DNA of 64,000 bases from Gammaproteobacteria bacterium (GTDB lineage Bacteria > Pseudomonadota > Gammaproteobacteria > Ga0077554 > Ga007554): positions 124,001-188,000 of the forward strand of contig JAMPIW010000004.1 in assembly GCA_040183005.1 (NCBI GenBank). The letters run 5' to 3'. The notes below the pieces were generated by a model that searched no databases, was not told the origin of the DNA, and worked only from the letters and a program-made list of their open reading frames with translations. Below are positions 1-64,000 of this stretch, piece by piece. A program made the translations under genes and the position numbers. Positions within the stretch are counted from its first letter, which is position 1; each line of letters begins with the position of its first letter.

Positions 1-1
1 C

Positions 2-70
2 GACGGTGCCTGTATCGTGGTGCGCCTCCCGCTGCAAAGCACTGGAGCAACCGCGTGGACGCAGCCATGA
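2..70 (+). CDS. C-terminal end of a sensor histidine kinase, probably NtrY (partial)
   Basis: Only the last 22 codons are in the window. They read DGACIVVRLPL and a short tail, which fits the final strand of a histidine kinase ATPase domain, where a G-x-x-F/I-x-x-x-LP pattern is usual. The stop lies 52 bases before the ntrX start. The ntrY-ntrX-trkA-trkH order is common in proteobacteria, so the kinase is inferred to be NtrY, a membrane sensor that phosphorylates NtrX. The identity rests on context more than on this short piece. Confidence 0.6.
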   Translation, partial: DGACIVVRLPLQSTGATAWTQP

Positions 71-74
71 CATT

Positions 75-109
75 TACCCTGAAGGGCATGAATACCCTAA
101 AGGGCACGA
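75..109 (+). repeat. Two tandem copies of a 17-nt hairpin motif in the ntrX leader
   Basis: TACCCTGAAGGGCATGA (75-91) is followed at an 18-nt period by TACCCTAAAGGGCACGA (93-109). Each contains an inverted repeat, CCCT.AAGGG. The second copy ends 13 bases before the ntrX ATG. The same motif precedes pilS at 60137-60153 and lies inside a miniature element at 57606-57623 (minus strand). Confidence 0.7.
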
Positions 110-122
110 GGGAGAACGGCGC

Positions 123-1493
123 ATGAGTATGGCTTATGTCCTGGTAGTGGACGACGAGCGCGACATTCGCGAACTGGTCAAGGAGATCCTGGTTGACGAG
201 GGGTACGAGGTCGCCATTGCGGAAAACGGCGAGGCGGCACGGCGTGCGCGGCGCGAGCGCCGTCCCGATCTGGTGCTGCTGGATATCTGGATGCCGGACA
301 TCGATGGTATCTCGCTGCTCAAGGAGTGGGGGGCCGAAGAAGGCGATGCGTTGCCACCGGTTATTATGATGTCCGGACACGGCACGGTGGAAACAGCGGT
401 GGAGGCCACTCGTTTGGGCGCCTACGACTTTTTGGAAAAGCCTTTGTCCATGGCCAAGCTGCTTCTGACCATCAAGCGCGCGCTGGAGGCCGACAGGCTG
501 CGGCGGGAAAACCTCGGGTTACGCCGCCACGATCAGACGGTAACAGAGCCGGTGGGCCACGGCACGGTAATGCACCATCTGCGCGAACAGGCCAAACGCA
601 TAGCCCAGCATGACGCCTGGGTACTGATCACTGGCGAGCCGGGCAGCGGCAAGGAACTGTTCGCCCGTTATCTGCACGCCAACAGCATGCGTCGCAATGG
701 ACCGTTTATTGATGCTGGTGTTCCACAGGGCAATCCGGCTATCGAATTGTTTGGTAGTGAAGAAGGCGGAAAGATTCATTACGGGCGCTTTGAACAAGCC
801 AACGGTGGCACCCTGTTCCTGGATGAGATCGGCGATATGGATGCCGCGCTGCAGGCGCGCCTGCTGCGCACCCTGCAAAGCCGCTCCTTCATGAGGGTGG
901 GCGGCAGCGAGCCGGTGAAGCTCGACGCGCGCGTCCTGGCAGCCACGCACCACGATCTGGCGCAGGATGTCCAGACCAAGCGTTTTCGTGAAGACCTTTA
1001 TTACCAGTTGAACGTGGTGCCGCTGCGCGTGCCTCCGTTACGCGAACATTGTGAAGACGTTCCCGAATTACTTAACTATTACATGAACGTTTTCGTCAAC
1101 CAGGACAACTTGCCCTACCGCCGCTTCAGCATGGCGGCGCAAAACCGCCTGCGCAATTATCCATGGCCAGGTAACGTCCGCGAATTAAAAAACCTGGTGC
1201 AGCGCCTGCTGATTCTCGGCACAGGTGCCGAAATCGGCGCCGATGAAGTGGACGCCGCGCTGGGCGAAGCGCCTGCCAGTATGACTGCGACATCAACGCT
1301 GGGCTTTGATTTACCCTTGCGCGAGGCGCGTGACCGTTTTGAAAAGGCCTATCTGGAATATCAGCTGCGTGAGACGGGCGGCAATATTACCAAGGTGGCC
1401 AAACTGGCGGGCATGGAGCGCACCCATCTGTATCGCAAGATGCGGGCGCTGGGCATAAGCATCGGCGATGTACAAGAAACAGCGGATCAGTGA
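123..1493 (+). CDS. ntrX: NtrX-type response regulator (AAA+ and Fis domains)
   Basis: This is the response regulator partner of NtrY; the pair is linked in other bacteria to nitrogen and redox control. The receiver domain spans residues 1-120, with acidic residues D10/D11 and phospho-acceptor D54 in LLDIWMPD. The AAA+ domain spans about 150-380, with Walker A GEPGSGKE and Walker B GGTLFLDEIGDM. A Fis-type helix-turn-helix (NITKVAKLAGMERTHLYRKM) closes the protein. The GAFTGA loop that sigma-54 activators use is missing: the segment reads FGSEEGGKIHYGRFEQANGG. This is a known trait of NtrX and argues against classical sigma-54 activation. The start at 123 was chosen because the receiver domain begins there and GGGAG lies upstream; a longer frame open from position 6 would add a repetitive, unlikely N terminus. 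trkA follows 37 bases on. Confidence 0.93.
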   Translation: MSMAYVLVVDDERDIRELVKEILVDEGYEVAIAENGEAARRARRERRPDLVLLDIWMPDIDGISLLKEWGAEEGDALPPVIMMSGHGTVETAVEATRLGAYDFLEKPLSMAKLLLTIKRALEADRLRRENLGLRRHDQTVTEPVGHGTVMHHLREQAKRIAQHDAWVLITGEPGSGKELFARYLHANSMRRNGPFIDAGVPQGNPAIELFGSEEGGKIHYGRFEQANGGTLFLDEIGDMDAALQARLLRTLQSRSFMRVGGSEPVKLDARVLAATHHDLAQDVQTKRFREDLYYQLNVVPLRVPPLREHCEDVPELLNYYMNVFVNQDNLPYRRFSMAAQNRLRNYPWPGNVRELKNLVQRLLILGTGAEIGADEVDAALGEAPASMTATSTLGFDLPLREARDRFEKAYLEYQLRETGGNITKVAKLAGMERTHLYRKMRALGISIGDVQETADQ

Positions 1494-1530
1494 TAAGATT
1501 GCCGCCCTTGTTTTCGGATTGTGAGCTGAC

Positions 1531-2904
1531 ATGAAAATCATCATCCTCGGCGCAGGCCAGGTAGGTTCGTCGGTAGCAGCCAATCTGGTCAGTGAGGCCA
1601 ACGATATTACGGTGGTGGATACCAACCAGGACCTTCTGCAAAACCTCCAGGACCGTTTCGACCTGCGCACCGTGTGCGGCGAGGCCTCCCACCCCGAGAT
1701 GCTGCGGCGCGCTGGGGCGGAGGATGCGGACATGATCCTCGCCGTCACCAACAGCGATGAAACCAACATGGTGGCGTGCCAAGTGGCGTACACACTGTTT
1801 CGCACCCCCACCAAGATAGCACGCGTGCGCTCCAACGAATATCTTAGCCATCCCCAGTTATTCGCCAGCGATGCGCTCCCTATCGACTTCCTGATCAGCC
1901 CCGACCAGGCGGTGACGGATTATATCCAGCGTTTGATTGAATACCCCGGCGCACTCCAGGTGCTCGATTTTGCTCACGGCAAGGTACGGCTGGTGGCAGT
2001 GCGCGCCTACCATGACGGGCCGCTGGTGGGGCGCGAATTGCGCACCCTGCGCGAACACATGCCAGGCGTTCAGACGCGCGTTGCCGCCATCTTTCGCCGC
2101 GATGCGCCTATCGTTCCCGAGGGCAATACCGTCATCGAGGTGGGTGACGAAGTGTTTTTCATTGCCGCCAGCAAAGACATCCGCGCGGTGATGAGTGAGC
2201 TGAGGCGACTGGATAGCTCCATTAAACGCGTGATGATCGCGGGCGGCGGCAATATCGGGAAACGCCTCGCCAAGGCGCTGGAAAATGATTACCAGATCAA
2301 GGTCATCGAGCACAACCAGAAGCGCGCGCGCGCCCTGTCGGAAGAGCTGAAAAAGGCCATTGTCCTGCTGGGCGATGCCACCGATGAAGATCTGTTGCGT
2401 GAAGAAAACATCGAAGCCACCGACATATTTTGCGCGCTGACTAATGACGACGAGGATAATATTCTCTCCGCCATGCTCGCCAAGCGCCTCGGTGCGCGCA
2501 AGGTAATGGCGCTGATCAACCGCTCCGCCTATGTCGACCTGGTGGAGAGCGGCACGATCGACATCGCAATATCACCCCACCAGGCGATGATCGGTAGCCT
2601 GTTGGCCCATGTGCGGCGTGGCGATGTTGCGGCGGTTCACTCCCTGCGGCGCGGCGCGGCGGAGGCTCTGGAGGCAGTGGCGCACGGCGACCGCAAATCA
2701 TCGAAAGTGGTAGGGCGCGCCATTCAGGACATCAAACTACCGCCGGGCGCCAGCATTGGCGCCATGCTGCGCGGTGATGAGGTGATTATCGCCCATCACG
2801 ACACCGTGATCGAAGCGGAGGATCACGTCATCCTGTTCCTGGTCGATAAAACCCGTATCCGCGACGTGGAGCGCCTGTTTCAAGTGAGCGCGATGTTTCT
2901 TTAA
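1531..2904 (+). CDS. trkA: Trk potassium uptake regulatory subunit TrkA
   Basis: This is the cytoplasmic NAD(H)-binding gating subunit of the Trk potassium transporter, which docks on TrkH. The 457 residues match the usual length and contain two RCK modules. The first starts with the Rossmann motif [13 protein letters not shown] at the N terminus and an acidic residue in VVDTN. The second starts near residue 234 with [15 protein letters not shown]. Each is followed by a TrkA-C domain; the second ends with the [15 protein letters not shown] segment. The gene lies between ntrX and trkH on the same strand, with 37 and 86 bases between them, and is probably co-transcribed with both. Confidence 0.97.
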
Positions 2905-2990
2905 AAAGTAGAAAAAACCAAAAATGACGAGGCAAAGCATGGCGTTCCACCGGTTTTCTGATTTGCTTTTTGTTTATTAACTGCTAAAAA

Positions 2991-4442
2991 ATGCAACTCT
3001 CCGCCATACAACGCATACTCGGTCTTCTTTTGATGCTGTTCAGCATCACCATGCTGCCTCCGGTGGCGGTATCTTTCTGGTACGACGACCACACCGCAGA
3101 ATCATTCCTGCTGGGTTTCGCATTGACGCTGTTGGCAGGTTTTCTGTGTTGGCTGCCGGTGCGTTCTTTCCGCAAGGAATTGCGTCTGCGCGACGGCTTT
3201 CTGATCGTGGTGATCTTCTGGACTGCGCTGAGTATGGTCAGCGCCTTACCGTTCATGCTTGCCGAGCACCCGCACATGTCGTTCACCGACTCGGTTTTTG
3301 AATCGGTGTCGGGTTTCACCACCACCGGCGCAACGGTGATGGTCGGCCTCGATCACATGCCGCAATCCATCCTCTATTATCGCCAGCAACTGCAATTTCT
3401 CGGTGGCATGGGAATCGTGGTTCTGGCAGTGGCCATCTTCCCCATGCTCGGCATCGGTGGCATGCAGCTCTATCGTGCCGAGACGCCGGGGCCGATGAAA
3501 GACAACAAGCTTACCCCCCGCATCACCGAAACGGCGCGGGCTTTGTGGTACATCTATCTAGGCTTGACGGTGGCCTGCGCGCTGGCTTATTGGCTGGCGG
3601 GTATGAGCCTGTTCGACGCCATCGGCCACAGCTTCTCCACCATCTCCACCGGCGGTTTTTCCACCCATGACGCCAGTCTTGGCCACTTCAACAGCGCACT
3701 CATCGACGCTATTGCTACCGTGTTCATGCTGCTCGGCGGGTTCAACTTCGCGGTGCATTTTATGGCATGGCGGGAGCGGGATATCCGCCACTATTGGCGC
3801 GACGCAGAGGCGCTCGCCTTCCTCGGTATCGTCGCCGCGATTATAGCGATAGTCGTCGTGACGTTGATGGTCACGCAAAAATATCCGGACATATGGAGCG
3901 CATTGCGCTATGGCTCTCTCCAGGTAGTCACCATGATTACCAGTACCGGTTTCCTGACGGCGGACTTCGCGTCCTGGCCGCTGTTCCTGCCCGCATTGCT
4001 GATGGCCATTGGTTTTATCGGTGGCTGCGCCGGTTCAACTGCGGGCGGTATGAAAGTGGTGCGTATCCTGCTGCTCTACAAGCAGGGCATCCGCGAGATC
4101 ATGCGCCTGATCCATCCCAACGCCATCATCCCCGTCAAAATCGGCGAGCGTTCGCTGCCGGACCGTATCGTTGAAGCCGTATGGGGATTCTCGGTACTTT
4201 ACATCACCAGTTTTGTCGTGCTGTCGCTGGCGCTGATGGGCACCGGGTTGGATGTGGTCACCGCCTTCTCCGGCGTCGCCACCTGCCTCAACCTCGGCGG
4301 CCCCGGCCTCGGCGCAGTGACGATGAATTTTACCATCGTCAATGATGTTGGCATCTGGATACTGAGCTTCGCCATGCTCCTGGGGCGTCTTGAGATATTC
4401 ACGCTACTGGTGTTGCTGACACCGGCGTTTTGGCGGAAGTAG
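2991..4442 (+). CDS. trkH: Trk potassium channel subunit TrkH
   Basis: This is the inner-membrane, ion-conducting subunit for potassium uptake, gated by TrkA. At 483 residues it has the family length and about ten hydrophobic segments plus re-entrant pore loops. Selectivity-filter-type glycine motifs are visible: SGFTTTGATV near residue 107, FSTISTGGFSTHD near 220, ITSTGF near 316, and the last loop CLNLGGPGLG near 435. The ATG follows ACTGCTAAAAA without a strong ribosome binding site. The gene ends at TAG 4440-4442 and is followed by a 335-base non-coding stretch, so it probably closes the ntrYX-trkAH transcript. No clear terminator was found. Confidence 0.96.
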   Translation: MQLSAIQRILGLLLMLFSITMLPPVAVSFWYDDHTAESFLLGFALTLLAGFLCWLPVRSFRKELRLRDGFLIVVIFWTALSMVSALPFMLAEHPHMSFTDSVFESVSGFTTTGATVMVGLDHMPQSILYYRQQLQFLGGMGIVVLAVAIFPMLGIGGMQLYRAETPGPMKDNKLTPRITETARALWYIYLGLTVACALAYWLAGMSLFDAIGHSFSTISTGGFSTHDASLGHFNSALIDAIATVFMLLGGFNFAVHFMAWRERDIRHYWRDAEALAFLGIVAAIIAIVVVTLMVTQKYPDIWSALRYGSLQVVTMITSTGFLTADFASWPLFLPALLMAIGFIGGCAGSTAGGMKVVRILLLYKQGIREIMRLIHPNAIIPVKIGERSLPDRIVEAVWGFSVLYITSFVVLSLALMGTGLDVVTAFSGVATCLNLGGPGLGAVTMNFTIVNDVGIWILSFAMLLGRLEIFTLLVLLTPAFWRK

Positions 4443-4623
4443 TTGGTTGGCGTATTGATCTTGCGCATTAACATGCACAAGATATGGTGTATTTTGTCGG
4501 CGCATTTCAGTGGTCCTATCCTGCTGAATATCAATGTATTTTCCTGTGTCAATCCTTTGATGTTTTCGTATGTCATTGTTTTTTATTGTATAAAAAATAT
4601 GCCTTCATGGAGGCTCACGCGTG

Positions 4624-4652
4624 TTGACACGGGAGGGGACAGGCGTTAATCT
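4624..4652 (+). promoter_or_regulatory. Possible sigma-70 promoter of nrdJab
   Basis: A perfect -35 hexamer TTGACA lies at 4624-4629, followed after 17 bases by TAATCT at 4647-4652, which matches the -10 consensus at only three positions. The start site would fall just upstream of or within the NrdR-like box, a good position for repression. The weak -10 keeps confidence low. Confidence 0.4.
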
Positions 4653-4663
4653 CCCACATCACG

Positions 4664-4679
4664 GCACAATATATTGTGT
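4664..4679 (+). promoter_or_regulatory. NrdR-like operator (NrdR box)
   Basis: GCACAATATATTGTGT matches the published NrdR box consensus acaCwAtATaTwGtgt at 15 of 16 positions, and its inner 14 bases are a perfect palindrome. It lies about 100 bases before the start of a ribonucleotide reductase gene, the usual target of the ATP/dATP-sensing repressor NrdR. A second box about three helical turns away is usual but only a poor match is seen near 4697-4712. Confidence 0.85.
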
Positions 4680-4777
4680 TTTACCGAAATTAAAAAACAA
4701 GCCATAGTCAAACGGCCCCATGCACCGTGGGTGTGCCGCGACGTGCCAAAACAATCAATACCAGGGAGCATGTATCC

Positions 4778-6931
4778 ATGAAGGTTACCCATCTCAAGGC
4801 TGTCCCCAATGCCGACGCCATCATCGAGCTTCAGCCCGCATCTTTTGACATCTGGGACAAAAAATACCGCCTGAAGAAGAAAGACGGCACCGTCATCGAC
4901 GAAACACTCGATCACACCTACCGGCGCGTTGCCCGCGCCGTGGCCGATGTGGAAGATACCGAGGAGAAGCGCGCCGAGTGGTATGACAAATTTCTGTGGG
5001 CGCTGCGCCGTGGCGCGATTCCTGCTGGCCGTATCGTTTCCAACGCTGGGGCACAGGCCTACAAGCCCGCAACCTCCACGATCAACTGCACGGTATCCGG
5101 CACCATTCAAGACTCCATGGACAACATCCTGGGGAAGGTTCATGAGGCCGGTCTTACACTGAAGGCCGGTTGCGGCATTGGTTATGAATTCTCCACGCTG
5201 CGTCCCAGGGGCGCGTTCGTCGCCGGTGCGGGTGCGTATACCTCCGGCCCGCTGTCGTTCATGGATATCTACGACAAGATGTGTTTCACCGTCTCCTCCG
5301 CCGGCGGTCGTCGCGGTGCCCAGATGGCGACCTTTGACGTCAGCCACCCGGACGTGCTCGACTTCATCCGCGCCAAGCGTGAAAACGGCCGCCTGCGTCA
5401 GTTCAATCTGTCGCTGCTGGTGACGCGTGAATACATGGAAGCCGTCAAGAATGACGCAGACTGGCCGCTGGTGTTCCCGCTCGACGCCAAGGAGGTTGAT
5501 ATCGACGGCATCGACGTCAACGACCCGAAGCAAGTGATCTGGCGCGAATGGCCCACCAAGGATAAATACCTGTCTAACGACCAGGGTCTGGTCGCATGTA
5601 AAATCTATCGCACCATCCGCGCGCGCCGCTTGTGGGATGCGATCATGACGTCCACCTATGATTTCGCCGAGCCGGGTTTTATCCTGATCGACAACGTCAA
5701 CGAGATGAACAACAACTGGTTCTGCGAAAGCATCCGCGCCACCAATCCCTGTGGTGAGCAACCACTTCCCCCCTACGGCGCCTGTCTGCTGGGCTCGATC
5801 AACCTGACCAATTTCGTGCGCAATGCGTTCACGTCCAAGGCCAGTTTTGACTGGGACGAGTACCGTCGCGCCGTGGCGATTTTCACCCGTATGCTGGATA
5901 ACGTGGTGGAGATCAGCGGCCTGCCTTTGGAGCAGCAGCGCGAAGAGATCAAGAGCAAGCGCCGCCATGGCATGGGGTATCTGGGGCTGGGCTCCGCCAT
6001 AACCATGCAGTGCATGCGTTACGGCTCGAAAGAATCGCTGGAATTCACCGAGCAGGTCACCCGCGAAATGGCGCTGGTGGGCTGGCAAGTGGGCGCTGAA
6101 CTGGCCCAGGAAAAGGGCGCGGCCCCGGTGCTGAATCAGGAATTTACTGTAACGGGCGAGATGCTGCGCAAGCGGCCTGAGATGGTGCAAGACGGCTTTA
6201 ATATAGGCGACAAGGTGCCGGGCAAGGTGCTGCTGGCCAAATACAGCCGCTACATGCAACGCATAGCCGAGATTGACCCTGATCTGGTGAATACCATCGC
6301 CGAAAACGGCGCGCGCTTCACCCACCATAGCTCCATCGCCCCCACCGGAACCATTTCGTTGTCGCTGGCCAATAACGCCAGTAACGGAATCGAACCCAGC
6401 TTCGCGCACCACTACGCGCGTAACGTGATCCGTGAAGGCAAGAAGTCCAAAGAGAAGGTCGACGTTTATTCCTATGAGTTGCTGGCCTACCGCTCCTTGA
6501 TCAATGACAAGGCCATGCCCTACTCCGACAAGGAAGACGAGCAACTGCCTGAGTACTTCATCACTGCCGATGACGTTACGCCGAAAGAGCATGTCGACGT
6601 GCAGGCCGCCGCGCAGAAATGGATCGACTCCTCTATCTCCAAAACCGCCAACGTGCCGACGGATTTTCCCTACGACGACTTCAAGGGCATCTACCTCTAT
6701 GCCTACGAGCAAGGCCTGAAGGGTTGCACCACCTTCCGTTTCAATCCTGAAGCGTTTCAGGGCGTGCTGGTGAAAGAGAGCGATCTGGAGGGCACTACCT
6801 ACCGCTTTACCCTGGAAGACGGCACCGTGCTTGAGGTCAAGGGTAACGAGGAGATTGAATACGACGGCGAAATCCACACCGCCGCCAACCTGTTCGACGC
6901 CCTAAAAGAAGGCTATTACGGCAAGTTCTAA
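4778..6931 (+). CDS. nrdJ: Class II (adenosylcobalamin) ribonucleotide reductase, large chain NrdJa
   Basis: This enzyme reduces ribonucleotides to deoxyribonucleotides using a radical derived from adenosylcobalamin, so it works with or without oxygen. It has 717 residues. Visible motifs are the N-terminal active-site cysteine in STINCTVSG, the finger-loop signature NPCGEQPLPPYGACLLGSIN, and the late TGTISL segment before the C-terminal part. The chain ends in GYYGKF without the usual C-terminal CxxC pair; that function appears to be supplied by the next gene. The start at 4778 was chosen because AGGGAG sits nine bases upstream and MKVTHLK begins the conserved part; the frame is open from 4727 but has no support there. 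An NrdR-type box precedes the gene. Confidence 0.95.
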   Translation: MKVTHLKAVPNADAIIELQPASFDIWDKKYRLKKKDGTVIDETLDHTYRRVARAVADVEDTEEKRAEWYDKFLWALRRGAIPAGRIVSNAGAQAYKPATSTINCTVSGTIQDSMDNILGKVHEAGLTLKAGCGIGYEFSTLRPRGAFVAGAGAYTSGPLSFMDIYDKMCFTVSSAGGRRGAQMATFDVSHPDVLDFIRAKRENGRLRQFNLSLLVTREYMEAVKNDADWPLVFPLDAKEVDIDGIDVNDPKQVIWREWPTKDKYLSNDQGLVACKIYRTIRARRLWDAIMTSTYDFAEPGFILIDNVNEMNNNWFCESIRATNPCGEQPLPPYGACLLGSINLTNFVRNAFTSKASFDWDEYRRAVAIFTRMLDNVVEISGLPLEQQREEIKSKRRHGMGYLGLGSAITMQCMRYGSKESLEFTEQVTREMALVGWQVGAELAQEKGAAPVLNQEFTVTGEMLRKRPEMVQDGFNIGDKVPGKVLLAKYSRYMQRIAEIDPDLVNTIAENGARFTHHSSIAPTGTISLSLANNASNGIEPSFAHHYARNVIREGKKSKEKVDVYSYELLAYRSLINDKAMPYSDKEDEQLPEYFITADDVTPKEHVDVQAAAQKWIDSSISKTANVPTDFPYDDFKGIYLYAYEQGLKGCTTFRFNPEAFQGVLVKESDLEGTTYRFTLEDGTVLEVKGNEEIEYDGEIHTAANLFDALKEGYYGKF

Positions 6932-6987
6932 ACTATATACAGGACGGAAAGCCCCACTGGGGTATTGCCCGTCACTGGAGAAACAGC

Positions 6988-7680
6988 ATGACTATCAAGA
7001 TAGAAAAGAAGATTGTGAAGTACAGCGTGGTCAAGGACGAGGAGAAGGCTGCTGCCGCCCCTGCCGAGGAATCCACCGTTGCCAAGGTAGTGCAGATGCA
7101 CGAAAAGCTGGAGCGGCCCGAGGTATTGATCGGCTCCACCTACAAGATCAAAACCCCGCTCACCGAGCATGCCCTGTATGTCACCGTCAACGATGTCGTG
7201 CTCAATCCCGGCACCGAGGATGAGCTGCGTCGCCCCTTCGAAGTCTTCATCAACTCGAAGAACATGGACCACTTCCAGTGGATCGTCGCCCTCACCCGCA
7301 TCATCTCCGCCGTATTCCGCAAGGGCGGTGATGTCACCTTTCTGGTGGAAGAGCTGCGTTCAGTGTTCGACCCGCGCGGTGGCTATTTCAAGAAGGGCGG
7401 CAAATACATGCCTTCACTGGTCGCCGAGATCGGTGATGTGATCGAGCGCCATATGCGTATGATTGGTCTGCTGAAAGACGACACCCTCGACGAGCATCAG
7501 CAAAAGCACATCAACGAAAAACGCGCCGAGTTCGAGTCCATGCTGCACAAGGCCGAAGACAGCGAAAGCGGCAGCTTCCCCACTGGCGCCCAGCTCTGCG
7601 GTAAATGCAATACCAAGGCTATGATCAAAATGGATAATTGCATGACTTGTTTGAATTGTGGCGATTCAAAGTGTGGCTAA
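6988..7680 (+). CDS. nrdJb: NrdJb, cysteine-rich accessory chain of split class II ribonucleotide reductase
   Basis: The 230-residue product matches in size, gene position and C terminus the NrdJb protein described in Pseudomonas aeruginosa, where NrdJa and NrdJb are both needed for class II activity. The N terminus is lysine- and glutamate-rich. The middle (about 50-180) is a globular domain. The end, CGKCNTKAMIKMDNCMTC followed by LNCGDSKCG, holds seven cysteines able to form a redox-active or metal-binding tail; this probably replaces the C-terminal thiols missing in NrdJa. The gap to nrdJa is 56 bases and carries a small hairpin (CCCCACTGGGG). GGAGAAACAGC precedes the ATG. Confidence 0.88.
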   Translation: MTIKIEKKIVKYSVVKDEEKAAAAPAEESTVAKVVQMHEKLERPEVLIGSTYKIKTPLTEHALYVTVNDVVLNPGTEDELRRPFEVFINSKNMDHFQWIVALTRIISAVFRKGGDVTFLVEELRSVFDPRGGYFKKGGKYMPSLVAEIGDVIERHMRMIGLLKDDTLDEHQQKHINEKRAEFESMLHKAEDSESGSFPTGAQLCGKCNTKAMIKMDNCMTCLNCGDSKCG

Positions 7681-8026
7681 AGTAGGGCGGCGAGTCCCCC
7701 CGAGCCAAACAGCAAGCTCGTGAAAGCCTTCGCCGCCGGATTGAGGGGCAGAGCAAACGCAGCAAGAAATAGGGTTATGGCACAGCGAAACGCTATCAGT
7801 TATTTAATGTTTGCTGCATAACCAATTCAACAAGCTAACACCAACGGCACGGGATCTATGGGCTCCACCCGTTGTGCATGCGGGAAATAAGATCATGCTT
7901 TTTACTATTTGGCCGTGCGGTCTGGGTTAGCCATAACCCAATGCTTTCTTCGCCCCACTGCGAGCTATCGCCCCTGTGGAATCTCCCCGGGTTGCGCCCA
8001 CAGCGCTACCGGTAGACAATAGCGAC
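7681..8026. other. Non-coding stretch with several inverted repeats
   Basis: No gene is supported here. GGCGGCGA (7686-7693) pairs with TCGCCGCC (7730-7737), a stem that could end the nrdJab transcript although no T run follows. Further on are GTTATGGCACAGCGAAAC against GTTTGCTGCATAAC (about 7774-7822) and GGGTTAGCCATAACCC near 7923. The function of these repeats is unknown. Confidence 0.5.
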
Positions 8027-8926
8027 ATGCTCTTACCCACGTCGATGCTTCCCAATCTCATAGTGTTACGCCTTGTGCTCGGTATGATGCTCATCGTTGC
8101 GCATAGCCCGCCCGCTCATGCCCTGCTGGCTGGCGTTGCGCCAGACTCCCCTACGCAACGTATCGACCCTAATACCACTGCTTCGCCTTGGACAGGTGTT
8201 GGAAGTCTGTCGATTAATGGCGGAACCTTCAGCGCCGTGGTGATCGGCCCTCACCACGTGCTGACCGCGGCCCATGTTGTGAATGGCGTGGCGCCCGATA
8301 AGATCGTGTTTAACCTCAATTACGGCGCCGATCTGTCGCACAGCATCCAGGCCAAGGCTGTTTTCGTACACCCGGATTACGCCGGTTACAACAAGAATGA
8401 CATCACCCGCGATGATGTAGCCGTGGTACAGCTCAGCGAGGCAGTACCCGATGGCGTGGCCATTTATGACCTCAATACATCGCCTCCCGCGCCCGGCATG
8501 ACGCTGACGCTGGTGGGGTATGGCGCCAGTGGAAACGGTGTGGATGGCATTACCGTGGGCGGTAATCCCGCGGTAAAAAGGATTGGCAAGAATAATGTGG
8601 ATGGGGTGGTGCCGGACGATGAGGGCAGTAAGCGCCTGGAGGCCTATATATATGATTTTGACGGTCCGGAGGGAACGTCAAACCAGGGTGGCGGCCCCAC
8701 CTTGGGTAACGGCATCGAAACCACGGTGGGCGGCGGCGATTCGGGCAGCCCGGCTTTCGTCGAATCAGGTGGACGCTGGATGCTTGCGGGCATCAATACC
8801 TTTCAGCTTGGGGCGACCGCGCCGAAATTCGGCTCAGGCGGGGGGGGGATGCTGGTTTCCAGCTACGCAGAGTGGATCCATAGTGTGTTAGGCCACTTCA
8901 CACGGGTGACAACCGGGCAAAAATAA
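8027..8926 (+). CDS. Exported trypsin-like serine protease (S1 family)
   Basis: This is a secreted endopeptidase of chymotrypsin fold, about 299 residues. The N terminus has a hydrophobic signal segment (LIVLRLVLGMMLIVA) ending at PAHA. The catalytic triad is visible: His in LTAAHVV, Asp in RDDVAVVQL, and Ser in GGGDSGSPAF. A late segment, GINTFQLGATAPKFGSGGGG, fits the substrate-binding end. The start is uncertain. The frame is open from 7976, but that would place 23 residues before the hydrophobic core, so 8027 (or 8045) is preferred; none has a good ribosome binding site. The gene stands alone, with its stop one base from the stop of the minus-strand kinase gene. Confidence 0.85.
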   Translation: MLLPTSMLPNLIVLRLVLGMMLIVAHSPPAHALLAGVAPDSPTQRIDPNTTASPWTGVGSLSINGGTFSAVVIGPHHVLTAAHVVNGVAPDKIVFNLNYGADLSHSIQAKAVFVHPDYAGYNKNDITRDDVAVVQLSEAVPDGVAIYDLNTSPPAPGMTLTLVGYGASGNGVDGITVGGNPAVKRIGKNNVDGVVPDDEGSKRLEAYIYDFDGPEGTSNQGGGPTLGNGIETTVGGGDSGSPAFVESGGRWMLAGINTFQLGATAPKFGSGGGGMLVSSYAEWIHSVLGHFTRVTTGQK

Positions 8927-10285
8927 TTATGCCCCTGGCATACTCACTATAAAACTCGCGCCGCCCATCTCACTTTTACCGACTTCCAGCGTTCCACCGT
9001 ATACACGCAGGATGTCTTGCACCACCGCCAGGCCGATGCCGTGGCCGTGGATGGTTTCGTCGGCGCGTACACCGCGTTGCAGTACTAGATCGGCATGCTC
9101 CAGGGGGATGCCTTGTCCGTCGTCTTCCACCCGCAATTCCAGCCCGGAGTGCCTATGAAAGGCGTCGGCAAGGGGGTGGGCGGTTATAGCAACGCGGTGA
9201 TGGCACCATTTGCAAGCGTTATCCATCAGGTTACCTAAAAGCTCCATCAGGTCGCCTTCGTCGCCATAAAACACGGCATCGTCCTCGGTCCGGATTGAAA
9301 AGTGAACGCCCTTGTCGGCGTATACCTTACTCAGTGAGGCGGCGATACGCTCCACTACCGTATTGACGTTCACCGGCGCAGCGAGTGCGGTGCGGCCCGA
9401 TGCTGCGGCACGCTGGAGCTGGTATTCGACGATCTGCGTCATGCGGTCCACCTGTTCCTGCACGGTACGGCGCAACTCCTCCACGGAGCTTTCGTTTTCC
9501 ACTGAACCGCGCACGACGGCGAGCGGTGTCTTCAGGCTGTGGGCAAGATCACCCAGTGTATGGCGATAGCGATCCAACTGTGCATGACTGGCGCGTATCA
9601 GAATATTGAGGTTGTCGGTCAGGCCGCGCAGTTCTTGCGGATACCGGCCTTCCAACTGGGTAGCCTGTCCGGCCTCGATGGCCGCCAGATCGGTGGACAC
9701 GCGGCGTAACGGCGCAAGACTCCAGCGCAGGATGCTGCCCTGCACCGCCAGCAGCAACAGCGCTACACCGCCCAGCCAGCCCCACAGACTGCGCCGGAAG
9801 CTGTTGACCTGCACATAAAAGCTGTTCATGTTCTCGGCAACGCTAAAGGTAAAGCCACGCTGCTTGCCCTTCACTTTCCAGGACAAGCCAAAACCGAGCG
9901 CGTACAGGGGCGTGCCATCCGAGGCAATGACACGCTCAAAGCGATTGGTTCCCATCTCCAGGCCGAGAGTGAAGGGTATCGTCAGCCCCACCATGGAAGG
10001 CGAGCGCAGTGCTTGCTTGCCATCATGCGAGGCTATCTGCCCGTAAATACCCGACCCTGGCGTAGCAAATCCTGCATCAGGCATCTCTTTAGATACGCTC
10101 ATCACCCCATTTTTGTCCAGCTCGGAGGCGGCGAGCAGCGCATAGATATGGCCTTGCAGACGGTCGCGCATGGCGGCCTCGGCGCTGGTGCGAAACGCCT
10201 TGTCGAGCGTAAAGCCGGTGAGTCCAAGGAACGCCGCCAGCACCAGACTGCCAGCGATCAACAAACGGGCGTTAAGGGAGAGCAT
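8927..10285 (-). CDS. PhoQ-like sensor histidine kinase
   Basis: This is a membrane sensor kinase of about 452 residues that pairs with the adjacent OmpR-type regulator. A first membrane helix (LLIAGSLVLAAFLGLTGF) is followed by a periplasmic sensor domain of about 130 residues and a second helix (LWGWLGGVALLLLAVQGSI). The kinase core has the H-box DLAHSLKTPLAVV, the N-box LMDNACKWC, and G-boxes VEDDGQGIP and GHGIGLAVVQDIL. H-box spelling and domain order match PhoQ-type kinases of gammaproteobacteria. The start at 10285 overlaps the regulator gene by 14 bases; an alternative in-frame start at 10324 would lengthen the overlap. The signal sensed cannot be read from the sequence. Confidence 0.9.
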   Translation of the reverse strand: MLSLNARLLIAGSLVLAAFLGLTGFTLDKAFRTSAEAAMRDRLQGHIYALLAASELDKNGVMSVSKEMPDAGFATPGSGIYGQIASHDGKQALRSPSMVGLTIPFTLGLEMGTNRFERVIASDGTPLYALGFGLSWKVKGKQRGFTFSVAENMNSFYVQVNSFRRSLWGWLGGVALLLLAVQGSILRWSLAPLRRVSTDLAAIEAGQATQLEGRYPQELRGLTDNLNILIRASHAQLDRYRHTLGDLAHSLKTPLAVVRGSVENESSVEELRRTVQEQVDRMTQIVEYQLQRAAASGRTALAAPVNVNTVVERIAASLSKVYADKGVHFSIRTEDDAVFYGDEGDLMELLGNLMDNACKWCHHRVAITAHPLADAFHRHSGLELRVEDDGQGIPLEHADLVLQRGVRADETIHGHGIGLAVVQDILRVYGGTLEVGKSEMGGASFIVSMPGA

Positions 10286-10964
10286 GGGAATCGCGCGCCA
10301 GAGTGAAACGGTAGCCTCGTCCACGCAGAGTTTCTATAGGTTGAAGCGTCCCTTCCGGATCAAGCTTACGTCGCAATCGCCCCACCAACACTTCGAGGAC
10401 ATTACTGTCGCGATCGAAATCCTGATCATAGAGGTGCTCGGTAAGTTCTGCCTTGGACACTACTTCACCGTTATGCAGCATCAGGTATTCAAGCAGGTTA
10501 TATTCATACGCGGTCAGATCCACAGCCTGACCATGCGCGCTGACCTGCTGGGAGACGGTATCCAGCGCCACCGGCCCGCAACGCAGTACCGGCTGCGACC
10601 AGCCCGCCGCGCGGCGCAGCAGTACCTTGATGCGCGCCAGCAGTTCCTCCATGTGAAACGGCTTGACCAGATAATCATCGCCACCGGCCTCCAGCCCTTC
10701 AACCTTCTCCTGCCACCGTCCGCGCGCAGTCAGAATCAGAATGGGAAAGGTTTTTCCAGTAGCGCGCAAGCGCTGAATAACCTCGATACCCGACAGCTTG
10801 GGCAATCCTAGATCCACCACGGCAACATCGAAGGGAAATTCCGACCCCAGATACAGGCCTTCCTCCCCGTCCGCCGCCGCATCCACGGCATAGCCATCCT
10901 CGCGGAACCGGGTCAGCAATTGCTCGCGCAGCGAGGCCTCGTCTTCAATGACCAATATTCGCAT
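10272..10964 (-). CDS. PhoP-like response regulator (OmpR family)
   Basis: A 230-residue transcription factor. The receiver domain (1-115) has D8/E9, phospho-acceptor D51 in VVDLGLP, and the switch lysine in DDYLVKPF. The winged-helix DNA-binding domain (about 125-222) ends with SNVLEVLVGRLRRKLD and IETLRGRGYRF. Its end overlaps the kinase gene, the usual sign of a co-translated two-component pair. The upstream PepSY gene lies 17 bases away on the same strand. The regulon is unknown; autoregulation of the four-gene operon is a reasonable inference only. Confidence 0.92.
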   Translation of the reverse strand: MRILVIEDEASLREQLLTRFREDGYAVDAAADGEEGLYLGSEFPFDVAVVDLGLPKLSGIEVIQRLRATGKTFPILILTARGRWQEKVEGLEAGGDDYLVKPFHMEELLARIKVLLRRAAGWSQPVLRCGPVALDTVSQQVSAHGQAVDLTAYEYNLLEYLMLHNGEVVSKAELTEHLYDQDFDRDSNVLEVLVGRLRRKLDPEGTLQPIETLRGRGYRFTLARDSHALP

Positions 10965-10981
10965 TGCCTACCATTCACTCT

Positions 10982-11314
10982 TTATTCAAACCGTTTACCG
11001 CCCTCCGGCTCGACCATGAAGATGCGTACCTGCCCGGAGGTGGTGAGCACCTTGATGCGGAACATCACTCGTCCTTGCATCTCCGCTGCATCTGCCGACA
11101 CTACCCTCCCCGCCGTTGCCTGACGTACCTCGGCAGCAGCGTCATCGAGCGTTAATTGCCGCCGTTGATGATCCGTAAACCGGAAGGCTCCATGCGCGTC
11201 CATCCCCGCTACAGATGGCGCGGCGTGGGCGGGCATCGCCCACACTACCAATAGCGCCGCCAGCGCGCCACCTTTTAATATACGATCAGTCCACCTCGGG
11301 ATCTCAATCGTCAT
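10982..11314 (-). CDS. Small exported PepSY-domain protein
   Basis: A protein of about 110 residues with a signal peptide (ILKGGALAALLVVWAMPAHA) and one PepSY-like domain: LTLDDAAAEVRQATAGRVVSADAAEMQGRVMF is followed by a strand ending in RIFMVEPEGG. PepSY proteins are often encoded beside PhoPQ-type systems and are thought to inhibit proteases or modulate the sensor in the periplasm. The ATG at 11314 overlaps the end of the glycine-zipper gene by 11 bases; a TTG three codons upstream (11323) is also possible. The gene lies between the glycine-zipper gene and the regulator gene in one operon. Confidence 0.8.
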   Translation of the reverse strand: MTIEIPRWTDRILKGGALAALLVVWAMPAHAAPSVAGMDAHGAFRFTDHQRRQLTLDDAAAEVRQATAGRVVSADAAEMQGRVMFRIKVLTTSGQVRIFMVEPEGGKRFE

Positions 11315-11918
11315 ACGACGCAACCATTGAGCTGACCCTGATCATCGACCCGGGATGACGGTCAGTGCGCGTTACATAGGTTTGCCCTCTATAACGGTAC
11401 GTCACGCGGTAACCAAAGACACGCTCACTTTCGTCATACTGAGTGATGGTGCGGCAGCGCTGGTTTACGACGGGGGCGGAATACTCATTTCTCCCGCTCA
11501 TGTCATGGCCGATGGATGCGCCCACCAGCGTCCCAAGCAATGTGGCGGCATCTCTGCCGCGCCCTTCACCCACCTGATTGCCGACCACGCCACCCACTAT
11601 GCCGCCAAGAATCATCGCGCCCGCAGCGTCATGGCGACCGCGCCCGGAATAAGTTGCCTGCTCATCCCAGCATTGCTGTCGGGAGTAGGGCGTGCGCGAA
11701 ACCTCGATGATGGGATCGACATCGATCACCTTGCCAAAATCATCATAACGACGCTCATGGCCGTGACGCTCATGACGACCATAATCACCATCGTAATAGC
11801 CCCTGTCATAGGAGCGGTCATGGCGATCATGGTGACCCTTGTCATTATCAGCGACAGCATTAAACGAAACGGCAAGGGATGATAAGGCAAGACCCAGAAC
11901 AAGCATTGAGGGCTTCAT
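11304..11918 (-). CDS. Glycine-zipper 2TM-domain envelope protein
   Basis: A 204-residue protein with a signal peptide (SMLVLGLALSSLAVSFNAVA), then a His/Arg/Asp/Tyr-rich region, then a glycine-zipper hairpin (GAMILGGIVGGVVGNQVGEG and LLGTLVGASIGHDMSG) of the 17-kDa-antigen type, and a C-terminal beta-rich domain ending YRGQTYVTRTDRHPGSMIRV. Such proteins sit in the outer membrane or periplasm. GGAGGAGAC precedes the ATG, so this is the first gene of the operon with the PepSY, regulator and kinase genes. The histidine-rich stretch might bind metals; this is speculation. Confidence 0.82.
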   Translation of the reverse strand: MKPSMLVLGLALSSLAVSFNAVADNDKGHHDRHDRSYDRGYYDGDYGRHERHGHERRYDDFGKVIDVDPIIEVSRTPYSRQQCWDEQATYSGRGRHDAAGAMILGGIVGGVVGNQVGEGRGRDAATLLGTLVGASIGHDMSGRNEYSAPVVNQRCRTITQYDESERVFGYRVTYRYRGQTYVTRTDRHPGSMIRVSSMVASYDD

Positions 11919-12084
11919 TGTTGTCTCCTCCAGTAGTGGAACGCCTGATCATTGCAGGCGATTACAGACTATCTCATCGAGGCTGAACAGGGGCTGAATG
12001 AAACCAAAAAGGAGGCCGGAAAGGAGGCCGGAATGGGTCGTAACATATTGAAAAATATAAACAACAATCCTTTTCATCAGCCAT

Positions 12085-12133
12085 AAAAAAACCTCCCTCA
12101 CGCGGCGCCCGAAAGGACACTGCATGAGGGAGG
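12085..12133 (-). terminator. Rho-independent terminator after the cytochrome c gene
   Basis: On the minus strand CCTCCCTCA (12125-12133) pairs with TGAGGGAGG (12092-12100) and is followed by a run of T residues (complement of the A run at 12085-12090). A second hairpin (12141-12167, ACATCC...GGATGT with a C/G core) lies between it and the cytochrome stop codon. Confidence 0.75.
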
Positions 12134-12177
12134 CGGGGTGACATCCTTCCCCGTAAGGGGGGGATGTTATCCGGCTA

Positions 12178-12510
12178 TTACTTGGCCAGACCCAATACGA
12201 AGGTCACCAGCTTCTCAATATCCGCATCGGCAACGCGAGGGGAGTAGGGGGGCATTGGAACACCGCCGGTTACGGCAGTCCAGTTGCCCTTGCCGCCAGC
12301 CTTGACCTTGGCGATCAGGGCTGCCTTGGCAGCGGCATCACCTTTGTACTTGTTGGCAACATCCTGCCAAGCAGGACCGACAACTTTCTTCTCTACGCTG
12401 TGGCAAGCCAAGCAACCACTAGCCTTGGCCAGATCCAGGCCTTCAGCAGCAAAAGACGGCAGTGCAGCAACCGACAGAGCGGCACCCAGAACAAGCGCTT
12501 GAACTTTCAT
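12178..12510 (-). CDS. Small class I cytochrome c (c-551/c5-like)
   Basis: A periplasmic electron carrier of 110 residues. A signal peptide (LVLGAALSVAALPSFA) precedes the heme-attachment motif CLACH, with proline and glycine in VVGPAWQDVA and the axial methionine in GGVPMPPYSPRV, as in the c-551 family. The mature chain is about 89 residues, normal for the family. AGGAGA precedes the ATG and a strong terminator follows, so the gene is transcribed on its own. It lies downstream of glcF on the same strand, and a role as an electron acceptor for a local dehydrogenase is possible but not shown. Confidence 0.92.
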   Translation of the reverse strand: MKVQALVLGAALSVAALPSFAAEGLDLAKASGCLACHSVEKKVVGPAWQDVANKYKGDAAAKAALIAKVKAGGKGNWTAVTGGVPMPPYSPRVADADIEKLVTFVLGLAK

Positions 12511-12701
12511 TATCTTCTCCTATCAAATTACCAAGTCATTTACCGGCGACCCAACGTATTCACCGGCCATATAGCAAAGAGCATGGTCTGCCCTCGTTAT
12601 CGCTTCCGCTTGGCTGGAGGTTTCTTTCCAGCTTGGACATAGATTACCTCGATCAAGCTGAACCGAAGCTGAACGGAAAACCTCTGCAAAAAGAAATATC
12701 A

Positions 12702-13919
12702 TCATTCAGCGTCCAGCAACTCAACCCAATGCCTGACCGGTACATCCGACCGGCTTTGCAAATGGGTCAGGCAACCGATGTTGGCAGTAGCGATGAAAGC
12801 AGGCGCGCCGGACTGCAGCGCGGCGAGTTTGTTTTGCAGCAGTTGCTGGGAAAGCTCTTTTTGCAAGATGGAATAGGTGCCCGCCGAACCGCAGCACAGA
12901 TGCGCGTCCGGCACGGGGGTTAGCTCGTAGCCACAGGTTTGCAGAATATTTTCCACAATGCCGGGCAGTTTTTGGCCATGCTGCAAGGTGCACGGCGAAT
13001 GAAAAGCGAGTTTCGGGCTCTTAGAGTTGCTGAAGTGTTTTGCCAGGCCGTCTTTTTCAGCCAGCAGCACCTCGGAAATGTCCCGAGTAAGCGCAGAAAC
13101 ACGCGCAGCTTTTTCGGCATAGGTCGGATCGTGGCGCAGGATGTGGCCGTATTCCTTCACCATGGCGCCACAGCCGCTGGCAGTCATGACAATGGCCTCC
13201 GCACCCGCTTCGATATGCGGCCACCAGGCGTCGATGTTGCGGCGCATGAAATCCATGCCTTCTTCGTGCGCATTGAGATGATGACTCACCGCCCCACAGC
13301 AACCTGCCCTATCGGCGCGTAGCAGCGAGATGCCCAGCCGATCCAGCACGCGCGCTGTGGCGGCGTTGATGTTGGGAGCAATGGCGGGCTGCGCGCAGCC
13401 ATCCAACACCACCATTTGCCGGGCGTGGCGCGGCGCGGGCCAAAGTGTGGAAGGTTGCCGTGATGGTATGGAGGCGCGCATAGCCGCCGGCATCAACGGC
13501 CGCACCATCTGCCCCAGCCTAAGCAGCGGCGTGAAACGGCTGGAATAAGGAATCACTGCGCGCAGCATATGACGCGTGACACGCTCCAGCCATGGTCGAG
13601 CCACACGCTCTTCTGCCACGGCACGCCCTATATCCACTAACCGGCCATACTGCACACCGGAAGGACACGTGGTCTCGCAGGCGCGACACGTCAGGCAGCG
13701 ATCAAGGTGGAGCTGCGTCTTGCGGCTGACTGTCTCGCCTTCCAGCATTTCCTTAATGAGATAGATGCGGCCGCGCGGGCCATCCAGTTCATCGCCCAGC
13801 AATTGGTATGTGGGACACGTGGCCGTGCAGAAACCACAGTGCACGCAGGCGCGCAGAATGCCATCCGCCTCCTGGCCTTGAGGGGTGTTTTTGATGGAAT
13901 CGCTGAGTTGGGTTTGCAT
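12702..13919 (-). CDS. glcF: Glycolate oxidase iron-sulfur subunit GlcF
   Basis: This is the electron-transfer subunit of the membrane-associated glycolate oxidase GlcDEF, which converts glycolate to glyoxylate. Its 405 residues carry two [4Fe-4S] ferredoxin motifs near the N terminus (CVHCGFCTATCPTY and CLTCRACETTCPSG) and two CCG domains (GCCGAVSHHLNAHEEGMDF and LCCGSAGTYS), the usual GlcF arrangement. It is separated from glcE by a glutathione S-transferase gene, which is unusual because glcD, glcE and glcF are normally consecutive. A short hairpin lies in the 66-base gap before it. Confidence 0.95.
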   Translation of the reverse strand: MQTQLSDSIKNTPQGQEADGILRACVHCGFCTATCPTYQLLGDELDGPRGRIYLIKEMLEGETVSRKTQLHLDRCLTCRACETTCPSGVQYGRLVDIGRAVAEERVARPWLERVTRHMLRAVIPYSSRFTPLLRLGQMVRPLMPAAMRASIPSRQPSTLWPAPRHARQMVVLDGCAQPAIAPNINAATARVLDRLGISLLRADRAGCCGAVSHHLNAHEEGMDFMRRNIDAWWPHIEAGAEAIVMTASGCGAMVKEYGHILRHDPTYAEKAARVSALTRDISEVLLAEKDGLAKHFSNSKSPKLAFHSPCTLQHGQKLPGIVENILQTCGYELTPVPDAHLCCGSAGTYSILQKELSQQLLQNKLAALQSGAPAFIATANIGCLTHLQSRSDVPVRHWVELLDAE

Positions 13920-13944
13920 GAATGCTTCACAAAAAAATCGTATT

Positions 13945-13965
13945 CCCCTCTTTTCTCAAGAGGGG
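13945..13965 (-). terminator. Short hairpin between the GST gene and glcF
   Basis: CCCCTCTT and AAGAGGGG form a perfect 8-bp stem with a 5-base loop. On the minus strand a T run starts seven bases after the stem, so it may be a weak terminator or an attenuating or RNA-processing site ahead of glcF. Confidence 0.45.
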
Positions 13966-13985
13966 CGAGGGTCAAATGTAGGGTG

Positions 13986-14639
13986 TTAGTACTCGTATTG
14001 CTCAATCACTTCAGCTTCCTCGCGTGCTGCGGCATACCATTCCTGCATGGCAGGCAAGACCTGCACCGCTTTGACATATGCGGCGCTGACAGGATCAAGC
14101 GTCACGTCATAGGTAATAAAGCGAGTGGTCACTGGCGCGAACATGGCGTCGGCGATACTGAACTGACCGAATAGCATATCCCCGCCACGGCCAAAACGCG
14201 CGCGGCAGTCATTCCAAATGGCCGTAATGCGGTCGATATCCTCCTGCACGCCGGGCGCACGGCCCTTGCCAGGATAGCGTTTCCGGCAATTCATGGTCAT
14301 ATTCTGCCGCATATTGGCAAAACCGGAGTGCATCTCCGCACTCACCGAACGTGCCACCGCGCGCGCTTCCTTGTCTTTTGGCCAAAGCAAGCACTCGGGA
14401 AACTGCTCTGCAATGTACTCACAGATCGCCAGCGAGTCCCATACCGTCAGGCCGCCATCTCGTAAGGCGGGCACCTTGCCCGATGGCGAGTATTTGAGCA
14501 TTTCCGCCTGCCAATCCCCGACATATAAAGGGATTCTCATTTCCTTAAACGGAATGCCGACGTGCTTCAGCAGCAACCAGGGACGCAATGACCAGGACGA
14601 ATAGTTTTTGTTGCCGATAACAAGAGTCAGTTCACTCAT
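13986..14639 (-). CDS. Glutathione S-transferase family protein
   Basis: A cytosolic GST-fold protein of 217 residues. The thioredoxin-like N-terminal domain begins LTLVIGNKNYSSWSLRPWLLLKH, with the SSWSLR segment providing the likely catalytic serine, and includes the cis-proline and SNAIL-type region GKVPALRDGGLTVWDSLAICEYI. An all-helical domain follows from about residue 90. The ATG at 14639 has an ideal AGGAGG six bases... upstream at 14648-14653; a TTG two codons earlier is possible. It is inserted between glcE and glcF. A role in detoxifying aldehydes or peroxides formed during glycolate oxidation is speculative. Confidence 0.88.
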   Translation of the reverse strand: MSELTLVIGNKNYSSWSLRPWLLLKHVGIPFKEMRIPLYVGDWQAEMLKYSPSGKVPALRDGGLTVWDSLAICEYIAEQFPECLLWPKDKEARAVARSVSAEMHSGFANMRQNMTMNCRKRYPGKGRAPGVQEDIDRITAIWNDCRARFGRGGDMLFGQFSIADAMFAPVTTRFITYDVTLDPVSAAYVKAVQVLPAMQEWYAAAREEAEVIEQYEY

Positions 14640-14672
14640 ACACAACCTCCTTGCTTACCGTTGATGACTGGA

Positions 14673-15737
14673 TCACAAATCCGAATACATCCGACCCAAG
14701 TTGAGAATCCCGTGAGGATCGAACGCCGCCTTGAGCCGCTGGTGCAGGGCCATTAAAGCCGGAGATAAGGGATGAAACACCGCCCCCTGGCGGTCGCCAC
14801 CACGAAACAGGGTGGCATGGCCGCCTGCCTTGGCGGTGAGCTCACGGATCGTCGTAGCGGCGCTGCTTGTCTTGAGCCAACGCTGCGCACCGCCCCAGTC
14901 TAGCAGCCATTCTCCAGACAGGTCGAGCGGCGGTGTTGCGGCAGGCACCGATACTCGCCACAACGGGGCATCGCCCTGAAAGAAGGTGCATGTATGATCA
15001 CGCACATCACGCCAAAAGACCGCACCATCGGCAACTAATTCTCCACCCAGCTTTTCACGCGCGGCATTCAGCGCCGCCGTGCTTCCTGAAAGGCGCAAAT
15101 ACAGCCTCCCGCCATCAAATGCCGCGCCGGAGAGCGGCAGCGGCTGGCCCGCCCAGGCGTTCATACGTCGGATTGCATCAAGCTCTGAGGATTCAAACAG
15201 CAGTGTCTGTTCAGATTCAGGACGCGGCAGCACCTTGAGCGAAACCTCAAGCAAAACCCCCAGCGTGCCCAGGCTGCCCGCCATGAAGCGCGACACATCA
15301 AAGCCCGCGACATTTTTCATCACTTGGCCGCCGAAACCCAGGATTTCACCCTTACCGGTCAGCACCTTGACACCCAGCACGAAATCGCGCGCGCTGCCTG
15401 CATAGGGCCGACATGGACCGGACAGGCCCGTGGCAATGGCGCCACCTAAGGTGGCGGCGTCTGTGAAATAGGGTGGATCGAAGGGCAGCATCTGGTTGTG
15501 CTCGGCGAGCAAGGACTCGACATCTGCAAGCCGGGTGCCCGCACGGGCGGTGATGACCAGCTCGGTCGGTTCATAACTGATCACGCCTCGGTGCCCTGTC
15601 ACAGACAGAGGATCACCCTGTGGCGCGCGGCCATAAAAGATCTTGCTGCCACCGCCTACAATCTGCAAGGGGCTGCCTTGCGCCATAGCCTCAAGCACAT
15701 TGGCCTGGAGCGCGGCACTGATGTCGGTATCAGGCAT
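14673..15737 (-). CDS. glcE: Glycolate oxidase FAD-binding subunit GlcE
   Basis: The second flavin subunit of glycolate oxidase, 354 residues. The FAD-binding type 4 (VAO-like) domain starts with LQIVGGGSKIFYG, followed by SYEPTELVITARAGTRLADVE and ATLGGAIATGLSGPCRPYAGSARDFVLGV, and the C terminus ends in FDPHGILNLGRMY. The ATG at 15737 was chosen because the conserved region begins 24 residues later and the frame upstream is simply the other reading of glcD. It starts four bases after the glcD stop, so the two genes are almost certainly translated together. Confidence 0.94.
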   Translation of the reverse strand: MPDTDISAALQANVLEAMAQGSPLQIVGGGSKIFYGRAPQGDPLSVTGHRGVISYEPTELVITARAGTRLADVESLLAEHNQMLPFDPPYFTDAATLGGAIATGLSGPCRPYAGSARDFVLGVKVLTGKGEILGFGGQVMKNVAGFDVSRFMAGSLGTLGVLLEVSLKVLPRPESEQTLLFESSELDAIRRMNAWAGQPLPLSGAAFDGGRLYLRLSGSTAALNAAREKLGGELVADGAVFWRDVRDHTCTFFQGDAPLWRVSVPAATPPLDLSGEWLLDWGGAQRWLKTSSAATTIRELTAKAGGHATLFRGGDRQGAVFHPLSPALMALHQRLKAAFDPHGILNLGRMYSDL

Positions 15738-15741
15738 CGTT

Positions 15742-17211
15742 TTAAAACCGTTCAAGTTCAGGATGAGATAGCTTGCCGCCATGCACGTGCATGGCGCCGA
15801 ACTCGGCGCAACGGTGCAGGGTGGGTACAGCCTTGCCTGGGTTGAGCAAACCTTGCGGATCAAACGCATGTTTAACCGCGTGAAACTGGGTTAGCTCGGC
15901 GGGCGCGAATTGATGGCACATCTGGCCGATTTTCTCCATGCCCACGCCATGTTCTCCGGTAATGGTACCGCCCACCGCGATGCATAGGTCGAGGATCTTG
16001 CCGCCGAATTCTTCGGTGCGCTCCAGCTCGCCGGGCTTATTGGCGTCATACAGGATCAACGGGTGCAAATTGCCGTCTCCGGCGTGAAAGACATTGGCAA
16101 CCGGCAGGCCATACTCTTTCGAGAGTTCGGCGATACGCGAGAGCACCTCAGAAAGACGCTTGCGCGGGATAGTGCCATCCATGCAGTAATAATCAGGCGA
16201 GATACGCCCCACTGCCGGAAACGCGGCCTTGCGCCCTGCCCAGAACTTGAGGCGCTCGGCCTCGTCGCGCGCGGTACGCACCTCGGTCGCGCCCGCCTGC
16301 ATCAATATCTCACGCACCTTGAGTATCTGATCGGATACTTCTTCGTTCGCGCCGTCCACCTCGCACAACAGAATCGCGGCGGCGTCCACCGGATATCCCG
16401 CATGTATGAAGTCTTCAGCGGCGCGTATCGCCAAATTGTCCATCATCTCCAGGCCACCGGGGATGATACCCGCGCCGATGATACTACCCACCGCCTCGCC
16501 CGCTTTCACCACATCGTCGAAGGCTGCCAGCACCACCTGGGCGCGCTCGGGCTTGGGTAGCAGCTTTACGGTGACCTCAACGATCACTCCCAGCAGCCCC
16601 TCAGAGCCGGTCATCAGCGCGAGCAGATCGTAGCCTGGGCCATCCAGCGCGGCACCGCCAATTTCCAGCAACTCGCCGTCCATGGTCAGCACCTTCAGCC
16701 CCAGTACATTATTCACCGTGAGGCCGTATTTCAGGCAATGCACCCCGCCGGAGTTTTCCGCCACATTGCCACCTATGGTGCAGGCGATTTGTGAGGAAGG
16801 GTCGGGGGCGTAATACAATCCATAGGGCGCGGCCGCCTGCGAGATGGCGAGATTTCTCACCCCCGGCTGTATGCGGGCGATGCGGTTTGCAGGGTCAACT
16901 TCAAGAATGCGCATGAATTTAGCCAGGCTCAACACCACGCCATTGGCCAACGGCAGCGCCCCACCCGATAAACCCGTGCCCGCACCGCGCGCCACCACCG
17001 GCACACTCATGTCATGGCATACACGCAACACCGCGCGCACCTGCTCTACCGTCTCCGGCAAGCACACCACTAGCGGCAGTTCGCGGTAAGCGGATAGGCC
17101 GTCACACTCGTAAGGGCGTAGATCTTCCGCGTCGGACAAGACGGCACTGGAGGGCAGGATGCGGCACAGGGCCGCGATTAATGCCTGAGTATCGAACGCC
17201 AATGTTTTCAT
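15742..17211 (-). CDS. glcD: Glycolate oxidase catalytic subunit GlcD
   Basis: FAD-linked glycolate (2-hydroxyacid) dehydrogenase, 489 residues, which forms the complex with GlcE and GlcF. The FAD-binding domain contains VPVVARGAGTGLSGGALP and the PDPSSQIACTIGGNVAENSGG segment. The FAD-oxidase C-terminal domain has HAGDGNLHPLILYD, GGTITGEHGVGMEK and the closing FDPQGLLNPGK. The ATG at 17211 overlaps the TAA of the sugar-acid kinase gene by one base (TAATG), so the two are translationally coupled; a frame open nine codons earlier would overlap more and is less likely. The enzyme supplies glyoxylate, for example after glycolate formation by photorespiration-like side reactions or from the environment. 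Confidence 0.96.
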   Translation of the reverse strand: MKTLAFDTQALIAALCRILPSSAVLSDAEDLRPYECDGLSAYRELPLVVCLPETVEQVRAVLRVCHDMSVPVVARGAGTGLSGGALPLANGVVLSLAKFMRILEVDPANRIARIQPGVRNLAISQAAAPYGLYYAPDPSSQIACTIGGNVAENSGGVHCLKYGLTVNNVLGLKVLTMDGELLEIGGAALDGPGYDLLALMTGSEGLLGVIVEVTVKLLPKPERAQVVLAAFDDVVKAGEAVGSIIGAGIIPGGLEMMDNLAIRAAEDFIHAGYPVDAAAILLCEVDGANEEVSDQILKVREILMQAGATEVRTARDEAERLKFWAGRKAAFPAVGRISPDYYCMDGTIPRKRLSEVLSRIAELSKEYGLPVANVFHAGDGNLHPLILYDANKPGELERTEEFGGKILDLCIAVGGTITGEHGVGMEKIGQMCHQFAPAELTQFHAVKHAFDPQGLLNPGKAVPTLHRCAEFGAMHVHGGKLSHPELERF

Positions 17212-18518
17212 TAACCGGGCAACATAAACCGTCGGCACACCAACGCCAGTGTATCGTCATCCCCCACATTCCCCGGAAAAATCACCACCGGCATATCCGG
17301 AAAACGCGGATGATCGGCAGGACAGCGCACTACCGAAACACCGGGCGCGACCTGGCCGAGAACGCGAGCAGCGCGTAATGCAAGGCCAGTGCTTAGCATG
17401 TCGTTGGAGGTGATGCCACCCTTGCCGATCAGGAAACCCAGCTCTTGTGGCAAGTTGCGTATCACATCCATCAACAGTGCGGAGACCGCTTCGCCAAAAG
17501 CCAGGCGTGTTTCCTGATCGGGGAATTGCACCTCACCGCGACTCGTATACACCACGGCGGTTTTGCCGGTTTCATACGCTGCTCTGATGTGCTTTAGCGT
17601 GTCTTTCAACACGGCATCACGCTCTGCTGGAATCCGCCGCACGTTGACTTCAACGCCCATAACGCCGACCTCGTCTAAAAGTCTTGCCAACTGGCGGCTA
17701 CTCTTGTCTACGTGAGAACCAACAATCACGGCACCGGGACGATGATTGCGCGTGAAACGGCTCATTGCCTCGGCAGCCACCGGCTGGGGTGGCAAGTCAG
17801 CCAGCGCCTTCACCAGGCTCGCCGCGCTACGGAACAAGAATCGCTTGCCCTGGCCTGCCGCCACACGTACATCCGCAGTGAAGCGCGCCAGGTCGTCGTA
17901 ATTTTCAGCATCCACCGCGCCACAACGATTGCCTTCCAGGGCCAGTAACCTATCAAGCACGCCATGACGAATGTCCGCCAACAGAAAGCGCTCGACCTCA
18001 CCTGCTGAAATACGACCGCCCGTCTTTTCTTCCACATAATCGGGGAGGTAGCTGTGGCGGTAGCCAAACACCGAGTCGCGTGCAAACTCGGTTTCATGAA
18101 CGGGGACATCCACGCCATTCACTTTGAGGTAATGGATGCTGTCACGGGTAACGCGCCCGCCCTCGAAGAAAGCAGGGACAAGAAAATGCGCATCGAACGG
18201 CCCGAGTTCTGCGGCGATCACATCGGTTTCGACCGGGTAGTGACCGCGCAACGTCGAATCGGAGCGACTCACCAGCACGGGGTTGATACCTGTTCCATTC
18301 AGCGCTATTTTCAGATTGCGGCACACATCACTCGTCACTTCCGCAGCACGCTCGGCACTCATGCCTCGCGTGTTAGTCAACACGAAGAACAGCGGCGCGG
18401 CATCGCTCAACGCCTCTTTGAGGGCATTGACATCCCAGCGCGTAAGCAACAGGCAACCATGAACTGTCTGTGAACCGGTGGGGTCGTCGTCAAGGACGAT
18501 GATTTTGGTTGTGGTCAT
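17211..18518 (-). CDS. Four-carbon acid sugar kinase family protein (former DUF1537)
   Basis: A 435-residue cytosolic kinase of the family that includes D-threonate, D-erythronate and 2-oxotetronate kinases. The N-terminal domain starts IIVLDDDPTGSQTVHG and contains LTNTRGMSAERAAEV and the substrate-binding SRSDSTLRGHYPVETD. The C-terminal nucleotide-binding domain has VYTSRGE, GFLIGKGGITSNDML, and VIFPGNVGDDDTL near the end. It overlaps the HepT stop (ATGA) on one side and the glcD start (TAATG) on the other. This order suggests that its product or substrate feeds into glycolate metabolism, but the real substrate is not known from sequence. Confidence 0.88.
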   Translation of the reverse strand: MTTTKIIVLDDDPTGSQTVHGCLLLTRWDVNALKEALSDAAPLFFVLTNTRGMSAERAAEVTSDVCRNLKIALNGTGINPVLVSRSDSTLRGHYPVETDVIAAELGPFDAHFLVPAFFEGGRVTRDSIHYLKVNGVDVPVHETEFARDSVFGYRHSYLPDYVEEKTGGRISAGEVERFLLADIRHGVLDRLLALEGNRCGAVDAENYDDLARFTADVRVAAGQGKRFLFRSAASLVKALADLPPQPVAAEAMSRFTRNHRPGAVIVGSHVDKSSRQLARLLDEVGVMGVEVNVRRIPAERDAVLKDTLKHIRAAYETGKTAVVYTSRGEVQFPDQETRLAFGEAVSALLMDVIRNLPQELGFLIGKGGITSNDMLSTGLALRAARVLGQVAPGVSVVRCPADHPRFPDMPVVIFPGNVGDDDTLALVCRRFMLPG

Positions 18519-18868
18519 TGCGCGGCCTTTGGAAACTCAAGCTGTAGAATTTTGTCGATTTGTTCTTCAAGTACAAATACATCTTCAGTGGCGGTTGTCC
18601 AAACGATATCCCAGTTGACCGCGAAATAGGCATGAACGGCGATATTACGGAATGCAATGATATCTGCCCACTCCACATCAGTATAACGAGCCTGAAACTC
18701 CTTGGGAATTCGTGCTGCCGCTTCGCCAATCATGGTCAATTTCTGGAGCACCGCGCTACGCACCAGATCACTTCCCTGAAAGCTGGAATAGTCGATATCA
18801 GCTAAAAACTTTTTGATCGCCTCAGCCGCTTCAACAATATCCTGCAGATAAAGCTCTTCACGCCGCAT
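18515..18868 (-). CDS. hepT: HepT-like ribonuclease toxin (DUF86)
   Basis: A 117-residue HEPN-domain protein. The RNase motif RX4-6H is present as R74-N-I-A-V-H79 followed by A-Y81, the tyrosine that the partner nucleotidyltransferase is known to AMPylate in characterised HepT/MntA pairs. The ATG at 18868 (MRREELYLQD) overlaps the end of mntA by 11 bases. Its TGA overlaps the kinase ATG (ATGA). HepT dimers cleave RNA (tRNA in one studied case) when released from control. An alternative start at 18904 would lie inside mntA and is less likely. The key motifs look intact. Confidence 0.9.
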   Translation of the reverse strand: MRREELYLQDIVEAAEAIKKFLADIDYSSFQGSDLVRSAVLQKLTMIGEAAARIPKEFQARYTDVEWADIIAFRNIAVHAYFAVNWDIVWTTATEDVFVLEEQIDKILQLEFPKAAQ

Positions 18869-19160
18869 ACAATATCTGCCTCTCTTGCATGATCTGTAAC
18901 TCAATCACTGGCTTTAATCCCTTCTTGGGTACGAGATCAACAGGGCGATGAAACAAATCCGAGAGTTCGCGCTGCATGCGTGACAACGCCATAAACCCAA
19001 CCTTTGCTTCGGGCTTAAACTCAACAAGCACATCCACATCGCTATCCGGCCTGAAATCGGCGCGCGTCACAGAGCCAAACAGCGCAAGCTCACGAACGGC
19101 ATTTCGCTCGCAAAAAGCGGAGATGGTTTCAAGATGCACGGTAAGAGTAGGATGGATCAT
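18858..19160 (-). CDS. mntA: MntA-like nucleotidyltransferase antitoxin
   Basis: A 100-residue minimal nucleotidyltransferase. The family motif GSX10DXD is exact: GSVTRADFRPDSDVD, preceded by ELALFG and followed by VLVEF. In studied systems MntA transfers AMP to a tyrosine of HepT and blocks the toxin. It is the first gene of the pair, as expected, and overlaps hepT. No good ribosome binding site is seen before the ATG. The region upstream (19161-19274) has no clear promoter, so transcription of this seven-gene minus-strand series probably starts here, but that is inferred from gene layout. Confidence 0.9.
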   Translation of the reverse strand: MIHPTLTVHLETISAFCERNAVRELALFGSVTRADFRPDSDVDVLVEFKPEAKVGFMALSRMQRELSDLFHRPVDLVPKKGLKPVIELQIMQERQILYAA

Positions 19161-19274
19161 ATCGTCACCTGTTAGCGATTAAGCTGGCAGACGCTCACTA
19201 AAAAATTACATTGTGTTGCTACGCAACGCTGGGTAGTTACCCAAAAAGCGCGAACCCACCCAGCATTTGGTTGC

Positions 19275-19541
19275 TCACTTCTGCTTGGCAATGATCTTGT
19301 CTTTGATCTTGTCATAGACCGATTGGGGAATGATTTTGTTTTTCACCAGATCATCCTTGGCCTTGTATGGACGCCCTTTTATGATGTCCTTGGCCCTGGC
19401 CTCACCTACGCCGGACAAAGTAGTCAACTGCTGTTCAGTGGCTGTGTTGACATCAAGCTTTTCCGCATCAGCGGCAACAGAAACATTAATGCTGAGGATG
19501 GCCAGCGCGGAGAAAACGAGCGCGGAAAATAATTTTTTCAT
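19275..19541 (-). CDS. ComEA-like helix-hairpin-helix protein
   Basis: A small exported protein of 88 residues with a signal peptide (KKLFSALVFSALAILSINVSVAA) and a helix-hairpin-helix pair: LDVNTATEQQLTTLSGVGEARAKDIIKGRPY, then DDLVKNKIIPQSVYDKIKDKI. This is the DNA-binding ComEA type, used in natural transformation for pulling DNA through the periplasm; many proteobacteria also have such proteins of unproved role. The start at 19541 follows AAGGGAAAT; a codon 15 bases upstream is also in frame. No other competence gene is nearby. Confidence 0.87.
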   Translation of the reverse strand: MKKLFSALVFSALAILSINVSVAADAEKLDVNTATEQQLTTLSGVGEARAKDIIKGRPYKAKDDLVKNKIIPQSVYDKIKDKIIAKQK

Positions 19542-19614
19542 TTGATTTCCCTTCATGGACGTTGATGGAGTGATGTATCAGGCGCAGCACACAGAGCCTG
19601 CGTCTGACACTTTA

Positions 19615-19852
19615 ACCTAAAAACGGCAGTTGGACGGGGTGGAGTGTGCGGTTTTCAGGGTGCAGGGCAAGGCGCGACGACGCGGAATGGTTGTTCCATT
19701 CCAAGGAGTTGCAACGCTGCCATGCGCACTGAAAATCGTGCGATCCGCTCCGTAGCGGCCTCACCAAACAGGTGAACCTGCATGATATGATGAATCTTAT
19801 TAAAAGAATATTGTTAGCCGCCCAGAAAAGCGGCCAACTGCCATTTTTAGGT
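19615..19852 (+). mobile_element. Miniature inverted-repeat element, copy 1 (238 bp, TTA duplication)
   Basis: The left end ACCTAAAAACGGCAGTTGG and the right end CCAACTGCCATTTTTAGGT are inverted repeats of about 19 bp with one mismatch. The element is flanked by TTA at 19612-19614 and TTA at 19853-19855. The interior has no plausible gene. It is closely related, end to end, to the inverted copy at 57401-57678. It lies between the ComEA-like gene and the phosphoketolase-like gene, 12 bases from the latter's stop. Confidence 0.85.
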
Positions 19853-19864
19853 TTACACCCTACA

Positions 19865-22072
19865 TCAAACCCCTGCCAACTCTCGTGCACGCTGCGCCAG
19901 ATTATCGCCTGTCAATCCGTTAAAGCTCATGATCTCCGCAGGCGAGGCTGTGGTTTCGCCGCGCTTCCAGGCGAAAACATCACGCTTCGGCGCGCGGGTG
20001 CGCAACATGACCGGCTCCAATGTGCCGCTGGGTCCACCGCTCACGCCCAACAGCACATCGCCATCGAACAGTGCGTTGAAGTGATCGTCGTCGAGGAACA
20101 GATTGTCCGGCTCCGAGCAGGTGTCCCAGGCCACATCAGTGGGGCGATAGAGGCGACGCGGGTTGACCACGGCGACGATCTTCACGCCAAAGCCCGCAGC
20201 CTTTAATTTTTCCGCTGCCTCGAACACAGGCAGCAGGATCATGTCACCCACCACAGCAAACACCACGGTCTTCGCGCCAGAGTGATCAAGCAGAGTGATC
20301 GCACCGTCCGCCAACGCGCGGCGGCTCTGTTCCAGCGTGGTGCGGATCGGCAACGGACTCTTTGACGCAGTGATGATAATACCCTTGTTATAGCTGTCCA
20401 GCGCCCAGGCATAGGCAGCCTGGATCATGTTGGCGTCCACTGGAAACACCGGGAACAGGTTGCCGTTGCGCATCATGGCGGCGAAATAGGCCTCGATCTC
20501 CGGGCGCTGATGTGTCCAGCCGTTACGACCCTGCTCCAACGCGCCGGCGGTAAACAGCGTGACAACGCTGGGTGTCTTGCGGCGCAGTTCGGCCATGGCC
20601 TGGGTCACGGTCTGAAGAATCGGCAGGCCGTTGATGGCAAAACTCTCATAGGAACACCACAGGCTGCGGCTGCCGAACAGCGCCAACCCCACTGCCAGAC
20701 CCGCACAGGCGTCTTCGTTGAGTGGCTCGTATACCTGACCGTTAGGAGTCTGGTGATACAGGGCATCTTCCGTGGGATGACGAATCTTCAATGCCTCGTT
20801 GATGTTGCCGATGCCGGAGGCCTCGTTGCCGTCAGCATTGGTCACCAGAAAGCGCGCGTCCTGCTTACCCACTGCACCCACCAGCGCACCCATCGCCGTG
20901 GTCGGCGGCTTGTTCTCACCCAGCGCAAACTCCTGCAAGGGCAAATGGGTGATCGGTGTCAGCGCCAGGACGGATTCTGTCACTGCGGTGCGCGCGGCAG
21001 GGCCACCACCGGCGCGGCTGAAGTTGTCACGCACAATCTGCCACGCCTGCGGGGCGAGTGCGCGGCGCTTGAGCCCTTCCACAACATCGACGTTTTCAAG
21101 CGTGTGCTGGGGATAAAGGTTGTGTGATTTCGCACCCAGCGCATGCACACCCGAGCCCTTGAGCTGCTTAACAATAAAGGCCGTGAGCTTGCCGCCCAGC
21201 GCGGACTGCGCCGCCTCATTCATGGTTTCCAGCATGGCTCGCGTGAATGCCAGGCGATTTTCCATCGAGAAGCGGGTGCTATCCACAAAAGCACCGCTCT
21301 GCCCCGCGTCATCAAAATTCTTGGCATCCACCAGATACACGGACTCAAAGCCGTGTCCCTTCCAGTAGGCAATCATCTCCTCGTCGGTGAACAGCGAGAC
21401 CATTGCGTGATGCTCCTGGCTGTAGCCATTCCAGATCAGCACCGGCAGGAAGTTAGTGATAGTGGGAAAAGCAACGTGGAAGTGCATCATGGCATTCAGG
21501 ATGTACGGCTCGCCCATACCGCCATCGCCAAGCGTGAAGGGGAACAGCGTGCCGGGGTGCAGCATCGCACCCGCCATGGCGAAATGCTGACCCTGCCCCA
21601 GCGGACCCGCAGGAGCAAGAATGCCGGGAATGGCGCCAGAGAGGTGACCCAGCAAACCGTGCTTCTCACGGAAGCGCGCACGCAGATCTTGAACCGTATT
21701 GATGCCCATCTCCTCCAGCGAGGAGTCCATGAACATGGCGCTGTAAAAACCGGGTGCATGGTGGCCCACTTCGGTGACGATATTGGTGTGTCCCAACATC
21801 ACCAGCGAAGTGTAGGCCTCAGCGCTGCTAGCAAACCCGCCCGGATGGCCGGAAGCCTTGGAGCCCGTCATTTGCAGGGTAAGATAGCGCAACGCATCCG
21901 CCCCCAGCAGGGTTTGGAATGCCGCGCGCGGATCGCTGGGGTCAGCCACGGCGCTCTGCCCTGCAGCGATGACCGGATGTGCGGCATATTCATCTGAACC
22001 TGGCAGGGCTTCGGCGAAGTACTGAATGCCTTCACAGAAAGCCGGGATGCTGATTGCGGTTGGGGTACCCAT
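19865..22072 (-). CDS. Thiamine-diphosphate enzyme of the transketolase/phosphoketolase superfamily
   Basis: A 735-residue protein. The TPP-binding motif is GDG at 182-184 through the N of VLIWN at 215. Transketolase-like parts are TGSKASGHPGG (near 69-79) and APAGPLGQGQHFAMAGAM. The C-terminal third resembles phosphoketolase in order: GWTHQRPEIEAYF, then FPVDANMIQAAYAWALDS, an AVVGD strand, and LDDDHFNALFDGDVLLGV. It is shorter than a usual phosphoketolase (about 790) and longer than transketolase (about 660), and does not fit either cleanly; some databases call relatives transketolase or xylulose-5-phosphate enzymes. It probably cleaves or transfers a ketol unit from a sugar phosphate. A divergent IclR regulator lies 92 bases away. 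Confidence 0.72.
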   Translation of the reverse strand: MGTPTAISIPAFCEGIQYFAEALPGSDEYAAHPVIAAGQSAVADPSDPRAAFQTLLGADALRYLTLQMTGSKASGHPGGFASSAEAYTSLVMLGHTNIVTEVGHHAPGFYSAMFMDSSLEEMGINTVQDLRARFREKHGLLGHLSGAIPGILAPAGPLGQGQHFAMAGAMLHPGTLFPFTLGDGGMGEPYILNAMMHFHVAFPTITNFLPVLIWNGYSQEHHAMVSLFTDEEMIAYWKGHGFESVYLVDAKNFDDAGQSGAFVDSTRFSMENRLAFTRAMLETMNEAAQSALGGKLTAFIVKQLKGSGVHALGAKSHNLYPQHTLENVDVVEGLKRRALAPQAWQIVRDNFSRAGGGPAARTAVTESVLALTPITHLPLQEFALGENKPPTTAMGALVGAVGKQDARFLVTNADGNEASGIGNINEALKIRHPTEDALYHQTPNGQVYEPLNEDACAGLAVGLALFGSRSLWCSYESFAINGLPILQTVTQAMAELRRKTPSVVTLFTAGALEQGRNGWTHQRPEIEAYFAAMMRNGNLFPVFPVDANMIQAAYAWALDSYNKGIIITASKSPLPIRTTLEQSRRALADGAITLLDHSGAKTVVFAVVGDMILLPVFEAAEKLKAAGFGVKIVAVVNPRRLYRPTDVAWDTCSEPDNLFLDDDHFNALFDGDVLLGVSGGPSGTLEPVMLRTRAPKRDVFAWKRGETTASPAEIMSFNGLTGDNLAQRARELAGV

Positions 22073-22130
22073 GGCGACGCTCCTAAGTTATACAAAAGAA
22101 TGTTGCAAATATAGTATCCCCCTGTATATT

Positions 22131-22166
22131 ATTTCGCAATATGTAATAGTTTTCATAATGTGAAAT
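22131..22166. promoter_or_regulatory. Inverted repeat in the divergent promoter region before the IclR gene
   Basis: ATTTCGCA (22131-22138) and TGTGAAAT (22159-22166) form an inverted repeat with one mismatch and 20 bases between. The 92-base region between the two divergent starts is AT-rich. The repeat is a candidate operator for the adjacent IclR regulator; the right arm overlaps its start codon, which would suit autorepression. Confidence 0.4.
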
Positions 22167-22932
22167 GAAAGAAAAAGCCACCAGCTCCATTCAAGTCATA
22201 GACCGCATGGCCCAACTGCTGGACGCCATCGCCCAAGGGCATGGCCCCGTCAGCCTGAAAATCCTCTCCGCCGAAACCGGGCTACACCCCTCCACAGCCC
22301 ACCGCATTCTGGCGGCATTAGGCGAGCACGGGTTGGTGGAGCGCACCGAGGCCGGCCAATACCGGTTGGGCATCAAATTGCTCGGCCTTGCCAGCCGGGT
22401 GGAACAACGCGTGGATCTTAAACGAGAGGCATTGCCGATCATGGAATGGCTGCGCAGCGAACTGGGTGAGACAGTAAACCTCACCGTGCGCGACGGCGAT
22501 GAAGTAGTCTACGTGGAACGTGTCTCCAGCCACAAAATGATCCGCGTCGAACAAGTCATCGGTGGCCATGCCCCGCTGCATGTCACGGCAGTGGGCAAGC
22601 TGTTTCTTGCATTCGACGGCAAAGCCGCTTGTCTGGCCTATGCTCAGCGCACCCATCTTCCTGCCTACACCGCCACCACCCTCACCCAGCCCGAGCAGCT
22701 CTGGGACGAGGCGGCGTGCTCATTGGAGCGGGGATATTCTCTTGATAACGAAGAGGCCGAAACCGGCGTCGGTTGTATTGGCGTGCCGGTACTGGACGCC
22801 AGCGGAAAAATGGTCGCAGGTCTATCGGTCTCCGCGCCCATTGCGCGGCGCGGTGACGAATGGATAGCGGTGACGATTACCGCCGGCAAGCGGCTCTCCG
22901 CACGGCTGGGTTATTTTGGCGGGGAATCATGA
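22165..22932 (+). CDS. IclR-family transcriptional regulator
   Basis: A 255-residue regulator. The winged helix-turn-helix lies at about 7-70 (IQVIDRMAQLLDAIAQGHGPVSL, then HPSTAHRILAALGEHGLVER). The IclR effector-binding domain spans 80-250, with VNLTVRDGDEVVYVERV, HVTAVGKLFLAF and GYSLDNEEAETGVGCIGVPVLD. It is divergent from the phosphoketolase-like gene, the standard arrangement for a regulator and its target, so it probably controls that gene in response to a small carbon compound. No strong ribosome binding site precedes the ATG. Confidence 0.9.
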   Translation: MKEKATSSIQVIDRMAQLLDAIAQGHGPVSLKILSAETGLHPSTAHRILAALGEHGLVERTEAGQYRLGIKLLGLASRVEQRVDLKREALPIMEWLRSELGETVNLTVRDGDEVVYVERVSSHKMIRVEQVIGGHAPLHVTAVGKLFLAFDGKAACLAYAQRTHLPAYTATTLTQPEQLWDEAACSLERGYSLDNEEAETGVGCIGVPVLDASGKMVAGLSVSAPIARRGDEWIAVTITAGKRLSARLGYFGGES

Positions 22933-23009
22933 CAGACATTGGCGTCAGCCATGGAAGCGACGCGTGAGCGAGCGATGGCTGGCAACCCCGGATAGCCTCT
23001 GTCTCTTGA

Positions 23010-23402
23010 TCACAATGTGGCACGCGCGAGCCCGCTCATTTGATAGCCCTCAAGTCGCTTCTTCAAGCGAAACCAGCCATGCCACATCGTGTCCCACCCA
23101 GGACGCCCAGTGCGCTTGGTGTCAGTAAATCCGCCCAACTTCGCGACCGCCAAGCACGCCCAACGAATCGATGGCGCCGTCGTCGGTGGCGCGCTGCGCT
23201 GGGTCGATACCCACAACACGGTCCACTCGTCTTCGTTCAGTAGCGTGTCGCAGCTCACCTGCTCATCCTCCTCCGGCGTGTCCAGCATTTCTCGCAATTG
23301 CAACAACCGCACGGCCAGAAACGCGGTGATCACTAACATCCGTTCCATGTTCGCCGTATCAGGATTCGAGTATCCAGTGGCAAGGGTTGTACAACAGCGC
23401 AA
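23010..23402 (-). pseudogene. C-terminal remnant of an IS4-family transposase
   Basis: From about 23375 down to 23010 the minus strand encodes NPDTANMERMLVITAFLAVR, then DEWTVLWVSTQ, SIRWACLAVAKLGGFTD and TMWHGWFRLKKRLEGYQM. This matches the C-terminal part of IS4-family transposases. The N-terminal two thirds, including most of the DDE domain, are missing, and no inverted repeats were recognised. It lies between the IclR gene and an IS1595 remnant and is surely inactive. Confidence 0.78.
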
Positions 23403-23523
23403 GCCTGAGTTATACGTTACGGGCCATCGCCAACCGCTGGCACATCGGGGCGAGCCTTGACACGTTTGATCTTAAACGCGCCCGCACTCTTGGGCTGGAG
23501 CTGCAATTTCAGCAGATTTTCTG
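23401..23523 (+). pseudogene. Unidentified C-terminal protein fragment
   Basis: The frame GCA AGC CTG ... TTC TGA reads ASLSYTLRAIANRWHIGASL, then DTFDLKRARTLGLELQFQQIF and a stop. It looks like a real protein end (regular, charged and amphipathic) but has no start and abuts the IS4 remnant on the opposite strand. I do not recognise the family. Confidence 0.35.
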
Positions 23524-23639
23524 ACGGGAGCTTTTCGAAGCGCCGCATTAATGAATAATCAAGCCGTAGATCGGCTCAAGCGGCAGGCGGGCCGGCTCAT
23601 GAATCAATGCCAGGTGTGCATCGAGTGCTTCCTTGCTTC

Positions 23640-23880
23640 ATTGCTTCAGCGATGGCTGCTGGGCATTCACCATGGCGCTGTTCAACCTGGGCAGCTCGGC
23701 TATTATCTGGACGAATTTGTGTTTCACTTCAATCGCCGAACCTCGCGGTCACGGGGCCTACTGTTTTACCGCTTGCTTCATCAGGCCGTTACGACGTGCC
23801 GGTGACGTATGATGAAATTATCGAAAAAACCGCGTCGTGACTGCTGTGGAGTTAAAGGGATACCCCATTCCCGGAGACCA
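23640..23880 (+). pseudogene. C-terminal remnant of an IS1595-family (ISXO2-like) transposase
   Basis: RWLLGIHHGAVQPGQLGYYL followed by DEFVFHFNRRTSRSRGLLFY and RLLHQAV is the typical end of IS1595-family transposases (stop at about 23805). The first part of the reading frame before 23640 does not fit. GGAGTTAAAGGGATACCCC at about 23851-23869 resembles a terminal repeat of that family and may be the right end of the element. The copy is truncated and inactive. Confidence 0.75.
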
Positions 23881-23915
23881 GGGAAAGAACCTGGCGTCGC
23901 ATAACTGATGAGGGT

Positions 23916-23929
23916 TTGATGTGGATCAA
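23916..23929. promoter_or_regulatory. FNR/ANR-type binding site
   Basis: TTGATGTGGATCAA is a perfect match to the FNR half-site pair TTGAT-N4-ATCAA. It lies about 190 bases before the lipoprotein gene at 24122 and just after the IS1595 remnant. An oxygen-responsive promoter for the lipoprotein gene is possible. Two hairpins follow: ATACC-GGTAT near 23935 and CCCTTTCA-TGAAAGGG at 23988-24010. Confidence 0.5.
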
Positions 23930-24121
23930 GGAAATACCTTTCGGTATATGGTAAAAAGGTCAGTGTGTTCTTTCTTTCAAGCACATACCCTTTCATTTTC
24001 GGTGAAAGGGAATTCCGGATTTTGTGATCACGTTGCATCGGTAGCCCGAGCGATTTATTAGCAGCAGGGAAGAAAAAGCTGTGATTAAAATTTGAGGATC
24101 TTTAATTAAGAGGGGTGTGTC

Positions 24122-25132
24122 ATGAGAACCAAATACTTTATGCCAGCGATAGCAATGATCTTTACCCTTGTCTTGGCGGGTTGCGGAGGAGGTGGCGGAG
24201 GCGATTTCGGCGGTCCAACACTCATCACCTACACGGGCCTCACCACCCAGGCCGTTATCACCCAGGCTAATGCCAAAAGCCTTGCTGGATGCGCTTATCA
24301 AGGGCGATCCACAGGCAGAGCGCTGGGCGGTGTCGCGGCATCGGCACAAACGAATGTGACGGACCATCAGATCAATCATCCCCTCACGCTGGTGTTATCC
24401 GAGACCTTGCGTAATGCGCTCGGAAAGATCGATGTCACTGCGCTTCCCAGGGCCAATCTTGGCGCAGCCGTTAAGACTGAGACGATCACGGAGCAAGGCA
24501 GCTGTGGCGGCAGCTTCTCAGGTAGCGCAACATACGATGATGTCACCGGAAACATTAGCAGCGGTTCGATTACCTTCAACAATTATTGTAATGAGGGTGT
24601 TACCTTATCCGGCAAGATCAGCTTCTCCGGCAAAGTAAATTTGGGGACACAGCCGCCGACGATGGAAAAATTGAGCATGAATTTCGTAGCTCTCAGCGGT
24701 AAGTCCGGCAGCGACGCCTTTACCGCCACAGGTATCGTTGCCATCGATGCGACAGCACATCCCCACGTTCTCACCACCATCAACATGGTGTCGCGCGACG
24801 ACACGACGGGCAAAGTCTACAAGATAGAAAATTACCAACTGCTTGCAAGCGCAAGTCCGGGAGTCTTGGTGGATGTCAGCATGACGGGGAGATTCTATGG
24901 GCCTGATGATGGCTATGTCGACCTGGCTACGCCTCAAATACCGTTTCGTTTCTATATTAACAATGGCGTCATGGATACGACGCCTTCGCAGGGCGAGCTT
25001 GTCGTCACGGGGGACAAGGGATCCAAGGCCACATTAGTAACCCTTAATAATACTGACTATCGCATTGATGTCGATGAAAATGGAGACGGCACTCTTGAGA
25101 AGCAAATATCAGGGAAATGGGCCGATCTTTGA
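24122..25132 (+). CDS. Lipoprotein of unknown function
   Basis: A 336-residue protein with a lipoprotein signal peptide: AIAMIFTLVLAGC, lipobox LAGC with Cys at 21, then a glycine-rich linker (GGGGGGDFGG). The mature part is Ser/Thr/Gly-rich with alternating strands (SGSATYDDVTGNISSGSITF, GKISFSGKVNLG), suggesting a beta-rich fold on the outer membrane. I recognise no family. AAGAGGGGTGTGTC precedes the ATG. Upstream are an FNR-type site and IS remnants; downstream lies a terminator hairpin shared with the convergent glutaredoxin gene. Confidence 0.75.
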   Translation: MRTKYFMPAIAMIFTLVLAGCGGGGGGDFGGPTLITYTGLTTQAVITQANAKSLAGCAYQGRSTGRALGGVAASAQTNVTDHQINHPLTLVLSETLRNALGKIDVTALPRANLGAAVKTETITEQGSCGGSFSGSATYDDVTGNISSGSITFNNYCNEGVTLSGKISFSGKVNLGTQPPTMEKLSMNFVALSGKSGSDAFTATGIVAIDATAHPHVLTTINMVSRDDTTGKVYKIENYQLLASASPGVLVDVSMTGRFYGPDDGYVDLATPQIPFRFYINNGVMDTTPSQGELVVTGDKGSKATLVTLNNTDYRIDVDENGDGTLEKQISGKWADL

Positions 25133-25162
25133 AAAAGAAAAGGGGCGGCTTGATACCGCCCC
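25132..25162 (-). terminator. Terminator of grxD
   Basis: GGGGCGG (25142-25148) and CCGCCCC (25156-25162) form a 7-bp stem with a 7-base loop. On the minus strand the stem is followed by TTTTCTTTTT, giving a classic intrinsic terminator for grxD. It may also limit the convergent lipoprotein transcript. Confidence 0.8.
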
Positions 25163-25198
25163 CTAGTAGCCTGAAGGGATCGAGGGAGGCGCAGAGTA

Positions 25199-25531
25199 TC
25201 AGCCCTGCGCCTCCTTTTGTGCCTTCAAATCGTCCACCATCTTCTGCAACTCACCACGCTGGTAAAGTTCCAGAGTGATGTCGCAGCCGCCGATCAGTTC
25301 GCCGTTGATGTAGATCTGCGGGAAGGTGGGCCAGTTGGCGTAGCGGGGCAGGTTTTCGAAGACTTCCGCGTCTTCGAGCACATTGACAAAGGCAAAGTCG
25401 GCGTCGCAGGCACGCAGGGCCTGGACGGCGCGGCTGGAGAAGCCGCACATCGGCATCTGCGGTGTGCCTTTCATGTAGATGATGACGGGGTTGCTTTTGA
25501 CCTGTTGGTCGATGACTTCTAAAATTTCCAT
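25199..25531 (-). CDS. grxD: Monothiol glutaredoxin GrxD
   Basis: A 110-residue monothiol glutaredoxin. The active site is CGFS in MPMCGFSSRA, and the glutathione-binding parts are KGTPQMP, NWPTFPQIYINGELIGGCDI and the closing LYQRGELQ. Such proteins bind a [2Fe-2S] cluster with glutathione and pass it to other proteins, often with BolA. GAGG precedes the ATG. It lies 108 bases downstream of the asparagine-synthase-type gene on the same strand and has its own terminator. Confidence 0.96.
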   Translation of the reverse strand: MEILEVIDQQVKSNPVIIYMKGTPQMPMCGFSSRAVQALRACDADFAFVNVLEDAEVFENLPRYANWPTFPQIYINGELIGGCDITLELYQRGELQKMVDDLKAQKEAQG

Positions 25532-25639
25532 AGATTACCTCGTGTTCAGATTGTGGCTCCGCGAAAGGCCAAGCGGTCCGGTTAAATGCGATTCTACTTG
25601 TAAATTCAGTCCAAAACAATTCCCGACATAAATGGTTGG

Positions 25640-27418
25640 TTATTTTGCGTCGACATTCAACTGCAACCAGCACTCCAGTAGCGCCAAGTGCCACAGTTTG
25701 CTGCCTTGCAGCGGTGTCAGGTATTTCTCCGGTGCGGCGAGCAGTTTTTCCACGTAACCGCGCTGGAACAACCCGCGGTTGCGGCATGCCTGCGAATCCA
25801 GTACGCCGCGCATGAATTCCAGGAAAGGCCCGCGCACGTACTTGAGGGCGGGCACTGGGAAATAGCCCTTGGGGCGGTCGATTACGGCATCCGGCAGACG
25901 CCCGCGCGCAATAGCTTTGAGCGGGTATTTGCCGCCTTCTCTCAGCTTCAGCTCCACCGGCATCTGCGCGGCCAGTTCCACCACATGATGATCGAGAAAC
26001 GGCACGCGCGCCTCCAGTCCCCAGGCCATGGTCATATTGTCGACGCGCTTGACCGGATCATCGACGATCAGTGTCGTCACATCCATGCGCAATACGCGAT
26101 CCAGAAAAGTGTCCGCGCCGGGCGCGGCGAGCAGTGCCGCCACTATTGCCGATGTATGGTCTTCACCGTGATAACGTGCGGCAACGGTTTCAAGAAATTC
26201 GGCATGGCTGCGGTCGAAATAGTGTTTGCGGAAGCGCTCCAGATCAGTGCCTGCTTCGGCCTGCATCAGCGGATACCAGAAGTAGCCGCCGAACACCTCG
26301 TCCGCGCCCTGGCCGCTCTGTACCACCTTCACTTCCTGGGAGACGCGCTCGGCGAGCAGGTAAAACGCCACGGCATCCTGGCCCACCATCGGCTCGGCCA
26401 TGGCGCGTATCGCCTCGGGCAGGCGATCCAGGATGTCGCTGTTGGGGACGGTGTATTTGTGGTGGCGCGTGCCATAACGTTGCACCACCAGATCCGAATA
26501 TTCAAACTCGCTGCCGCGCTCCTCTGGCTGGTCTTCAAAGCCTACCGAAAAGGTGCGCAGATCACTTACGCCCGCCTCGGCGAGCAGTGCCACCAGCAGG
26601 CTTGAATCAAGCCCGCCCGAGAGCAGTACGCCCACCGGCACATCCGCCGCGCTTAGATGGCTTTGTACCGCATTGCGCAGCGTGGTGTGGACGGCCTCTA
26701 CCCATTCAGTTTCGTTCCTGGTGGTGGTTGGCCGCGTCGCATTGAGCCGCCAGTAGGTATTGAAAGTGGTGGCGCCCCGCGCATCCACCGTTAGTGTAGT
26801 GGCCGGTTCCAGTTTGCGCACGCCGTTGAGGATAGTGCGCGGCGCAGGTACCACTGCATGCAATGTCAATTGATGGTGCAGCGCAGCCGGATCAATGGAG
26901 ACATCCACATTGCCCGCCGCCAGCAGGGCTTGCAGGCTGGAGGCAAAACGCAGGGTTTGCCCATTGCGGCTGTAATAGAGCGGCTTGATACCCAAGCGGT
27001 CGCGCGCAAGAAACAAGTGCTGCTTACGGCTATCCCACACCGCGAAGGCGAACATACCTTTCAGCCGCTCGACGCAGGCGGAACCCCATGCGGCATAGGC
27101 CTTGATGATGACTTCAGTGTCGCCTTCGGAAAAAAAGCGATAGCCAAGGGCTTGCAGCTCAGTGCGCAGGGTGCGGTAGTTGTAGATTGTGCCGTTGAAC
27201 ACCACAACAAGGCCCAGTTCACTGTCTACCATAGGCTGGTTGGCTCGCCCGGAAAGATCAATGATCGCAAGCCGCCGGTGTCCCAGCGCAACCGGGCCGG
27301 AGGAGTAACCGCCCTCGTTGTCCGGCCCGCGCCGCGCGAGCTGAGCCATCATACGTTGCAACGCTGCCAAATCGGGCGCGCCGCCGTCAAATCGCAATTC
27401 ACCACAGATGCCGCACAT
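25640..27418 (-). CDS. Asparagine-synthase-type amidotransferase, N-acetylglutaminylglutamine amide (NAGGN) type
   Basis: A 592-residue class II glutamine amidotransferase. The N-terminal nucleophile Cys2 is in MCGICGELRFDGG, with RRGPDNEGGY, HRRLAIIDL and FNGTIYNY. The synthetase domain has the ATP pyrophosphatase loop LLSGGLDSSLLVAL and GQGADEVFGGY. The start MCGICGELRFDG, the HAVVPAPRTIL segment and GLEARVPFLDH match the subgroup that makes the osmoprotectant NAGGN amide rather than ordinary AsnB. The usual neighbours, a GNAT/ATP-grasp synthase and a peptidase, are absent here, so the pathway would need partners elsewhere, or the enzyme has another substrate. Confidence 0.8.
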   Translation of the reverse strand: MCGICGELRFDGGAPDLAALQRMMAQLARRGPDNEGGYSSGPVALGHRRLAIIDLSGRANQPMVDSELGLVVVFNGTIYNYRTLRTELQALGYRFFSEGDTEVIIKAYAAWGSACVERLKGMFAFAVWDSRKQHLFLARDRLGIKPLYYSRNGQTLRFASSLQALLAAGNVDVSIDPAALHHQLTLHAVVPAPRTILNGVRKLEPATTLTVDARGATTFNTYWRLNATRPTTTRNETEWVEAVHTTLRNAVQSHLSAADVPVGVLLSGGLDSSLLVALLAEAGVSDLRTFSVGFEDQPEERGSEFEYSDLVVQRYGTRHHKYTVPNSDILDRLPEAIRAMAEPMVGQDAVAFYLLAERVSQEVKVVQSGQGADEVFGGYFWYPLMQAEAGTDLERFRKHYFDRSHAEFLETVAARYHGEDHTSAIVAALLAAPGADTFLDRVLRMDVTTLIVDDPVKRVDNMTMAWGLEARVPFLDHHVVELAAQMPVELKLREGGKYPLKAIARGRLPDAVIDRPKGYFPVPALKYVRGPFLEFMRGVLDSQACRNRGLFQRGYVEKLLAAPEKYLTPLQGSKLWHLALLECWLQLNVDAK

Positions 27419-27602
27419 GAAATATTCCTATGTTTTCAATATTGTTAAGGTTTGTTAATTCCAGTCTTGATCCATTGTGCCGCAAGGGATGTCTCATTAC
27501 CATGTGCCACACCTTTGGGAAACGGTGTCGTGAGCTTTTTCGAAGGTGCTCGATGTCGTGAATCATAGCTATATCTAAATTATAAAATTGTGGAGAGTGA
27601 TT

Positions 27603-28925
27603 ATGAAAAAAAGAAATGTGGCCTATGCGTTAACTGCCTCGGCGGCACTGCTGGTTTGTGCTCAAGCCGGTGCGGGAGAGTCGGATAGTCGCTGGTATGT
27701 GGCGCCATCGGTATCGTTCATCGGTGCGGATGATGATCGCCAGGTCAAGAATCACCTGGGTGGACAGCTTGGCGTCGGCAGGTCGGTGAGCGACTCCTGG
27801 AATCTGGAATTCAGCGGTGTCGGCGATAATCTGCATAGAGATGATGGTGTGAACACCTTTCGGCAGCGCGGCCTGCTTCTGGATGGATTGTACTTCTTTA
27901 GTCGCAGCCCTGGTTTTTCCCCTTATGCCGTAATCGGCGCAGGTGCCCTCAGGACTACCTATTCCGGGAGCCGCAACACTAATCCTATGGCCAATGCCGG
28001 TTTGGGCGTGATGCACACCTTTAACGATTACGGTCTGGGCCTGCGTGCCGATGCGCGTTACCGCGTGGACCGCGATGACAACAGCATCCCTGCCGAGAAA
28101 CGCTTTGGCGACTGGCTGGTCAATGTGGGTCTGGTGATTCCATTGGGCGCGAAAGCAGTTGCGCCGGTAGCAATGGCAGCGCCCGTCGTGGCAGCAGTGG
28201 TTGCCCCGCCCGCTCCCCCTGCTGATAGCGATAACGACGGTGTGGTGGATAAAAAAGATCGTTGCCCCAATACGCCTGCCGGTGCCGGGGTCAATGCCGA
28301 CGGCTGTGAAATGGACAGCGACGCAGATGGCGTTGTGGACAGCAAGGACCGTTGCCCGAACACGCCTGCCGGTGCCAGGGTCAATGCAGAAGGCTGTGAA
28401 CTGGACAGCGACGCAGATGGTGTTGTAGACAGCAAGGACCGTTGCCCGAACACGCCTGCCGGTGCCAAGGTCAGTGCCGAAGGTTGTGAGTTGGATAGCG
28501 ATGCGGACGGCGTTGTAGACAGCAAAGACCGCTGCCCTGACAGCAAGGCGGGCGTCAAGGTTGATGGCAACGGCTGCGAGATCGCCGAGGTTATCGTGCT
28601 CAAGGGCGTGAACTTCGAGACGGGAACGGATCGTTTGACCAAGGACTCCATCAGCATTCTTAACGGTGTTGCCGACACCTTGTCGAAGCGCCCGGAGATC
28701 ACTGTCGAAGTGGCCGGTTACACCGACAATCGCGGTTCCGCTGCGCTGAATCAGAAGCTGTCACAGAAGCGCGCGAAGATGGTTGCCGATTACCTGGTCA
28801 GCCATGGCGTAAAAGCGGATAAACTGAGCGCGAAGGGCTACGGCGCGGCCAATCCAGTGGCGGACAACAGCACTGCGGCAGGAAAGGCGCAGAACCGCCG
28901 TGTGGAACTGCATATCCTGCAGTGA
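27603..28925 (+). CDS. OmpA-family outer-membrane protein with calcium-binding-type repeats
   Basis: A 440-residue protein in three parts. A signal peptide (ALTASAALLVCAQAGA) is followed by an OmpA-like beta-barrel (about 25-185). Next is a linker with four thrombospondin-type-3-like repeats (about 205-320) of the form DSDADGVVDSKDRCPNTPAG, each with Asp-rich calcium-binding loops and a Cys pair. The C-terminal OmpA domain (about 325-440) binds peptidoglycan: TVEVAGYTDNRGSAALNQKL and LSAKGYGAANPVADN. It ties the outer membrane to the cell wall. The ATG at 27603 follows GGAGAG. The repeats are nearly identical at DNA level, so copy number may vary by recombination. Confidence 0.93.
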   Translation: MKKRNVAYALTASAALLVCAQAGAGESDSRWYVAPSVSFIGADDDRQVKNHLGGQLGVGRSVSDSWNLEFSGVGDNLHRDDGVNTFRQRGLLLDGLYFFSRSPGFSPYAVIGAGALRTTYSGSRNTNPMANAGLGVMHTFNDYGLGLRADARYRVDRDDNSIPAEKRFGDWLVNVGLVIPLGAKAVAPVAMAAPVVAAVVAPPAPPADSDNDGVVDKKDRCPNTPAGAGVNADGCEMDSDADGVVDSKDRCPNTPAGARVNAEGCELDSDADGVVDSKDRCPNTPAGAKVSAEGCELDSDADGVVDSKDRCPDSKAGVKVDGNGCEIAEVIVLKGVNFETGTDRLTKDSISILNGVADTLSKRPEITVEVAGYTDNRGSAALNQKLSQKRAKMVADYLVSHGVKADKLSAKGYGAANPVADNSTAAGKAQNRRVELHILQ

Positions 28926-29008
28926 TAGAGTGAGAGTGTGGGTGGTTGTATCGGATGGGTTTATTCATAACTGGTGCAGCCACCCTTTTTTAATCAAGGA
29001 GAGCCGCG

Positions 29009-29722
29009 ATGCCTATCAGAAATATTGCAGCAACAATCGTGTTATTGGGCGCCACCGTTCCGGCGATGGCGGAAGAGGCCCCCAAGCCATGGAAGGGCGA
29101 GGCGGGGTTGGGTGTGGTTGCGACCAGCGGTAATACCGAGACCACAACGGTCAAGGCCTCCGCTGGCGTGATATACGAGAAGGAACAATGGCGCCACACC
29201 GGAAAATTCGATGCCCTGAATTCATCCGACGCTGTGCGTACAACGGCAGAGCGTTACCTGCTGTCCGGCAAGAGTGATTACAAGTTTGATGAATTGAATT
29301 ACATGTTCGGTTCGGTGGGTTACGAGAGTGACCGCTTTGCCGGGTTTGATTACCGTTTGACCGAAGTGTTGGGCTACGGCCGACGCGTTATCAACCAAAG
29401 CAATCTGACGCTGGACCTGGAAGCAGGCCCAGGTGCGCGCCAGACCAAGTTCAAAACCGGCGATTCCGACAGTGAGTTGATCGGCCGTGTCGCGGGCAAT
29501 CTGCTGTGGAAGCTCAGCCCAACGGCGTCGTTCACCCAAAACGTGACCAGCGATTTCGGCAGCAAATCTACGGTCACCCGCTCGATAACGGCGCTCACGG
29601 CACAGGTGGCGGGTAATCTGGCAATGAAGTTATCATTCACCGCAAGGCATATCTCCGATGTGCCTGTTGCGGCGAAGAAAACGGATACCGAAACTGCGGT
29701 GACCCTGGTGTATGGTTTTTAA
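29009..29722 (+). CDS. DUF481 (YdiY-like) outer-membrane beta-barrel protein
   Basis: A 237-residue protein with a signal peptide ([17 protein letters not shown]) followed by [27 protein letters not shown], the typical start of DUF481 proteins. The rest consists of alternating aromatic strands ending in VTLVYGF with a C-terminal Phe, the outer-membrane assembly signal. The role of the family is not established; relatives are salt- or acid-induced. AGGAGA precedes the ATG. It lies between ompA and mscL on the same strand, a group that could respond together to osmotic stress. Confidence 0.88.
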
Positions 29723-29760
29723 CGGGTAAAACCGAATCAGTTTTTCAGGAGGATAATGCC

Positions 29761-30162
29761 ATGAGCATGTTAGAAGAGTTTAAATCGTTTGCGGTCAAGG
29801 GCAACGTGGTCGATATGGCGGTGGGTATCATCGTCGGCGCGGCGTTCGGCAAGATTGTGTCGTCTTTTGTGGAAGATGTGATCATGCCGCCGATAGGCCT
29901 GCTGATCGGCGGGGTTAACTTCGCCGATCTGGCGATCACCTTGCAGGAGGCTACGGCAGGTGCGGCGGCGGTTACGGTGAAGTACGGAAAATTCCTTCAG
30001 ACCATCATTGATTTTACGATTATCGCCTTTGCCATATTCATGGCGGTAAAGACCATCAACTCGATGAAGAAGAAGGAAGAGGCTGCACCGGCCGCTCCGC
30101 CCGCACCCTCTGCAGAAGAGCGGTTGCTGACGGAAATCAGGGATCTGCTACAGACCAAATAA
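29761..30162 (+). CDS. mscL: Large-conductance mechanosensitive channel MscL
   Basis: A 133-residue inner-membrane channel that opens under strong membrane tension and releases solutes on osmotic down-shock. The N-terminal helix [20 protein letters not shown] and the pore-lining TM1 with glycines ([19 protein letters not shown]) are present. [19 protein letters not shown]2 ([16 protein letters not shown]) and the cytoplasmic helix after KKKEE follow, with the conserved [10 protein letters not shown] end. AGGAGG precedes the ATG, and an intrinsic terminator follows directly. Confidence 0.98.
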
Positions 30163-30175
30163 TACTAACCCCCCA

Positions 30176-30200
30176 CTTCCCCCGTAAGGGGGATTTTTTT
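30176..30200 (+). terminator. Terminator of mscL
   Basis: CCCCC, a GTAA loop and GGGGG, followed by ATTTTTTT, lie 14 bases after the mscL stop. It stands between mscL and the convergent response regulator gene. Confidence 0.85.
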
Positions 30201-30202
30201 GC

Positions 30203-30898
30203 TCACGCGTCTGGTTTGACGTCGTCCGTGGTGCTTTCCAGCCGGTAGCCATGCCGGTAGATTGTGCTGATCTGCCATCCATTGTGTGCGCCGATGTCCA
30301 GCTTCTGGCGGATCAGGCTAACATGGGTATCCACGGTGCGCGTGTTCAAATCGGCACGCTGCCCCCAAACGCTTTCCAGGATATGGCCGCGGCTAAGTAA
30401 CCGCCCCGTATTGCGGAACAGGAATTCGGCAAGCTCGTACTCCTTGGAGGTAAGCTGCACTGCCTGTTCGCCGTGAGTTACAGTGCGGTTGGCGCGATCA
30501 AACCGGTATGGAGAAAACCCCACCGCTTCATGCCCGCCGCTGCGGCGCTGCAACGCACGGAGGCGGGCCAGCATTTCCATCTGCCGCACCGGCTTGATCA
30601 TATAGTCATCCGCCCCTGCCTCCAGGGCTTGTACGATATCTTCCTCGCGGTCGCGTGCGGTCACAAACAGAATGGGGATGTGCCAGTCCAGCCGTTCGCG
30701 GATACGTGTAACCACATCGATGCCACTTAGGCCAGGGAGTTCCCAATCAATTATCAGCAAATCAAAAGTGTCTCTCCCCAAGTCGCGCAACAAGTGCTCA
30801 CCTGTGCCAAAGACATGACAGATATAGTCGGCTTGATGCAGCCACTTCTGCAGCAGGTTCACCTGGTCGGGGTCATCTTCTAGGAGTGCGATACGCAA
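30203..30898 (-). CDS. Orphan OmpR-family response regulator
   Basis: A 231-residue regulator. The receiver has D8/D9, phospho-acceptor D51 in IIDWELPG, and K in DYMIKPV. The winged-helix DNA-binding domain ends with TRTVDTHVSLIRQKLD and STIYRHGYRL. The WELPG wording and the low-charge N-terminal helix resemble regulators found without a partner kinase. No kinase gene is next to it, so its phosphodonor is unknown. It is transcribed divergently from sodB. Confidence 0.9.
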   Translation of the reverse strand: MRIALLEDDPDQVNLLQKWLHQADYICHVFGTGEHLLRDLGRDTFDLLIIDWELPGLSGIDVVTRIRERLDWHIPILFVTARDREEDIVQALEAGADDYMIKPVRQMEMLARLRALQRRSGGHEAVGFSPYRFDRANRTVTHGEQAVQLTSKEYELAEFLFRNTGRLLSRGHILESVWGQRADLNTRTVDTHVSLIRQKLDIGAHNGWQISTIYRHGYRLESTTDDVKPDA

Positions 30899-30998
30899 AG
30901 GGCAGAGATCCGGGTTGATTGTGAACCATGCGTAATGTAGCAGTTTTAGTCTTGCTGTAACAATCCGGCGCTAAAGTGGGGGGCATGAAATCAGTATC

Positions 30999-31027
30999 TT
31001 GCATTGACGCCCGCTCTCCCCTAGACT
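30999..31027 (+). promoter_or_regulatory. Possible sigma-70 promoter of sodB
   Basis: TTGCAT (30999-31004) and TAGACT (31022-31027) are spaced by 17 bases and lie 50 bases before the sodB start. Both hexamers are imperfect, so this is a moderate match only. Confidence 0.35.
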
Positions 31028-31077
31028 CATTCTTATCCGTGACGCGGCGCTATCTTACATATTATGAGGAGAAATAC

Positions 31078-31659
31078 ATGGTACACGCATTGCCCGAACT
31101 GCCCTACGCCAAAAATGCCCTGGAACCCCACATATCGGCTGAAACCATCGAGTACCACTATGGCAAGCATCACCAAGCGTATGTCAACAACCTGAATAAT
31201 CTCATTCCCGGCACCGAGTTCGAAAATCTCTCGCTGGAAGAAATCATCATGAAATCCTCCGGCGGCGTTTTCAATAATGCCGCGCAGGTGTGGAACCACA
31301 CCTTCTATTGGCACTGCCTGAGCCCCAATGGCGGCGGCGAGCCTTCCGGGGCATTGGCTGATGCGATCAACAAAGCCTTTGGTTCATTTGATGAGTTCAA
31401 AAAGAAATTCACCCAAACCGCCATCACCACCTTCGGCTCCGGCTGGGCCTGGTTGGTGCAAGACAAGAGCGGCGCGCTCTCGATAGTCTCGACTTCCAAC
31501 GCCGCCACCCCCATGACCGCCGGGCAAAAGGCGCTGCTCACCTGCGACGTGTGGGAGCATGCCTACTACGTTGATTACCGCAATGCGCGTCCCTCCTATG
31601 TCGATCACTTCTGGAGCCTGGTGAACTGGGATTTCGTGGCGAAGAATCTGGCTTCGTAA
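31078..31659 (+). CDS. sodB: Iron superoxide dismutase SodB
   Basis: A 193-residue cytosolic superoxide dismutase. Metal ligands are visible: His in [11 protein letters not shown], His in [10 protein letters not shown], and Asp and His in [20 protein letters not shown]. The [10 protein letters not shown] segment and the [15 protein letters not shown] stretch are typical of the iron form; the metal cannot be proved from sequence. The ATG at 31078 follows GAGGAG and begins [20 protein letters not shown], the standard SodB start; the frame is open 34 codons upstream but without support. Two hairpins follow, the second a clear terminator. Confidence 0.96.
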
Positions 31660-31671
31660 TACACCTCTCTG

Positions 31672-31694
31672 GCGTGGGGGGTTTGCCCCCACGC
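31672..31694 (+). other. Strong hairpin after sodB
   Basis: GCGTGGGGG and CCCCCACGC form a perfect 9-bp stem with a GTTTG loop, 12 bases after the sodB stop. No T run follows directly. It may protect the 3' end or act with the terminator at 31730. Confidence 0.6.
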
Positions 31695-31729
31695 AAAATA
31701 CGCTGTAATATTGTTTTTTTGACCTCTAT

Positions 31730-31756
31730 GGCAGTCTTTTGACTGCCTTTTTGTTT
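31730..31756 (+). terminator. Intrinsic terminator between sodB and argD
   Basis: GGCAGTC, a TTTT loop and GACTGCC are followed by TTTTTGTTTT: a textbook terminator for the sodB transcript. Confidence 0.9.
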
Positions 31757-31807
31757 TGGAACGAAGCGTGAATAATTGTCATGTCTAGCAACACACAGGA
31801 ACCGTTG

Positions 31808-32971
31808 ATGAACACATATTCCCGTCAGCCCGTCAGTTTTGAGCGCGGCGCGGGGGTGTGGTTATGGGATACGCAGGGCAATAAATATCTGGACGCCTTC
31901 AGCGGCGTTTCAGTCTGCAACCTCGGCCATGCCCATCCGGCGGTGGCCGAGGCCGTGTGCAAACAGGCCGCAAAGCTGGTGCATACCTCCAATCATTTTG
32001 GAATCCCCTTGCAGGACGAACTGGGGACGCAGCTGATGCGTCTGTCAGGCATGGACAAGGTATTTTTCGGCAATTCCGGTGCGGAGGCCAATGAGGCGGC
32101 GATCAAGATTGCGCGGCTCTATGGTCATCGCAAGGGCGTCGCTGTGCCCACTATCGTGGTGACCGAGGGCAGTTTCCACGGGCGCACCCTCGCCACGCTC
32201 ACAGCCACCGGCAATCGCAAGATCCAGGCGGGGTTTGAACCGCTGGTGCAGGGTTTTGTGCGTGTCCCCTATGACGACCTGGAAGCGCTACGCATCGTTG
32301 CCCGCAACAGCCCCAACATTGTCGCCGTGCTGGTTGAGCCCATCCAGGGTGAGGGCGGCGTCAATATCCCCGCTGATGACTATCTGTCCGGCGCGCGCGC
32401 CCTGTGTGACGAGCATGGTTGGCTGATGATGCTTGATGAAATCCAGACCGGCATGGGCCGTACTGGCGAGTGGTTCGCCTGGCAGCACAGTGGTGCGGCG
32501 CCGGATGTCATGACGCTCGCCAAGGCGCTGGGCAATGGTGTGCCCATCGGCGCCTGCCTGGCGCGCGGCCAGGCCGCCGAGGTGCTGCAGCCTGGTTCGC
32601 ATGGCTCCACCTTCGGTGGCAACCCGCTGGCGTGCGCTGCTGCGCTGGCCGTACTCAAAACCATGGAGCAGGAAAACCTGGTCGCGCACGCCGCGGCCAT
32701 GGGGGAATACTTGCTCAACGGACTGGCACGCGCCTTGGGTGATTGCAAGCATGTCACTGCGATCCGTGGCCAGGGTTTGATGATCGGCATCGAACTCAAT
32801 CGCCCCTGTTACGCCCTGGTGCATCAGGCGCGTGAGCGTGGGCTGTTGATCAATGTTACGGCAGAGCGGGTGATTCGCCTGCTGCCGCCGCTGATCCTCA
32901 CCGAGGCTGAGGCGGACATGATCGTCGATCACCTGGCCGTGTTGGTCCGCGACTTCGCGGATGCCGCCTGA
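31808..32971 (+). CDS. argD: Acetylornithine aminotransferase ArgD
   Basis: A PLP-dependent class III aminotransferase of 387 residues that forms N-acetylornithine in arginine synthesis; it may also serve lysine synthesis. Visible parts are the N-terminal [20 protein letters not shown], phosphate-binding [39 protein letters not shown] with the PLP-binding Asp, the Schiff-base lysine in [15 protein letters not shown], and [16 protein letters not shown]. The start at 31808 has AGGAA six bases upstream; an ATG nine codons earlier (31781) is in frame but less well placed. argF follows 22 bases after the stop. Confidence 0.93.
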
Positions 32972-32993
32972 TTTATATTCGCTGGAAACTTTA

Positions 32994-33902
32994 ATGGCCC
33001 CACGTCATTTTCTTACCTTAACGGATTTGAGCCCTGTCGAGCTTAGGGCGCTGATTCAGCGCGCGATTGAGCTCAAAGCGATGCAGCGCGCAGGAAAAAT
33101 CTATGAGCCACTGAAAAACAAGGTGCTCGGCATGGTGTTCGAGAAATCCTCGACACGGACTCGCGTCTCATTCGAGACCGCCATGGCGCAGTTCGGCGGC
33201 AGCGCGATCTTTTTGTCCCCGCGCGACACCCAGCTTGGGCGCGGCGAGCCGGTGGAGGACACTGCGCGCGTGTTGTCGCGCATGGTGGACGTGATCATGA
33301 TCCGCACCTATGCCCATGAACTCATCGAGCGTTTCGCCGCGCACTCACGTGTGCCGGTCATCAATGCCCTCACCGATCAATGGCATCCGTGCCAGTTGCT
33401 GGCCGACATGCAGACCTGGTTCGAGCACCGTGGTGATATCCAGGGTAAGACAGTGGCCTGGATCGGTGATGGCAACAACATGTGCCACACCTATATCAGC
33501 GCCGCCCGGCAGTTTGATTTTCACCTGCGCATTGCCTGCCCGCCGGGTTATGAGCCTGACAGCGCCATCATGGAATCCGGCGGCGGGCATGTCACGCTCA
33601 TGCGCGATGCGGCATCTGCGGCGCGCAATGCCGACTTGATAGTCACCGACACCTGGACCAGCATGGGCTGGGAGGAAGAGCAGGAGAAGCGCCTGCGTGA
33701 CTTTGCGGCGTATCAGGTCAATACCGGAATCATGGCTCACGCCAAGTCCGACGCCCTGTTTATGCACTGCCTGCCCGCCCATCGCGGCGAGGAAGTTAGC
33801 GCAGAAGTGATCGACGGGCCGCAGAGCGTGGTGTGGGATGAGGCGGAGAATCGCCTGCATGCACAAAAGGCGCTGCTTGAATTGTTGCTTGTACACAAAT
33901 GA
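32994..33902 (+). CDS. argF: Ornithine carbamoyltransferase ArgF
   Basis: A 302-residue cytosolic enzyme that makes citrulline from ornithine and carbamoyl phosphate. The carbamoyl-phosphate loop is [12 protein letters not shown] and the HPCQLLAD motif follows. The ornithine-binding parts are [11 protein letters not shown] and [13 protein letters not shown]. The ATG at 32994 begins MAPRHFLTL; an earlier in-frame start at 32961 overlaps argD and is less likely. It forms an operon with argD. A hairpin repeat follows the stop. Confidence 0.97.
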
Positions 33903-33914
33903 AATAATTGTAGT

Positions 33915-33986
33915 TTGGGTCAAGCGTAGCGTAGCGGACCCAACGCAGATTATCATTGGATCCGGAGCGTCCGCTCCTTGACCCAA
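33915..33986. repeat. REP-like inverted repeat between argF and vgrG
   Basis: TTGGGTCAAG (33915-33924) pairs with CTTGACCCAA (33977-33986), with GCGGAC/GTCCGC as a further inner pair. The core GCGTAGCGTAGCGGACCCAACGC resembles a dispersed repeat seen in many proteobacterial genomes. It marks the left edge of the type VI cargo region and may end argF transcription. Confidence 0.65.
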
Positions 33987-34031
33987 CCTTGGTCTTTATC
34001 ATCACTCCACCAAATACTGGTAACCCCCGCC

Positions 34032-37000
34032 ATGCCAGACTTCACCCCCCACACTTTCAAATCGACCTTGTTTGCTCAGATACAAAGCCTAATCACCCCC
34101 TTCGCCAGCGACAAACGCCTCTACGAACTCACCCTCAAAGACACGCAAGATTCCCATATCAACCTCGGCGCAGGGGGGCTACTGGTCGAAGCCTTTGCCG
34201 CCGTTGAGGCGCTGCACGCCATCGGTGCGCGCGACATCATCGTGCTCTCCACCCATGCCCACATCGAGCTTAAAACCCTGCTCGGCCAGACCGCCAGCCT
34301 GCAGGTCAGCCTGAGCGACGGCACGCGCACCACCTTCACCGGCCTCATCAACCAGTTCGCCGCGCTGGGTAGCGACGGCGGCCTGGCGCGCTACCGGGTG
34401 CGGCTGGTGCCGTGGCTGTGGTGTTTGAGCCAAAGCCACGCCAGCCGTGTCTGGCAAGACAAAACCGTGCTTGAGATCATCGAATCGGTATTTGCCCGCC
34501 ACGCACCCTATGCCGCCTGGGCCTTAAGCGACGAGATCATGCCCTTTCTCGAAGAGGTCCGCCCGCGCAGTTTCTGCGCCCAATACCGCGAAAGCGACTT
34601 CGACTTCGTCAGCCGCCTGCTCACCGAAGAAGGCCTGAGCTGGCGCATTGAAGAGCATGCCGACGCGCACAGCGGCCACCGCGTGGTGCTGTTCGCCGAT
34701 AGCACCCAGACCGGCGCCTTCCCCGAAGACCCCAGCAGCGCCACCCTGCTGGGCGGGTCCGGCATCCGCTTCCATGGCGCGTCCTCGCGCGAAGAACAAG
34801 ACACGATCCAAGCCCTCACCGCCACACGCATCCTGCCGGTGGCGCTCACCACGCTTTCCAGCACCGACTACAAGAGCAAGCGCGCCGTCACCGCCAGTGC
34901 CCCGACGCACCATGACTACGGCGGCAAGCACGCCCCCGCGCTGGAAAGCTACGACACCCCCGGCGCCTACGCCTGGACCAGCGCCGCCGAGGCGCAGCGT
35001 TATGCCCAACTGCACCAAGAGGCGCATGAAGCCCGCACCAAACACTGGCAGGCGCGTAGCACCGTGCGCACCCTGCGCCCCGGCACCCGCTTCACTCTCA
35101 CCCAGGTGCCGTTACAATCGCTCGGCACCCCCGATCCCCAGTACGCCGTGCTGAGCGTCACCAGCGTCGGCATCAACAACCTGCCCGCGCCCGTGCGGGC
35201 AGGCCTGGCCGAACTGTTCGGCGCCCTCCCCGAATTGCTGGACGACTGCCTGTACGCCCTGCGCACAGATGCACGCGCGCCGTGGCAGGCAGGCGATCTG
35301 CAGAGCAGCGCCGCCACGGACATCATGGACATGTCCCCCGCAGAGATGGACAAGTCCCTGAACCTGGACTTCCAGGCGCGCGCCCCGGACCTGCAAGACG
35401 TCATCGAACAGGCCCAAAAACTCGGTTACGCCAACCGCCTCACTGCGATCCGCGCCGACATCCCCTGGCGCCCCGTCCTCGCCAATGGCCTCGGCACCCG
35501 CCTCAATCCCCGGCCCACCGCCCCCGGCAGCCAGAGCGCCATCGTCGTCGGCGCCCACGGCGAGACCACCCCCAACGGCGCCGATGAAATCTATTGCGAC
35601 CGCCTCGGCCGGGTGCGCATCCGCTTCCATTGGCAGGACCCCAGCGAAGACAGCAGCGGCAGCACCGCTTGGGTACGCGTCGCCCAGCGCAGCGCCGGCA
35701 ACGGCATGGGCAGCCACTTCCTGCCGCGCATCGGCCAGGAGGTGCTTGTGCAATTCCTGGAAAGCGACATCGACCGCCCGGTCATCATCGGCGCCCTCTA
35801 CAACGGCCAGGGCGAGGGCGGCATCGCCCCCACCCCCGGCGGTGCCGTCATTCCCGCAGGCCGCGCCCCCGGCACAGACCCCAACGCCCCCGACGTCTAC
35901 AGCCACGCCACCGATCACCGTCCCAGCGCCCAGGGCAACCTCGCTGGCGGCCACAGCCCCGTCTGGCACGGCGGCTCGCCAAACAGCCCCGGCCACCGCA
36001 ACCCTGCCGCCCTGTGGGGCATCCGCACCAAGGAATTCGGCGGGCGCGGGTATAACCAACTACTCTTCGACGACAGCGACCAGCAAGGCCGCGTCCAGCT
36101 CAAGACCACCCAGGCCGCCACCGAACTCAACCTCGGCCACCTCATCCACAACCCCGACAACCACCGCGGCAGCTTCCGCGGCCTGGGTGTTGAACTGCGC
36201 ACCGATGCCTACGGCGCCGTGCGCGCCGGTGCCGGGCTCCTCATCAGCAGCTACGGCATCGCCCACAACGCCACTACCCGCGACCCCGCCGGTGACAACG
36301 CCCCCGGCCTTGCCCACCTCAAGCAAGCCAGGATCCTGGCCAACAGCTTCAGCGGCGCCGCCACCACCCACCAGAGCGTCACCTACGCCAGCCACCGCGG
36401 CAGCACCCAGGCCAACGCCAGCCACATCAACGACAAGGCCGCGCCCCTGGACGCCCTTTTCAACGCCGCCGCCGGCATGCTTGACCAAACCCGCCTCGAC
36501 GCCGCCCTCACCGACGCGCACAACAAAAGCACTGCCCCCGGTGACGACAAACTCCCCCACAGCACCGACCCCATCATCGCCATCGCCGCCAAAGCCGGAC
36601 TCGGCGTCGTCGCAGGCCAGAGCATACAGCTCAACAACGGCGAAACCCTCGCCGTGATGAGCGGGCAAGACAGCCAATTCATCAGCGGCGGCCAACTGCG
36701 CATGCACAGCGGCCAGGCCATCGGCATGCTGGCCGGCGCCGTCAACCCCGGCGACAACAACACCGGCCTGCAACTGATCGCCGCACAAGGCCCCGTCGAC
36801 ATCCAGGCCCAGAGCGACACCCTCAAGATACAGGCCAAAGACGAGATCAACATCATGAGCGCCCACGCCCACATCGACTGGGCCGCCGCCAAGAGCATCA
36901 AACTCAGCGTCGCCGGAGGCGCCAGCATCACCATCGCGGGCGGCGGCATCACCTTCGCCGGGCCGGGCAAGATATTGATACAGGCGGGGGTGAAGAGTTT

Positions 37001-37235
37001 TGACGGGCCGACCAGCCTGTCACGCGAGATGAATACGTGGCCGACGTCGAAGTTTGATGAAGAATTTATACTTCAGCTCCCCAGCGGCAAGATTGCGCCC
37101 AACCTAAAATTTGAAGTAACCCGCGCGGATGGTTCCAAGATCAGGGGCGCCAGCGATGCGCAAGGCCGCACCGGGTTGCAAAAAGGGCAGGTGGTGGATG
37201 TCCTCGACGTTAAAATTCTACCCAGGAACGCCTAA
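34032..37235 (+). CDS. vgrG: Type VI secretion spike protein VgrG
   Basis: A 1067-residue trimeric spike that carries effectors at the tip of the type VI needle. The order is: phage gp27-like domain (about 20-390, with PRSFCAQYRESDFDFVSRLL), gp5 OB-fold (about 490-600, with DRLGRVRIRFHW and FLPRIGQEVLVQFLESDIDRP), a Vgr core (about 680-780, with GIRTKEFGGRGYNQLLFDD) and a DUF2345 beta-needle (about 850-980). A C-terminal extension (about 1010-1067, LPSGKIAPNLKFEVTRADGS) looks transthyretin-like, the kind used to dock effectors. It is three bases before the lipase gene. No structural type VI genes are in the window, so this is an orphan island. The start at 34032 begins MPDFTPHTF, with no strong ribosome binding site. 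Confidence 0.93.
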   Translation: MPDFTPHTFKSTLFAQIQSLITPFASDKRLYELTLKDTQDSHINLGAGGLLVEAFAAVEALHAIGARDIIVLSTHAHIELKTLLGQTASLQVSLSDGTRTTFTGLINQFAALGSDGGLARYRVRLVPWLWCLSQSHASRVWQDKTVLEIIESVFARHAPYAAWALSDEIMPFLEEVRPRSFCAQYRESDFDFVSRLLTEEGLSWRIEEHADAHSGHRVVLFADSTQTGAFPEDPSSATLLGGSGIRFHGASSREEQDTIQALTATRILPVALTTLSSTDYKSKRAVTASAPTHHDYGGKHAPALESYDTPGAYAWTSAAEAQRYAQLHQEAHEARTKHWQARSTVRTLRPGTRFTLTQVPLQSLGTPDPQYAVLSVTSVGINNLPAPVRAGLAELFGALPELLDDCLYALRTDARAPWQAGDLQSSAATDIMDMSPAEMDKSLNLDFQARAPDLQDVIEQAQKLGYANRLTAIRADIPWRPVLANGLGTRLNPRPTAPGSQSAIVVGAHGETTPNGADEIYCDRLGRVRIRFHWQDPSEDSSGSTAWVRVAQRSAGNGMGSHFLPRIGQEVLVQFLESDIDRPVIIGALYNGQGEGGIAPTPGGAVIPAGRAPGTDPNAPDVYSHATDHRPSAQGNLAGGHSPVWHGGSPNSPGHRNPAALWGIRTKEFGGRGYNQLLFDDSDQQGRVQLKTTQAATELNLGHLIHNPDNHRGSFRGLGVELRTDAYGAVRAGAGLLISSYGIAHNATTRDPAGDNAPGLAHLKQARILANSFSGAATTHQSVTYASHRGSTQANASHINDKAAPLDALFNAAAGMLDQTRLDAALTDAHNKSTAPGDDKLPHSTDPIIAIAAKAGLGVVAGQSIQLNNGETLAVMSGQDSQFISGGQLRMHSGQAIGMLAGAVNPGDNNTGLQLIAAQGPVDIQAQSDTLKIQAKDEINIMSAHAHIDWAAAKSIKLSVAGGASITIAGGGITFAGPGKILIQAGVKSFDGPTSLSREMNTWPTSKFDEEFILQLPSGKIAPNLKFEVTRADGSKIRGASDAQGRTGLQKGQVVDVLDVKILPRNA

Positions 37236-37238
37236 CCC

Positions 37239-38915
37239 ATGAGCGAAGAAAAACTCCGTGCCGTGACGATGCTGTACGACAAGGATGGCTGCCCGCTGTT
37301 CAAATCCGTGCTTTCGCCTTCGGAAAACACCACCCGCGCCCTGTGTATCGTGCCCCCGGACGAGGTGTTTCCGGTGATCTTCGTGCCGGGCATCATGGGC
37401 TCCAATCTCAGGTTCAAGGTGTCAATCAAGGAGTTCAATATAGGGAAGGACATCGCATGGCGCCCCGATGATGTCTGGCATACAGCCTGGATGTTTGCAA
37501 ATTTGGAACCCGCACAGCGCCGTCTAATACTTGACCCGGAAAACACCGTACTGGACGACCGTGCCGAGATTCCCGACAGCAAACTTCCCGTTTTTAAAAC
37601 GGCAGACAAAGCCGCCCGTGAAAACTGGAAGAAAGAATACGCCCGGCGTGGCTGGGGCACGGTGATGCTCGACAGTTACGGTGAAATTCTCTACCACCTG
37701 GAACTGCACCTGAACGGTATTTACGACGACAACTACGCGCTGGCCGCCTATTGGCGGGAGCGCATTCTGGGGGCCAAGGCCGACACCGGCAATGATGGCA
37801 ACAGCAAACACCCGTGGGGCGTAATGAAGGGCCACACCGCCCTGACCGAGGACGACCTGAAAGAAAAAGTGGGCGATAAATACTGGTTTCCCGTCCACGC
37901 CGCAGGCTACAACTGGCTGCGCTCCAATGACGAGGCGGGCAAGGCGCTCGCCCGCCAGATCGACAAAATCATCGGTCATTACAAGAAACTCGGTTTTCCC
38001 TGCGAGAAAGTGATACTCGTCACCCATTCCATGGGCGGGCTGGCGGCACGCGCCGCGTGCCACCCCGAAATAGGCAATGCCGCCGCCAAGGTAGCGGGTA
38101 TCGTGCATGGCGAGCAACCCGCGATCGGCGCGGCAGCGGCCTACAAACGTATGCACGCGGGTTTTGAGGCGGGCGGGCTATTCAATATCGTCGGCCTGAT
38201 CATCGCCCGCGCCCTGGGCTGGTCGGGCAAGGAGGTCACGGCGGTGCTTTCGAATGCGCCGGGCGGCCTGGAGTTGCTGCCGACCAAACTGTATCCGCCG
38301 GGCTGGCTGCGCGTGCAGCACGGCGAAAAGGACATGATGCCGCCGCTGCCCGTGTCCAACCCCTATGCGGAAATCTATGCGGAAAAGGATAAGTGGTGGC
38401 GGTTGATGAATCCTGAGTGGATTGATCCGGGTAATGGTGATAAATCCTCCGATGCGGTAGATAAAATTTGGGATGATTATTTAGTACGGCTAGACACTGC
38501 CGAAAAATTCCACGACACCCTCGGCGCCTACTATCACCCGCTCACCCACGCCCATTACGGTGCGGATGAGAAAAACAAGGCGTGGAGCACCTTCACCTGG
38601 AAGCTGAAAGAATCCTGGTTCGGGGAGACGAAAGTAGGGGCCGGCACGGTGGATGCGCCGCCCTTGGAAAACGATGCCTTTGGCGAAGTCAAGGTAAAGT
38701 CTAACGGCATTACTGTGGAGTTCGGCATGCTGCCACCCGGCCAGCCCGGTGACGGCACCGTGCCCGAAATCTCGGGGGCTGCGTCAGCGTCCAAAGCCGC
38801 ATTCGCCGCCAAGATGACCGGCTACGAGCATCAGGGCAGCTACGAAAATCCCTGGGTGAAAGATGTCACCACCTACAGCGTGGCGCGCATCGCCAGGGAC
38901 AGTGATGGCAAATAA
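37239..38915 (+). CDS. Type VI lipase effector (Tle family, alpha/beta hydrolase)
   Basis: A 558-residue alpha/beta hydrolase. The N-terminal strand and oxyanion region reads VFPVIFVPGIMGSNLRF, and the nucleophile elbow is VTHSMGGLAARAA (GxSxG-like, with the Thr-His-Ser spelling of Tle effectors). The late acidic and histidine residues cannot be assigned with certainty; GDGTVPEIS and TGYEHQGSYENPW are candidates. It follows vgrG by three bases and overlaps an immunity lipoprotein gene, so it is inferred to be delivered by this VgrG into the periplasm of rival cells, where it would hydrolyse membrane phospholipids. Gene pairing with a Tli4-like protein suggests Tle4, but the subfamily needs a profile search. 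Confidence 0.83.
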   Translation: MSEEKLRAVTMLYDKDGCPLFKSVLSPSENTTRALCIVPPDEVFPVIFVPGIMGSNLRFKVSIKEFNIGKDIAWRPDDVWHTAWMFANLEPAQRRLILDPENTVLDDRAEIPDSKLPVFKTADKAARENWKKEYARRGWGTVMLDSYGEILYHLELHLNGIYDDNYALAAYWRERILGAKADTGNDGNSKHPWGVMKGHTALTEDDLKEKVGDKYWFPVHAAGYNWLRSNDEAGKALARQIDKIIGHYKKLGFPCEKVILVTHSMGGLAARAACHPEIGNAAAKVAGIVHGEQPAIGAAAAYKRMHAGFEAGGLFNIVGLIIARALGWSGKEVTAVLSNAPGGLELLPTKLYPPGWLRVQHGEKDMMPPLPVSNPYAEIYAEKDKWWRLMNPEWIDPGNGDKSSDAVDKIWDDYLVRLDTAEKFHDTLGAYYHPLTHAHYGADEKNKAWSTFTWKLKESWFGETKVGAGTVDAPPLENDAFGEVKVKSNGITVEFGMLPPGQPGDGTVPEISGAASASKAAFAAKMTGYEHQGSYENPWVKDVTTYSVARIARDSDGK

Positions 38916-39963
38916 ACACATGCCGCATCGCTCGATACGTATCAACAAACGGCGCCTGATCGGCGCCCTGTGTGCCGCTGTACTCATCGGCTGCACACCT
39001 AACTATGCAGGTGAAAAAATCATGACTGAACTGACGAAAACGATGCGGCCGGTGTGTGTGGGCCGATTTGTGGTGGAGATCCCCACGGCAGCGAGCATCA
39101 AGGGGTGGGATCAGAAAGTAGACATGTCAAAAATCGAAACGGTTTTTCCCCCGGCACTGAATAAAATGGCTTTCGAGAACAAGGTTGCTCAGCGTGAAAC
39201 ACTATTAAAAACTTCGCCGCATGAGACGGATGGTGTTTTATTTAAAAATAAAATTCAGTTGACCCCGGAAAGTGATTTATTTGTTTATCGGGAAAATGAG
39301 TCTAATCGTCGTATATTTGAACTTGAAGCATGGCTTTGGCGCCCCACACTTGAGATGAAATTTCATGCAGGAATCTCAGACCGAAATTTGGCAAGTGGAA
39401 TCGAACGCATCACCAAAGTAGTAAAAAGCTTCACTCCCCTGCCCACTTCGGACACAACGCACCTCCCCGCCGGTCTGTGCATAGAAAAAGGCATCATCAC
39501 CGGCAGCCATTTCCGCGCCGAAGAAGTCGCCATCGCGGGGCGTATTGACGCGTACCCCGGTGCGGGTTTCTCGTTTTCCACAAGAACAGCGGGCAAGCCA
39601 CACGAAGGCCCGACAATGATCCAACGCATCGACCGTTCATTCGGCTTGGGTGACTGGATCGGCAAAGAGGCCACTGCCGCGACGAAATTCCTGCGCAAAG
39701 GCAAGCGCAGTCTCAACGGCCAACAAGGCGAGGAATTGGTCGCCGTGTTCACAAAAAACGGTGAGATGCACATGCAGGCGGATGCGGAGTTTTACCCGGA
39801 GCCGAATACGCTGGACAAGCCTAGCATCAAAGTTTCATTGGGCGATCAAACACACGATGACAATACCCATGCCCGTTATCCAAAGAATCTCACACAGGAA
39901 GAGTTTCTCGCGCTGTGGGACGCGCTGCTGAATGGCATCAAGCTCAGGCCGGGCGCGATTTAA
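38905..39963 (+). CDS. Tli4-like immunity lipoprotein
   Basis: A 352-residue lipoprotein with lipobox LIGC (LIGALCAAVLIGC) and the mature start TPNYAGEK. The body begins with TKTMRPVCVGRFVVEIPTAA, typical of the N-terminal domain of T6SS Tli4 immunity proteins, and ends with a domain including GEMHMQADAEFYPEPNTLD. Immunity to periplasmic lipases is normally given by such lipoproteins. The ATG at 38905 overlaps the end of the lipase gene by 11 bases. The middle of the gene (about 39170-39400) is AT-richer than vgrG, consistent with separate ancestry. The stop overlaps the next ATG (TAATG). Confidence 0.82.
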   Translation: MANKHMPHRSIRINKRRLIGALCAAVLIGCTPNYAGEKIMTELTKTMRPVCVGRFVVEIPTAASIKGWDQKVDMSKIETVFPPALNKMAFENKVAQRETLLKTSPHETDGVLFKNKIQLTPESDLFVYRENESNRRIFELEAWLWRPTLEMKFHAGISDRNLASGIERITKVVKSFTPLPTSDTTHLPAGLCIEKGIITGSHFRAEEVAIAGRIDAYPGAGFSFSTRTAGKPHEGPTMIQRIDRSFGLGDWIGKEATAATKFLRKGKRSLNGQQGEELVAVFTKNGEMHMQADAEFYPEPNTLDKPSIKVSLGDQTHDDNTHARYPKNLTQEEFLALWDALLNGIKLRPGAI

Positions 39964-40304
39964 TGGTGTGTGGCAACCCCGCCGTGCCTTCACAGGGTAT
40001 GGGCGTTGCCGCCCTGTGGGGCATCCGCACCAAGGAATTCGGCGGGCGCGGCTACAACCAACTACTCTTCGACGACACCGACCAGCAAGGCCGCGTCCAG
40101 CTCAAAACCACCCAGGCCGCCACCGAACTCAACCTCGGCCACCTCATCCACAACCCCGACAACCACCGCGGCAGCTTCCGCGGCCTGGGTGTAGAGCTGC
40201 GCACCGATGCCTACGGCGCCGTGCGCGCCGGGGCTGGCCTGCTCATCAGCAGCTACGGCATCGCCCACAACGTAAGCGTCCAGCCGTCCCACCTGTTTTT
40301 ATAG
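39963..40304 (+). pseudogene. Truncated second vgrG piece, cut by IS66
   Basis: The ATG overlaps the immunity gene stop (TAATG). After 15 codons (VCGNPAVPSQGMGV) the frame enters the Vgr core (ALWGIRTKEFGGRGYNQLLF). Bases 40007-40271 match 36005-36269 of the intact vgrG without gaps and with about ten differences. At 40272 the IS66 left end begins and the frame stops at 40302-40304. It is either a decayed tandem copy or the 5' part of another gene that used this domain as a VgrG fusion. Confidence 0.85.
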
Positions 40305-40346
40305 TTACCCTTGCGCCACCCTGTGGTTTTCACAGGAGAGCGGCAC

Positions 40347-40664
40347 ATGAATATGAAATCGTTGGAGGCAAGTCGCCACTACTGGCAGCAGCACGTCGCG
40401 GCCTGGCGGTGTAGTGGCCTGAAGCAGATTGATTATTGCAGGCAGCATGGACTGGTGCCGAAGCAGCTTCGCTACCGGATCGCCAAAGACCGTCGAAACG
40501 ACGTTTGCGTGAGCGGCACGGATGCGGTCACGCTGGTGCCCGTGCAGATCGAGGAGGTCAACGGTGCTGGGTTGGTGTTGCAGAACGCGGGGGGGTGGCA
40601 GCTCACGCTGCCGTCCGGTGTTTCGGCAAGCTGGCTGGCAACCTTGCTGCGGGGCTTGTCATGA
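40347..40664 (+). CDS. tnpA: IS66 accessory protein TnpA
   Basis: A 105-residue helix-turn-helix protein (SLEASRHYWQQHVAAWRCSG, then KQIDYCRQHGLVPKQLRYRI) of the IS66 OrfA type, probably binding the element ends. GGAGAG precedes the ATG. Its TGA overlaps the ATG of tnpB (ATGA), the usual coupling in IS66. Confidence 0.92.
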   Translation: MNMKSLEASRHYWQQHVAAWRCSGLKQIDYCRQHGLVPKQLRYRIAKDRRNDVCVSGTDAVTLVPVQIEEVNGAGLVLQNAGGWQLTLPSGVSASWLATLLRGLS

Positions 40665-41002
40665 TTGCGCAGCCGCATACGATCTGGGTGGCGGTCGCGC
40701 CGATGGACATGCGGGTGGGCATCGATGGTCTGTCGCTGCGGGTGCAGCAGGCGCTGGGCAAGGCCCCCTGCGATGGCTCGGCCTATGTGTTTCGTAACCG
40801 TCGCGGTGATCGGCTCAAGGTGTTGCTGTGGGATGGCAATGGCGTGTGGTTGTGCCAGCGCCGGTTGCATCGGGGGCGCTTCGTCTGGCCGCAGGCGGAC
40901 AGTCCGGTCTGGTCATTGGAACTTGCCCAATGGCAGTGGCTGATTGCTGGTGTCGACTGGCAGCGGATGTCGGCCCAACCGGCGGCCGACTGGCGTTTGT
41001 GA
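40661..41002 (+). CDS. tnpB: IS66 accessory protein TnpB
   Basis: A 113-residue protein of the IS66 Orf2-like family: VAVAPMDMRVGIDGLSLRVQ, YVFRNRRGDRLKVLLWDGNG and RRLHRGRFVWP are all family signatures. It is needed with TnpA and TnpC for IS66 transposition. It starts in a four-base overlap with tnpA, and tnpC begins 82 bases later. Confidence 0.95.
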   Translation: MIAQPHTIWVAVAPMDMRVGIDGLSLRVQQALGKAPCDGSAYVFRNRRGDRLKVLLWDGNGVWLCQRRLHRGRFVWPQADSPVWSLELAQWQWLIAGVDWQRMSAQPAADWRL

Positions 41003-41084
41003 CGATTGAAGCCGCCATGAAAAATGGTGAATAAAAACCTGTATTTATGCGGCTTTCTGCGGTGTTTCATGGTATAATTTTGTC

Positions 41085-42710
41085 ATGAAAAACGTTGCCG
41101 AAGCAGCCCTGCAAGACGCTCCTGCCGCTCTCAAAAACTGGGCTGTGCTGGCGATGCAGCAGCTCGACGAAAAGAGTAACAAAGTACAACAGTTAAGCGA
41201 TCAACTGTCACTGCGCGACCAGCAGCTCAAACACGCCGACCTCAAAATCCAGGCCCTGACCTTCGAACTCGCCTACTACAAGCGCATTCGCTTTGCCAAC
41301 AAGAGCGAACAATTCTCCTTGGAGCAGCGCGAGTTGTTCGAGGAAAGCTGGAATACCGACACCAGTGCGCTGGAAGCCGAAGTGGAACAGCTGGCATCTA
41401 CCCAGCAACCCAAGCGCGAACGCGCCGGTCGCCAGCCGTTGCCGAATCATCTCGGCAACCGCTCCATGCGTTGCTCTACCTCCTGCATCCATGCAGTCGT
41501 CCCGCGCATCGAGCATCGCCACGAACCTGAGGGTTGCACCTGCGGCCAGTGCGGCAAGGATCTGGTCAAGATCGGCGAAGACATCAGCGAGCAACTGGAT
41601 GTCGAGCCCGCCCGCTTCTTCGTGCATCGCCACATTCGTCCGCAGTATGCTTGCCGTGCTTGTGAGACCGTCAGTGCGGCGCCGATTCCGCCGGCGGTCA
41701 TCGACGGCGGCATGGCGGCGCCGGGCTTGCTCACCTGGGTGATGGTCAGCAAATTCATGGATCACCTGCCTCTCTACCGGCTGGAGCAGATCGCGGCCCG
41801 CAGTGGGGTTACCCTGTCACGCTCCACCTTGGCCGAATGGGTAGGTCGCATTGGCGTGGCACTCCAGCCGCTGGCCGACCGGCTAGCTGAGATACTTCGC
41901 CAGCGCACCGTCTTGCACGCCGACGAGACCCCGGTGCAGCAACTCGACCCCGGACGGGGAAAAACGCTACGCGCCTTCCTCTGGGCCTACCGAAGTTGCG
42001 ATCTCGAACAGGGAGACCCCCTCGTCCTCTTCGACTACCAGACCGACCGGCGCGGCAAACATGCCAGGAACTTCCTGCAAGGCTGGAAGGGTGCCCTTAT
42101 GGTCGATGATTATGCCGGCTACAAAGGCCTGTTCGCCCACGCCGTGGTGGAACTGGCGTGCCTGGCCCATGCGCGGCGGAAATTCTACGATCTGCATGCC
42201 GCCCATCAGAGCCCGATTGCGGCCGAGGCATTGAAGCGCATTGCCGGACTCTATGCCATCGAAGATCAGGGCAAGACCCTGGGCATCGAAGATCGTCATG
42301 CATTACGCCAGCAACACGCCAAGCCGAAGCTGGACGAATTCCATGCCTGGCTCCAGCGCACACGGCTCACCACCGCCACGGGTAGCGGCACCGCCAAGGC
42401 CATCGACTACAGCCTCAAACGCTGGGATGCAATCAAGCGCTACCTCGGGGATGGCCGTTACCCCATCGACAACAACCCGGTGGAAAATGCTATCCGTCCT
42501 ATTGCGCTTGGTAAAAAGAATTGGCTGTTCACCGGCAGTGAACGCGCGGGCCGCCGCGCCGCCGCCATCCAGAGCCTGTTCGCAACGGCGAAACTCAACG
42601 GCATCGAGCCGGCTGCCTGGCTGAAGGATACGCTGGAGAAACTGCCGACCTGGCCTAACAGCCGCATTGATGATCTGCTGCCATTGCGGTCTGTACAGGC
42701 ATCAGGCTGA
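41085..42710 (+). CDS. tnpC: IS66 transposase TnpC (DDE)
   Basis: A 541-residue DDE transposase. A leucine-zipper-like coiled coil (about 20-75) is followed by a zinc-finger region (CTCGQCGKDLVKIGED and YACRACE). The catalytic domain includes the Asp in LHADETPVQQL, the Asp in LMVDDYAGYKG, and the Glu in NPVENAIRPIALGKKNWLF, plus a C-terminal TnpC domain. Full length and uninterrupted, so the element may still be able to move. Confidence 0.96.
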   Translation: MKNVAEAALQDAPAALKNWAVLAMQQLDEKSNKVQQLSDQLSLRDQQLKHADLKIQALTFELAYYKRIRFANKSEQFSLEQRELFEESWNTDTSALEAEVEQLASTQQPKRERAGRQPLPNHLGNRSMRCSTSCIHAVVPRIEHRHEPEGCTCGQCGKDLVKIGEDISEQLDVEPARFFVHRHIRPQYACRACETVSAAPIPPAVIDGGMAAPGLLTWVMVSKFMDHLPLYRLEQIAARSGVTLSRSTLAEWVGRIGVALQPLADRLAEILRQRTVLHADETPVQQLDPGRGKTLRAFLWAYRSCDLEQGDPLVLFDYQTDRRGKHARNFLQGWKGALMVDDYAGYKGLFAHAVVELACLAHARRKFYDLHAAHQSPIAAEALKRIAGLYAIEDQGKTLGIEDRHALRQQHAKPKLDEFHAWLQRTRLTTATGSGTAKAIDYSLKRWDAIKRYLGDGRYPIDNNPVENAIRPIALGKKNWLFTGSERAGRRAAAIQSLFATAKLNGIEPAAWLKDTLEKLPTWPNSRIDDLLPLRSVQASG

Positions 42711-42740
42711 GTTGTATAGATGGGGCGGCTGGACGCTTAC

Positions 42741-43005
42741 CATTCTCCGCCGCCTTGTGATACCACACCACGGCCTCTGCTTCATTCTGTGCCACGCCAG
42801 CACCACTGTGGTACATCAGCGCCAGATTGAACTGAGCCTGAGGATTGCCCTGCATCGCCAGAGGGGCGATGAGGGTAGCCGCCTGGCCGTAATCCCCGGC
42901 ACGGGCGGCATCCAGGCCATCAAAGGCATCGCTCGCCTGCGCCAGCGGTGCGGCTGTTAGAGCAGCAAAAATCAGCGCTGCGGGGAAAAACATTTTTTTA
43001 AACAT
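42741..43005 (-). pseudogene. Sel1-repeat exported protein, 3' end lost to IS66
   Basis: The ATG at 43005 has CAGGAGA upstream. A signal peptide (FFPAALIFAALTAAPLAQA) is followed by one Sel1-like repeat (MQGNPQAQFNLALMYHSGAG, then EAEAVVWYHKAAENG). At 42741 the frame enters the IS66 right end and stops inside it. The gene was probably longer, with several repeats, and is likely to have lost function. It is divergent from lssY. Confidence 0.85.
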
Positions 43006-43160
43006 GACTGTCTCCTGACGGTTTGGGTTGTCGTGAGAAGATTGTAAAAGCCGTAGCCGGGGCTTTCTGTTAGCGTCATCACAGTTTCGCAATGATGCCG
43101 GAAACGGCGCACGCCATTTATCGCCCCAAAAGCGTGTGCATATGGCTATAATCCCAAGCC

Positions 43161-45209
43161 ATGCATTCCGAGTACCTGCAACCGTTGCTTGATTGGATCG
43201 CCCAACATCAAACCTGGGCGGGTCTTGCCGTTTTTCTGCTGTCCATCTCCGAGTCGCTGTTGATCGTGGGGCTGTTTGTGCCGGGCACAATAGTGATGTT
43301 CGGCATCGGCACGCTGGTGGCGACGGGCAGTCTTGAATTATGGGAGACGCTGGGCTGGGCGACGCTCGGCGCTATCGTCGGGGATGGCATCAGCTACTGG
43401 ATTGGCTATTACTACAAAGACCGCCTGCGCGGCATGTGGCCGCTGCGGCGCTACCCGTGGCTGGTAGCACGGGGCGAGACCTTTTTCCTGCGCCATGGCG
43501 GCAAGAGCGTGCTATTTGGGCGCTTCGTGGGGCCGGTACGGCCCATTATCCCGACTATCGCGGGAATGATGGGCATGTCCCCCATCCGCTTCACGGTGGT
43601 CAACGTCGCTTCGGCAGTTACCTGGGCGCCCGCCTATCTGCTGCCGGGAATCATTTTCGGTGCGTCGCTGGGACTTGCTTCGGAGGTCGCTTCACGCCTG
43701 GCGGTGCTAGTGGTGGGACTACTGGTGGGCGTGTGGCTGACGGTATGGGGGGTGCGCCGCCTGTTCCTGGCGTTGCAACCACGCGCCGGTGTGCAGCTGA
43801 CGCGTCTGCTGGCGTGGAGCCGCGCCCACCCGGTGCTCGGTGGTGTCACCGCAGCGGTGATCGACCCCGATCATCCCGAAGCCAAGGGTCTGGTTATCAT
43901 GGCGGGCATCCTGGCCCTCGCTTCGTGGGCCTTTTTGTGGACGGTGGGCCATGTGGTGAGTGGCAACCCGCTGGCCTATCTCGACAGCTCCGTTGCCCAT
44001 ATCATGCAGGGCCTGCGCACCCCCTGGGCGGATCAACTCATGGTGCTGTTGTCGGGGCTGGGCGATGCCTCCGCCGTCCTGCTGCTGGTGCTGGCGATCC
44101 TGCTGTGGCTGGCGTGGCAGCGCCGCTGGTTTGCTGCGGCCCATTGGGTGGCGGCGGTGGCCTTTGCCGCCCTGCTGCCGCTGATTCTCCAGGTAACGCT
44201 GGATGTACCGCGCCCGGAGGCCACCTATAACACACTAATAACACTGGGATTCCCTAGCGGCCATGCCGCGATGAGCATGATTATGTACGGCTTTCTCTCG
44301 GTACTCGTGGCGCGCGAACTGCCCGGCCACCAGCGTTGGCTGCCGTATGCCACAGGCGGCTTGATAATTATTGCTGTTTCGCTGTCACACCTGTATCTCG
44401 GCGCGCGTTCATTGTCGGATGTGCTGGGTGGCCTCACGCTGGGCCTGGCCTGGGTCGCGCTCTTGGGTATTGCCTATGTCAGACATCAACCACCCAGCTT
44501 GCCGGTGCGCGGGATGCTCATCGCAATGCTGGCGGCGCTGGTAGTGGGCGGGGGCTGGTATATCAGCCGTCACTATGACCAGGATCTGCAGCGTTACGCG
44601 CCCCGTTATGCGATTCGCACACTGGACACCCAGGCGTGGTGGACGCACGAATGGCAAACCTTGCCCGCCCGCCGCATCGACCTGGGTGGCGGGCTGGAGC
44701 AGCCCCTCACGGTACAGTGGGCGGGGACTATTGAAAATCTGCGCAGACATTTACAGGCGCAGGGCTGGCGCACCCCGGCGTCGCTCAGTTCCGCCGGGAT
44801 GCTGAACTGGCTGACACCCAACCCTGCTCTTGCGCAACTGCCGGTATTGCCGCAGGCGCATGATGGCCGTCATGAGGCGCTGCTGCTGGTTCGCGCCACG
44901 GCGACGAAAGACCGTCAGCTTGTGTTGCGCCTATGGCCGTCCGACACCACGTTGGATCAGGCCTTGCCGGGGCAGGAGGTCCCACTATGGGTCGGCACCG
45001 TAACCTGGCAGCATTTGGCACACCCACTGCCGCTGTTTACCGTCCCATTCACCGAAAACAAATTTGACGGCCCGCTGCGCGAGCTGCAGCCCTTTCTCAC
45101 TGGCATTACCTGGCAGTTGGTTCAGCGCCCCTCGGCGCAAAATGCGCAGTGGAACGGTGGCGTGACCTTGATATCACAGCAACCGCTCGCGGCGGGGAAG
45201 CGTCCGTGA
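43161..45209 (+). CDS. lssY: DedA-PAP2-LssY_C membrane protein
   Basis: A 682-residue inner-membrane protein with three parts. The DedA domain (about 1-205) contains LIVGLFVPGTIVMFGIGTLV, GDGISYWIGYYYKDRL and GRFVGPVRPIIPTIAGMMGM. The PAP2 domain (about 255-440) has DVPRPE, GFPSGHAAMSMIMYG and SLSHLYLGARSLSDVLGG. The LssY C-terminal domain spans about 490-675. The PAP2 site is altered: motif 3 normally reads SRxxxxxHxxxD but here the Arg and His are exchanged (SHxxxxxRxxxD), and the motif 1 lysine appears to be Gln. Phosphatase activity is therefore doubtful. It overlaps dgkA, which suits a role in lipid phosphate turnover or transport. Confidence 0.85.
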   Translation: MHSEYLQPLLDWIAQHQTWAGLAVFLLSISESLLIVGLFVPGTIVMFGIGTLVATGSLELWETLGWATLGAIVGDGISYWIGYYYKDRLRGMWPLRRYPWLVARGETFFLRHGGKSVLFGRFVGPVRPIIPTIAGMMGMSPIRFTVVNVASAVTWAPAYLLPGIIFGASLGLASEVASRLAVLVVGLLVGVWLTVWGVRRLFLALQPRAGVQLTRLLAWSRAHPVLGGVTAAVIDPDHPEAKGLVIMAGILALASWAFLWTVGHVVSGNPLAYLDSSVAHIMQGLRTPWADQLMVLLSGLGDASAVLLLVLAILLWLAWQRRWFAAAHWVAAVAFAALLPLILQVTLDVPRPEATYNTLITLGFPSGHAAMSMIMYGFLSVLVARELPGHQRWLPYATGGLIIIAVSLSHLYLGARSLSDVLGGLTLGLAWVALLGIAYVRHQPPSLPVRGMLIAMLAALVVGGGWYISRHYDQDLQRYAPRYAIRTLDTQAWWTHEWQTLPARRIDLGGGLEQPLTVQWAGTIENLRRHLQAQGWRTPASLSSAGMLNWLTPNPALAQLPVLPQAHDGRHEALLLVRATATKDRQLVLRLWPSDTTLDQALPGQEVPLWVGTVTWQHLAHPLPLFTVPFTENKFDGPLRELQPFLTGITWQLVQRPSAQNAQWNGGVTLISQQPLAAGKRP

Positions 45210-45562
45210 AAAACCAGGGCTTGGCCGCGCGCCTGGGCTTCGCCTGGGCAGGCCTGTGTGCGGCATGGCGTAGCGAAAGCAGCCTGCGCACGCAGGTATG
45301 GATCGCGCTGGCAGTGATCCTCGTCATGGCGGTTTTACAGCCCGCGCCGCTGTGGTGGGCGCTGGTGGGAATGACGATTACCCTGGTGCTGGCGGCAGAA
45401 TTAATCAACACTGCATTGGAACATTTGGTGGATCATCTGCACCCCGAACGCCACCCGCGCATCAAAATCGTTAAAGATTGCGCCGCTGCTGCCGTTTTAG
45501 TTCTGAGCATAGGTGCGGTGTGGGTAGGCGTGCTTATGCTATTGTCCGTAATGGAGAATTAA
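45206..45562 (+). CDS. dgkA: Diacylglycerol kinase DgkA
   Basis: A 118-residue inner-membrane diacylglycerol kinase. It has the N-terminal AAWRSESSLRTQVWIA with the conserved Glu, LVGMTITLVLAAELINTALE (active-site Glu in the ELINTAxE motif), and HPRIKIVKDCAAAAVLV with the Lys-Asp pair. It recycles diacylglycerol formed during envelope glycan synthesis. The GTG start at 45206 overlaps the lssY stop (GTGA), with GGGGAAG upstream; longer in-frame readings lie inside lssY. Confidence 0.93.
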   Translation: MKNQGLAARLGFAWAGLCAAWRSESSLRTQVWIALAVILVMAVLQPAPLWWALVGMTITLVLAAELINTALEHLVDHLHPERHPRIKIVKDCAAAAVLVLSIGAVWVGVLMLLSVMEN

Positions 45563-45588
45563 CCCAGATATTTCACGGAGCTCAGATA

Positions 45589-47139
45589 TTGGAACAATCG
45601 CAGACCCTCAGGGATATCTACGCACAGATGGACCACATGGGCGATTTGCCGGTGTTCAGCGCCAGCGTCAACCGCATCCGCCTGGTCAGCACTCATCCTG
45701 ACAGCAATGCCATGGATTTGGCACAGGAGGTGCTGAAAGACACAAATTTGAGCGTCAAGCTGCTGCGTCTGGCCAATTCATCCCATTACAATCGCGGCCT
45801 GGGCAAGCTTGGGTCCATCTCCCGCGCAGTGATCCTGCTGGGTTTCAATACGGTCAAAAACCTGGGCTTCACGCTGAAGTTCATCGAAAGCTTTCAGCAA
45901 GACCACCCAGGCATAGACATGGGCAAGATTCTGGTACGGTGTTACCTCACTGCTGGCTTTGTACGCAATGTGGCGATCAAATGTGGCATAAAGGATGCTG
46001 AAGAAAGTTACATCTGCGCGTTGCTGCATAACCTCGGAGAGGTGGCGTGCGCCTACTTCCTGCCTGGGAAATATATCGAACTTCTCAACCTGAAAAAATC
46101 CCAAACACTACGCGGCGGGGAGGCCGAGCAGGCCGTACTGGGAATGTCATTTATAAACATAGGCAAAGCGCTAGCGACAAACTGGGGATTTCCTTCTACA
46201 GTGACCAGCACCATGGCCGATTACCTGCCCGACCGTGAGGGACCGATACGCAGCAGCGGCCAGCTAAACCGCGCGCTGTCATCACTGGCCAGCCGGGTGG
46301 TCGACCAATTATACGTAGAGCATGCCCCTTCCGAAATGACTTTCCAGCATCTTCTCGGTGACCTGGCCAAGGCCGCCGGCACCGATGTCGGAGTGATAGA
46401 AGAGAAACTGTCCGCTTCCTTCAAGATGTCATGCGACCTGGCGGGGGAATATGGGCTCAACAGGAAGATGCTCCAGCCGTTGATGAGAGAAGGTGAAGAC
46501 GAATCGCGTGACAGGATAGCCCGTACCTTTGCCTATTACGCGGCCAATAAAAACCCGGCACCGGATAGCACAATCGCGGCCCTTATCGCCCCGCAAGACA
46601 CAGCGCCCCCCTCTGCCAGTCATAGCGGCAACCCCATGCTCCAACTGGAAACCATCCAACAGATCACCGGCCTCATCACCCATTCGGCCAGCCTCAGCAC
46701 GATCTTTCTCAAAGTGCTGGAAGGCATCCATCTTGGCGTAGGTTTTGAACGGGTGGTACTGTGTCTGTTGAGCACGGATCGTGCGTCTTATTCCGGCAGG
46801 CTTGCGCTTGGGGAAGGTGCGGAAGACCTCAAGCGCTACTTTTGTTTACAGATCAACACCGCGCGCGACTTACTTTCAAAGGTGCTCATGGAAGGCAACG
46901 AGTTGGTCGTCGAAAATGTTTCGGATGCTTCCTGGCGCGGCCTGATACGCGACGATTTTTTTGCCCGCACCAAGGCATCCAGTTTTATGCTGTCGTCCCT
47001 GCACCATCGCGACAAACCCGTGGGGCTGTTTTATGCTGACAAGGCCATCTCAAACTCGCCGATTACCGCCGGAGAGCGGCGCGGCTTCTCGCAATTTGTT
47101 GCACAGGCGAAACTCGCCCTACTGCATCTCAACAAGTAA
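45589..47139 (+). CDS. HDOD-domain protein with a C-terminal GAF-like domain
   Basis: About 516 residues. The N-terminal HDOD domain (about 15-215) has LPVFSASVNRIRLVSTHPDS, LLRLANSSHYNRG, ISRAVILLGFNTVKNLGFTL, and EESYICALLHNLGEVACAYF in place of the HD motif. A helical region follows, then a GAF-like segment (about 355-510, MLQLETIQQITGLITHSASL to SFMLSSLHHRDKPVGLFYAD). HDOD proteins act in signalling, often with cyclic dinucleotides or chemotaxis. The TTG start at 45589 has GGAG eight bases upstream; ATG at 45628 is the alternative. The function of this protein is not known. Confidence 0.82.
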   Translation: MEQSQTLRDIYAQMDHMGDLPVFSASVNRIRLVSTHPDSNAMDLAQEVLKDTNLSVKLLRLANSSHYNRGLGKLGSISRAVILLGFNTVKNLGFTLKFIESFQQDHPGIDMGKILVRCYLTAGFVRNVAIKCGIKDAEESYICALLHNLGEVACAYFLPGKYIELLNLKKSQTLRGGEAEQAVLGMSFINIGKALATNWGFPSTVTSTMADYLPDREGPIRSSGQLNRALSSLASRVVDQLYVEHAPSEMTFQHLLGDLAKAAGTDVGVIEEKLSASFKMSCDLAGEYGLNRKMLQPLMREGEDESRDRIARTFAYYAANKNPAPDSTIAALIAPQDTAPPSASHSGNPMLQLETIQQITGLITHSASLSTIFLKVLEGIHLGVGFERVVLCLLSTDRASYSGRLALGEGAEDLKRYFCLQINTARDLLSKVLMEGNELVVENVSDASWRGLIRDDFFARTKASSFMLSSLHHRDKPVGLFYADKAISNSPITAGERRGFSQFVAQAKLALLHLNK

Positions 47140-47161
47140 CCAAATCGGGTGCCAGCAAGCC

Positions 47162-47905
47162 ATGAGCCAATACCCTGTACACATTTATAACGGCGTCGAT
47201 GCGTTAAGCCGCGCCGCCGCGCAACGCTGGATTGAGCTTGCAGATCAGGCCATCCAGGCGCGAGGGCAATTCCATATCGCACTCTCCGGCGGCACGACCC
47301 CGCGCAGCCTGTATGAGCGCCTGACTGCACCGGAGTTTGCCGGGCGCGTGGACTGGCGGCATGTCCATGTCTGGTTCGGCGACGAGCGCAGCGTCCCCCC
47401 CGATCACCCCGACAGCAATTACCGCATGGCCTGTGAGGCGTTGTTGAGCCATGTGCCGATTCCGCCCACGCAAGTGCATCGTATCGAGGCCGAGAAAGAC
47501 GGTGCCGCACAGGCCTATGAGGCCCTGATTACCGCCTCTATTCCAAGTCCTGTAGCAGGCGTGGCGCAATTTGACCTGATCCTGCTCGGGCTGGGACCAG
47601 ATGGCCATGTAGCATCGCTGTTTCCCGACACAGCCATTCTCCAGGAGCGCATACGCCAGGTTGCTGCCGTGTATGTTGATAAGCTGAACACCTGGCGCAT
47701 CAGCCTGACGCTGCCGGTTATCGACAACGCCAGGCACATCATGATATTTGTGGCAGGGGCAGGAAAAGCGGAGATCATGCGCCAGATACTCACGGAAGAC
47801 CCGCGTACCGTACCGTATCCCGTGCAAATGATTCGTCCCGCCGGGATGTTCGATTGGTATCTCGACGCCGCCGCCGCGCAGGCATTGCCGGAGGCCCAGC
47901 CATGA
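47162..47905 (+). CDS. pgl: 6-phosphogluconolactonase Pgl
   Basis: A 247-residue cytosolic enzyme of the oxidative pentose phosphate and Entner-Doudoroff pathways. It belongs to the DevB/SOL type: FHIALSGGTTPRSLYERL, VHVWFGDERSVPPDHPDSNY, and LILLGLGPDGHVASLFPDT with the catalytic-site residues. It overlaps glk by four bases (ATGA), so the two are translated together and form a glucose-6-phosphate branch. Zwf is not in the window. Confidence 0.96.
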   Translation: MSQYPVHIYNGVDALSRAAAQRWIELADQAIQARGQFHIALSGGTTPRSLYERLTAPEFAGRVDWRHVHVWFGDERSVPPDHPDSNYRMACEALLSHVPIPPTQVHRIEAEKDGAAQAYEALITASIPSPVAGVAQFDLILLGLGPDGHVASLFPDTAILQERIRQVAAVYVDKLNTWRISLTLPVIDNARHIMIFVAGAGKAEIMRQILTEDPRTVPYPVQMIRPAGMFDWYLDAAAAQALPEAQP

Positions 47906-48948
47906 GGGTGCTGGCGGGCGATCTCGGCGGCACCAAGACACTGCTGCAAATAGCGGATCTCAACGGCAAAGATTATCAGGTTCTGCACGAGCAACGCCTG
48001 GAAAACTGTCATTACAGCGAGTTACTGCCGCTGATCCAGGATTTTCTGCACGCCGCGCCCGTAGCATCCGGCATTGAACATGCCTGCATTGCCGTTGCCG
48101 GCCCCATCAGCACAACCGCCACCGGCCAATACGCAAAGGTCACCAATCTGCCTTGGCACATTGACGCCCAGCCGCTCGCCGCTGCACTTAACATCCCCCG
48201 GCTGTCCCTGATCAACGACTTTCAGGCGGTGGGGTACGGCATCGAGACGCTTGCAGCGGATGACATTTCTGTGTTGCAGGCCAGCCAGCCACAACCCCAT
48301 GCGCCACGCATGATTATCGGCGCGGGCACCGGCCTGGGCGTGGGTCAAATGATCTGGCAAGGCGAGCGCTACGAAGTCATCCCCTCCGAGGGCGGCCATG
48401 CCGATTTTGCCCCCGTGGACGAAGCGCAGATCGGGCTGCTGCGCTATATGCAGCGCCACTATGCCCATGTCTCCTACGACCGCATCCTGTCCGGACCGGG
48501 GCTGGCGCATATCTACTCTTTTTTGCATGAAACCGCCGGCGCATCACCTGCCGAGTTACAGAAAATCATGCAACACCCCGACCCCGGAGCGGAGATCTCC
48601 GCGTCCGCCGGTATTGGTGGAGACCCCTTGGCACGCGCCGCGCTGGACATGTTTGTATCGATCTACGGCGCACAGGCGGGTAACCTCGCCCTCATCAATC
48701 TGGCCTTTGGCGGAGTCTACATCGCCGGAGGCATTGCCCCCAAAATCCTGAGCCACATCACCTCCGGCGCGTTCATGCGCGCCTTCACCAACAAAGGCAG
48801 GATGTCTACGCTGTTGGGCAGCGTGCCTGTGTATATAATCATCAATCCCAAGGTGGGGCTGATGGGTGCGGCGCTGGCTGCGGCGCGTCTTTGTGGAGTG
48901 ATTGCACAACCAGGCAGTTCCACACCACGCGAATATATTGTCATGTAG
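47902..48948 (+). CDS. glk: Glucokinase
   Basis: A 348-residue ATP-dependent glucokinase. Phosphate 1 motif LAGDLGGTKT, glucose-contact INDFQAVGYGIETL with catalytic Asp, phosphate 2 IGAGTGLGVGQM, the EGGHADFAP segment, and the adenosine region GGVYIAGGIAPKI are all visible. The last 40 residues are somewhat longer than in the E. coli enzyme. It overlaps pgl by four bases. Confidence 0.95.
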   Translation: MRVLAGDLGGTKTLLQIADLNGKDYQVLHEQRLENCHYSELLPLIQDFLHAAPVASGIEHACIAVAGPISTTATGQYAKVTNLPWHIDAQPLAAALNIPRLSLINDFQAVGYGIETLAADDISVLQASQPQPHAPRMIIGAGTGLGVGQMIWQGERYEVIPSEGGHADFAPVDEAQIGLLRYMQRHYAHVSYDRILSGPGLAHIYSFLHETAGASPAELQKIMQHPDPGAEISASAGIGGDPLARAALDMFVSIYGAQAGNLALINLAFGGVYIAGGIAPKILSHITSGAFMRAFTNKGRMSTLLGSVPVYIIINPKVGLMGAALAAARLCGVIAQPGSSTPREYIVM

Positions 48949-49349
48949 AACTGGGCGGTAACCGGCATCAGGATTAAACTTCTCGAGTTCTTGTTACTCT
49001 GTGCCAACCCGTAACCCGCATTCCAGGTGATTGGTGTGCAGCGCCACGCTGGGATAAGATAAAAATCAGGGGTGCAGCACGCCGGGGGAGGCTTAGCAGG
49101 CCGCCTAGCGTGCACCAAAACCAGTCCTTGTGCCCGTTATGAAAGTAAAACAGCAGGATAAAATACCTTGTATACTATTTGCGTCAGCGCAGCGCCGGGA
49201 ACACATGATTAAAGCGTGCTGCGCAAGCAGAGTGGGGTGACGGTTATTTTATATAAGTTATTGTTTTTGTATCTTTATATATAAAGATATACTTGCTTTG
49301 TAATCAGTAGGCCGGGGGCTCGGCTCCTTCCGCCAGCATCATAAAATAA
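48949..49349. other. Non-coding stretch between glk and the J-domain gene
   Basis: 401 bases without a supported gene. A long hairpin lies at 49071-49116 (CACGC/GCGTG, extended by GGTG/CACC). TATACT at 49171-49176 is a good -10 but no -35 is seen. The end, 49240-49296, is very AT-rich and leads directly into a tRNA-like fragment (49297-49341). Confidence 0.6.
49297..49341 (+). repeat. Decayed 3' end of tRNA-Thr (TGT), likely attachment-site scar
   Basis: TTTGTAATCAGTAG matches the anticodon arm of tRNA-Thr(TGT). It is followed by a T-arm-like GGGGGCTCGGCTCC and an acceptor CGCCAGC-ATCA end in place of CGCCAGCACCA. Only 45 bases of tRNA are present: the 5' half is absent, and several substitutions break the conserved TTCGA and CCA. 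This is what an integrating element leaves when it duplicates the 3' end of a tRNA gene. Confidence 0.65.
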
Positions 49350-50864
49350 ATGAAAAAAACGCTTTACGATATTTTTGAGGTGAGCCCGGACGCCAATCCT
49401 GAGGCCATCAGAAACACTTACAAAAGCCTGGTGCAGCGTCACCACCCCGATAAAAATCAGGGTGATCCGCATGCTGAAGAGGTTCTCAAGGCGATCAACT
49501 TCGCCTACGGCGTCCTTTCCGACCCCATGAAGCGCCTGGCTTATGATGCCAGCCTCGCTGCCATTCAGGGCGTGCAAAATCCCGTTATCCCTTCAGAAGA
49601 TACTCCCCCAGAGGCTGCGGGCAAGCGGGCTGATGCTCGGCGCCGGGGCGCCAATGCCAATGGGGGGGGGGGCGTTTCGGCCTCCGAAACTGTTGAGTCC
49701 GAAGTGGAGCAGGTAGTACGTGTGCCCGCTCAGTCAAAGAATCGCCTGGTAGTAATGCTGCTGCTGGCGTTGCTGATAGGCGCCGTTCTGGTGTCGCTGT
49801 TGCCGGGAGGAGGTGGCCAGGATGATGTTACCTCACTTGCCGTCACGAAACCCGAGCATAAGCTTGATGTTGCGTCGGGTGATCAGGCAGCGCCAGCACT
49901 CCGTTCCTTGACGGAAGTGCGCCCCGTGCCAGACCGGCAGGCGACTCAAATTGCGCGTAGCGATAGTGAGAGACGCGCCAGTACGCAGACTGGTCAGCAA
50001 AATGTCGATGCTCTTCCCAATAAGCCGCAGGCTAAGGCTGAAGTGGTCGCCCGAATGCCTATCGTCAGGCAGAACAACGTTGCGGCACAGAGCGCCAAAA
50101 TTCAACCGACACCCCAGCCCTCCCTTGCTGCACGGAAGGGCATTGAAACGCCTAACGCCAAGCCTAAGGACGCTGTTCATCCTTTGCAGCCGCCTGCCGG
50201 GCCGCAGGCCAAGGCGAATGAGGGCAGCAAGAAACCAGTCAGTGAGCAGGGTAAAGCCGTGGCCATCAATACGCAAGGCGATGCAAAGCGCCAAGGTATT
50301 CCTGTACGGCCTTCGCCTCAAACGGGAGAGTTACCGGGCAAGGCTGTAGCCCAGGGCACAAAAACTCAACCGACACCCCAGATCTCCCTTGATACACGGG
50401 AGGGTGTTAAAACGCCGAATACCAAGCCCAAGGACGTTGTGCAGCGGCCTGCCGCCGATGCAAGTCAGCGAAGTATCCCTCCAGAGCAGTTTGCCCTGCA
50501 AGCGGAAGAGTTACCCGACAAAACCGCGGCCCAGAGAGATCCCATGGCACAGTACAAAAAAGGAATAATGTATGAGAAGGGGCAGGGTCTGCCGCAGGAT
50601 TTCAGTCAAGCTGCCCATTGGTACCGCCAGGCTGCCGAGCAAGGAATAGCCGATGCCCAATATCGTCTCGGAAAACTTTATACCGTGGGCAAGGGTGTGC
50701 CGATAGACAATTCCGAGGCCTACGCATGGCTGAGTCTAGCGGCTGCGGGCAACGTCGAAGCGGCGAAACCCATAGTGGATTATCTTGCCAGCACCATGAC
50801 GCCGGAGCAGCTCGCCAACGCCAAACGCAGGGCGGCGGCATTGCGGGCGCGGCATAAGCGTTAA
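49350..50864 (+). CDS. Membrane-anchored J-domain protein with Sel1 repeats
   Basis: A 504-residue protein. The J domain (about 3-70) has HPD at 32-34 in QRHHPDKNQGDP, so it should stimulate a DnaK-type chaperone. One membrane helix follows at about 131-150 (LVVMLLLALLIGAVLVSLLP). A long Pro/Ala/Lys/Gln-rich linker (about 155-395) contains two diverged copies of a unit TQPTPQxSLxxRxGxxTPNxKPKD. Two Sel1 repeats end the protein (DPMAQYKKGIMYEKGQGLPQ, then ADAQYRLGKLYTVGKG). With the J domain inside, the linker and repeats would be periplasmic. The ATG has no good ribosome binding site and follows the tRNA scar by nine bases. Its stop codon is also a transposition duplication. Confidence 0.82.
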   Translation: MKKTLYDIFEVSPDANPEAIRNTYKSLVQRHHPDKNQGDPHAEEVLKAINFAYGVLSDPMKRLAYDASLAAIQGVQNPVIPSEDTPPEAAGKRADARRRGANANGGGGVSASETVESEVEQVVRVPAQSKNRLVVMLLLALLIGAVLVSLLPGGGGQDDVTSLAVTKPEHKLDVASGDQAAPALRSLTEVRPVPDRQATQIARSDSERRASTQTGQQNVDALPNKPQAKAEVVARMPIVRQNNVAAQSAKIQPTPQPSLAARKGIETPNAKPKDAVHPLQPPAGPQAKANEGSKKPVSEQGKAVAINTQGDAKRQGIPVRPSPQTGELPGKAVAQGTKTQPTPQISLDTREGVKTPNTKPKDVVQRPAADASQRSIPPEQFALQAEELPDKTAAQRDPMAQYKKGIMYEKGQGLPQDFSQAAHWYRQAAEQGIADAQYRLGKLYTVGKGVPIDNSEAYAWLSLAAAGNVEAAKPIVDYLASTMTPEQLANAKRRAAALRARHKR

Positions 50865-51005
50865 GAACCTGTTCACGATCTCGATCAAGGGATGCAGCGC
50901 AAGGCATAAATGGCCGAAAAAGCGCAGCATACAAGTAGTATGTGAGCATTTTGAGGCCATTTTTAACGCCGCGATGCGCCCTTCAGCGAGATCGTGAACA
51001 GGTTC
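50865..51005 (+). mobile_element. Miniature inverted-repeat element (141 bp, TAA duplication)
   Basis: GAACCTGTTCACGATCTCG (50865-50883) and its exact complement at 50987-51005 form 19-bp perfect terminal repeats. TAA at 50862-50864 and 51006-51008 is a 3-bp duplication; the left TAA is also the stop codon of the J-domain gene. The interior carries no gene. End sequence and TNA duplication suggest mobilisation by an IS5-family transposase of the IS1031 type. Confidence 0.88.
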
Positions 51006-51011
51006 TAAGAG

Positions 51012-51332
51012 TCAATCCCAGCGGTCGTCCCGCACCTGTATTTCATTATCCTCTACCCGCACCGGGAAAGTGGCGGTGGGCTCATAGGCAGGAGCGGTCA
51101 ATGCCTCGCCGGTCTTGATGCAAAAGCGTGCGCCGTGACGGGGGCAAACGATGACGTCGCAGTCAATCTTGCCGCCGGTCAACAGCCCCCCGTCGTGGGT
51201 GCACACGTCCTCGATGGCGTAATATTCTCCGTCGATATTGAAGGTGGCGATCAGCACGCCATCGACATCGATAACCTTGCATGCTCCAGGGGCGATTTCA
51301 CCCGTTTTGGCGACGGTGATCCAATCAGACAT
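51012..51332 (-). CDS. Rieske-type [2Fe-2S] ferredoxin
   Basis: A small soluble Rieske protein of 106 residues. Cluster ligands are CTH in EDVCTHDGGLL and CPRH in VIVCPRHGARFCIKTG. The wording is close to the ferredoxin parts of ring-hydroxylating dioxygenases and to NirD-like proteins. It has no membrane anchor. The ATG at 51332 (MSDWITVAKTGEI) was preferred to an in-frame codon at 51356 because the conserved fold starts there. Its partner oxygenase or reductase is not nearby; the gene is 128 bases downstream of lpdA on the same strand. Confidence 0.92.
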   Translation of the reverse strand: MSDWITVAKTGEIAPGACKVIDVDGVLIATFNIDGEYYAIEDVCTHDGGLLTGGKIDCDVIVCPRHGARFCIKTGEALTAPAYEPTATFPVRVEDNEIQVRDDRWD

Positions 51333-51460
51333 GATGTTTCTCAAAAGTAGACTCATTGCCGGCTAATCCGACCCACGAATAAGCGGGCCTATATTCAATA
51401 CTGCTCACTTAACTACCGCGCCGAATAATAACAACATGGATCTCGATTATAGCGCACCAA

Positions 51461-52897
51461 TCAACGATGAATAGCTCGCCCATCCACCGCCAGCGCTGCC
51501 TCGCGGAAGGCTTCGCTGAGGGTGGGGTGGGCGTGGGTGGTGCGGGCGATGTCTTCGGCGCTGGCGTGGAACTCCATGGCGGTGACGGCCTCGGCGATCA
51601 TTTCCGAGGCTTGGGGGCCGAGGATGTGTGCGCCGAGGATGCGGTCGGTGCGGGCGTCGGCGAGGATCTTAACCATGCCGCGCGCATCGCCCAGGGCGCG
51701 GGCGCGGCCGTTGGCGCTGAAGGGAAACATGCCTTCGCGAAAGTCCACGCCGTCCGCGCGCAGTTCTTGCGTGGTCTTACCCACCCAGGCGATCTCGGGT
51801 GAGGTGTAGATCACCCACGGGATGGTGGCATAACTCACCTCGCTGAATTGCCCGGCGATACGCTCCGCCACGGCGATTCCTTCTTCCGAAGCCTTGTGTG
51901 CCAGCATGGGGCCGCGCACCACGTCGCCGATGGCGTAGATGCCGGGCAGACTGGTAAGGCAGTGCTCGTCCACGATGATAAAACCTTGTTCGTCCAGCTT
52001 GAGGCCTGCCCCTTCGGCATTGAGTCCTGCTGTGTTGGGCTGACGGCCGGTGGCGACCAGCAGGCGGTCGAAGACCCGCTTGTGTTCGCCTTCTTTATCT
52101 TCATAAACAAGTGTGACCTGTTTTTTGCTGGTGCGCACGTGTTTGATCTGCGCACCCAAGAGGATGTTTAACCCTTGCGCAGTGAACAGCCGGTAGGCCT
52201 CGGCGGCTAGCTGTTCTTCGACGCGCGGAAGAAAGGCGTTGCTGCGATTGAACATTTCAACCTGCGCGCCGAGCCGCCGCCAGACGCTGCCCAGCTCCAC
52301 GGCGATCACGCCGGCACCGATAATCCCCAGGCGCTTGGGCGTCTCAGCAAATTCCAGTGCGCCGGTGGAATCGACAATCAGGTTGCCATCGACAGGCGCA
52401 AGGGGATGCGGTGCTGATATCGAGCCTGTTGCAATGATGATGTTTTTCGCGTCTACGGTGTGGCTGTTTTTCTCATCCCTTTTTCCCGCCGCATCTTGCG
52501 GAATGATCTCTACCTGATTATTGCCCAGCAACTGGCCATGCCCTTGCAGCCAGTCGATCTTGTGTTTGGCAAACAGCAGGGCGATTCCGTCGGTGAGGGT
52601 ATGCACGATGCCGTCCTTGCGCGCGACCATCGCCGGGACATCCATCGTTGCACCTTGGACTTTGATGCCATGCGCCGCCAATTCGTGCTGGATTTGATAA
52701 TAGTGATGCGAGGAATCCAGCAATGCCTTGGAGGGGATGCAGCCGACATTGAGACAGGTGCCACCCAACGCGGGCCTTCCCTGCTTGTCGCACCAGTTGT
52801 CGACGCATGCCGTGCGCAGGCCAAGCTGGGCGCAACGGATCGCGGCGACATAGCCGCCCGGCCCACCACCAATCACAACTACATCGTAGTTATCCAT
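51461..52897 (-). CDS. lpdA: Dihydrolipoamide dehydrogenase (E3)
   Basis: A 478-residue flavoenzyme that reoxidises dihydrolipoamide in 2-oxoacid dehydrogenase complexes. FAD-binding DVVVIGGGPGGYVAAIRCAQ, redox-active disulfide GGTCLNVGCIPSKALL, NAD-binding GIIGAGVIAVELGSVW, IYAIGDVVRGPMLAHKA, and the C-terminal HAHPTLSEAF base pair are all present. It follows sucB by three bases, so it is the E3 of the 2-oxoglutarate dehydrogenase complex, possibly shared with other complexes. Confidence 0.97.
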   Translation of the reverse strand: MDNYDVVVIGGGPGGYVAAIRCAQLGLRTACVDNWCDKQGRPALGGTCLNVGCIPSKALLDSSHHYYQIQHELAAHGIKVQGATMDVPAMVARKDGIVHTLTDGIALLFAKHKIDWLQGHGQLLGNNQVEIIPQDAAGKRDEKNSHTVDAKNIIIATGSISAPHPLAPVDGNLIVDSTGALEFAETPKRLGIIGAGVIAVELGSVWRRLGAQVEMFNRSNAFLPRVEEQLAAEAYRLFTAQGLNILLGAQIKHVRTSKKQVTLVYEDKEGEHKRVFDRLLVATGRQPNTAGLNAEGAGLKLDEQGFIIVDEHCLTSLPGIYAIGDVVRGPMLAHKASEEGIAVAERIAGQFSEVSYATIPWVIYTSPEIAWVGKTTQELRADGVDFREGMFPFSANGRARALGDARGMVKILADARTDRILGAHILGPQASEMIAEAVTAMEFHASAEDIARTTHAHPTLSEAFREAALAVDGRAIHR

Positions 52898-52900
52898 GGA

Positions 52901-54079
52901 TTACACCTGCAAGAGCATACGGGTGGGATCTTCCAGCGCTGCTTTTATCGCCACCAGAAAACGCACCGCCTCCTGGCCGTCGATGATGCGATGATCGTAG
53001 GAAACGGCGAGATACATCATGGGGCGGATGACAATTTGACCGTCCACCACCACGGCACGCTCCTCAATCTTGTGCATACCTAGAATGGCGCTTTGCGGCG
53101 GATTCAGGATGGGTGTTGAGAGCATTGATCCGAATATGCCGCCATTGGTGATGGTAAATGTGCCGCCGGTGAGTTCTTCCATGGACAGCTTTCCATCCCG
53201 CGCCTTTTGCGCGTATTCCGTCACCCGCAATTCCAGGTCGGCGAAAGACAAGGCGTCAGTATCGTGGATGATGGGTACTACCAGGCCGCGCGGCGTGCTC
53301 ACGGCCACGCCAATGTCATAATAGCCGTGATAGATAATATCATTGCCGTCGATGGAGGCGTTGATCACCGGAAATTGTTTGAGGGCGTCGGTGGCGGCCT
53401 TGATGAAGAAGGACATGAAGCCGAGTTTGACGTTGTACTTTTTCTGAAAGTCCTGCTGGTAGCGGGTGCGCAGCTCCATCACGGGCTGCATGTTGACCTC
53501 GTTAAAGGTGGTCAACATGGCGGCGCTGTGTTGTGCCTGCACCAGCCGCTCGGCGATGCGCGCGCGCAAACGCGTCATGGGAACGCGCTGCTCAATGCGG
53601 CCCGAGGTGGATTCTGGGGGCGTGCTTACTGGCGGTGTCGCCACTGGTGCTGCTGTGGCGTGCTCAAGATGACGCAGCACATCTTCCTTGGTAATGCGCC
53701 CGCCACGGCCTGTACCCGCAACTTGCGTGGCATCCAGTTGATGTTCGGCGACCATCTTGCGTACCGCCGGGCTCAGCGCTTGCAGCACAAGCTGGGGCGC
53801 TGGCATGGCTGCAGTTGCACGCGTCTCGAGTGGCTGGGTCTGTGCGGTATCGACAATGGCAATCACCTCGTTGCTTTTGACAATCGCGCCGTCGCTCTTC
53901 TTTATCTCGGCAAGCACGCCATCTTGCGGTGCGCCGATTTCGAGCACTACCTTGTCGGTTTCAAGGTCAATGAGATTTTCATCGCGGCGGACAAATTCGC
54001 CCACTTTTTTATGCCACCGCACCAGCGTGCCTTCCGTTATGGATTCCGACAATACAGGTACTTTCACTTCGATCAGCAT
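52901..54079 (-). CDS. sucB: 2-oxoglutarate dehydrogenase E2, dihydrolipoamide succinyltransferase
   Basis: The E2 core of the 2-oxoglutarate dehydrogenase complex, 392 residues. The single lipoyl domain has the lipoylated lysine in [11 protein letters not shown]. The E3-binding domain is [20 protein letters not shown]. The catalytic domain ends with [16 protein letters not shown] (active-site His). The ATG at 54079 follows GGAG; an in-frame codon six residues upstream is less likely. It starts ten bases after sucA. Confidence 0.97.
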
Positions 54080-54089
54080 AAATACTCCA

Positions 54090-56939
54090 TCAAGCAATGC
54101 GTTTCTTTTCTGCCACGGTATTTTTTGAAAATTCCAGCGCTGTATTAATCAGTTGGGTTTGTTGTTCCAAATGCTTGCTCAAATAGCCTTCGGCGGGGGC
54201 GGAATAACTCGGTCGTCCGGCATAGCTCAAGGTCTGTTTGGGCTGGAGGTGTTCGCGCAGGCAGTGTTGCATATAATTCCACGCGCCTTGGTTCTCGGGC
54301 TCTTCCTGGCACCATACCACCTCGCGCGCCTTGCGGAAACGGCCAAGCTCCTGACGCAGCTCATCCGTGGGCAAGGGATGGAGCTGCTCAATACGGATGA
54401 TGGCGATATCGTCGATCTTGCGCGTGCGGCGCACCTCCAGCAGCTCATAATATATCTTGCCGCTGCATACCACGACGCGTTTTACTGTGTTCACATCAAG
54501 GGTGTCGCATTCACCTATCACGTTTTTGAAACCGGAGGTGGCAAGCTCCTCCAAGCGAGAGGTGGCCAGCTTGTGCCGCAGCAAGTTCTTGGGTGTCATG
54601 ACGATGAGTGGCTTGCGGTAAGGCCGCAGCATCTGGCGCCGCAGCAGGTGAAATATCTGCGCAGGCGTGGACGGCACACAAACCTGCATGTTGTCATGCG
54701 AGCAAAGTTGCAGATAGCGTTCGAGCCGGGCGGAAGAATGTTCCGGCCCCTGGCCGTCATAGCCATGCGGGAGAAACAGTGTGAGGCCGCACAAACGCCC
54801 CCATTTGACTTCGCCGGAGCTGATGAATTGATCGATGACCACCTGCGCGCCGTTGGCAAAATCGCCAAACTGTGCCTCCCATATCACCAATGACTCAGGC
54901 GAGGCTGTCGCATAGCCATATTCGAATCCGAGCACGGCCTCTTCAGACAGCAAGGAGTCGATGACGATAAAGTGCTGTGCCTGATTATCCGCCATGTGTT
55001 GCAGAGGCACATACGTGCTGCCATCCTCCTGATGGTGCAGCACGGCATGGCGATGAAAGAATGTGCCGCGGCCGCTGTCCTGCCCGGAAATCCGCACTGG
55101 ATACCCGCTCTTGAGCAGAGTGGCATAGGCCAGGGTTTCTGCAAAACCCCAGTCCATCGGCAGTTTGCCGGTGGACATGTCGTGCCGGTCTGTCATGATC
55201 TTGGCCACTCGCGGATGTAACTTGAAATCATCAGGCAGTTGCAGTAGTTGCTCTGAAAGCATCCTGATTTCATCCGTGGACACGCGGGTATCTGTGGGGT
55301 GTTGCCAGTGCTTCCCCAAATAAGGCGTCCAGTTCACCGCGTATTGATTGTCCACGCCAGCGTGAATCTCCCGCGCCACGCTGCGGCCTTCATCCAGGGC
55401 AGTCCTGTAATCGGCGACCATGGCCTCGGCTTCATGCGCGGTGATTGCGCTTTCACCGATCAGGCGTTCGGCATAGAGCTTGGCCACCCGCGGGTGCTGA
55501 TGGATCTTCCGATACATGAGGGGTTGCGTCACCGCCGGCTCGTCGGCCTCGTTATGCCCATGGCGGCGGTAACACACCAGGTCGATCACCACATCGCGGT
55601 TAAATTGCATGCGATAGTCGAGTGCCAGGTGAGTGACATAGGTCACCGCTTCGGGATCATCGCCATTAACATGAAAGATCGGTGCCTGCACCATCCGCGC
55701 CACATCCGTGCAATACACACTGGAGCGGGCATCATGGGGATCGCTCATGGTAAAGCCGATCTGGTTGTTGATAATGATATGCACGGTGCCGCCAGTGGTA
55801 TAACCGCGAGCCTGCGACATATTCAAGGTTTCCATCACCACGCCCTGCCCGGCAAAGGCGGCGTCACCGTGAATCAATACCGGCAACACCTGATTGCCCG
55901 CAAGATCCCTGCGCCGGTGCTGGCGGGCGCGTACCGAGCCTTCCACAACCGGATCGACGATTTCCAGGTGCGAAGGATTAAAGGCCAGCGCCACATGCAC
56001 CGCCCCGCCAGGTGTGCTGATATCGGAGGAGAATCCCTGGTGATATTTCACATCGCCGCAGGAATGCCTGCTGGTGAGATCGCACTTGCCCTCGAATTCC
56101 ATGAACAGATCCCTGGGTGATTTGCCCATGATATTCACCAGCACATTAAGGCGGCCGCGGTGCGCCATGCCTATCACCACCTCTCGCACGTTTTGTCCGC
56201 CCGCACGCTGGATGACCTCATGCAGCAAGGGAATGAGGCTTTCCCCGCCTTCCAGGGAAAATCTTTTTTGACCAACGTATTTGGAGTGCAGGTATTGTTC
56301 AATGCCATCGGCAGCGGTGAGCCTTTCCAGAATCCGCCTCTTGAACTCGGGTGAAAGCTCCGGCTGGCCGTGACTGTTCTCCAGGCGTTTTTGTATCCAG
56401 CGTTTTTGTTCTGTATCGGTGATATGCATATAGTCGGCACCGATGTGCCCGCAGTAGATCTCCTGCAAGCGTTGCAGGATGTCGCGCAACGTGGCCTGGG
56501 CAGGACCTTCCAGGGAGCCGGTACTGAAAAGGGTGTTCATGTCGGCTTCTGTGAGGCTGTGAAAGGCAAGATCGAGATCTGGCAACGGGACGTGTTCGGT
56601 CAGGCCCAGCGGTTCAACATCGGCCTGTTGGTGCCCGCGCACGCGGTAGGCATCGATGAGTTGCAGCACGGCGACTTGCTTGCCGACCTGCTCCGCCACT
56701 GAATGGTCAGGCGCTGCCCTCTTGGCTACCCCTTTGGAGTGCTGGATAAACATGTGGCGGATGGCTTCGTGATCGGGTTCCTGGAACGCCGCCGCGGCGA
56801 ACGGCTGCAAACCCTCAAAATAGTGCCGCCATGCCGGATCGATGGAGGCCGGATCGTTCAGGAAGCGGCGATAAATCTCTTCGACAAAGCCGGCGTTGCC
56901 TGCATAAAGGTAACTGTTATCCGAATCCTGATTCGCCAT
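54090..56939 (-). CDS. sucA: 2-oxoglutarate dehydrogenase E1
   Basis: The TPP-dependent E1 component of the citric-acid-cycle complex, 949 residues. The N-terminal segment [42 protein letters not shown]-binding [18 protein letters not shown] with NNQIGF, and the C-terminal [18 protein letters not shown] are typical. It is the first gene of sucA-sucB-lpdA. The gene order is the standard one for a complete oxoglutarate dehydrogenase operon. Confidence 0.98.
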
Positions 56940-57029
56940 GTCCTGGTATAGCCTTTCTTGTGTTAAGAAAACCCCGTCACTACTTTTTCGCCCGCTTGCC
57001 TCATTAACTTTAATGGCTGCGCCAATTCC

Positions 57030-57368
57030 CTATTGCGAAGCCAGCTCATTTTCCAGTTTGAGGGTATGTTTTTTGGTCAGATCCAGAAAGAGCCCGGTAT
57101 TACCTATATCCTCGTAGATAGGGTCACCCTGGTCATCCTCGGCGATCACGCGATTGCCCGGCACATAAGGCAGCGCCGCCTCCAGTTCGTCCAGCGCTGC
57201 GGACAGCAAATTGGTGATAATCTGCGTCTCCGTGACAGCCGGGTACATCTCCGCCAGTGCCGCAATCCGTGCAGCATCGTGTATCGGAAGCCTGACATGA
57301 TGTTCTTGTGCGGCAAATTTGGCGTGAGGGGCGGTTTCCCACTCTGTTATCAAGTTCTTAATCTTCAT
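57030..57368 (-). CDS. Conserved small protein of unknown function
   Basis: A 112-residue acidic cytosolic protein (no signal peptide). Visible features are VRLPIHDAARIAALAEMYPA, IITNLLSAALDELEAALPYV and GDPIYEDIGNTGLFLDLTKKH. It resembles small proteins of Pseudomonas and relatives often annotated, without clear proof, as type 1 pili tip component. The HDAARIAALAEMYP helix and the following LLSAALDELE helix could form a ribbon-helix-helix-like unit, but that is a guess. It lies between sucA and the second miniature element. Confidence 0.65.
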   Translation of the reverse strand: MKIKNLITEWETAPHAKFAAQEHHVRLPIHDAARIAALAEMYPAVTETQIITNLLSAALDELEAALPYVPGNRVIAEDDQGDPIYEDIGNTGLFLDLTKKHTLKLENELASQ

Positions 57369-57400
57369 TTGAAGTTCTCCTTGATGCTGGCAATATCTGA

Positions 57401-57678
57401 ACCTAATAACGGCAGTTGACCGCTTTTTTGGGCGGTTAGCAATATGTTTTTGAACGGGTTCTTTATATTTTGCGAGTTCATCTTTCTGGTGAGCCCGCTA
57501 CGGAGCGGATTGCACGGTTTTCAGTGCGCATGGCAGCGTTGCAACTCCTTGGAATGGCATTGCCACCTTCACGGTGGAACAACCATTCCGCGTCGTTGCG
57601 CCTCATTGTGCCCTTCACGGGTATGCCCTGCACCCCGAAAACCGCACACCCCACCCCGTCCAACTGCCGTTTTTAGGT
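57401..57678 (-). mobile_element. Miniature inverted-repeat element, copy 2 (278 bp, TGA duplication)
   Basis: It is inverted relative to copy 1 (19615-19852) and shares with it the ends ACCTAA.AACGGCAGTTG and CAACTGCCGTTTTTAGGT and most of the interior. TGA at 57398-57400 and 57679-57681 is the 3-bp duplication. Compared with copy 1 it has two extra short hairpins with CCTTCACGG cores (57567-57581 and 57611-57621). No gene is inside. It separates the small unknown gene from uvrD. Confidence 0.86.
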
Positions 57679-57735
57679 TGAAATGGTATCAGAGTCTTTC
57701 AAAATATGACCCATCGAATCTGGTAGAATTCAATT

Positions 57736-59883
57736 ATGGACGTTTCTTATATTCTCGATGACCTTAACGATGCCCAGCGCGAGGCCGTGGCCGCGCCTCC
57801 CGGCCATCTGCTGATACTGGCTGGCGCGGGCAGCGGCAAGACGCGCGTGCTGGTGCACCGCATGGCGTGGTTGATTGGCGTGGAGGATGTCTCGCCACAC
57901 AGTATCCTGGCGGTGACCTTTACAAATAAGGCCGCTACGGAAATGCGGGGACGCATTGAACAGATGCTCAATCTCTCGGCGGGCGGGCTGTGGGTGGGCA
58001 CGTTTCATGGTCTGGCGCACCGCCTGCTGCGTACCCACTGGCGTGAGGCGGGTCTGCCGCAGGCGTTTCAAATTCTCGATAGCGACGATCAATACCGCGT
58101 GGTGCGCCGCATCATCAAGGCGCTGGAACTGGACGAGGCGCGCTGGCCACCCAAGCAGGCGCAGTGGTTCATCAACGGCCGCAAGGACGAGGGCCTGCGT
58201 CCGCATCACATCCCGGACAATGGCGACCCCTTCACGCGCCAGATGGTCCGCATCTACCAAGCTTACGAGGAGACCTGTCAGCGAGGCGGGATGGTGGATT
58301 TCGCCGAACTGCTGCTGCGCGCGCTGGAAATGTGGCAGAAGCACCCCGAGGTGCTCGCCCACTACCGGCAGCGCTTCCGCCATGTCCTGGTGGATGAGTT
58401 TCAGGACACCAATGCCATCCAGTATGCCTGGATCAAGCTGCTCGCCGGGGACACCGGCAAGCTGTTCATCGTCGGCGACGACGACCAGTCGATCTACGGC
58501 TGGCGCGGAGCGCGCGTCGAGAATCTCCAGAGCTTTAGTGAAGATTTCCCCTCCACCCGCGTGCTGCGTCTGGAGCAGAACTACCGCTCCACTGGCGTGA
58601 TTCTCGCTGCCGCCAATGCCCTGATCACTAACAACCAGGGCCGCCTTGGCAAGAATCTGTGGACTGCGGGTGAGCAGGGTGAGCCGATCCAGTTTTATAC
58701 CGCCTTTAATGACCTCGACGAGGCGCGTTTCATCGTGGAGCGCATCCGGCAGTGGGTGGAGCAGGGCAATGCGCGCCGCGAGGCAGCGCTGCTATATCGC
58801 TCCAACGCGCAGTCGCGGGTGCTGGAGGAGGCGCTGCTGAGCGCCGGGATGCCTTATCGGGTGTACGGCGGCCTGCGTTTTTTCGAACGCGCCGAGATCA
58901 AGGACGCACTGGCCTACCTGCGCCTGATCGCCAACCGCGAGGATGACAGCTCATTTGAACGGGTGGTGAACACGCCCACGCGTGGCATTGGTGAGCGTGG
59001 CTTGGGGCTGGTGCGCGACCATGCCCGGCAACATAACACCTCGATGTGGCAGGCGGCGCACGGCGCAGGTGCCAAAGCTGTTGCCGCCTTCATCGAACTC
59101 ATCGAACGGCTCGCGTGCGATACGGAAGGATTTGCGCTCGCCGAGCAGGTTGAGCATGTGGTGGCGCGCAGCGGCCTGCTTGACCATTACCGCAAGGAAA
59201 AGAGCGAAAAGGGAGAGGCGCGGGTCGAAAATCTGGAAGAGCTGGTCAACGCGGCGCGTCAGTTCCAGTACGACGCGGATTCCGGCATGACGCCGCTCCA
59301 GGCGTTCCTCTCGCACGCCGCGCTGGAGGCGGGCGAGGGCCAAGGCAATGCCTGGGATGATTGTGTGCAGCTCATGACCCTGCATTCGGCCAAGGGGCTG
59401 GAATTCCCGCTGGTGTTTCTGTGCGGCATGGAAGAGGGCCTGTTCCCGCACCAGATGTCCGCCCAGGAGCCGGGACGGCTGGAGGAGGAGCGTCGCTTGT
59501 GCTATGTGGGCATCACCCGCGCGCGCAAACACCTGTTCCTGACCTGTGCCGAGCGGCGCCGCCTGCATGGCACGGAAGCCTATCCACAGCCCTCGCGGTT
59601 TATCGGCGAAATCCCCGCCGAACTGTTGCGCGAGGTTCGTCCACGCGCTTCCGTTACCCGTCCTCTCTCCGCCGGCGGCTATGCCGGTCACCGCATGGAT
59701 GAACCTCCCACCGACGCACTGATTCGCCCGCGCCTGGGTAGCCGCGTAACGCACGGCAAATTCGGCGAGGGCGTCATCCTTGGCTACGAAGGTCAGGGCG
59801 AACACGCTCGCGTACAGGTCAATTTCAAGCATACCGGCAGCAAGTGGCTGGTGATGGCGTATGCCAACCTGCAAGTGGCTTAG
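57736..59883 (+). CDS. uvrD: DNA helicase II UvrD
   Basis: A 715-residue superfamily 1 helicase for nucleotide excision and mismatch repair. Walker A LILAGAGSGKTRVLVHR, TFTNKAATEMRGRI, VDEFQDTNAIQY, DDDQSIYGWRGA, LEQNYRS, LMTLHSAKGLEFPLVFLCGM, GLFPHQ and YVGITRARK are all present in order. The C-terminal Tudor-like segment (LGSRVTHGKFGEGVILGYEG) binds RNA polymerase in the E. coli protein. Length and domain order are normal. Confidence 0.97.
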   Translation: MDVSYILDDLNDAQREAVAAPPGHLLILAGAGSGKTRVLVHRMAWLIGVEDVSPHSILAVTFTNKAATEMRGRIEQMLNLSAGGLWVGTFHGLAHRLLRTHWREAGLPQAFQILDSDDQYRVVRRIIKALELDEARWPPKQAQWFINGRKDEGLRPHHIPDNGDPFTRQMVRIYQAYEETCQRGGMVDFAELLLRALEMWQKHPEVLAHYRQRFRHVLVDEFQDTNAIQYAWIKLLAGDTGKLFIVGDDDQSIYGWRGARVENLQSFSEDFPSTRVLRLEQNYRSTGVILAAANALITNNQGRLGKNLWTAGEQGEPIQFYTAFNDLDEARFIVERIRQWVEQGNARREAALLYRSNAQSRVLEEALLSAGMPYRVYGGLRFFERAEIKDALAYLRLIANREDDSSFERVVNTPTRGIGERGLGLVRDHARQHNTSMWQAAHGAGAKAVAAFIELIERLACDTEGFALAEQVEHVVARSGLLDHYRKEKSEKGEARVENLEELVNAARQFQYDADSGMTPLQAFLSHAALEAGEGQGNAWDDCVQLMTLHSAKGLEFPLVFLCGMEEGLFPHQMSAQEPGRLEEERRLCYVGITRARKHLFLTCAERRRLHGTEAYPQPSRFIGEIPAELLREVRPRASVTRPLSAGGYAGHRMDEPPTDALIRPRLGSRVTHGKFGEGVILGYEGQGEHARVQVNFKHTGSKWLVMAYANLQVA

Positions 59884-59893
59884 GCGCCTAATG

Positions 59894-60059
59894 CTAAAAA
59901 CGGCCACTCACTACAGTGTGTGCAGAGAATGCAGAGGAAAAACAAAAGCTTGATAAGGTGTGCTGTGTCCCCTGCTGGGAAGATGTGTTTGTTGCGCTAC
60001 CCCTCAGAATTTCTTTGCGTCCTCGGCGTTCTCTGCGGTTCAATAGCTTCTTTCTAGAA
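59894..60059. repeat. Inverted-repeat element between uvrD and pilS
   Basis: Left arm GCAGAGAATGCAGAGGAAA (59922-59940) pairs imperfectly with the right arm that includes CCTCGGCGTTCTCTGC (60021-60036). The right arm read on the minus strand, ACCGCAGAGAACGCCGAGG, is a widely dispersed repeat motif of proteobacterial and cyanobacterial genomes. The left edge CTAAAAACGGCC (59894-59905) recalls the end of the ACCTAAAAACGG element. Confidence 0.6.
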
Positions 60060-60136
60060 TAATTCGCCAATGTACTGGAACCCTTTAGAGTATTAACCTT
60101 CTGGCCGATACAATTCCAGTAACAACGGAATTCATC

Positions 60137-60153
60137 TACCCTAAAGGGCACAA
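60137..60153 (+). repeat. 17-nt hairpin motif before pilS
   Basis: TACCCTAAAGGGCACAA differs from the second ntrX leader copy (93-109) at one position. It ends five bases before the pilS ATG, so it overlaps the ribosome-binding region (AAAAGGA). Confidence 0.7.
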
Positions 60154-60158
60154 AAGGA

Positions 60159-61802
60159 ATGCTCGCCAGGACGCTCGACCAGCACCCTAATGCGCACACA
60201 CCAGCGGATACTGTCAGCCAGGGTTTTTCCAACACCTGGCGGCTGTTGCATCTGCTGAATATCTATCGCGTTGCGATTGCCACTCTGTTTGTCATCCTAC
60301 CCTGGGCCGGTGCTGAAATAAGGCTGCTGGGCGATGTGGCCCCCGCGCTATTTTCGACTGTGAGCGCGGCGTACCTGATATTCGGCATCAGCAGCGTTGT
60401 GGCCACCCGCTGGCGCTGGCCTGCCTTTAAGGCTCAGGTTTTCACACAGGTATTGGTGGATATCCTTGCCATCACGTTGATCATGCACGCCAGCGGGGGT
60501 GTCGGCAGCGGGCTGGGCATGCTGTTGTTGATCGCCATTGCCGGCGGCGGTATTTTGATGCCGGGACGCACCGCGATTCTGTTCGCCGCCACGGCCACGC
60601 TGGCCGTACTCGCCGAACAGATATACGCCCAGGTGGCATTCACTCCCTCTTTGCCCAACTACACACAGGCCGGTCTGCTGGGCGCGACGTTTTTCGCCAC
60701 GGCACTTTTGACGCACGTGCTGGCCCGACGCATCCGCGACACGGAGAACCTGGCGGCGCAGCGTGGGGTTGATCTGGCGAATATGCAACAGCTCACCGAG
60801 TACATCATTCAGCGCATGCAAACCGGCGTGCTCGTTGTCGATGCGCAGGAAAAAGTGCGCCTGATGAATGAATCGGCGCGACATCTGCTGGATGTCCCCG
60901 CCGCCAAGGCCGCAAACCCGATGCTTGAGCAGATTTCTCCTGTGCTTGCCGGTCAATTACATGTCTGGCGGGCCTATCCCGAAGAGGAGCCGCATACCTT
61001 CCGCCCCAACGCGACTGCCGCCGCTCTGTTGCCGCGCTTTGCGCGCATGGAAACAGGCCCGTCCTCGGGTATCCTCGTTTTTCTGGAAGATACCGCTGTG
61101 ATGGCACAACAGGCGCAGCAGATGAAGCTGGCCTCACTAGGCCGGCTCACCGCCAGTATCGCTCATGAAATACGCAATCCGCTGGGCGCTATCAGCCACG
61201 CCGGTCAACTGCTTGCTGAGTCTCCCGCCCTGGATAAAAACGATGTGCGTCTTACACAGATCATCAGCGAACAATCGCAACGCGTGAATGCGATCATCGA
61301 GAACGTGATGCAACTCAGCCGCCGTGATCGTTCCCGTCCGCAGGAGTTTGCCCTTAAACCCTGGCTGGAGCGGTTTGCCGAGGAATTTCGGGCCAGCGAG
61401 AATATCTCAGCGGAATGGCTGGGCATCGATATAGACCCACCGTATGTCGAAGTTCGTATTGATCCCAGCCAGTTGCACCAGATTCTTTGGAATCTGTGCG
61501 AGAATGCGTTGCGCCATAGCGCCGATCGCCCACAAGTTGAATTGCGTGGTGGTCTGGTGCCAGAGAGCCATGTCCCCTTTCTTGAGGTGCTCGACAGCGG
61601 CCCTGGTATCACAGCAGATGCCGCCGAACACATCTTCGAGCCCTTCTTTACTACCAACCCCAAGGGCACCGGCCTGGGACTGTATATTTCCCGTGAACTA
61701 TGCGAATGCAACCAGGCACGCCTTAATTACCGCGCACGGACGAACGGCGGGAGCTGTTTTCGTATCACCTTTGCCGACCCCCGGCGCAGACAGGTAGCTT
61801 AG
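60159..61802 (+). CDS. pilS: PilS-type sensor histidine kinase
   Basis: A 547-residue membrane kinase that controls type IV pilin expression through PilR. About six hydrophobic segments occupy residues 30-190 (IYRVAIATLFVILPW, FSTVSAAYLIFGISSVVA, VLVDILAITLIMHAS, GLGMLLLIAIAGGGILM and others). A PAS-like domain follows (TGVLVVDAQEKVRLMNESAR). The kinase core has MKLASLGRLTASIAHEIRNP with the H-box His, LWNLCENALRHS (N-box), EVLDSGPGIT and GTGLGLYISRELCE. It is one base from pilR. No pilin gene is nearby. Confidence 0.92.
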   Translation: MLARTLDQHPNAHTPADTVSQGFSNTWRLLHLLNIYRVAIATLFVILPWAGAEIRLLGDVAPALFSTVSAAYLIFGISSVVATRWRWPAFKAQVFTQVLVDILAITLIMHASGGVGSGLGMLLLIAIAGGGILMPGRTAILFAATATLAVLAEQIYAQVAFTPSLPNYTQAGLLGATFFATALLTHVLARRIRDTENLAAQRGVDLANMQQLTEYIIQRMQTGVLVVDAQEKVRLMNESARHLLDVPAAKAANPMLEQISPVLAGQLHVWRAYPEEEPHTFRPNATAAALLPRFARMETGPSSGILVFLEDTAVMAQQAQQMKLASLGRLTASIAHEIRNPLGAISHAGQLLAESPALDKNDVRLTQIISEQSQRVNAIIENVMQLSRRDRSRPQEFALKPWLERFAEEFRASENISAEWLGIDIDPPYVEVRIDPSQLHQILWNLCENALRHSADRPQVELRGGLVPESHVPFLEVLDSGPGITADAAEHIFEPFFTTNPKGTGLGLYISRELCECNQARLNYRARTNGGSCFRITFADPRRRQVA

Positions 61803-61803
61803 A

Positions 61804-63174
61804 ATGACCCGCCACCTCGCCCTGGTCGTAGATGACGAACCGGATATCCGTGAACTGCTCGAACTCACGCTCGGGCGCATGGAGATCGATACCTTTGCCG
61901 CAGAAAACCTGACGCAGGCGCGCGCCTTGTTGGCCCAGCACTCTTTTGACCTCTGCCTGACTGACATGCGCCTGCCGGACGGCAGCGGTATGGAGCTGGT
62001 GGAGTATATCCAGAAAAACCATGTCAGCCTGCCGGTCGCGGTAATCACCGCCCACGGAAGCATGGAGATGGCCATTAGCGCACTCAAGGCCGGGGCGTTC
62101 GATTTCGTCTCCAAGCCAGTGGATTTGCATGTGCTGCGCACGCTGGTCACCGCCGCGCTGAAATTGTCCGAACAGTCCGCCCCGTCTGGGGGATATACGG
62201 GCGTCCGGGAACGGCGTTCACGGCATATTCTGCTCGGTGACTCCGCCCCCATGCAGGCAATCCGCGCCACGATCGCCAAGCTGGCACGCAGCCAGGCGCC
62301 GGTTTATATCAGCGGGGAATCAGGGACGGGGAAGGAGTTGATCGCACACCTCATCCATGACAAAGGACCACGCGCCGACGGTCTCTTCGTGCCGGTCAAC
62401 TGCGGTGCCATCCCCGAGCACCTCATGGAAAGCGAATTCTTCGGCCATAAAAAGGGTAGTTTCACAGGCGCTGGAAGCGACAAGGACGGTCTGTTCCAGG
62501 CGGCCCATGGCGGCACCCTGTTTCTCGATGAGGTCGCCGACTTGCCGCTGCACATGCAGGTCAAACTGCTGCGTGCCATCCAGGAAAAGGCTGTGCGGCC
62601 CGTTGGCGCGCAAAAAGAGGCGCCCATAGACGTGCGCATTCTGTGCGCCACCCACAAAAACCTCGCCGCACTGGTGAAGGAAGGAGCATTCCGCGAAGAT
62701 CTCTACTATCGCCTCAACGTCATCGAACTGCATGCCCCCAGCCTGCGCGAGCGCCGCGAGGACATCCCACTTTTAGCGGAGCATGTACTGAACCGTCTCG
62801 TCCCGCCAGGGACGGCCATCCCTGCTTTGAGCCAAAATGCACATCAGGCGCTGAGCGGCTATTCCTTTCCCGGTAATGTGCGCGAGCTGGAAAACATCCT
62901 GGAGCGTGCCATTACCCTGTGCGAGGGCAATGCCATCCAGGTGACTGACCTCCATCTGCCCCGTACTCGCGAACCGGAAATCCCTGAGCCAACCGCACCG
63001 CCTACCTCGACTACCGCTCCCCTGCCCCTAGCACCCTATCTCGACACCATCGAGAAAGACACCATCATGAAGGCCCTGGAACAAACCCGTTACAACAAAA
63101 CCGCCGCCGCCAAAGTGCTCGGCATCACCTTCCGCGCACTGCGATATCGGCTGAAGAAATTGGGCATGGAGTAA
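61804..63174 (+). CDS. pilR: PilR-type sigma-54 response regulator
   Basis: A 456-residue activator of sigma-54 promoters such as pilA. Receiver domain with D10/D11 and D54 in CLTDMRLPDG. The AAA+ domain has Walker A GESGTGKE, the sigma-54 loop as GSFTGA, Walker B GGTLFLDEVADL, and the sensor GNVRELENILERAI. A Fis-type helix-turn-helix ends the protein (NKTAAAKVLGITFRALRYRL). In contrast to ntrX at the other end of the window, the sigma-54 contact loop is intact. It lies directly after pilS. Confidence 0.94.
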   Translation: MTRHLALVVDDEPDIRELLELTLGRMEIDTFAAENLTQARALLAQHSFDLCLTDMRLPDGSGMELVEYIQKNHVSLPVAVITAHGSMEMAISALKAGAFDFVSKPVDLHVLRTLVTAALKLSEQSAPSGGYTGVRERRSRHILLGDSAPMQAIRATIAKLARSQAPVYISGESGTGKELIAHLIHDKGPRADGLFVPVNCGAIPEHLMESEFFGHKKGSFTGAGSDKDGLFQAAHGGTLFLDEVADLPLHMQVKLLRAIQEKAVRPVGAQKEAPIDVRILCATHKNLAALVKEGAFREDLYYRLNVIELHAPSLRERREDIPLLAEHVLNRLVPPGTAIPALSQNAHQALSGYSFPGNVRELENILERAITLCEGNAIQVTDLHLPRTREPEIPEPTAPPTSTTAPLPLAPYLDTIEKDTIMKALEQTRYNKTAAAKVLGITFRALRYRLKKLGME

Positions 63175-63238
63175 TTTGAGGGGGTCGTTGTTTTACAGTG
63201 CTTGCTGGCTTATGGTCCAATCATATGGTTTTGGATAA

Positions 63239-63524
63239 ACCTAAAAACGGCGATTCACCGTATGCGTCCAGGCGCGGAAACTGTTACGACAATGCGCCGA
63301 TGGCGAGCTTCTGGGGGAGTCTAAAGAATGAACTGGTGCATCACCGGCGATATGCCACCCGTGCAGAGGCAGAAGCCTCCATCCGGGAGTACATCGAGAT
63401 TTTTTATAATCGCCAAAGGCGTCACTCGCGCCTTGGCTATGTTGCCCCGGCTGTGTTTGCGGATAATTTCATCAAACAACAGGCCGGCGCTTGAAGCGGG
63501 TATGTCCGTTATTGACAGGACACC
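63239..63524 (+). pseudogene. 3' fragment of an IS3-family transposase (OrfB)
   Basis: From about 63258 the frame reads SPYASRRGNCYDNAPMASFW, then SLKNELVHHRRYATRAEAEA, YIEIFYNRQRRHSRLGYVAP and a stop at 63494, the end of an IS3 OrfB. The DDE glutamate is Ala (NAPMASF for NAPMESF) and the upstream catalytic part is missing. TGTCCGTTATTGACAGGACA at 63503 may mark the old right end. The left junction carries ACCTAAAAACGGC (63239-63251). Confidence 0.8.
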
Positions 63525-63609
63525 TCAGGTTATTGTTGGCTTTAAAAAGCCAGCATCATGAAGAAGCTTCGCGCCACATGGTCAAGCTCAATAATCACCT
63601 CATCGCCTG

Positions 63610-64000
63610 CTACCCCAACGGCTCAAACAGCGCATTCAAATCCTCCAAGGTCAGCTTCGGCCCGCTCTTGGCCGTTTCGTCGAACAGGCTGTCGGCCAGT
63701 TCTTTTTTGCGCGCCTGCAGGCCGAGGATCTTCTCTTCCACGGTGCCGCTGGTGATGAGTTTGTAGACGAATACCGCCTTGTCCTGACCAATCCGGTGGG
63801 CGCGGTCGGTGGCTTGGTTTTCTACGGCGGGGTTCCACCATGGGTCGTAGTGGATGACGGTGTCGGCGGCGGTGAGGTTGAGGCCAGTGCCGCCCGCCTT
63901 GAGGCTGATGAGAAACAACGGTACTTCTCCGGCCTGGAAGCGCTGCACCGGTGTGGCGCGGTCGCGGGTGTTGCCGGTGAGCTGTACATAATCGAGTTTG
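63610..64000 (-). CDS. SNF2-family helicase, C-terminal part (runs off the window)
   Basis: The frame is open to the window edge: [60 protein letters not shown] and [16 protein letters not shown] are helicase C-terminal motifs V and VI of SNF2/HepA-type DNA translocases. A C-terminal tail ends [12 protein letters not shown]. Only the last 129 residues are seen, so the class (for example RapA-like or bacterial SNF2) cannot be set. Confidence 0.9.

Follow-up and report, generated by a model that had tools for sequence, protein, structure and literature searches.

Miniature elements with TNA target duplications in a gammaproteobacterial genome and their probable source in an IS1380-related transposon group

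Two short gene-less repeats lie in opposite orientation in the 64,000-nucleotide stretch of gammaproteobacterial DNA analyzed here (called the window for simplicity), and they raise the question of whether they arrived by transposition and which enzyme might have moved them.

Two copies in the window and their insertion

Copy A (19615–19852, plus strand, 238 bp; ends ACCTAAAAACGGCAGTT / AACTGCCATTTTTAGGT) has the inverted ends ACCTAAAAACGGCAGTT (19615–19631, plus strand) and ACCTAAAAATGGCAGTT (19836–19852, minus strand), is flanked by TTA at 19612–19614 and 19853–19855, and has a phosphoketolase-like gene on one side and a helix-hairpin-helix gene on the other. Copy B (57401–57678, minus strand, 278 bp; ends ACCTAATAACGGCAGTT / AACTGCCGTTTTTAGGT) is located just upstream of a UvrD-type helicase gene and contains two short internal additions absent from copy A; its inverted ends are ACCTAATAACGGCAGTT (57401–57417, plus strand) and ACCTAAAAACGGCAGTT (57662–57678, minus strand), and TGA flanks it at 57398–57400 and 57679–57681. 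The original prediction had described two full copies in opposite orientation with matching inverted ends and exact TTA and TGA duplications, and this description was confirmed in every part, as was the non-autonomous character of the copies, within which there is no transposase gene. Matches to the ends with up to three mismatches numbered 5 in the window versus 0.04 expected from shuffled sequences, which rules out chance. The window also contains a solitary related end of a sister family (ACCTAAAAACGGCGATT, 63239–63255, plus strand), which is directly joined to an IS3-type transposase remnant (rve_2, rve_3; together 63239–63495).

Both insertion sites are uninterrupted in a genome of the same genus (G001), which has a single TTA at site A and a single TGA at site B; site A is likewise empty in a further genome (G002), with a 2-bp difference. 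Empty sites with a single TTA or TGA demonstrate insertion with duplication of 3 bp, and on this genomic comparison, together with the target duplications, copies A and B are shown to have transposed, as had been claimed.

Searching the 3.33-Mb source genome of the window for the ends and tabulating the TNA duplications, a check suggested in the original prediction, yielded 13 full copies of 120–278 bp, with exact TNA duplications in 8 and duplications off by one base in 5. The strict pattern of TNA followed by the end has 23 matches in this genome, versus none for its reversed control. Exact TNA duplications were also found at three elements with related ends (C4:196684, C2:383182 and C7:1217995). 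The sister family is represented in the source genome at C1:127939, C4:47010, C7:1106695, C2:383182 and C7:1217995 by elements of ~167 bp and longer with ends ACCTAAAAACGGCGATTCACCGC and CCGCAGAG-type arms, two of them with exact TNA duplications. Minimal forms were observed as well, namely a 24-bp perfect palindrome consisting of two fused ends in the source genome (C1:191429–191452) and two facing ends ~40 bp apart in genome G005 (C78:13150–13195); these are possibly deletion products.

Among 95 relatives, 7 genomes contained the ends, with all four members of the genus among them, and the reversed control gave none. TNA followed by ACCTARAAACGGCAGTTG matched at least 118 contig stretches from many phyla, with carriers including Gamma- and Betaproteobacteria, Chlamydiae, Verrucomicrobia, Kiritimatiellae, Nitrospirae, Nitrospinota, Magnetococcales, Acidobacteria and Desulfobacteraceae, the names being those given in the records, many of which are metagenome bins that may contain stray contigs. 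An identical TNA was found on both sides of 52 of the 67 complete small elements, where about 1 in 4 is expected because the search pattern itself required T and A; the remaining 15 were without exact duplications. Element length peaks at 165 bp (22 elements) and at 236–237 bp (10 elements). The pattern is nearly absent from viral contigs, with locus L209 as one exception.

Autonomous partner elements and their transposase

Insertion sequences with the same ends, which the original prediction had proposed to look for, were found and encode IS1380-related transposases. The viral contig L209 carries two ends 1640 bp apart (1179–2818, TTA/TTA) that enclose a 514-aa gene, in L257 TCA/TCA flanks 1723 bp with the same ends and a transposase gene, and the Polaromonas plasmid CP087967 (L294) harbors an intact 1632-bp element (2869–4500, TAA/TAA) only 356 bp away from a 236-bp MITE. 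TNA duplications are exact in these three autonomous elements; L258 and L261 have both ends and a transposase but unequal flanks. An end search of plasmids had given weak matches, among them the Polaromonas plasmid later found to hold a partner, and clustering of the open reading frames near the ends of exact-end loci revealed no common transposase because exact-end matches are mostly MITEs. With the ends of L209, L257 and L294 in common, the family of copies A and B has the properties of miniature elements (MITEs): its members are shorter than ~600 bp, contain no transposase gene, have inverted ends, are multicopy and are flanked by target duplications.

The partner transposases are DDE-type proteins of ~510 aa belonging to Pfam DDE_Tnp_1_4 (PF13701), to which the L209 protein matches above the Pfam cut-off (E 1.2e-24). 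The closest NCBIfam model is that of IS1380, with 108–160 bits in six proteins, which does not reach the cut-off of 180. Homologues with 45–54% identity occur in MITE-bearing genomes of Verrucomicrobia, Nitrospirae, Opitutaceae, Chlamydiae and others and have the same kind of ends; all transposase genes found within these ends encode PF13701 proteins. In a phylogenetic tree, nine transposases form one clade (support 100/100), set apart by a branch 3.3 changes per site long from ISEc9, ISSsu5 and further IS1380 members. The last two rows of this tree are long, which makes the placement of those rows unsure.

The source genome contains a frameshifted fragment up to 50% identical to the partner group (C4:7128–7402) and another IS1380 relic of ~30% identity, which is less like the partner group (C9:48461–49259). 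No intact partner gene was found in the source genome and its close relatives, and a transposase search in 398 genomes of the phylum at E <= 1e-60, run without a positive control, returned none, which suggests that the autonomous partner is rare. The match between the ends and the lack of a gene within the copies lead us to infer that a partner-group transposase moved the copies in the window. The action of a transposase in trans, as originally predicted, is thus supported by gene-less copies whose ends match those of autonomous elements.

A subterminal palindrome on one side of the elements

The palindrome TCACC-N5-GGTGA is present as TCACCAAACAGGTGA in copy A (19761–19775, 78 bp from the right end) and, with one mismatch, as TCATCTTTCTGGTGA in copy B (57478–57492, 78 bp from the left end). 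Each of the 12 autonomous left ends examined, several of which are gene fragments, contains it (11 perfect, one mismatch in L261), and it starts 77 bp (Polaromonas), 86–88 bp (nine) or 100 bp (two, Chlamydiae) from the end's first C. No such motif was seen at this distance in the right ends that were inspected. The palindrome is perfect in 18 of 38 non-redundant MITEs versus 0 of 760 shuffles, 1.2% of which reached a one-mismatch score; in about half of the MITEs it is imperfect or absent. Nearly all good matches in MITEs are 76–78 or 89–91 bp from an end, and the palindrome is central in most 165-bp MITEs (76 bp from both ends) and in the 192-bp MITEs (89–90 bp from both ends). Over the autonomous left ends and most MITEs taken together, its distance from one end is 77–78, 87–91 or 101 bp. 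Comparison of the sequences shows that ends, duplications and palindrome are common to MITEs and transposase-encoding elements.

The same palindrome is found in classical IS1380 members and hence seems older than the TNA group; measured from the left end's first C, it is at 76 bp in ISEcp1/ISEc9 and ISSsu5 and at 77 bp in the Aliarcobacter cibarius IS1380. Individual occurrences in this register are L297 1006–1020 (ISEc9), L314 (ISEcp1 beside CTX-M-14) and L296 (ISSsu5); the ISEcp1 palindrome sequence was not found in the open-access papers searched. At about the same distance from its left end, another IS1380 subgroup (L243 1367–1450, L266 1207–1300) carries a different palindrome, TCTAATGG...CCATTAGA, a hint that the site co-varies with the IS1380 subgroup.

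We interpret the palindrome as a putative second binding site for the transposase, present on one side and required in cis. The main rival, which accepts the MITE and IS1380 assignment, is that the palindrome is a regulatory signal (an operator or a structure in the transposase mRNA) that the MITEs inherited by descent; the palindrome is located close to or at the transposase start, and in L208, L284 and L294 it overlaps an ATG. However, the palindrome keeps to set distances from the end, at intervals of ~12 bp, close to a helical turn, whereas its position relative to the start codon varies: it is upstream of the annotated start in ISEc9 and within the open reading frame of L257 and L260. The palindrome is moreover kept in gene-less elements, and several copies are complementary almost to the center, leaving little loop for an RNA hairpin. 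These features favor a site in the DNA, and we regard a regulatory role as unlikely, although more credible than the other alternatives considered below.

Taking the DNA-site interpretation further, the one-sided palindrome ~77, 88 or 100 bp from the end may be a conserved cis component of IS1380-type elements including ISEcp1, which would bind a transposase dimer and give the synapsis an asymmetry like that of piggyBac; the TNA group would then constitute an IS family of its own from which MITEs spread across many phyla, and one central site could serve both ends in the 165- and 192-bp MITEs. We give this set of proposals, taken jointly, slightly less than an even chance.

Source of the elements and relation to known systems

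As a whole, the data are best explained, with a probability of roughly 90%, by MITEs that stem from an IS1380-related TNA group and are served by its transposase in trans, the role of the palindrome included. Gene-less elements would have derived from a separate IS1380-related group with the ends WCCTA(A/G)AAACGGCAGTT, which inserts at TNA and duplicates 3 bp; its transposase would have acted in trans on copies A and B, the gene in the source genome now being only the frameshifted fragment, and a transposase dimer would bind the palindrome, which sits ~78 bp in from one end and may be compared with piggyBac's palindromic internal repeat. Counting against this explanation are the lack of an intact local partner, the inexact duplications (5/13 in the source genome and 15/67 among the complete elements), the imperfect or missing palindrome in about half of the MITEs and the unequal flanks of L258 and L261.

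The original prediction had instead named an IS5-family (IS1031-type) transposase as the source. TNA duplications of 3 bp are typical of IS1031-type elements, but the partners with the same ends, TNA and palindrome encode PF13701 transposases, the only type found between these ends. The loci of IS5/IS4-type and PIF-type transposases (PF01609, PF13359) examined in MITE-bearing genomes, which in the source genome covered 21 of the 35 PF01609 places, have no pair of these ends, and genome G069 (85% complete) is rich in MITEs with no PF01609 or PF13359 match, making this source very improbable. A 402-aa DDE_Tnp_1 transposase is present in the source genome in more than 20 copies, most of them with identical scores (e.g. 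C1:112299, C7:721560, C9:111826), a sign of a recent burst.

Least probable of all are REP-type repeats moved by Y1 (RAYT) transposases: the source genome has nine Y1 genes, a Y1 gene adjoins one of these ends in L119 and the elements fold into long hairpins (strong ones for copies A and B as RNA, z -11.0 and -6.3), but none of the nine Y1 loci contains the ends, the L119 gene has no second end, and a target duplication of a constant 3 bp next to inverted ends points to a DDE enzyme rather than Y1. Four of the Y1 (RAYT-like) genes lie within ~5 kb (C4:213850–218918).

Neither the end nor the palindrome sequences were found in the open-access papers searched, and Rfam has no match for the elements. 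Judged by the open-access literature, the TNA group is likely undescribed, in line with the original suggestion that the family might be new. An origin from this IS1380-related group would assign a source to a widely scattered set of repeats, define a transposon group with a target duplication unlike that of classical IS1380, and point to a cis element also present in ISEcp1, which is important as a carrier of beta-lactamase genes. If true, IS1380 would offer a bacterial system in which to model piggyBac's asymmetric ends.

The partner group and the IS1380 family both have a PF13701 DDE transposase and ends beginning CCTA (ISEcp1 CCTAGATTCTACGT), in addition to the palindrome. The ends of piggyBac likewise begin CCCTAGAAA. 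The partner group differs from classical IS1380 by its score below the NCBIfam cut-off, its separate clade on a long branch and its 3-bp TNA duplication, compared with 4–5 bp in classical members: the ISEcp1 duplication is 5 bp (PMC2887853), and the A. cibarius IS1380 is apparently flanked by ATAAT/ATAAT. Prokaryotic IS1380 has been used as outgroup of piggyBac (PMC10813416), in which asymmetric ends are required and contacts to a palindromic internal repeat, located 17–33 bp from the end, are made at only one of the ends (PMC7351741); piggyBac is eukaryotic, targets the 4-bp TTAA instead of TNA and has its palindrome nearer to the end. An AlphaFold model of a partner transposase (pLDDT 53) was too poor for a fold search. 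The Tn3-derived TIMEs (PMC4133298) are likewise short, gene-less elements with inverted ends and target duplications that depend on a transposase in trans, but they have another transposase source, whereas the MITEs described here have ends that are nearly identical across many phyla, a fixed subterminal palindrome and preferred lengths of 165 and 236–237 bp.

Follow-up and report, generated by a model that had tools for sequence, protein, structure and literature searches.

A degraded copy of the 3' half of a tRNA-Thr(TGT) gene stands directly in front of a DnaJ-domain gene with Sel1 repeats (dnaJ-Sel1), and we consider it very likely that an old integration at tRNA-Thr(TGT) displaced this end, that the element has since been lost and the two halves have moved apart, and that the leftover fragment is now decaying. 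The window analyzed is a stretch of 64,000 nucleotides (G000:C4:124001-188000) from a genome of 3.33 Mb in nine contigs. Its genus is sampled by this genome (G000) together with G001, G002, and G003, while G004, G005, G006, and G007 are the other genomes of the family. In window coordinates, the features that concern us are the following:

47854..48948, forward strand: glucokinase, which flanks the fragment on the left here but in none of the other three genus genomes.
49133..49183, forward strand: conserved upstream block from the four-species alignment, a possible dnaJ-Sel1 promoter region (putative role).
49240..49293, unstranded: AT-rich tract with a perfect 20-base palindrome at 49270-49289, the proposed remnant of the element's arm.
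49294..49341, forward strand: degraded tRNA-Thr(TGT) 3' fragment, tRNA positions 29-76, proposed to be the 3' half (attR core) that an old integration displaced.
49350..50864, forward strand: dnaJ-Sel1 (DnaJ domain and Sel1 repeats by Pfam; chaperone-like), with orthologues in the family and the fragment directly in front.
51012..51356, reverse strand: Rieske ferredoxin-like gene, which adjoins dnaJ also in G002, G003, and G005.
63198..63494, forward strand: truncated rve-type (IS3-like) transposase between pilR and an SNF2-type helicase gene, at a synteny break against G003.

A BLAST comparison of the stretch with the whole genome matched it to tRNA-Thr(TGT) at C4:201692-201739, with 83% identity over 48 bases (E 1.0e-7). 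When the tRNA served as the query, window 49294-49341 (C4:173294-173341) corresponded to positions 29-76 of 76 (83%, E 1e-7 to 6e-8), so that the fragment begins on the 5' side of the anticodon loop and includes the remainder of the tRNA through its 3' end, as expected of an attR-type scar cut at a known crossover place. Decay has blurred its left edge by a few bases. The resemblance to the 3' half of tRNA-Thr(TGT) claimed in an earlier note on this DNA is thus genuine, as is the AT-rich tract beside it, where GC content falls to 18% at 49250-49309 against approximately 45–65% in most surrounding 60-base steps. The same note described a broken T-arm and CCA; read from the sequence, the T-stem is not broken but degraded (it forms five pairs, of which two are G-U, and the T-loop is altered), and the terminal CCA has become TCA. 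Rfam at gathering scores reported nothing in the window, and a permissive Rfam scan of 601 bases gave a single sub-threshold match, which was unrelated.

In all four genus genomes the fragment precedes the same dnaJ-Sel1 gene, and a search of 56 genomes (our own included) detected fragment plus upstream sequence in these four alone. At E 1e-10, the upstream block and fragment were recovered together from 3 of 274 genomes of the class (our own, G001, and G003), a sample outside which G002 may lie. The scar is at least as old as the sampled genus. In G005, which belongs to another genus of the same family, the order is birA-coaX-SPOR-tRNA-Thr(TGT)-dnaJ-Rieske with the tRNA intact, and the SPOR-tRNA-Thr(TGT)-dnaJ-Rieske portion of this order provides the uninterrupted site to which an attR-type scar should correspond. 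An alignment of our genome with G005 at the site consists of just two pieces, the tRNA 3' half and the start of dnaJ, and the gene after the Rieske gene is common to G002, G003, and G005. The intact tRNA-Thr(TGT) of our genome (C4:201664-201739) lies on the same strand, 28.4 kb downstream of the fragment, preceded by birA (identified by Pfam) and by two genes that we take to be coaX and SPOR; Pfam returned no match for the SPOR gene. An intact tRNA follows birA and coaX in G003 and G004 as well.

The SPOR-tRNA-dnaJ order may not be ancestral to the whole family, because dnaJ stands beside glucokinase, without tRNA or tRNA fragment, in the third genus (G004, G006, and G007). The gene next after dnaJ in G004 and G006 comes after glucokinase in G005. 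A coaX tree built for the branching order gave weak guidance: our genus was joined to G005 with a support of 0.33 (FastTree), and a second tree did not resolve the grouping. We also observed that the G001 assembly, although rated 100% complete, contains no tRNA-Thr(TGT) gene, perhaps owing to an assembly gap.

We propose that in the ancestor of the genus an integrative element would have recombined into tRNA-Thr(TGT), which at that time would have stood directly upstream of dnaJ-Sel1 in the order birA-coaX-SPOR-tRNA-dnaJ-Rieske, as in G005. With a crossover within the anticodon-loop region, the 3'-half copy brought by the element would have restored a complete tRNA gene on the SPOR side, and the original 3' half would have been displaced, remaining before dnaJ with element sequence ahead of it. 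The element would later have been lost, and chromosomal rearrangements would have separated the intact tRNA from the displaced half, differently in each species. No genome searched retains an element between SPOR-tRNA and fragment-dnaJ. An integrase presumably made this particular cut, and the order of the later rearrangements is likewise a reconstruction.

Islands at tRNA-Thr genes do occur in the family, among them the following:

G004:C6:156464-245350 (L148, L204-L207, L149): 88.8-kb conjugative-type island at tRNA-Thr(TGT), with the integrase beside the tRNA.

From the tRNA onward, this region holds a tyrosine integrase, a TraI_2 relaxase, TraD-, TraC-, and TraG-type genes, and ParA, and then a tRNA fragment 88.8 kb downstream; it also carries two methylase/restriction-type genes and a protein with a NACHT-type C-terminal domain. 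By eye, what lies beyond its fragment looks similar to the sequence that follows the intact tRNA in G006. On contig C53 of G002 (L146:7654-13247), a 5.5-kb insert extends from tRNA-Thr(TGT) to a fragment and bears Abi_2, DNA methylase, and ResIII genes, with no integrase among its three long reading frames. The fragments of both islands, at G004:C6 and G002:C53, are 100% identical to the tRNA, and they begin at tRNA positions 29 and 31, respectively. A further fragment on contig C41 of G002 lies approximately 10 kb from a second tRNA-Thr-like gene that has an integrase beside it, and in G003 a truncated tyrosine integrase lies approximately 160 bases after the intact tRNA-Thr(TGT), although this remnant could derive from a later element. 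Across these sites, the fragments start at position 29 (our genome), 29 (G004), 31 and 32 (G002), and 38 (G004:C7), mostly at the anticodon loop. The earlier note's reading, a scar of element integration at tRNA-Thr(TGT), is therefore supported by the uninterrupted site in G005, by family islands whose fragments are cut at nearly the same place, and by the truncated integrase next to the intact tRNA of G003.

The place of the cut also bears on whether an integrase is needed at all, since an ordinary rearrangement, either IS-mediated or homologous, might have broken the tRNA-dnaJ neighborhood and truncated a copy of tRNA-Thr at a random point. Such an origin would suit a region that is much rearranged, in which the left neighbor of the fragment varies by species and an IS3-like remnant lies at one break. 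However, the cut in our fragment coincides approximately with that in the other tRNA-Thr fragments found in the family, a random cut would come within two bases of that place with a chance that we estimate ourselves at about 5 in 76, and the intact gene retains a perfect 3' half, as it does upon integration. We therefore regard an origin without an integrase as unlikely.

The rearrangements themselves are evident from the left neighbor of the fragment, which is glucokinase in our genome, an SNF2-type helicase in G002 and G003, and a trypsin/PDZ protease in G001. The helicase block of G003 leads into the fragment; in our genome the block is found beyond the pilSR-type genes in the opposite orientation, with the truncated rve-type transposase at the junction. 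Rearrangements of this sort, if later than the integration, would account for the wrong order of fragment and tRNA here. Elsewhere in the window (37239-39963), an alpha/beta hydrolase-type gene adjoins a Tli4-type immunity gene, which we presume to be suggestive of a type VI secretion effector pair, and an IS66 transposase gene follows this pair at 41085-42710.

A simple island of 28.4 kb between fragment and tRNA was considered and rejected. The interval carries core genes (2-oxoglutarate dehydrogenase, uvrD, pilSR-type genes, birA, and coaX), no integrase lies between the tRNA and the fragment, and the configuration is reversed, the fragment being upstream of the tRNA instead of downstream in the same orientation; for these reasons the interval is not the island. 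A search of our genome with PF00589 gave five matches, none of which is on contig C4, and tblastn with the integrases of G003 and G004 against C4:124001-226000 returned chance-level matches only. Thus, the intact tRNA-Thr(TGT) that the earlier note proposed to look for across an island is indeed present on the same contig, but it is on the wrong side and core genes lie between. At another location in the genome (G000:C1:116814-117494), a tyrosine integrase match sits beside a tRNA-like match on the opposite strand, possibly marking another tRNA-borne element.

Because the 28.4 kb is flanked by direct copies of the tRNA 3' half, one may speculate that recombination between the copies would release a circle bearing the same SPOR-tRNA-dnaJ junction as G005. 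The glucokinase gene of G002 adjoins genes that in our genome stand just beyond the 28.4-kb segment. We give the circle little weight because in both G002 and G003 the helicase block joins the fragment the other way round, with extra breaks.

The state of decay of the fragment was assessed from an alignment of the four genus genomes (six pairs). Pairwise differences amount to 7–14 of 42 bases in the fragment (17–33%) and to 18–23% at the four-fold sites of the neighboring glucokinase gene. On the other flank, the 11-base spacer before dnaJ shows zero differences in this alignment, and 2–8 of the first 99 bases of dnaJ differ. The intact tRNA is identical in our genome, G002, G003, G004, and G006. 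We read the fragment as decaying, not functional, because its divergence is at or above that of four-fold sites while the intact tRNA is identical in five genomes; judged from sequence divergence, it is drifting approximately neutrally and appears to be functionless.

These comparisons also speak against the idea that the fragment functions in the dnaJ leader as an RNA or DNA element (for example, as a tRNA-like structure or an attachment site still retained for use), which we consider very improbable. Although the fragment has been retained in all four genus genomes and in our own ends 8 bases before the start of dnaJ-Sel1, it has diverged to this extent between two conserved flanks, and the T-arm registers read from the four-genome alignment vary between species. 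The 169-base leader folds somewhat better than its shuffles (z -1.83), but 10 of 200 shuffles folded equally well. There is almost no chance that the fragment is a REP-like repeat or a tRNA gene that is unusual yet complete, both of which we rejected: only its tRNA resemblance speaks for either, whereas ARAGORN left both the window and the homologous loci L012-L015 without a tRNA call, our genome has an intact TGT gene, and the fragment is single-copy, matching outside its own site nothing but tRNA genes in the search of our genome. A dispersed repeat is present nearby, namely a near-palindromic stretch of 136 bases directly after dnaJ-Sel1 (window 50868-51003), with 28 matches at E 1e-5 in our genome, one of which is its own reverse match. 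In G004, a stretch resembling this repeat sits between glucokinase and dnaJ.

The sequence ahead of the fragment may derive from the element. The AT-rich tract is alignable in G003 and G001 and mostly deleted in G002; apart from the self-match of the palindrome, the tract and its upstream sequence occur once in our genome. Compared with phage records, the AT-rich, palindromic arm gave no match, and compared with plasmids it gave only one, of 34 bases over the AT-rich part of the arm in a Pasteurella plasmid, which we take as chance. Farther upstream, the block at 49133-49183 is identical at 43–48 of 51 bases across the six pairs of the four species, and the 3–8 of 51 bases that differ stand against 17–33% in the fragment and 18–23% at four-fold sites. 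By this measure, the upstream block and the start region of dnaJ look to be under constraint.

Such constraint would be in keeping with a regulatory role, and the block may be the promoter of dnaJ. Since the block was not seen in G005 when our genome was aligned with it, and since a simple sigma-70 consensus scan found no promoter in the block, this role is one that we infer. A bolder and more doubtful proposal is that the end of the lost element became the promoter of dnaJ-Sel1 once integration had severed the gene from the tRNA and its upstream region, and that this arrangement was fixed and kept under selection throughout the genus while the fragment decayed.

The fragment is a new example of a well-known and ordinary kind of feature, of which the age and the scrambled context are mildly interesting. 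As an integration fossil it can be roughly dated: its age is at least that of the sampled genus, it changes at about the pace of silent sites, a relative has the site uninterrupted, and sister species carry islands at this tRNA. Fossils of this sort can serve for timing old integrations and for tracking the rearrangements that followed, and they show how a mobile element may durably alter what precedes a host gene.

Among known systems, our fragment resembles the tRNA-gene islands of Islander, in which the gene is regenerated and a 3' fragment displaced. In the account of that method (PMC4383910), the anticodon loop is one of the listed crossover sites, the displaced 3' fragment is expected downstream of the regenerated tRNA gene, and candidates with the reverse arrangement or without an integrase are rejected. 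Our fragment shares the cut at the anticodon loop, and islands of this kind exist in the family (G004 and G002). It differs in that its island has been lost, that it stands upstream of the intact gene, and that the interval contains no integrase, and so the configuration and integrase filters, as given there, would reject it. Non-canonical partial tRNA genes have likewise been attributed to mobile-element integration (PMC9897764), whereas our fragment is too old and decayed for ARAGORN and is common to the whole sampled genus. Finally, integrase-driven inversions at tRNA genes are described for Thermococcus, with the recombinase shown biochemically (PMC5495485). Common to both cases are tRNA genes that are integrase targets at the edges of chromosomal rearrangements; the Thermococcus system is archaeal, whereas the rearrangements in our genome have no recombinase linked to them, and one of their junctions carries an IS3-like remnant.
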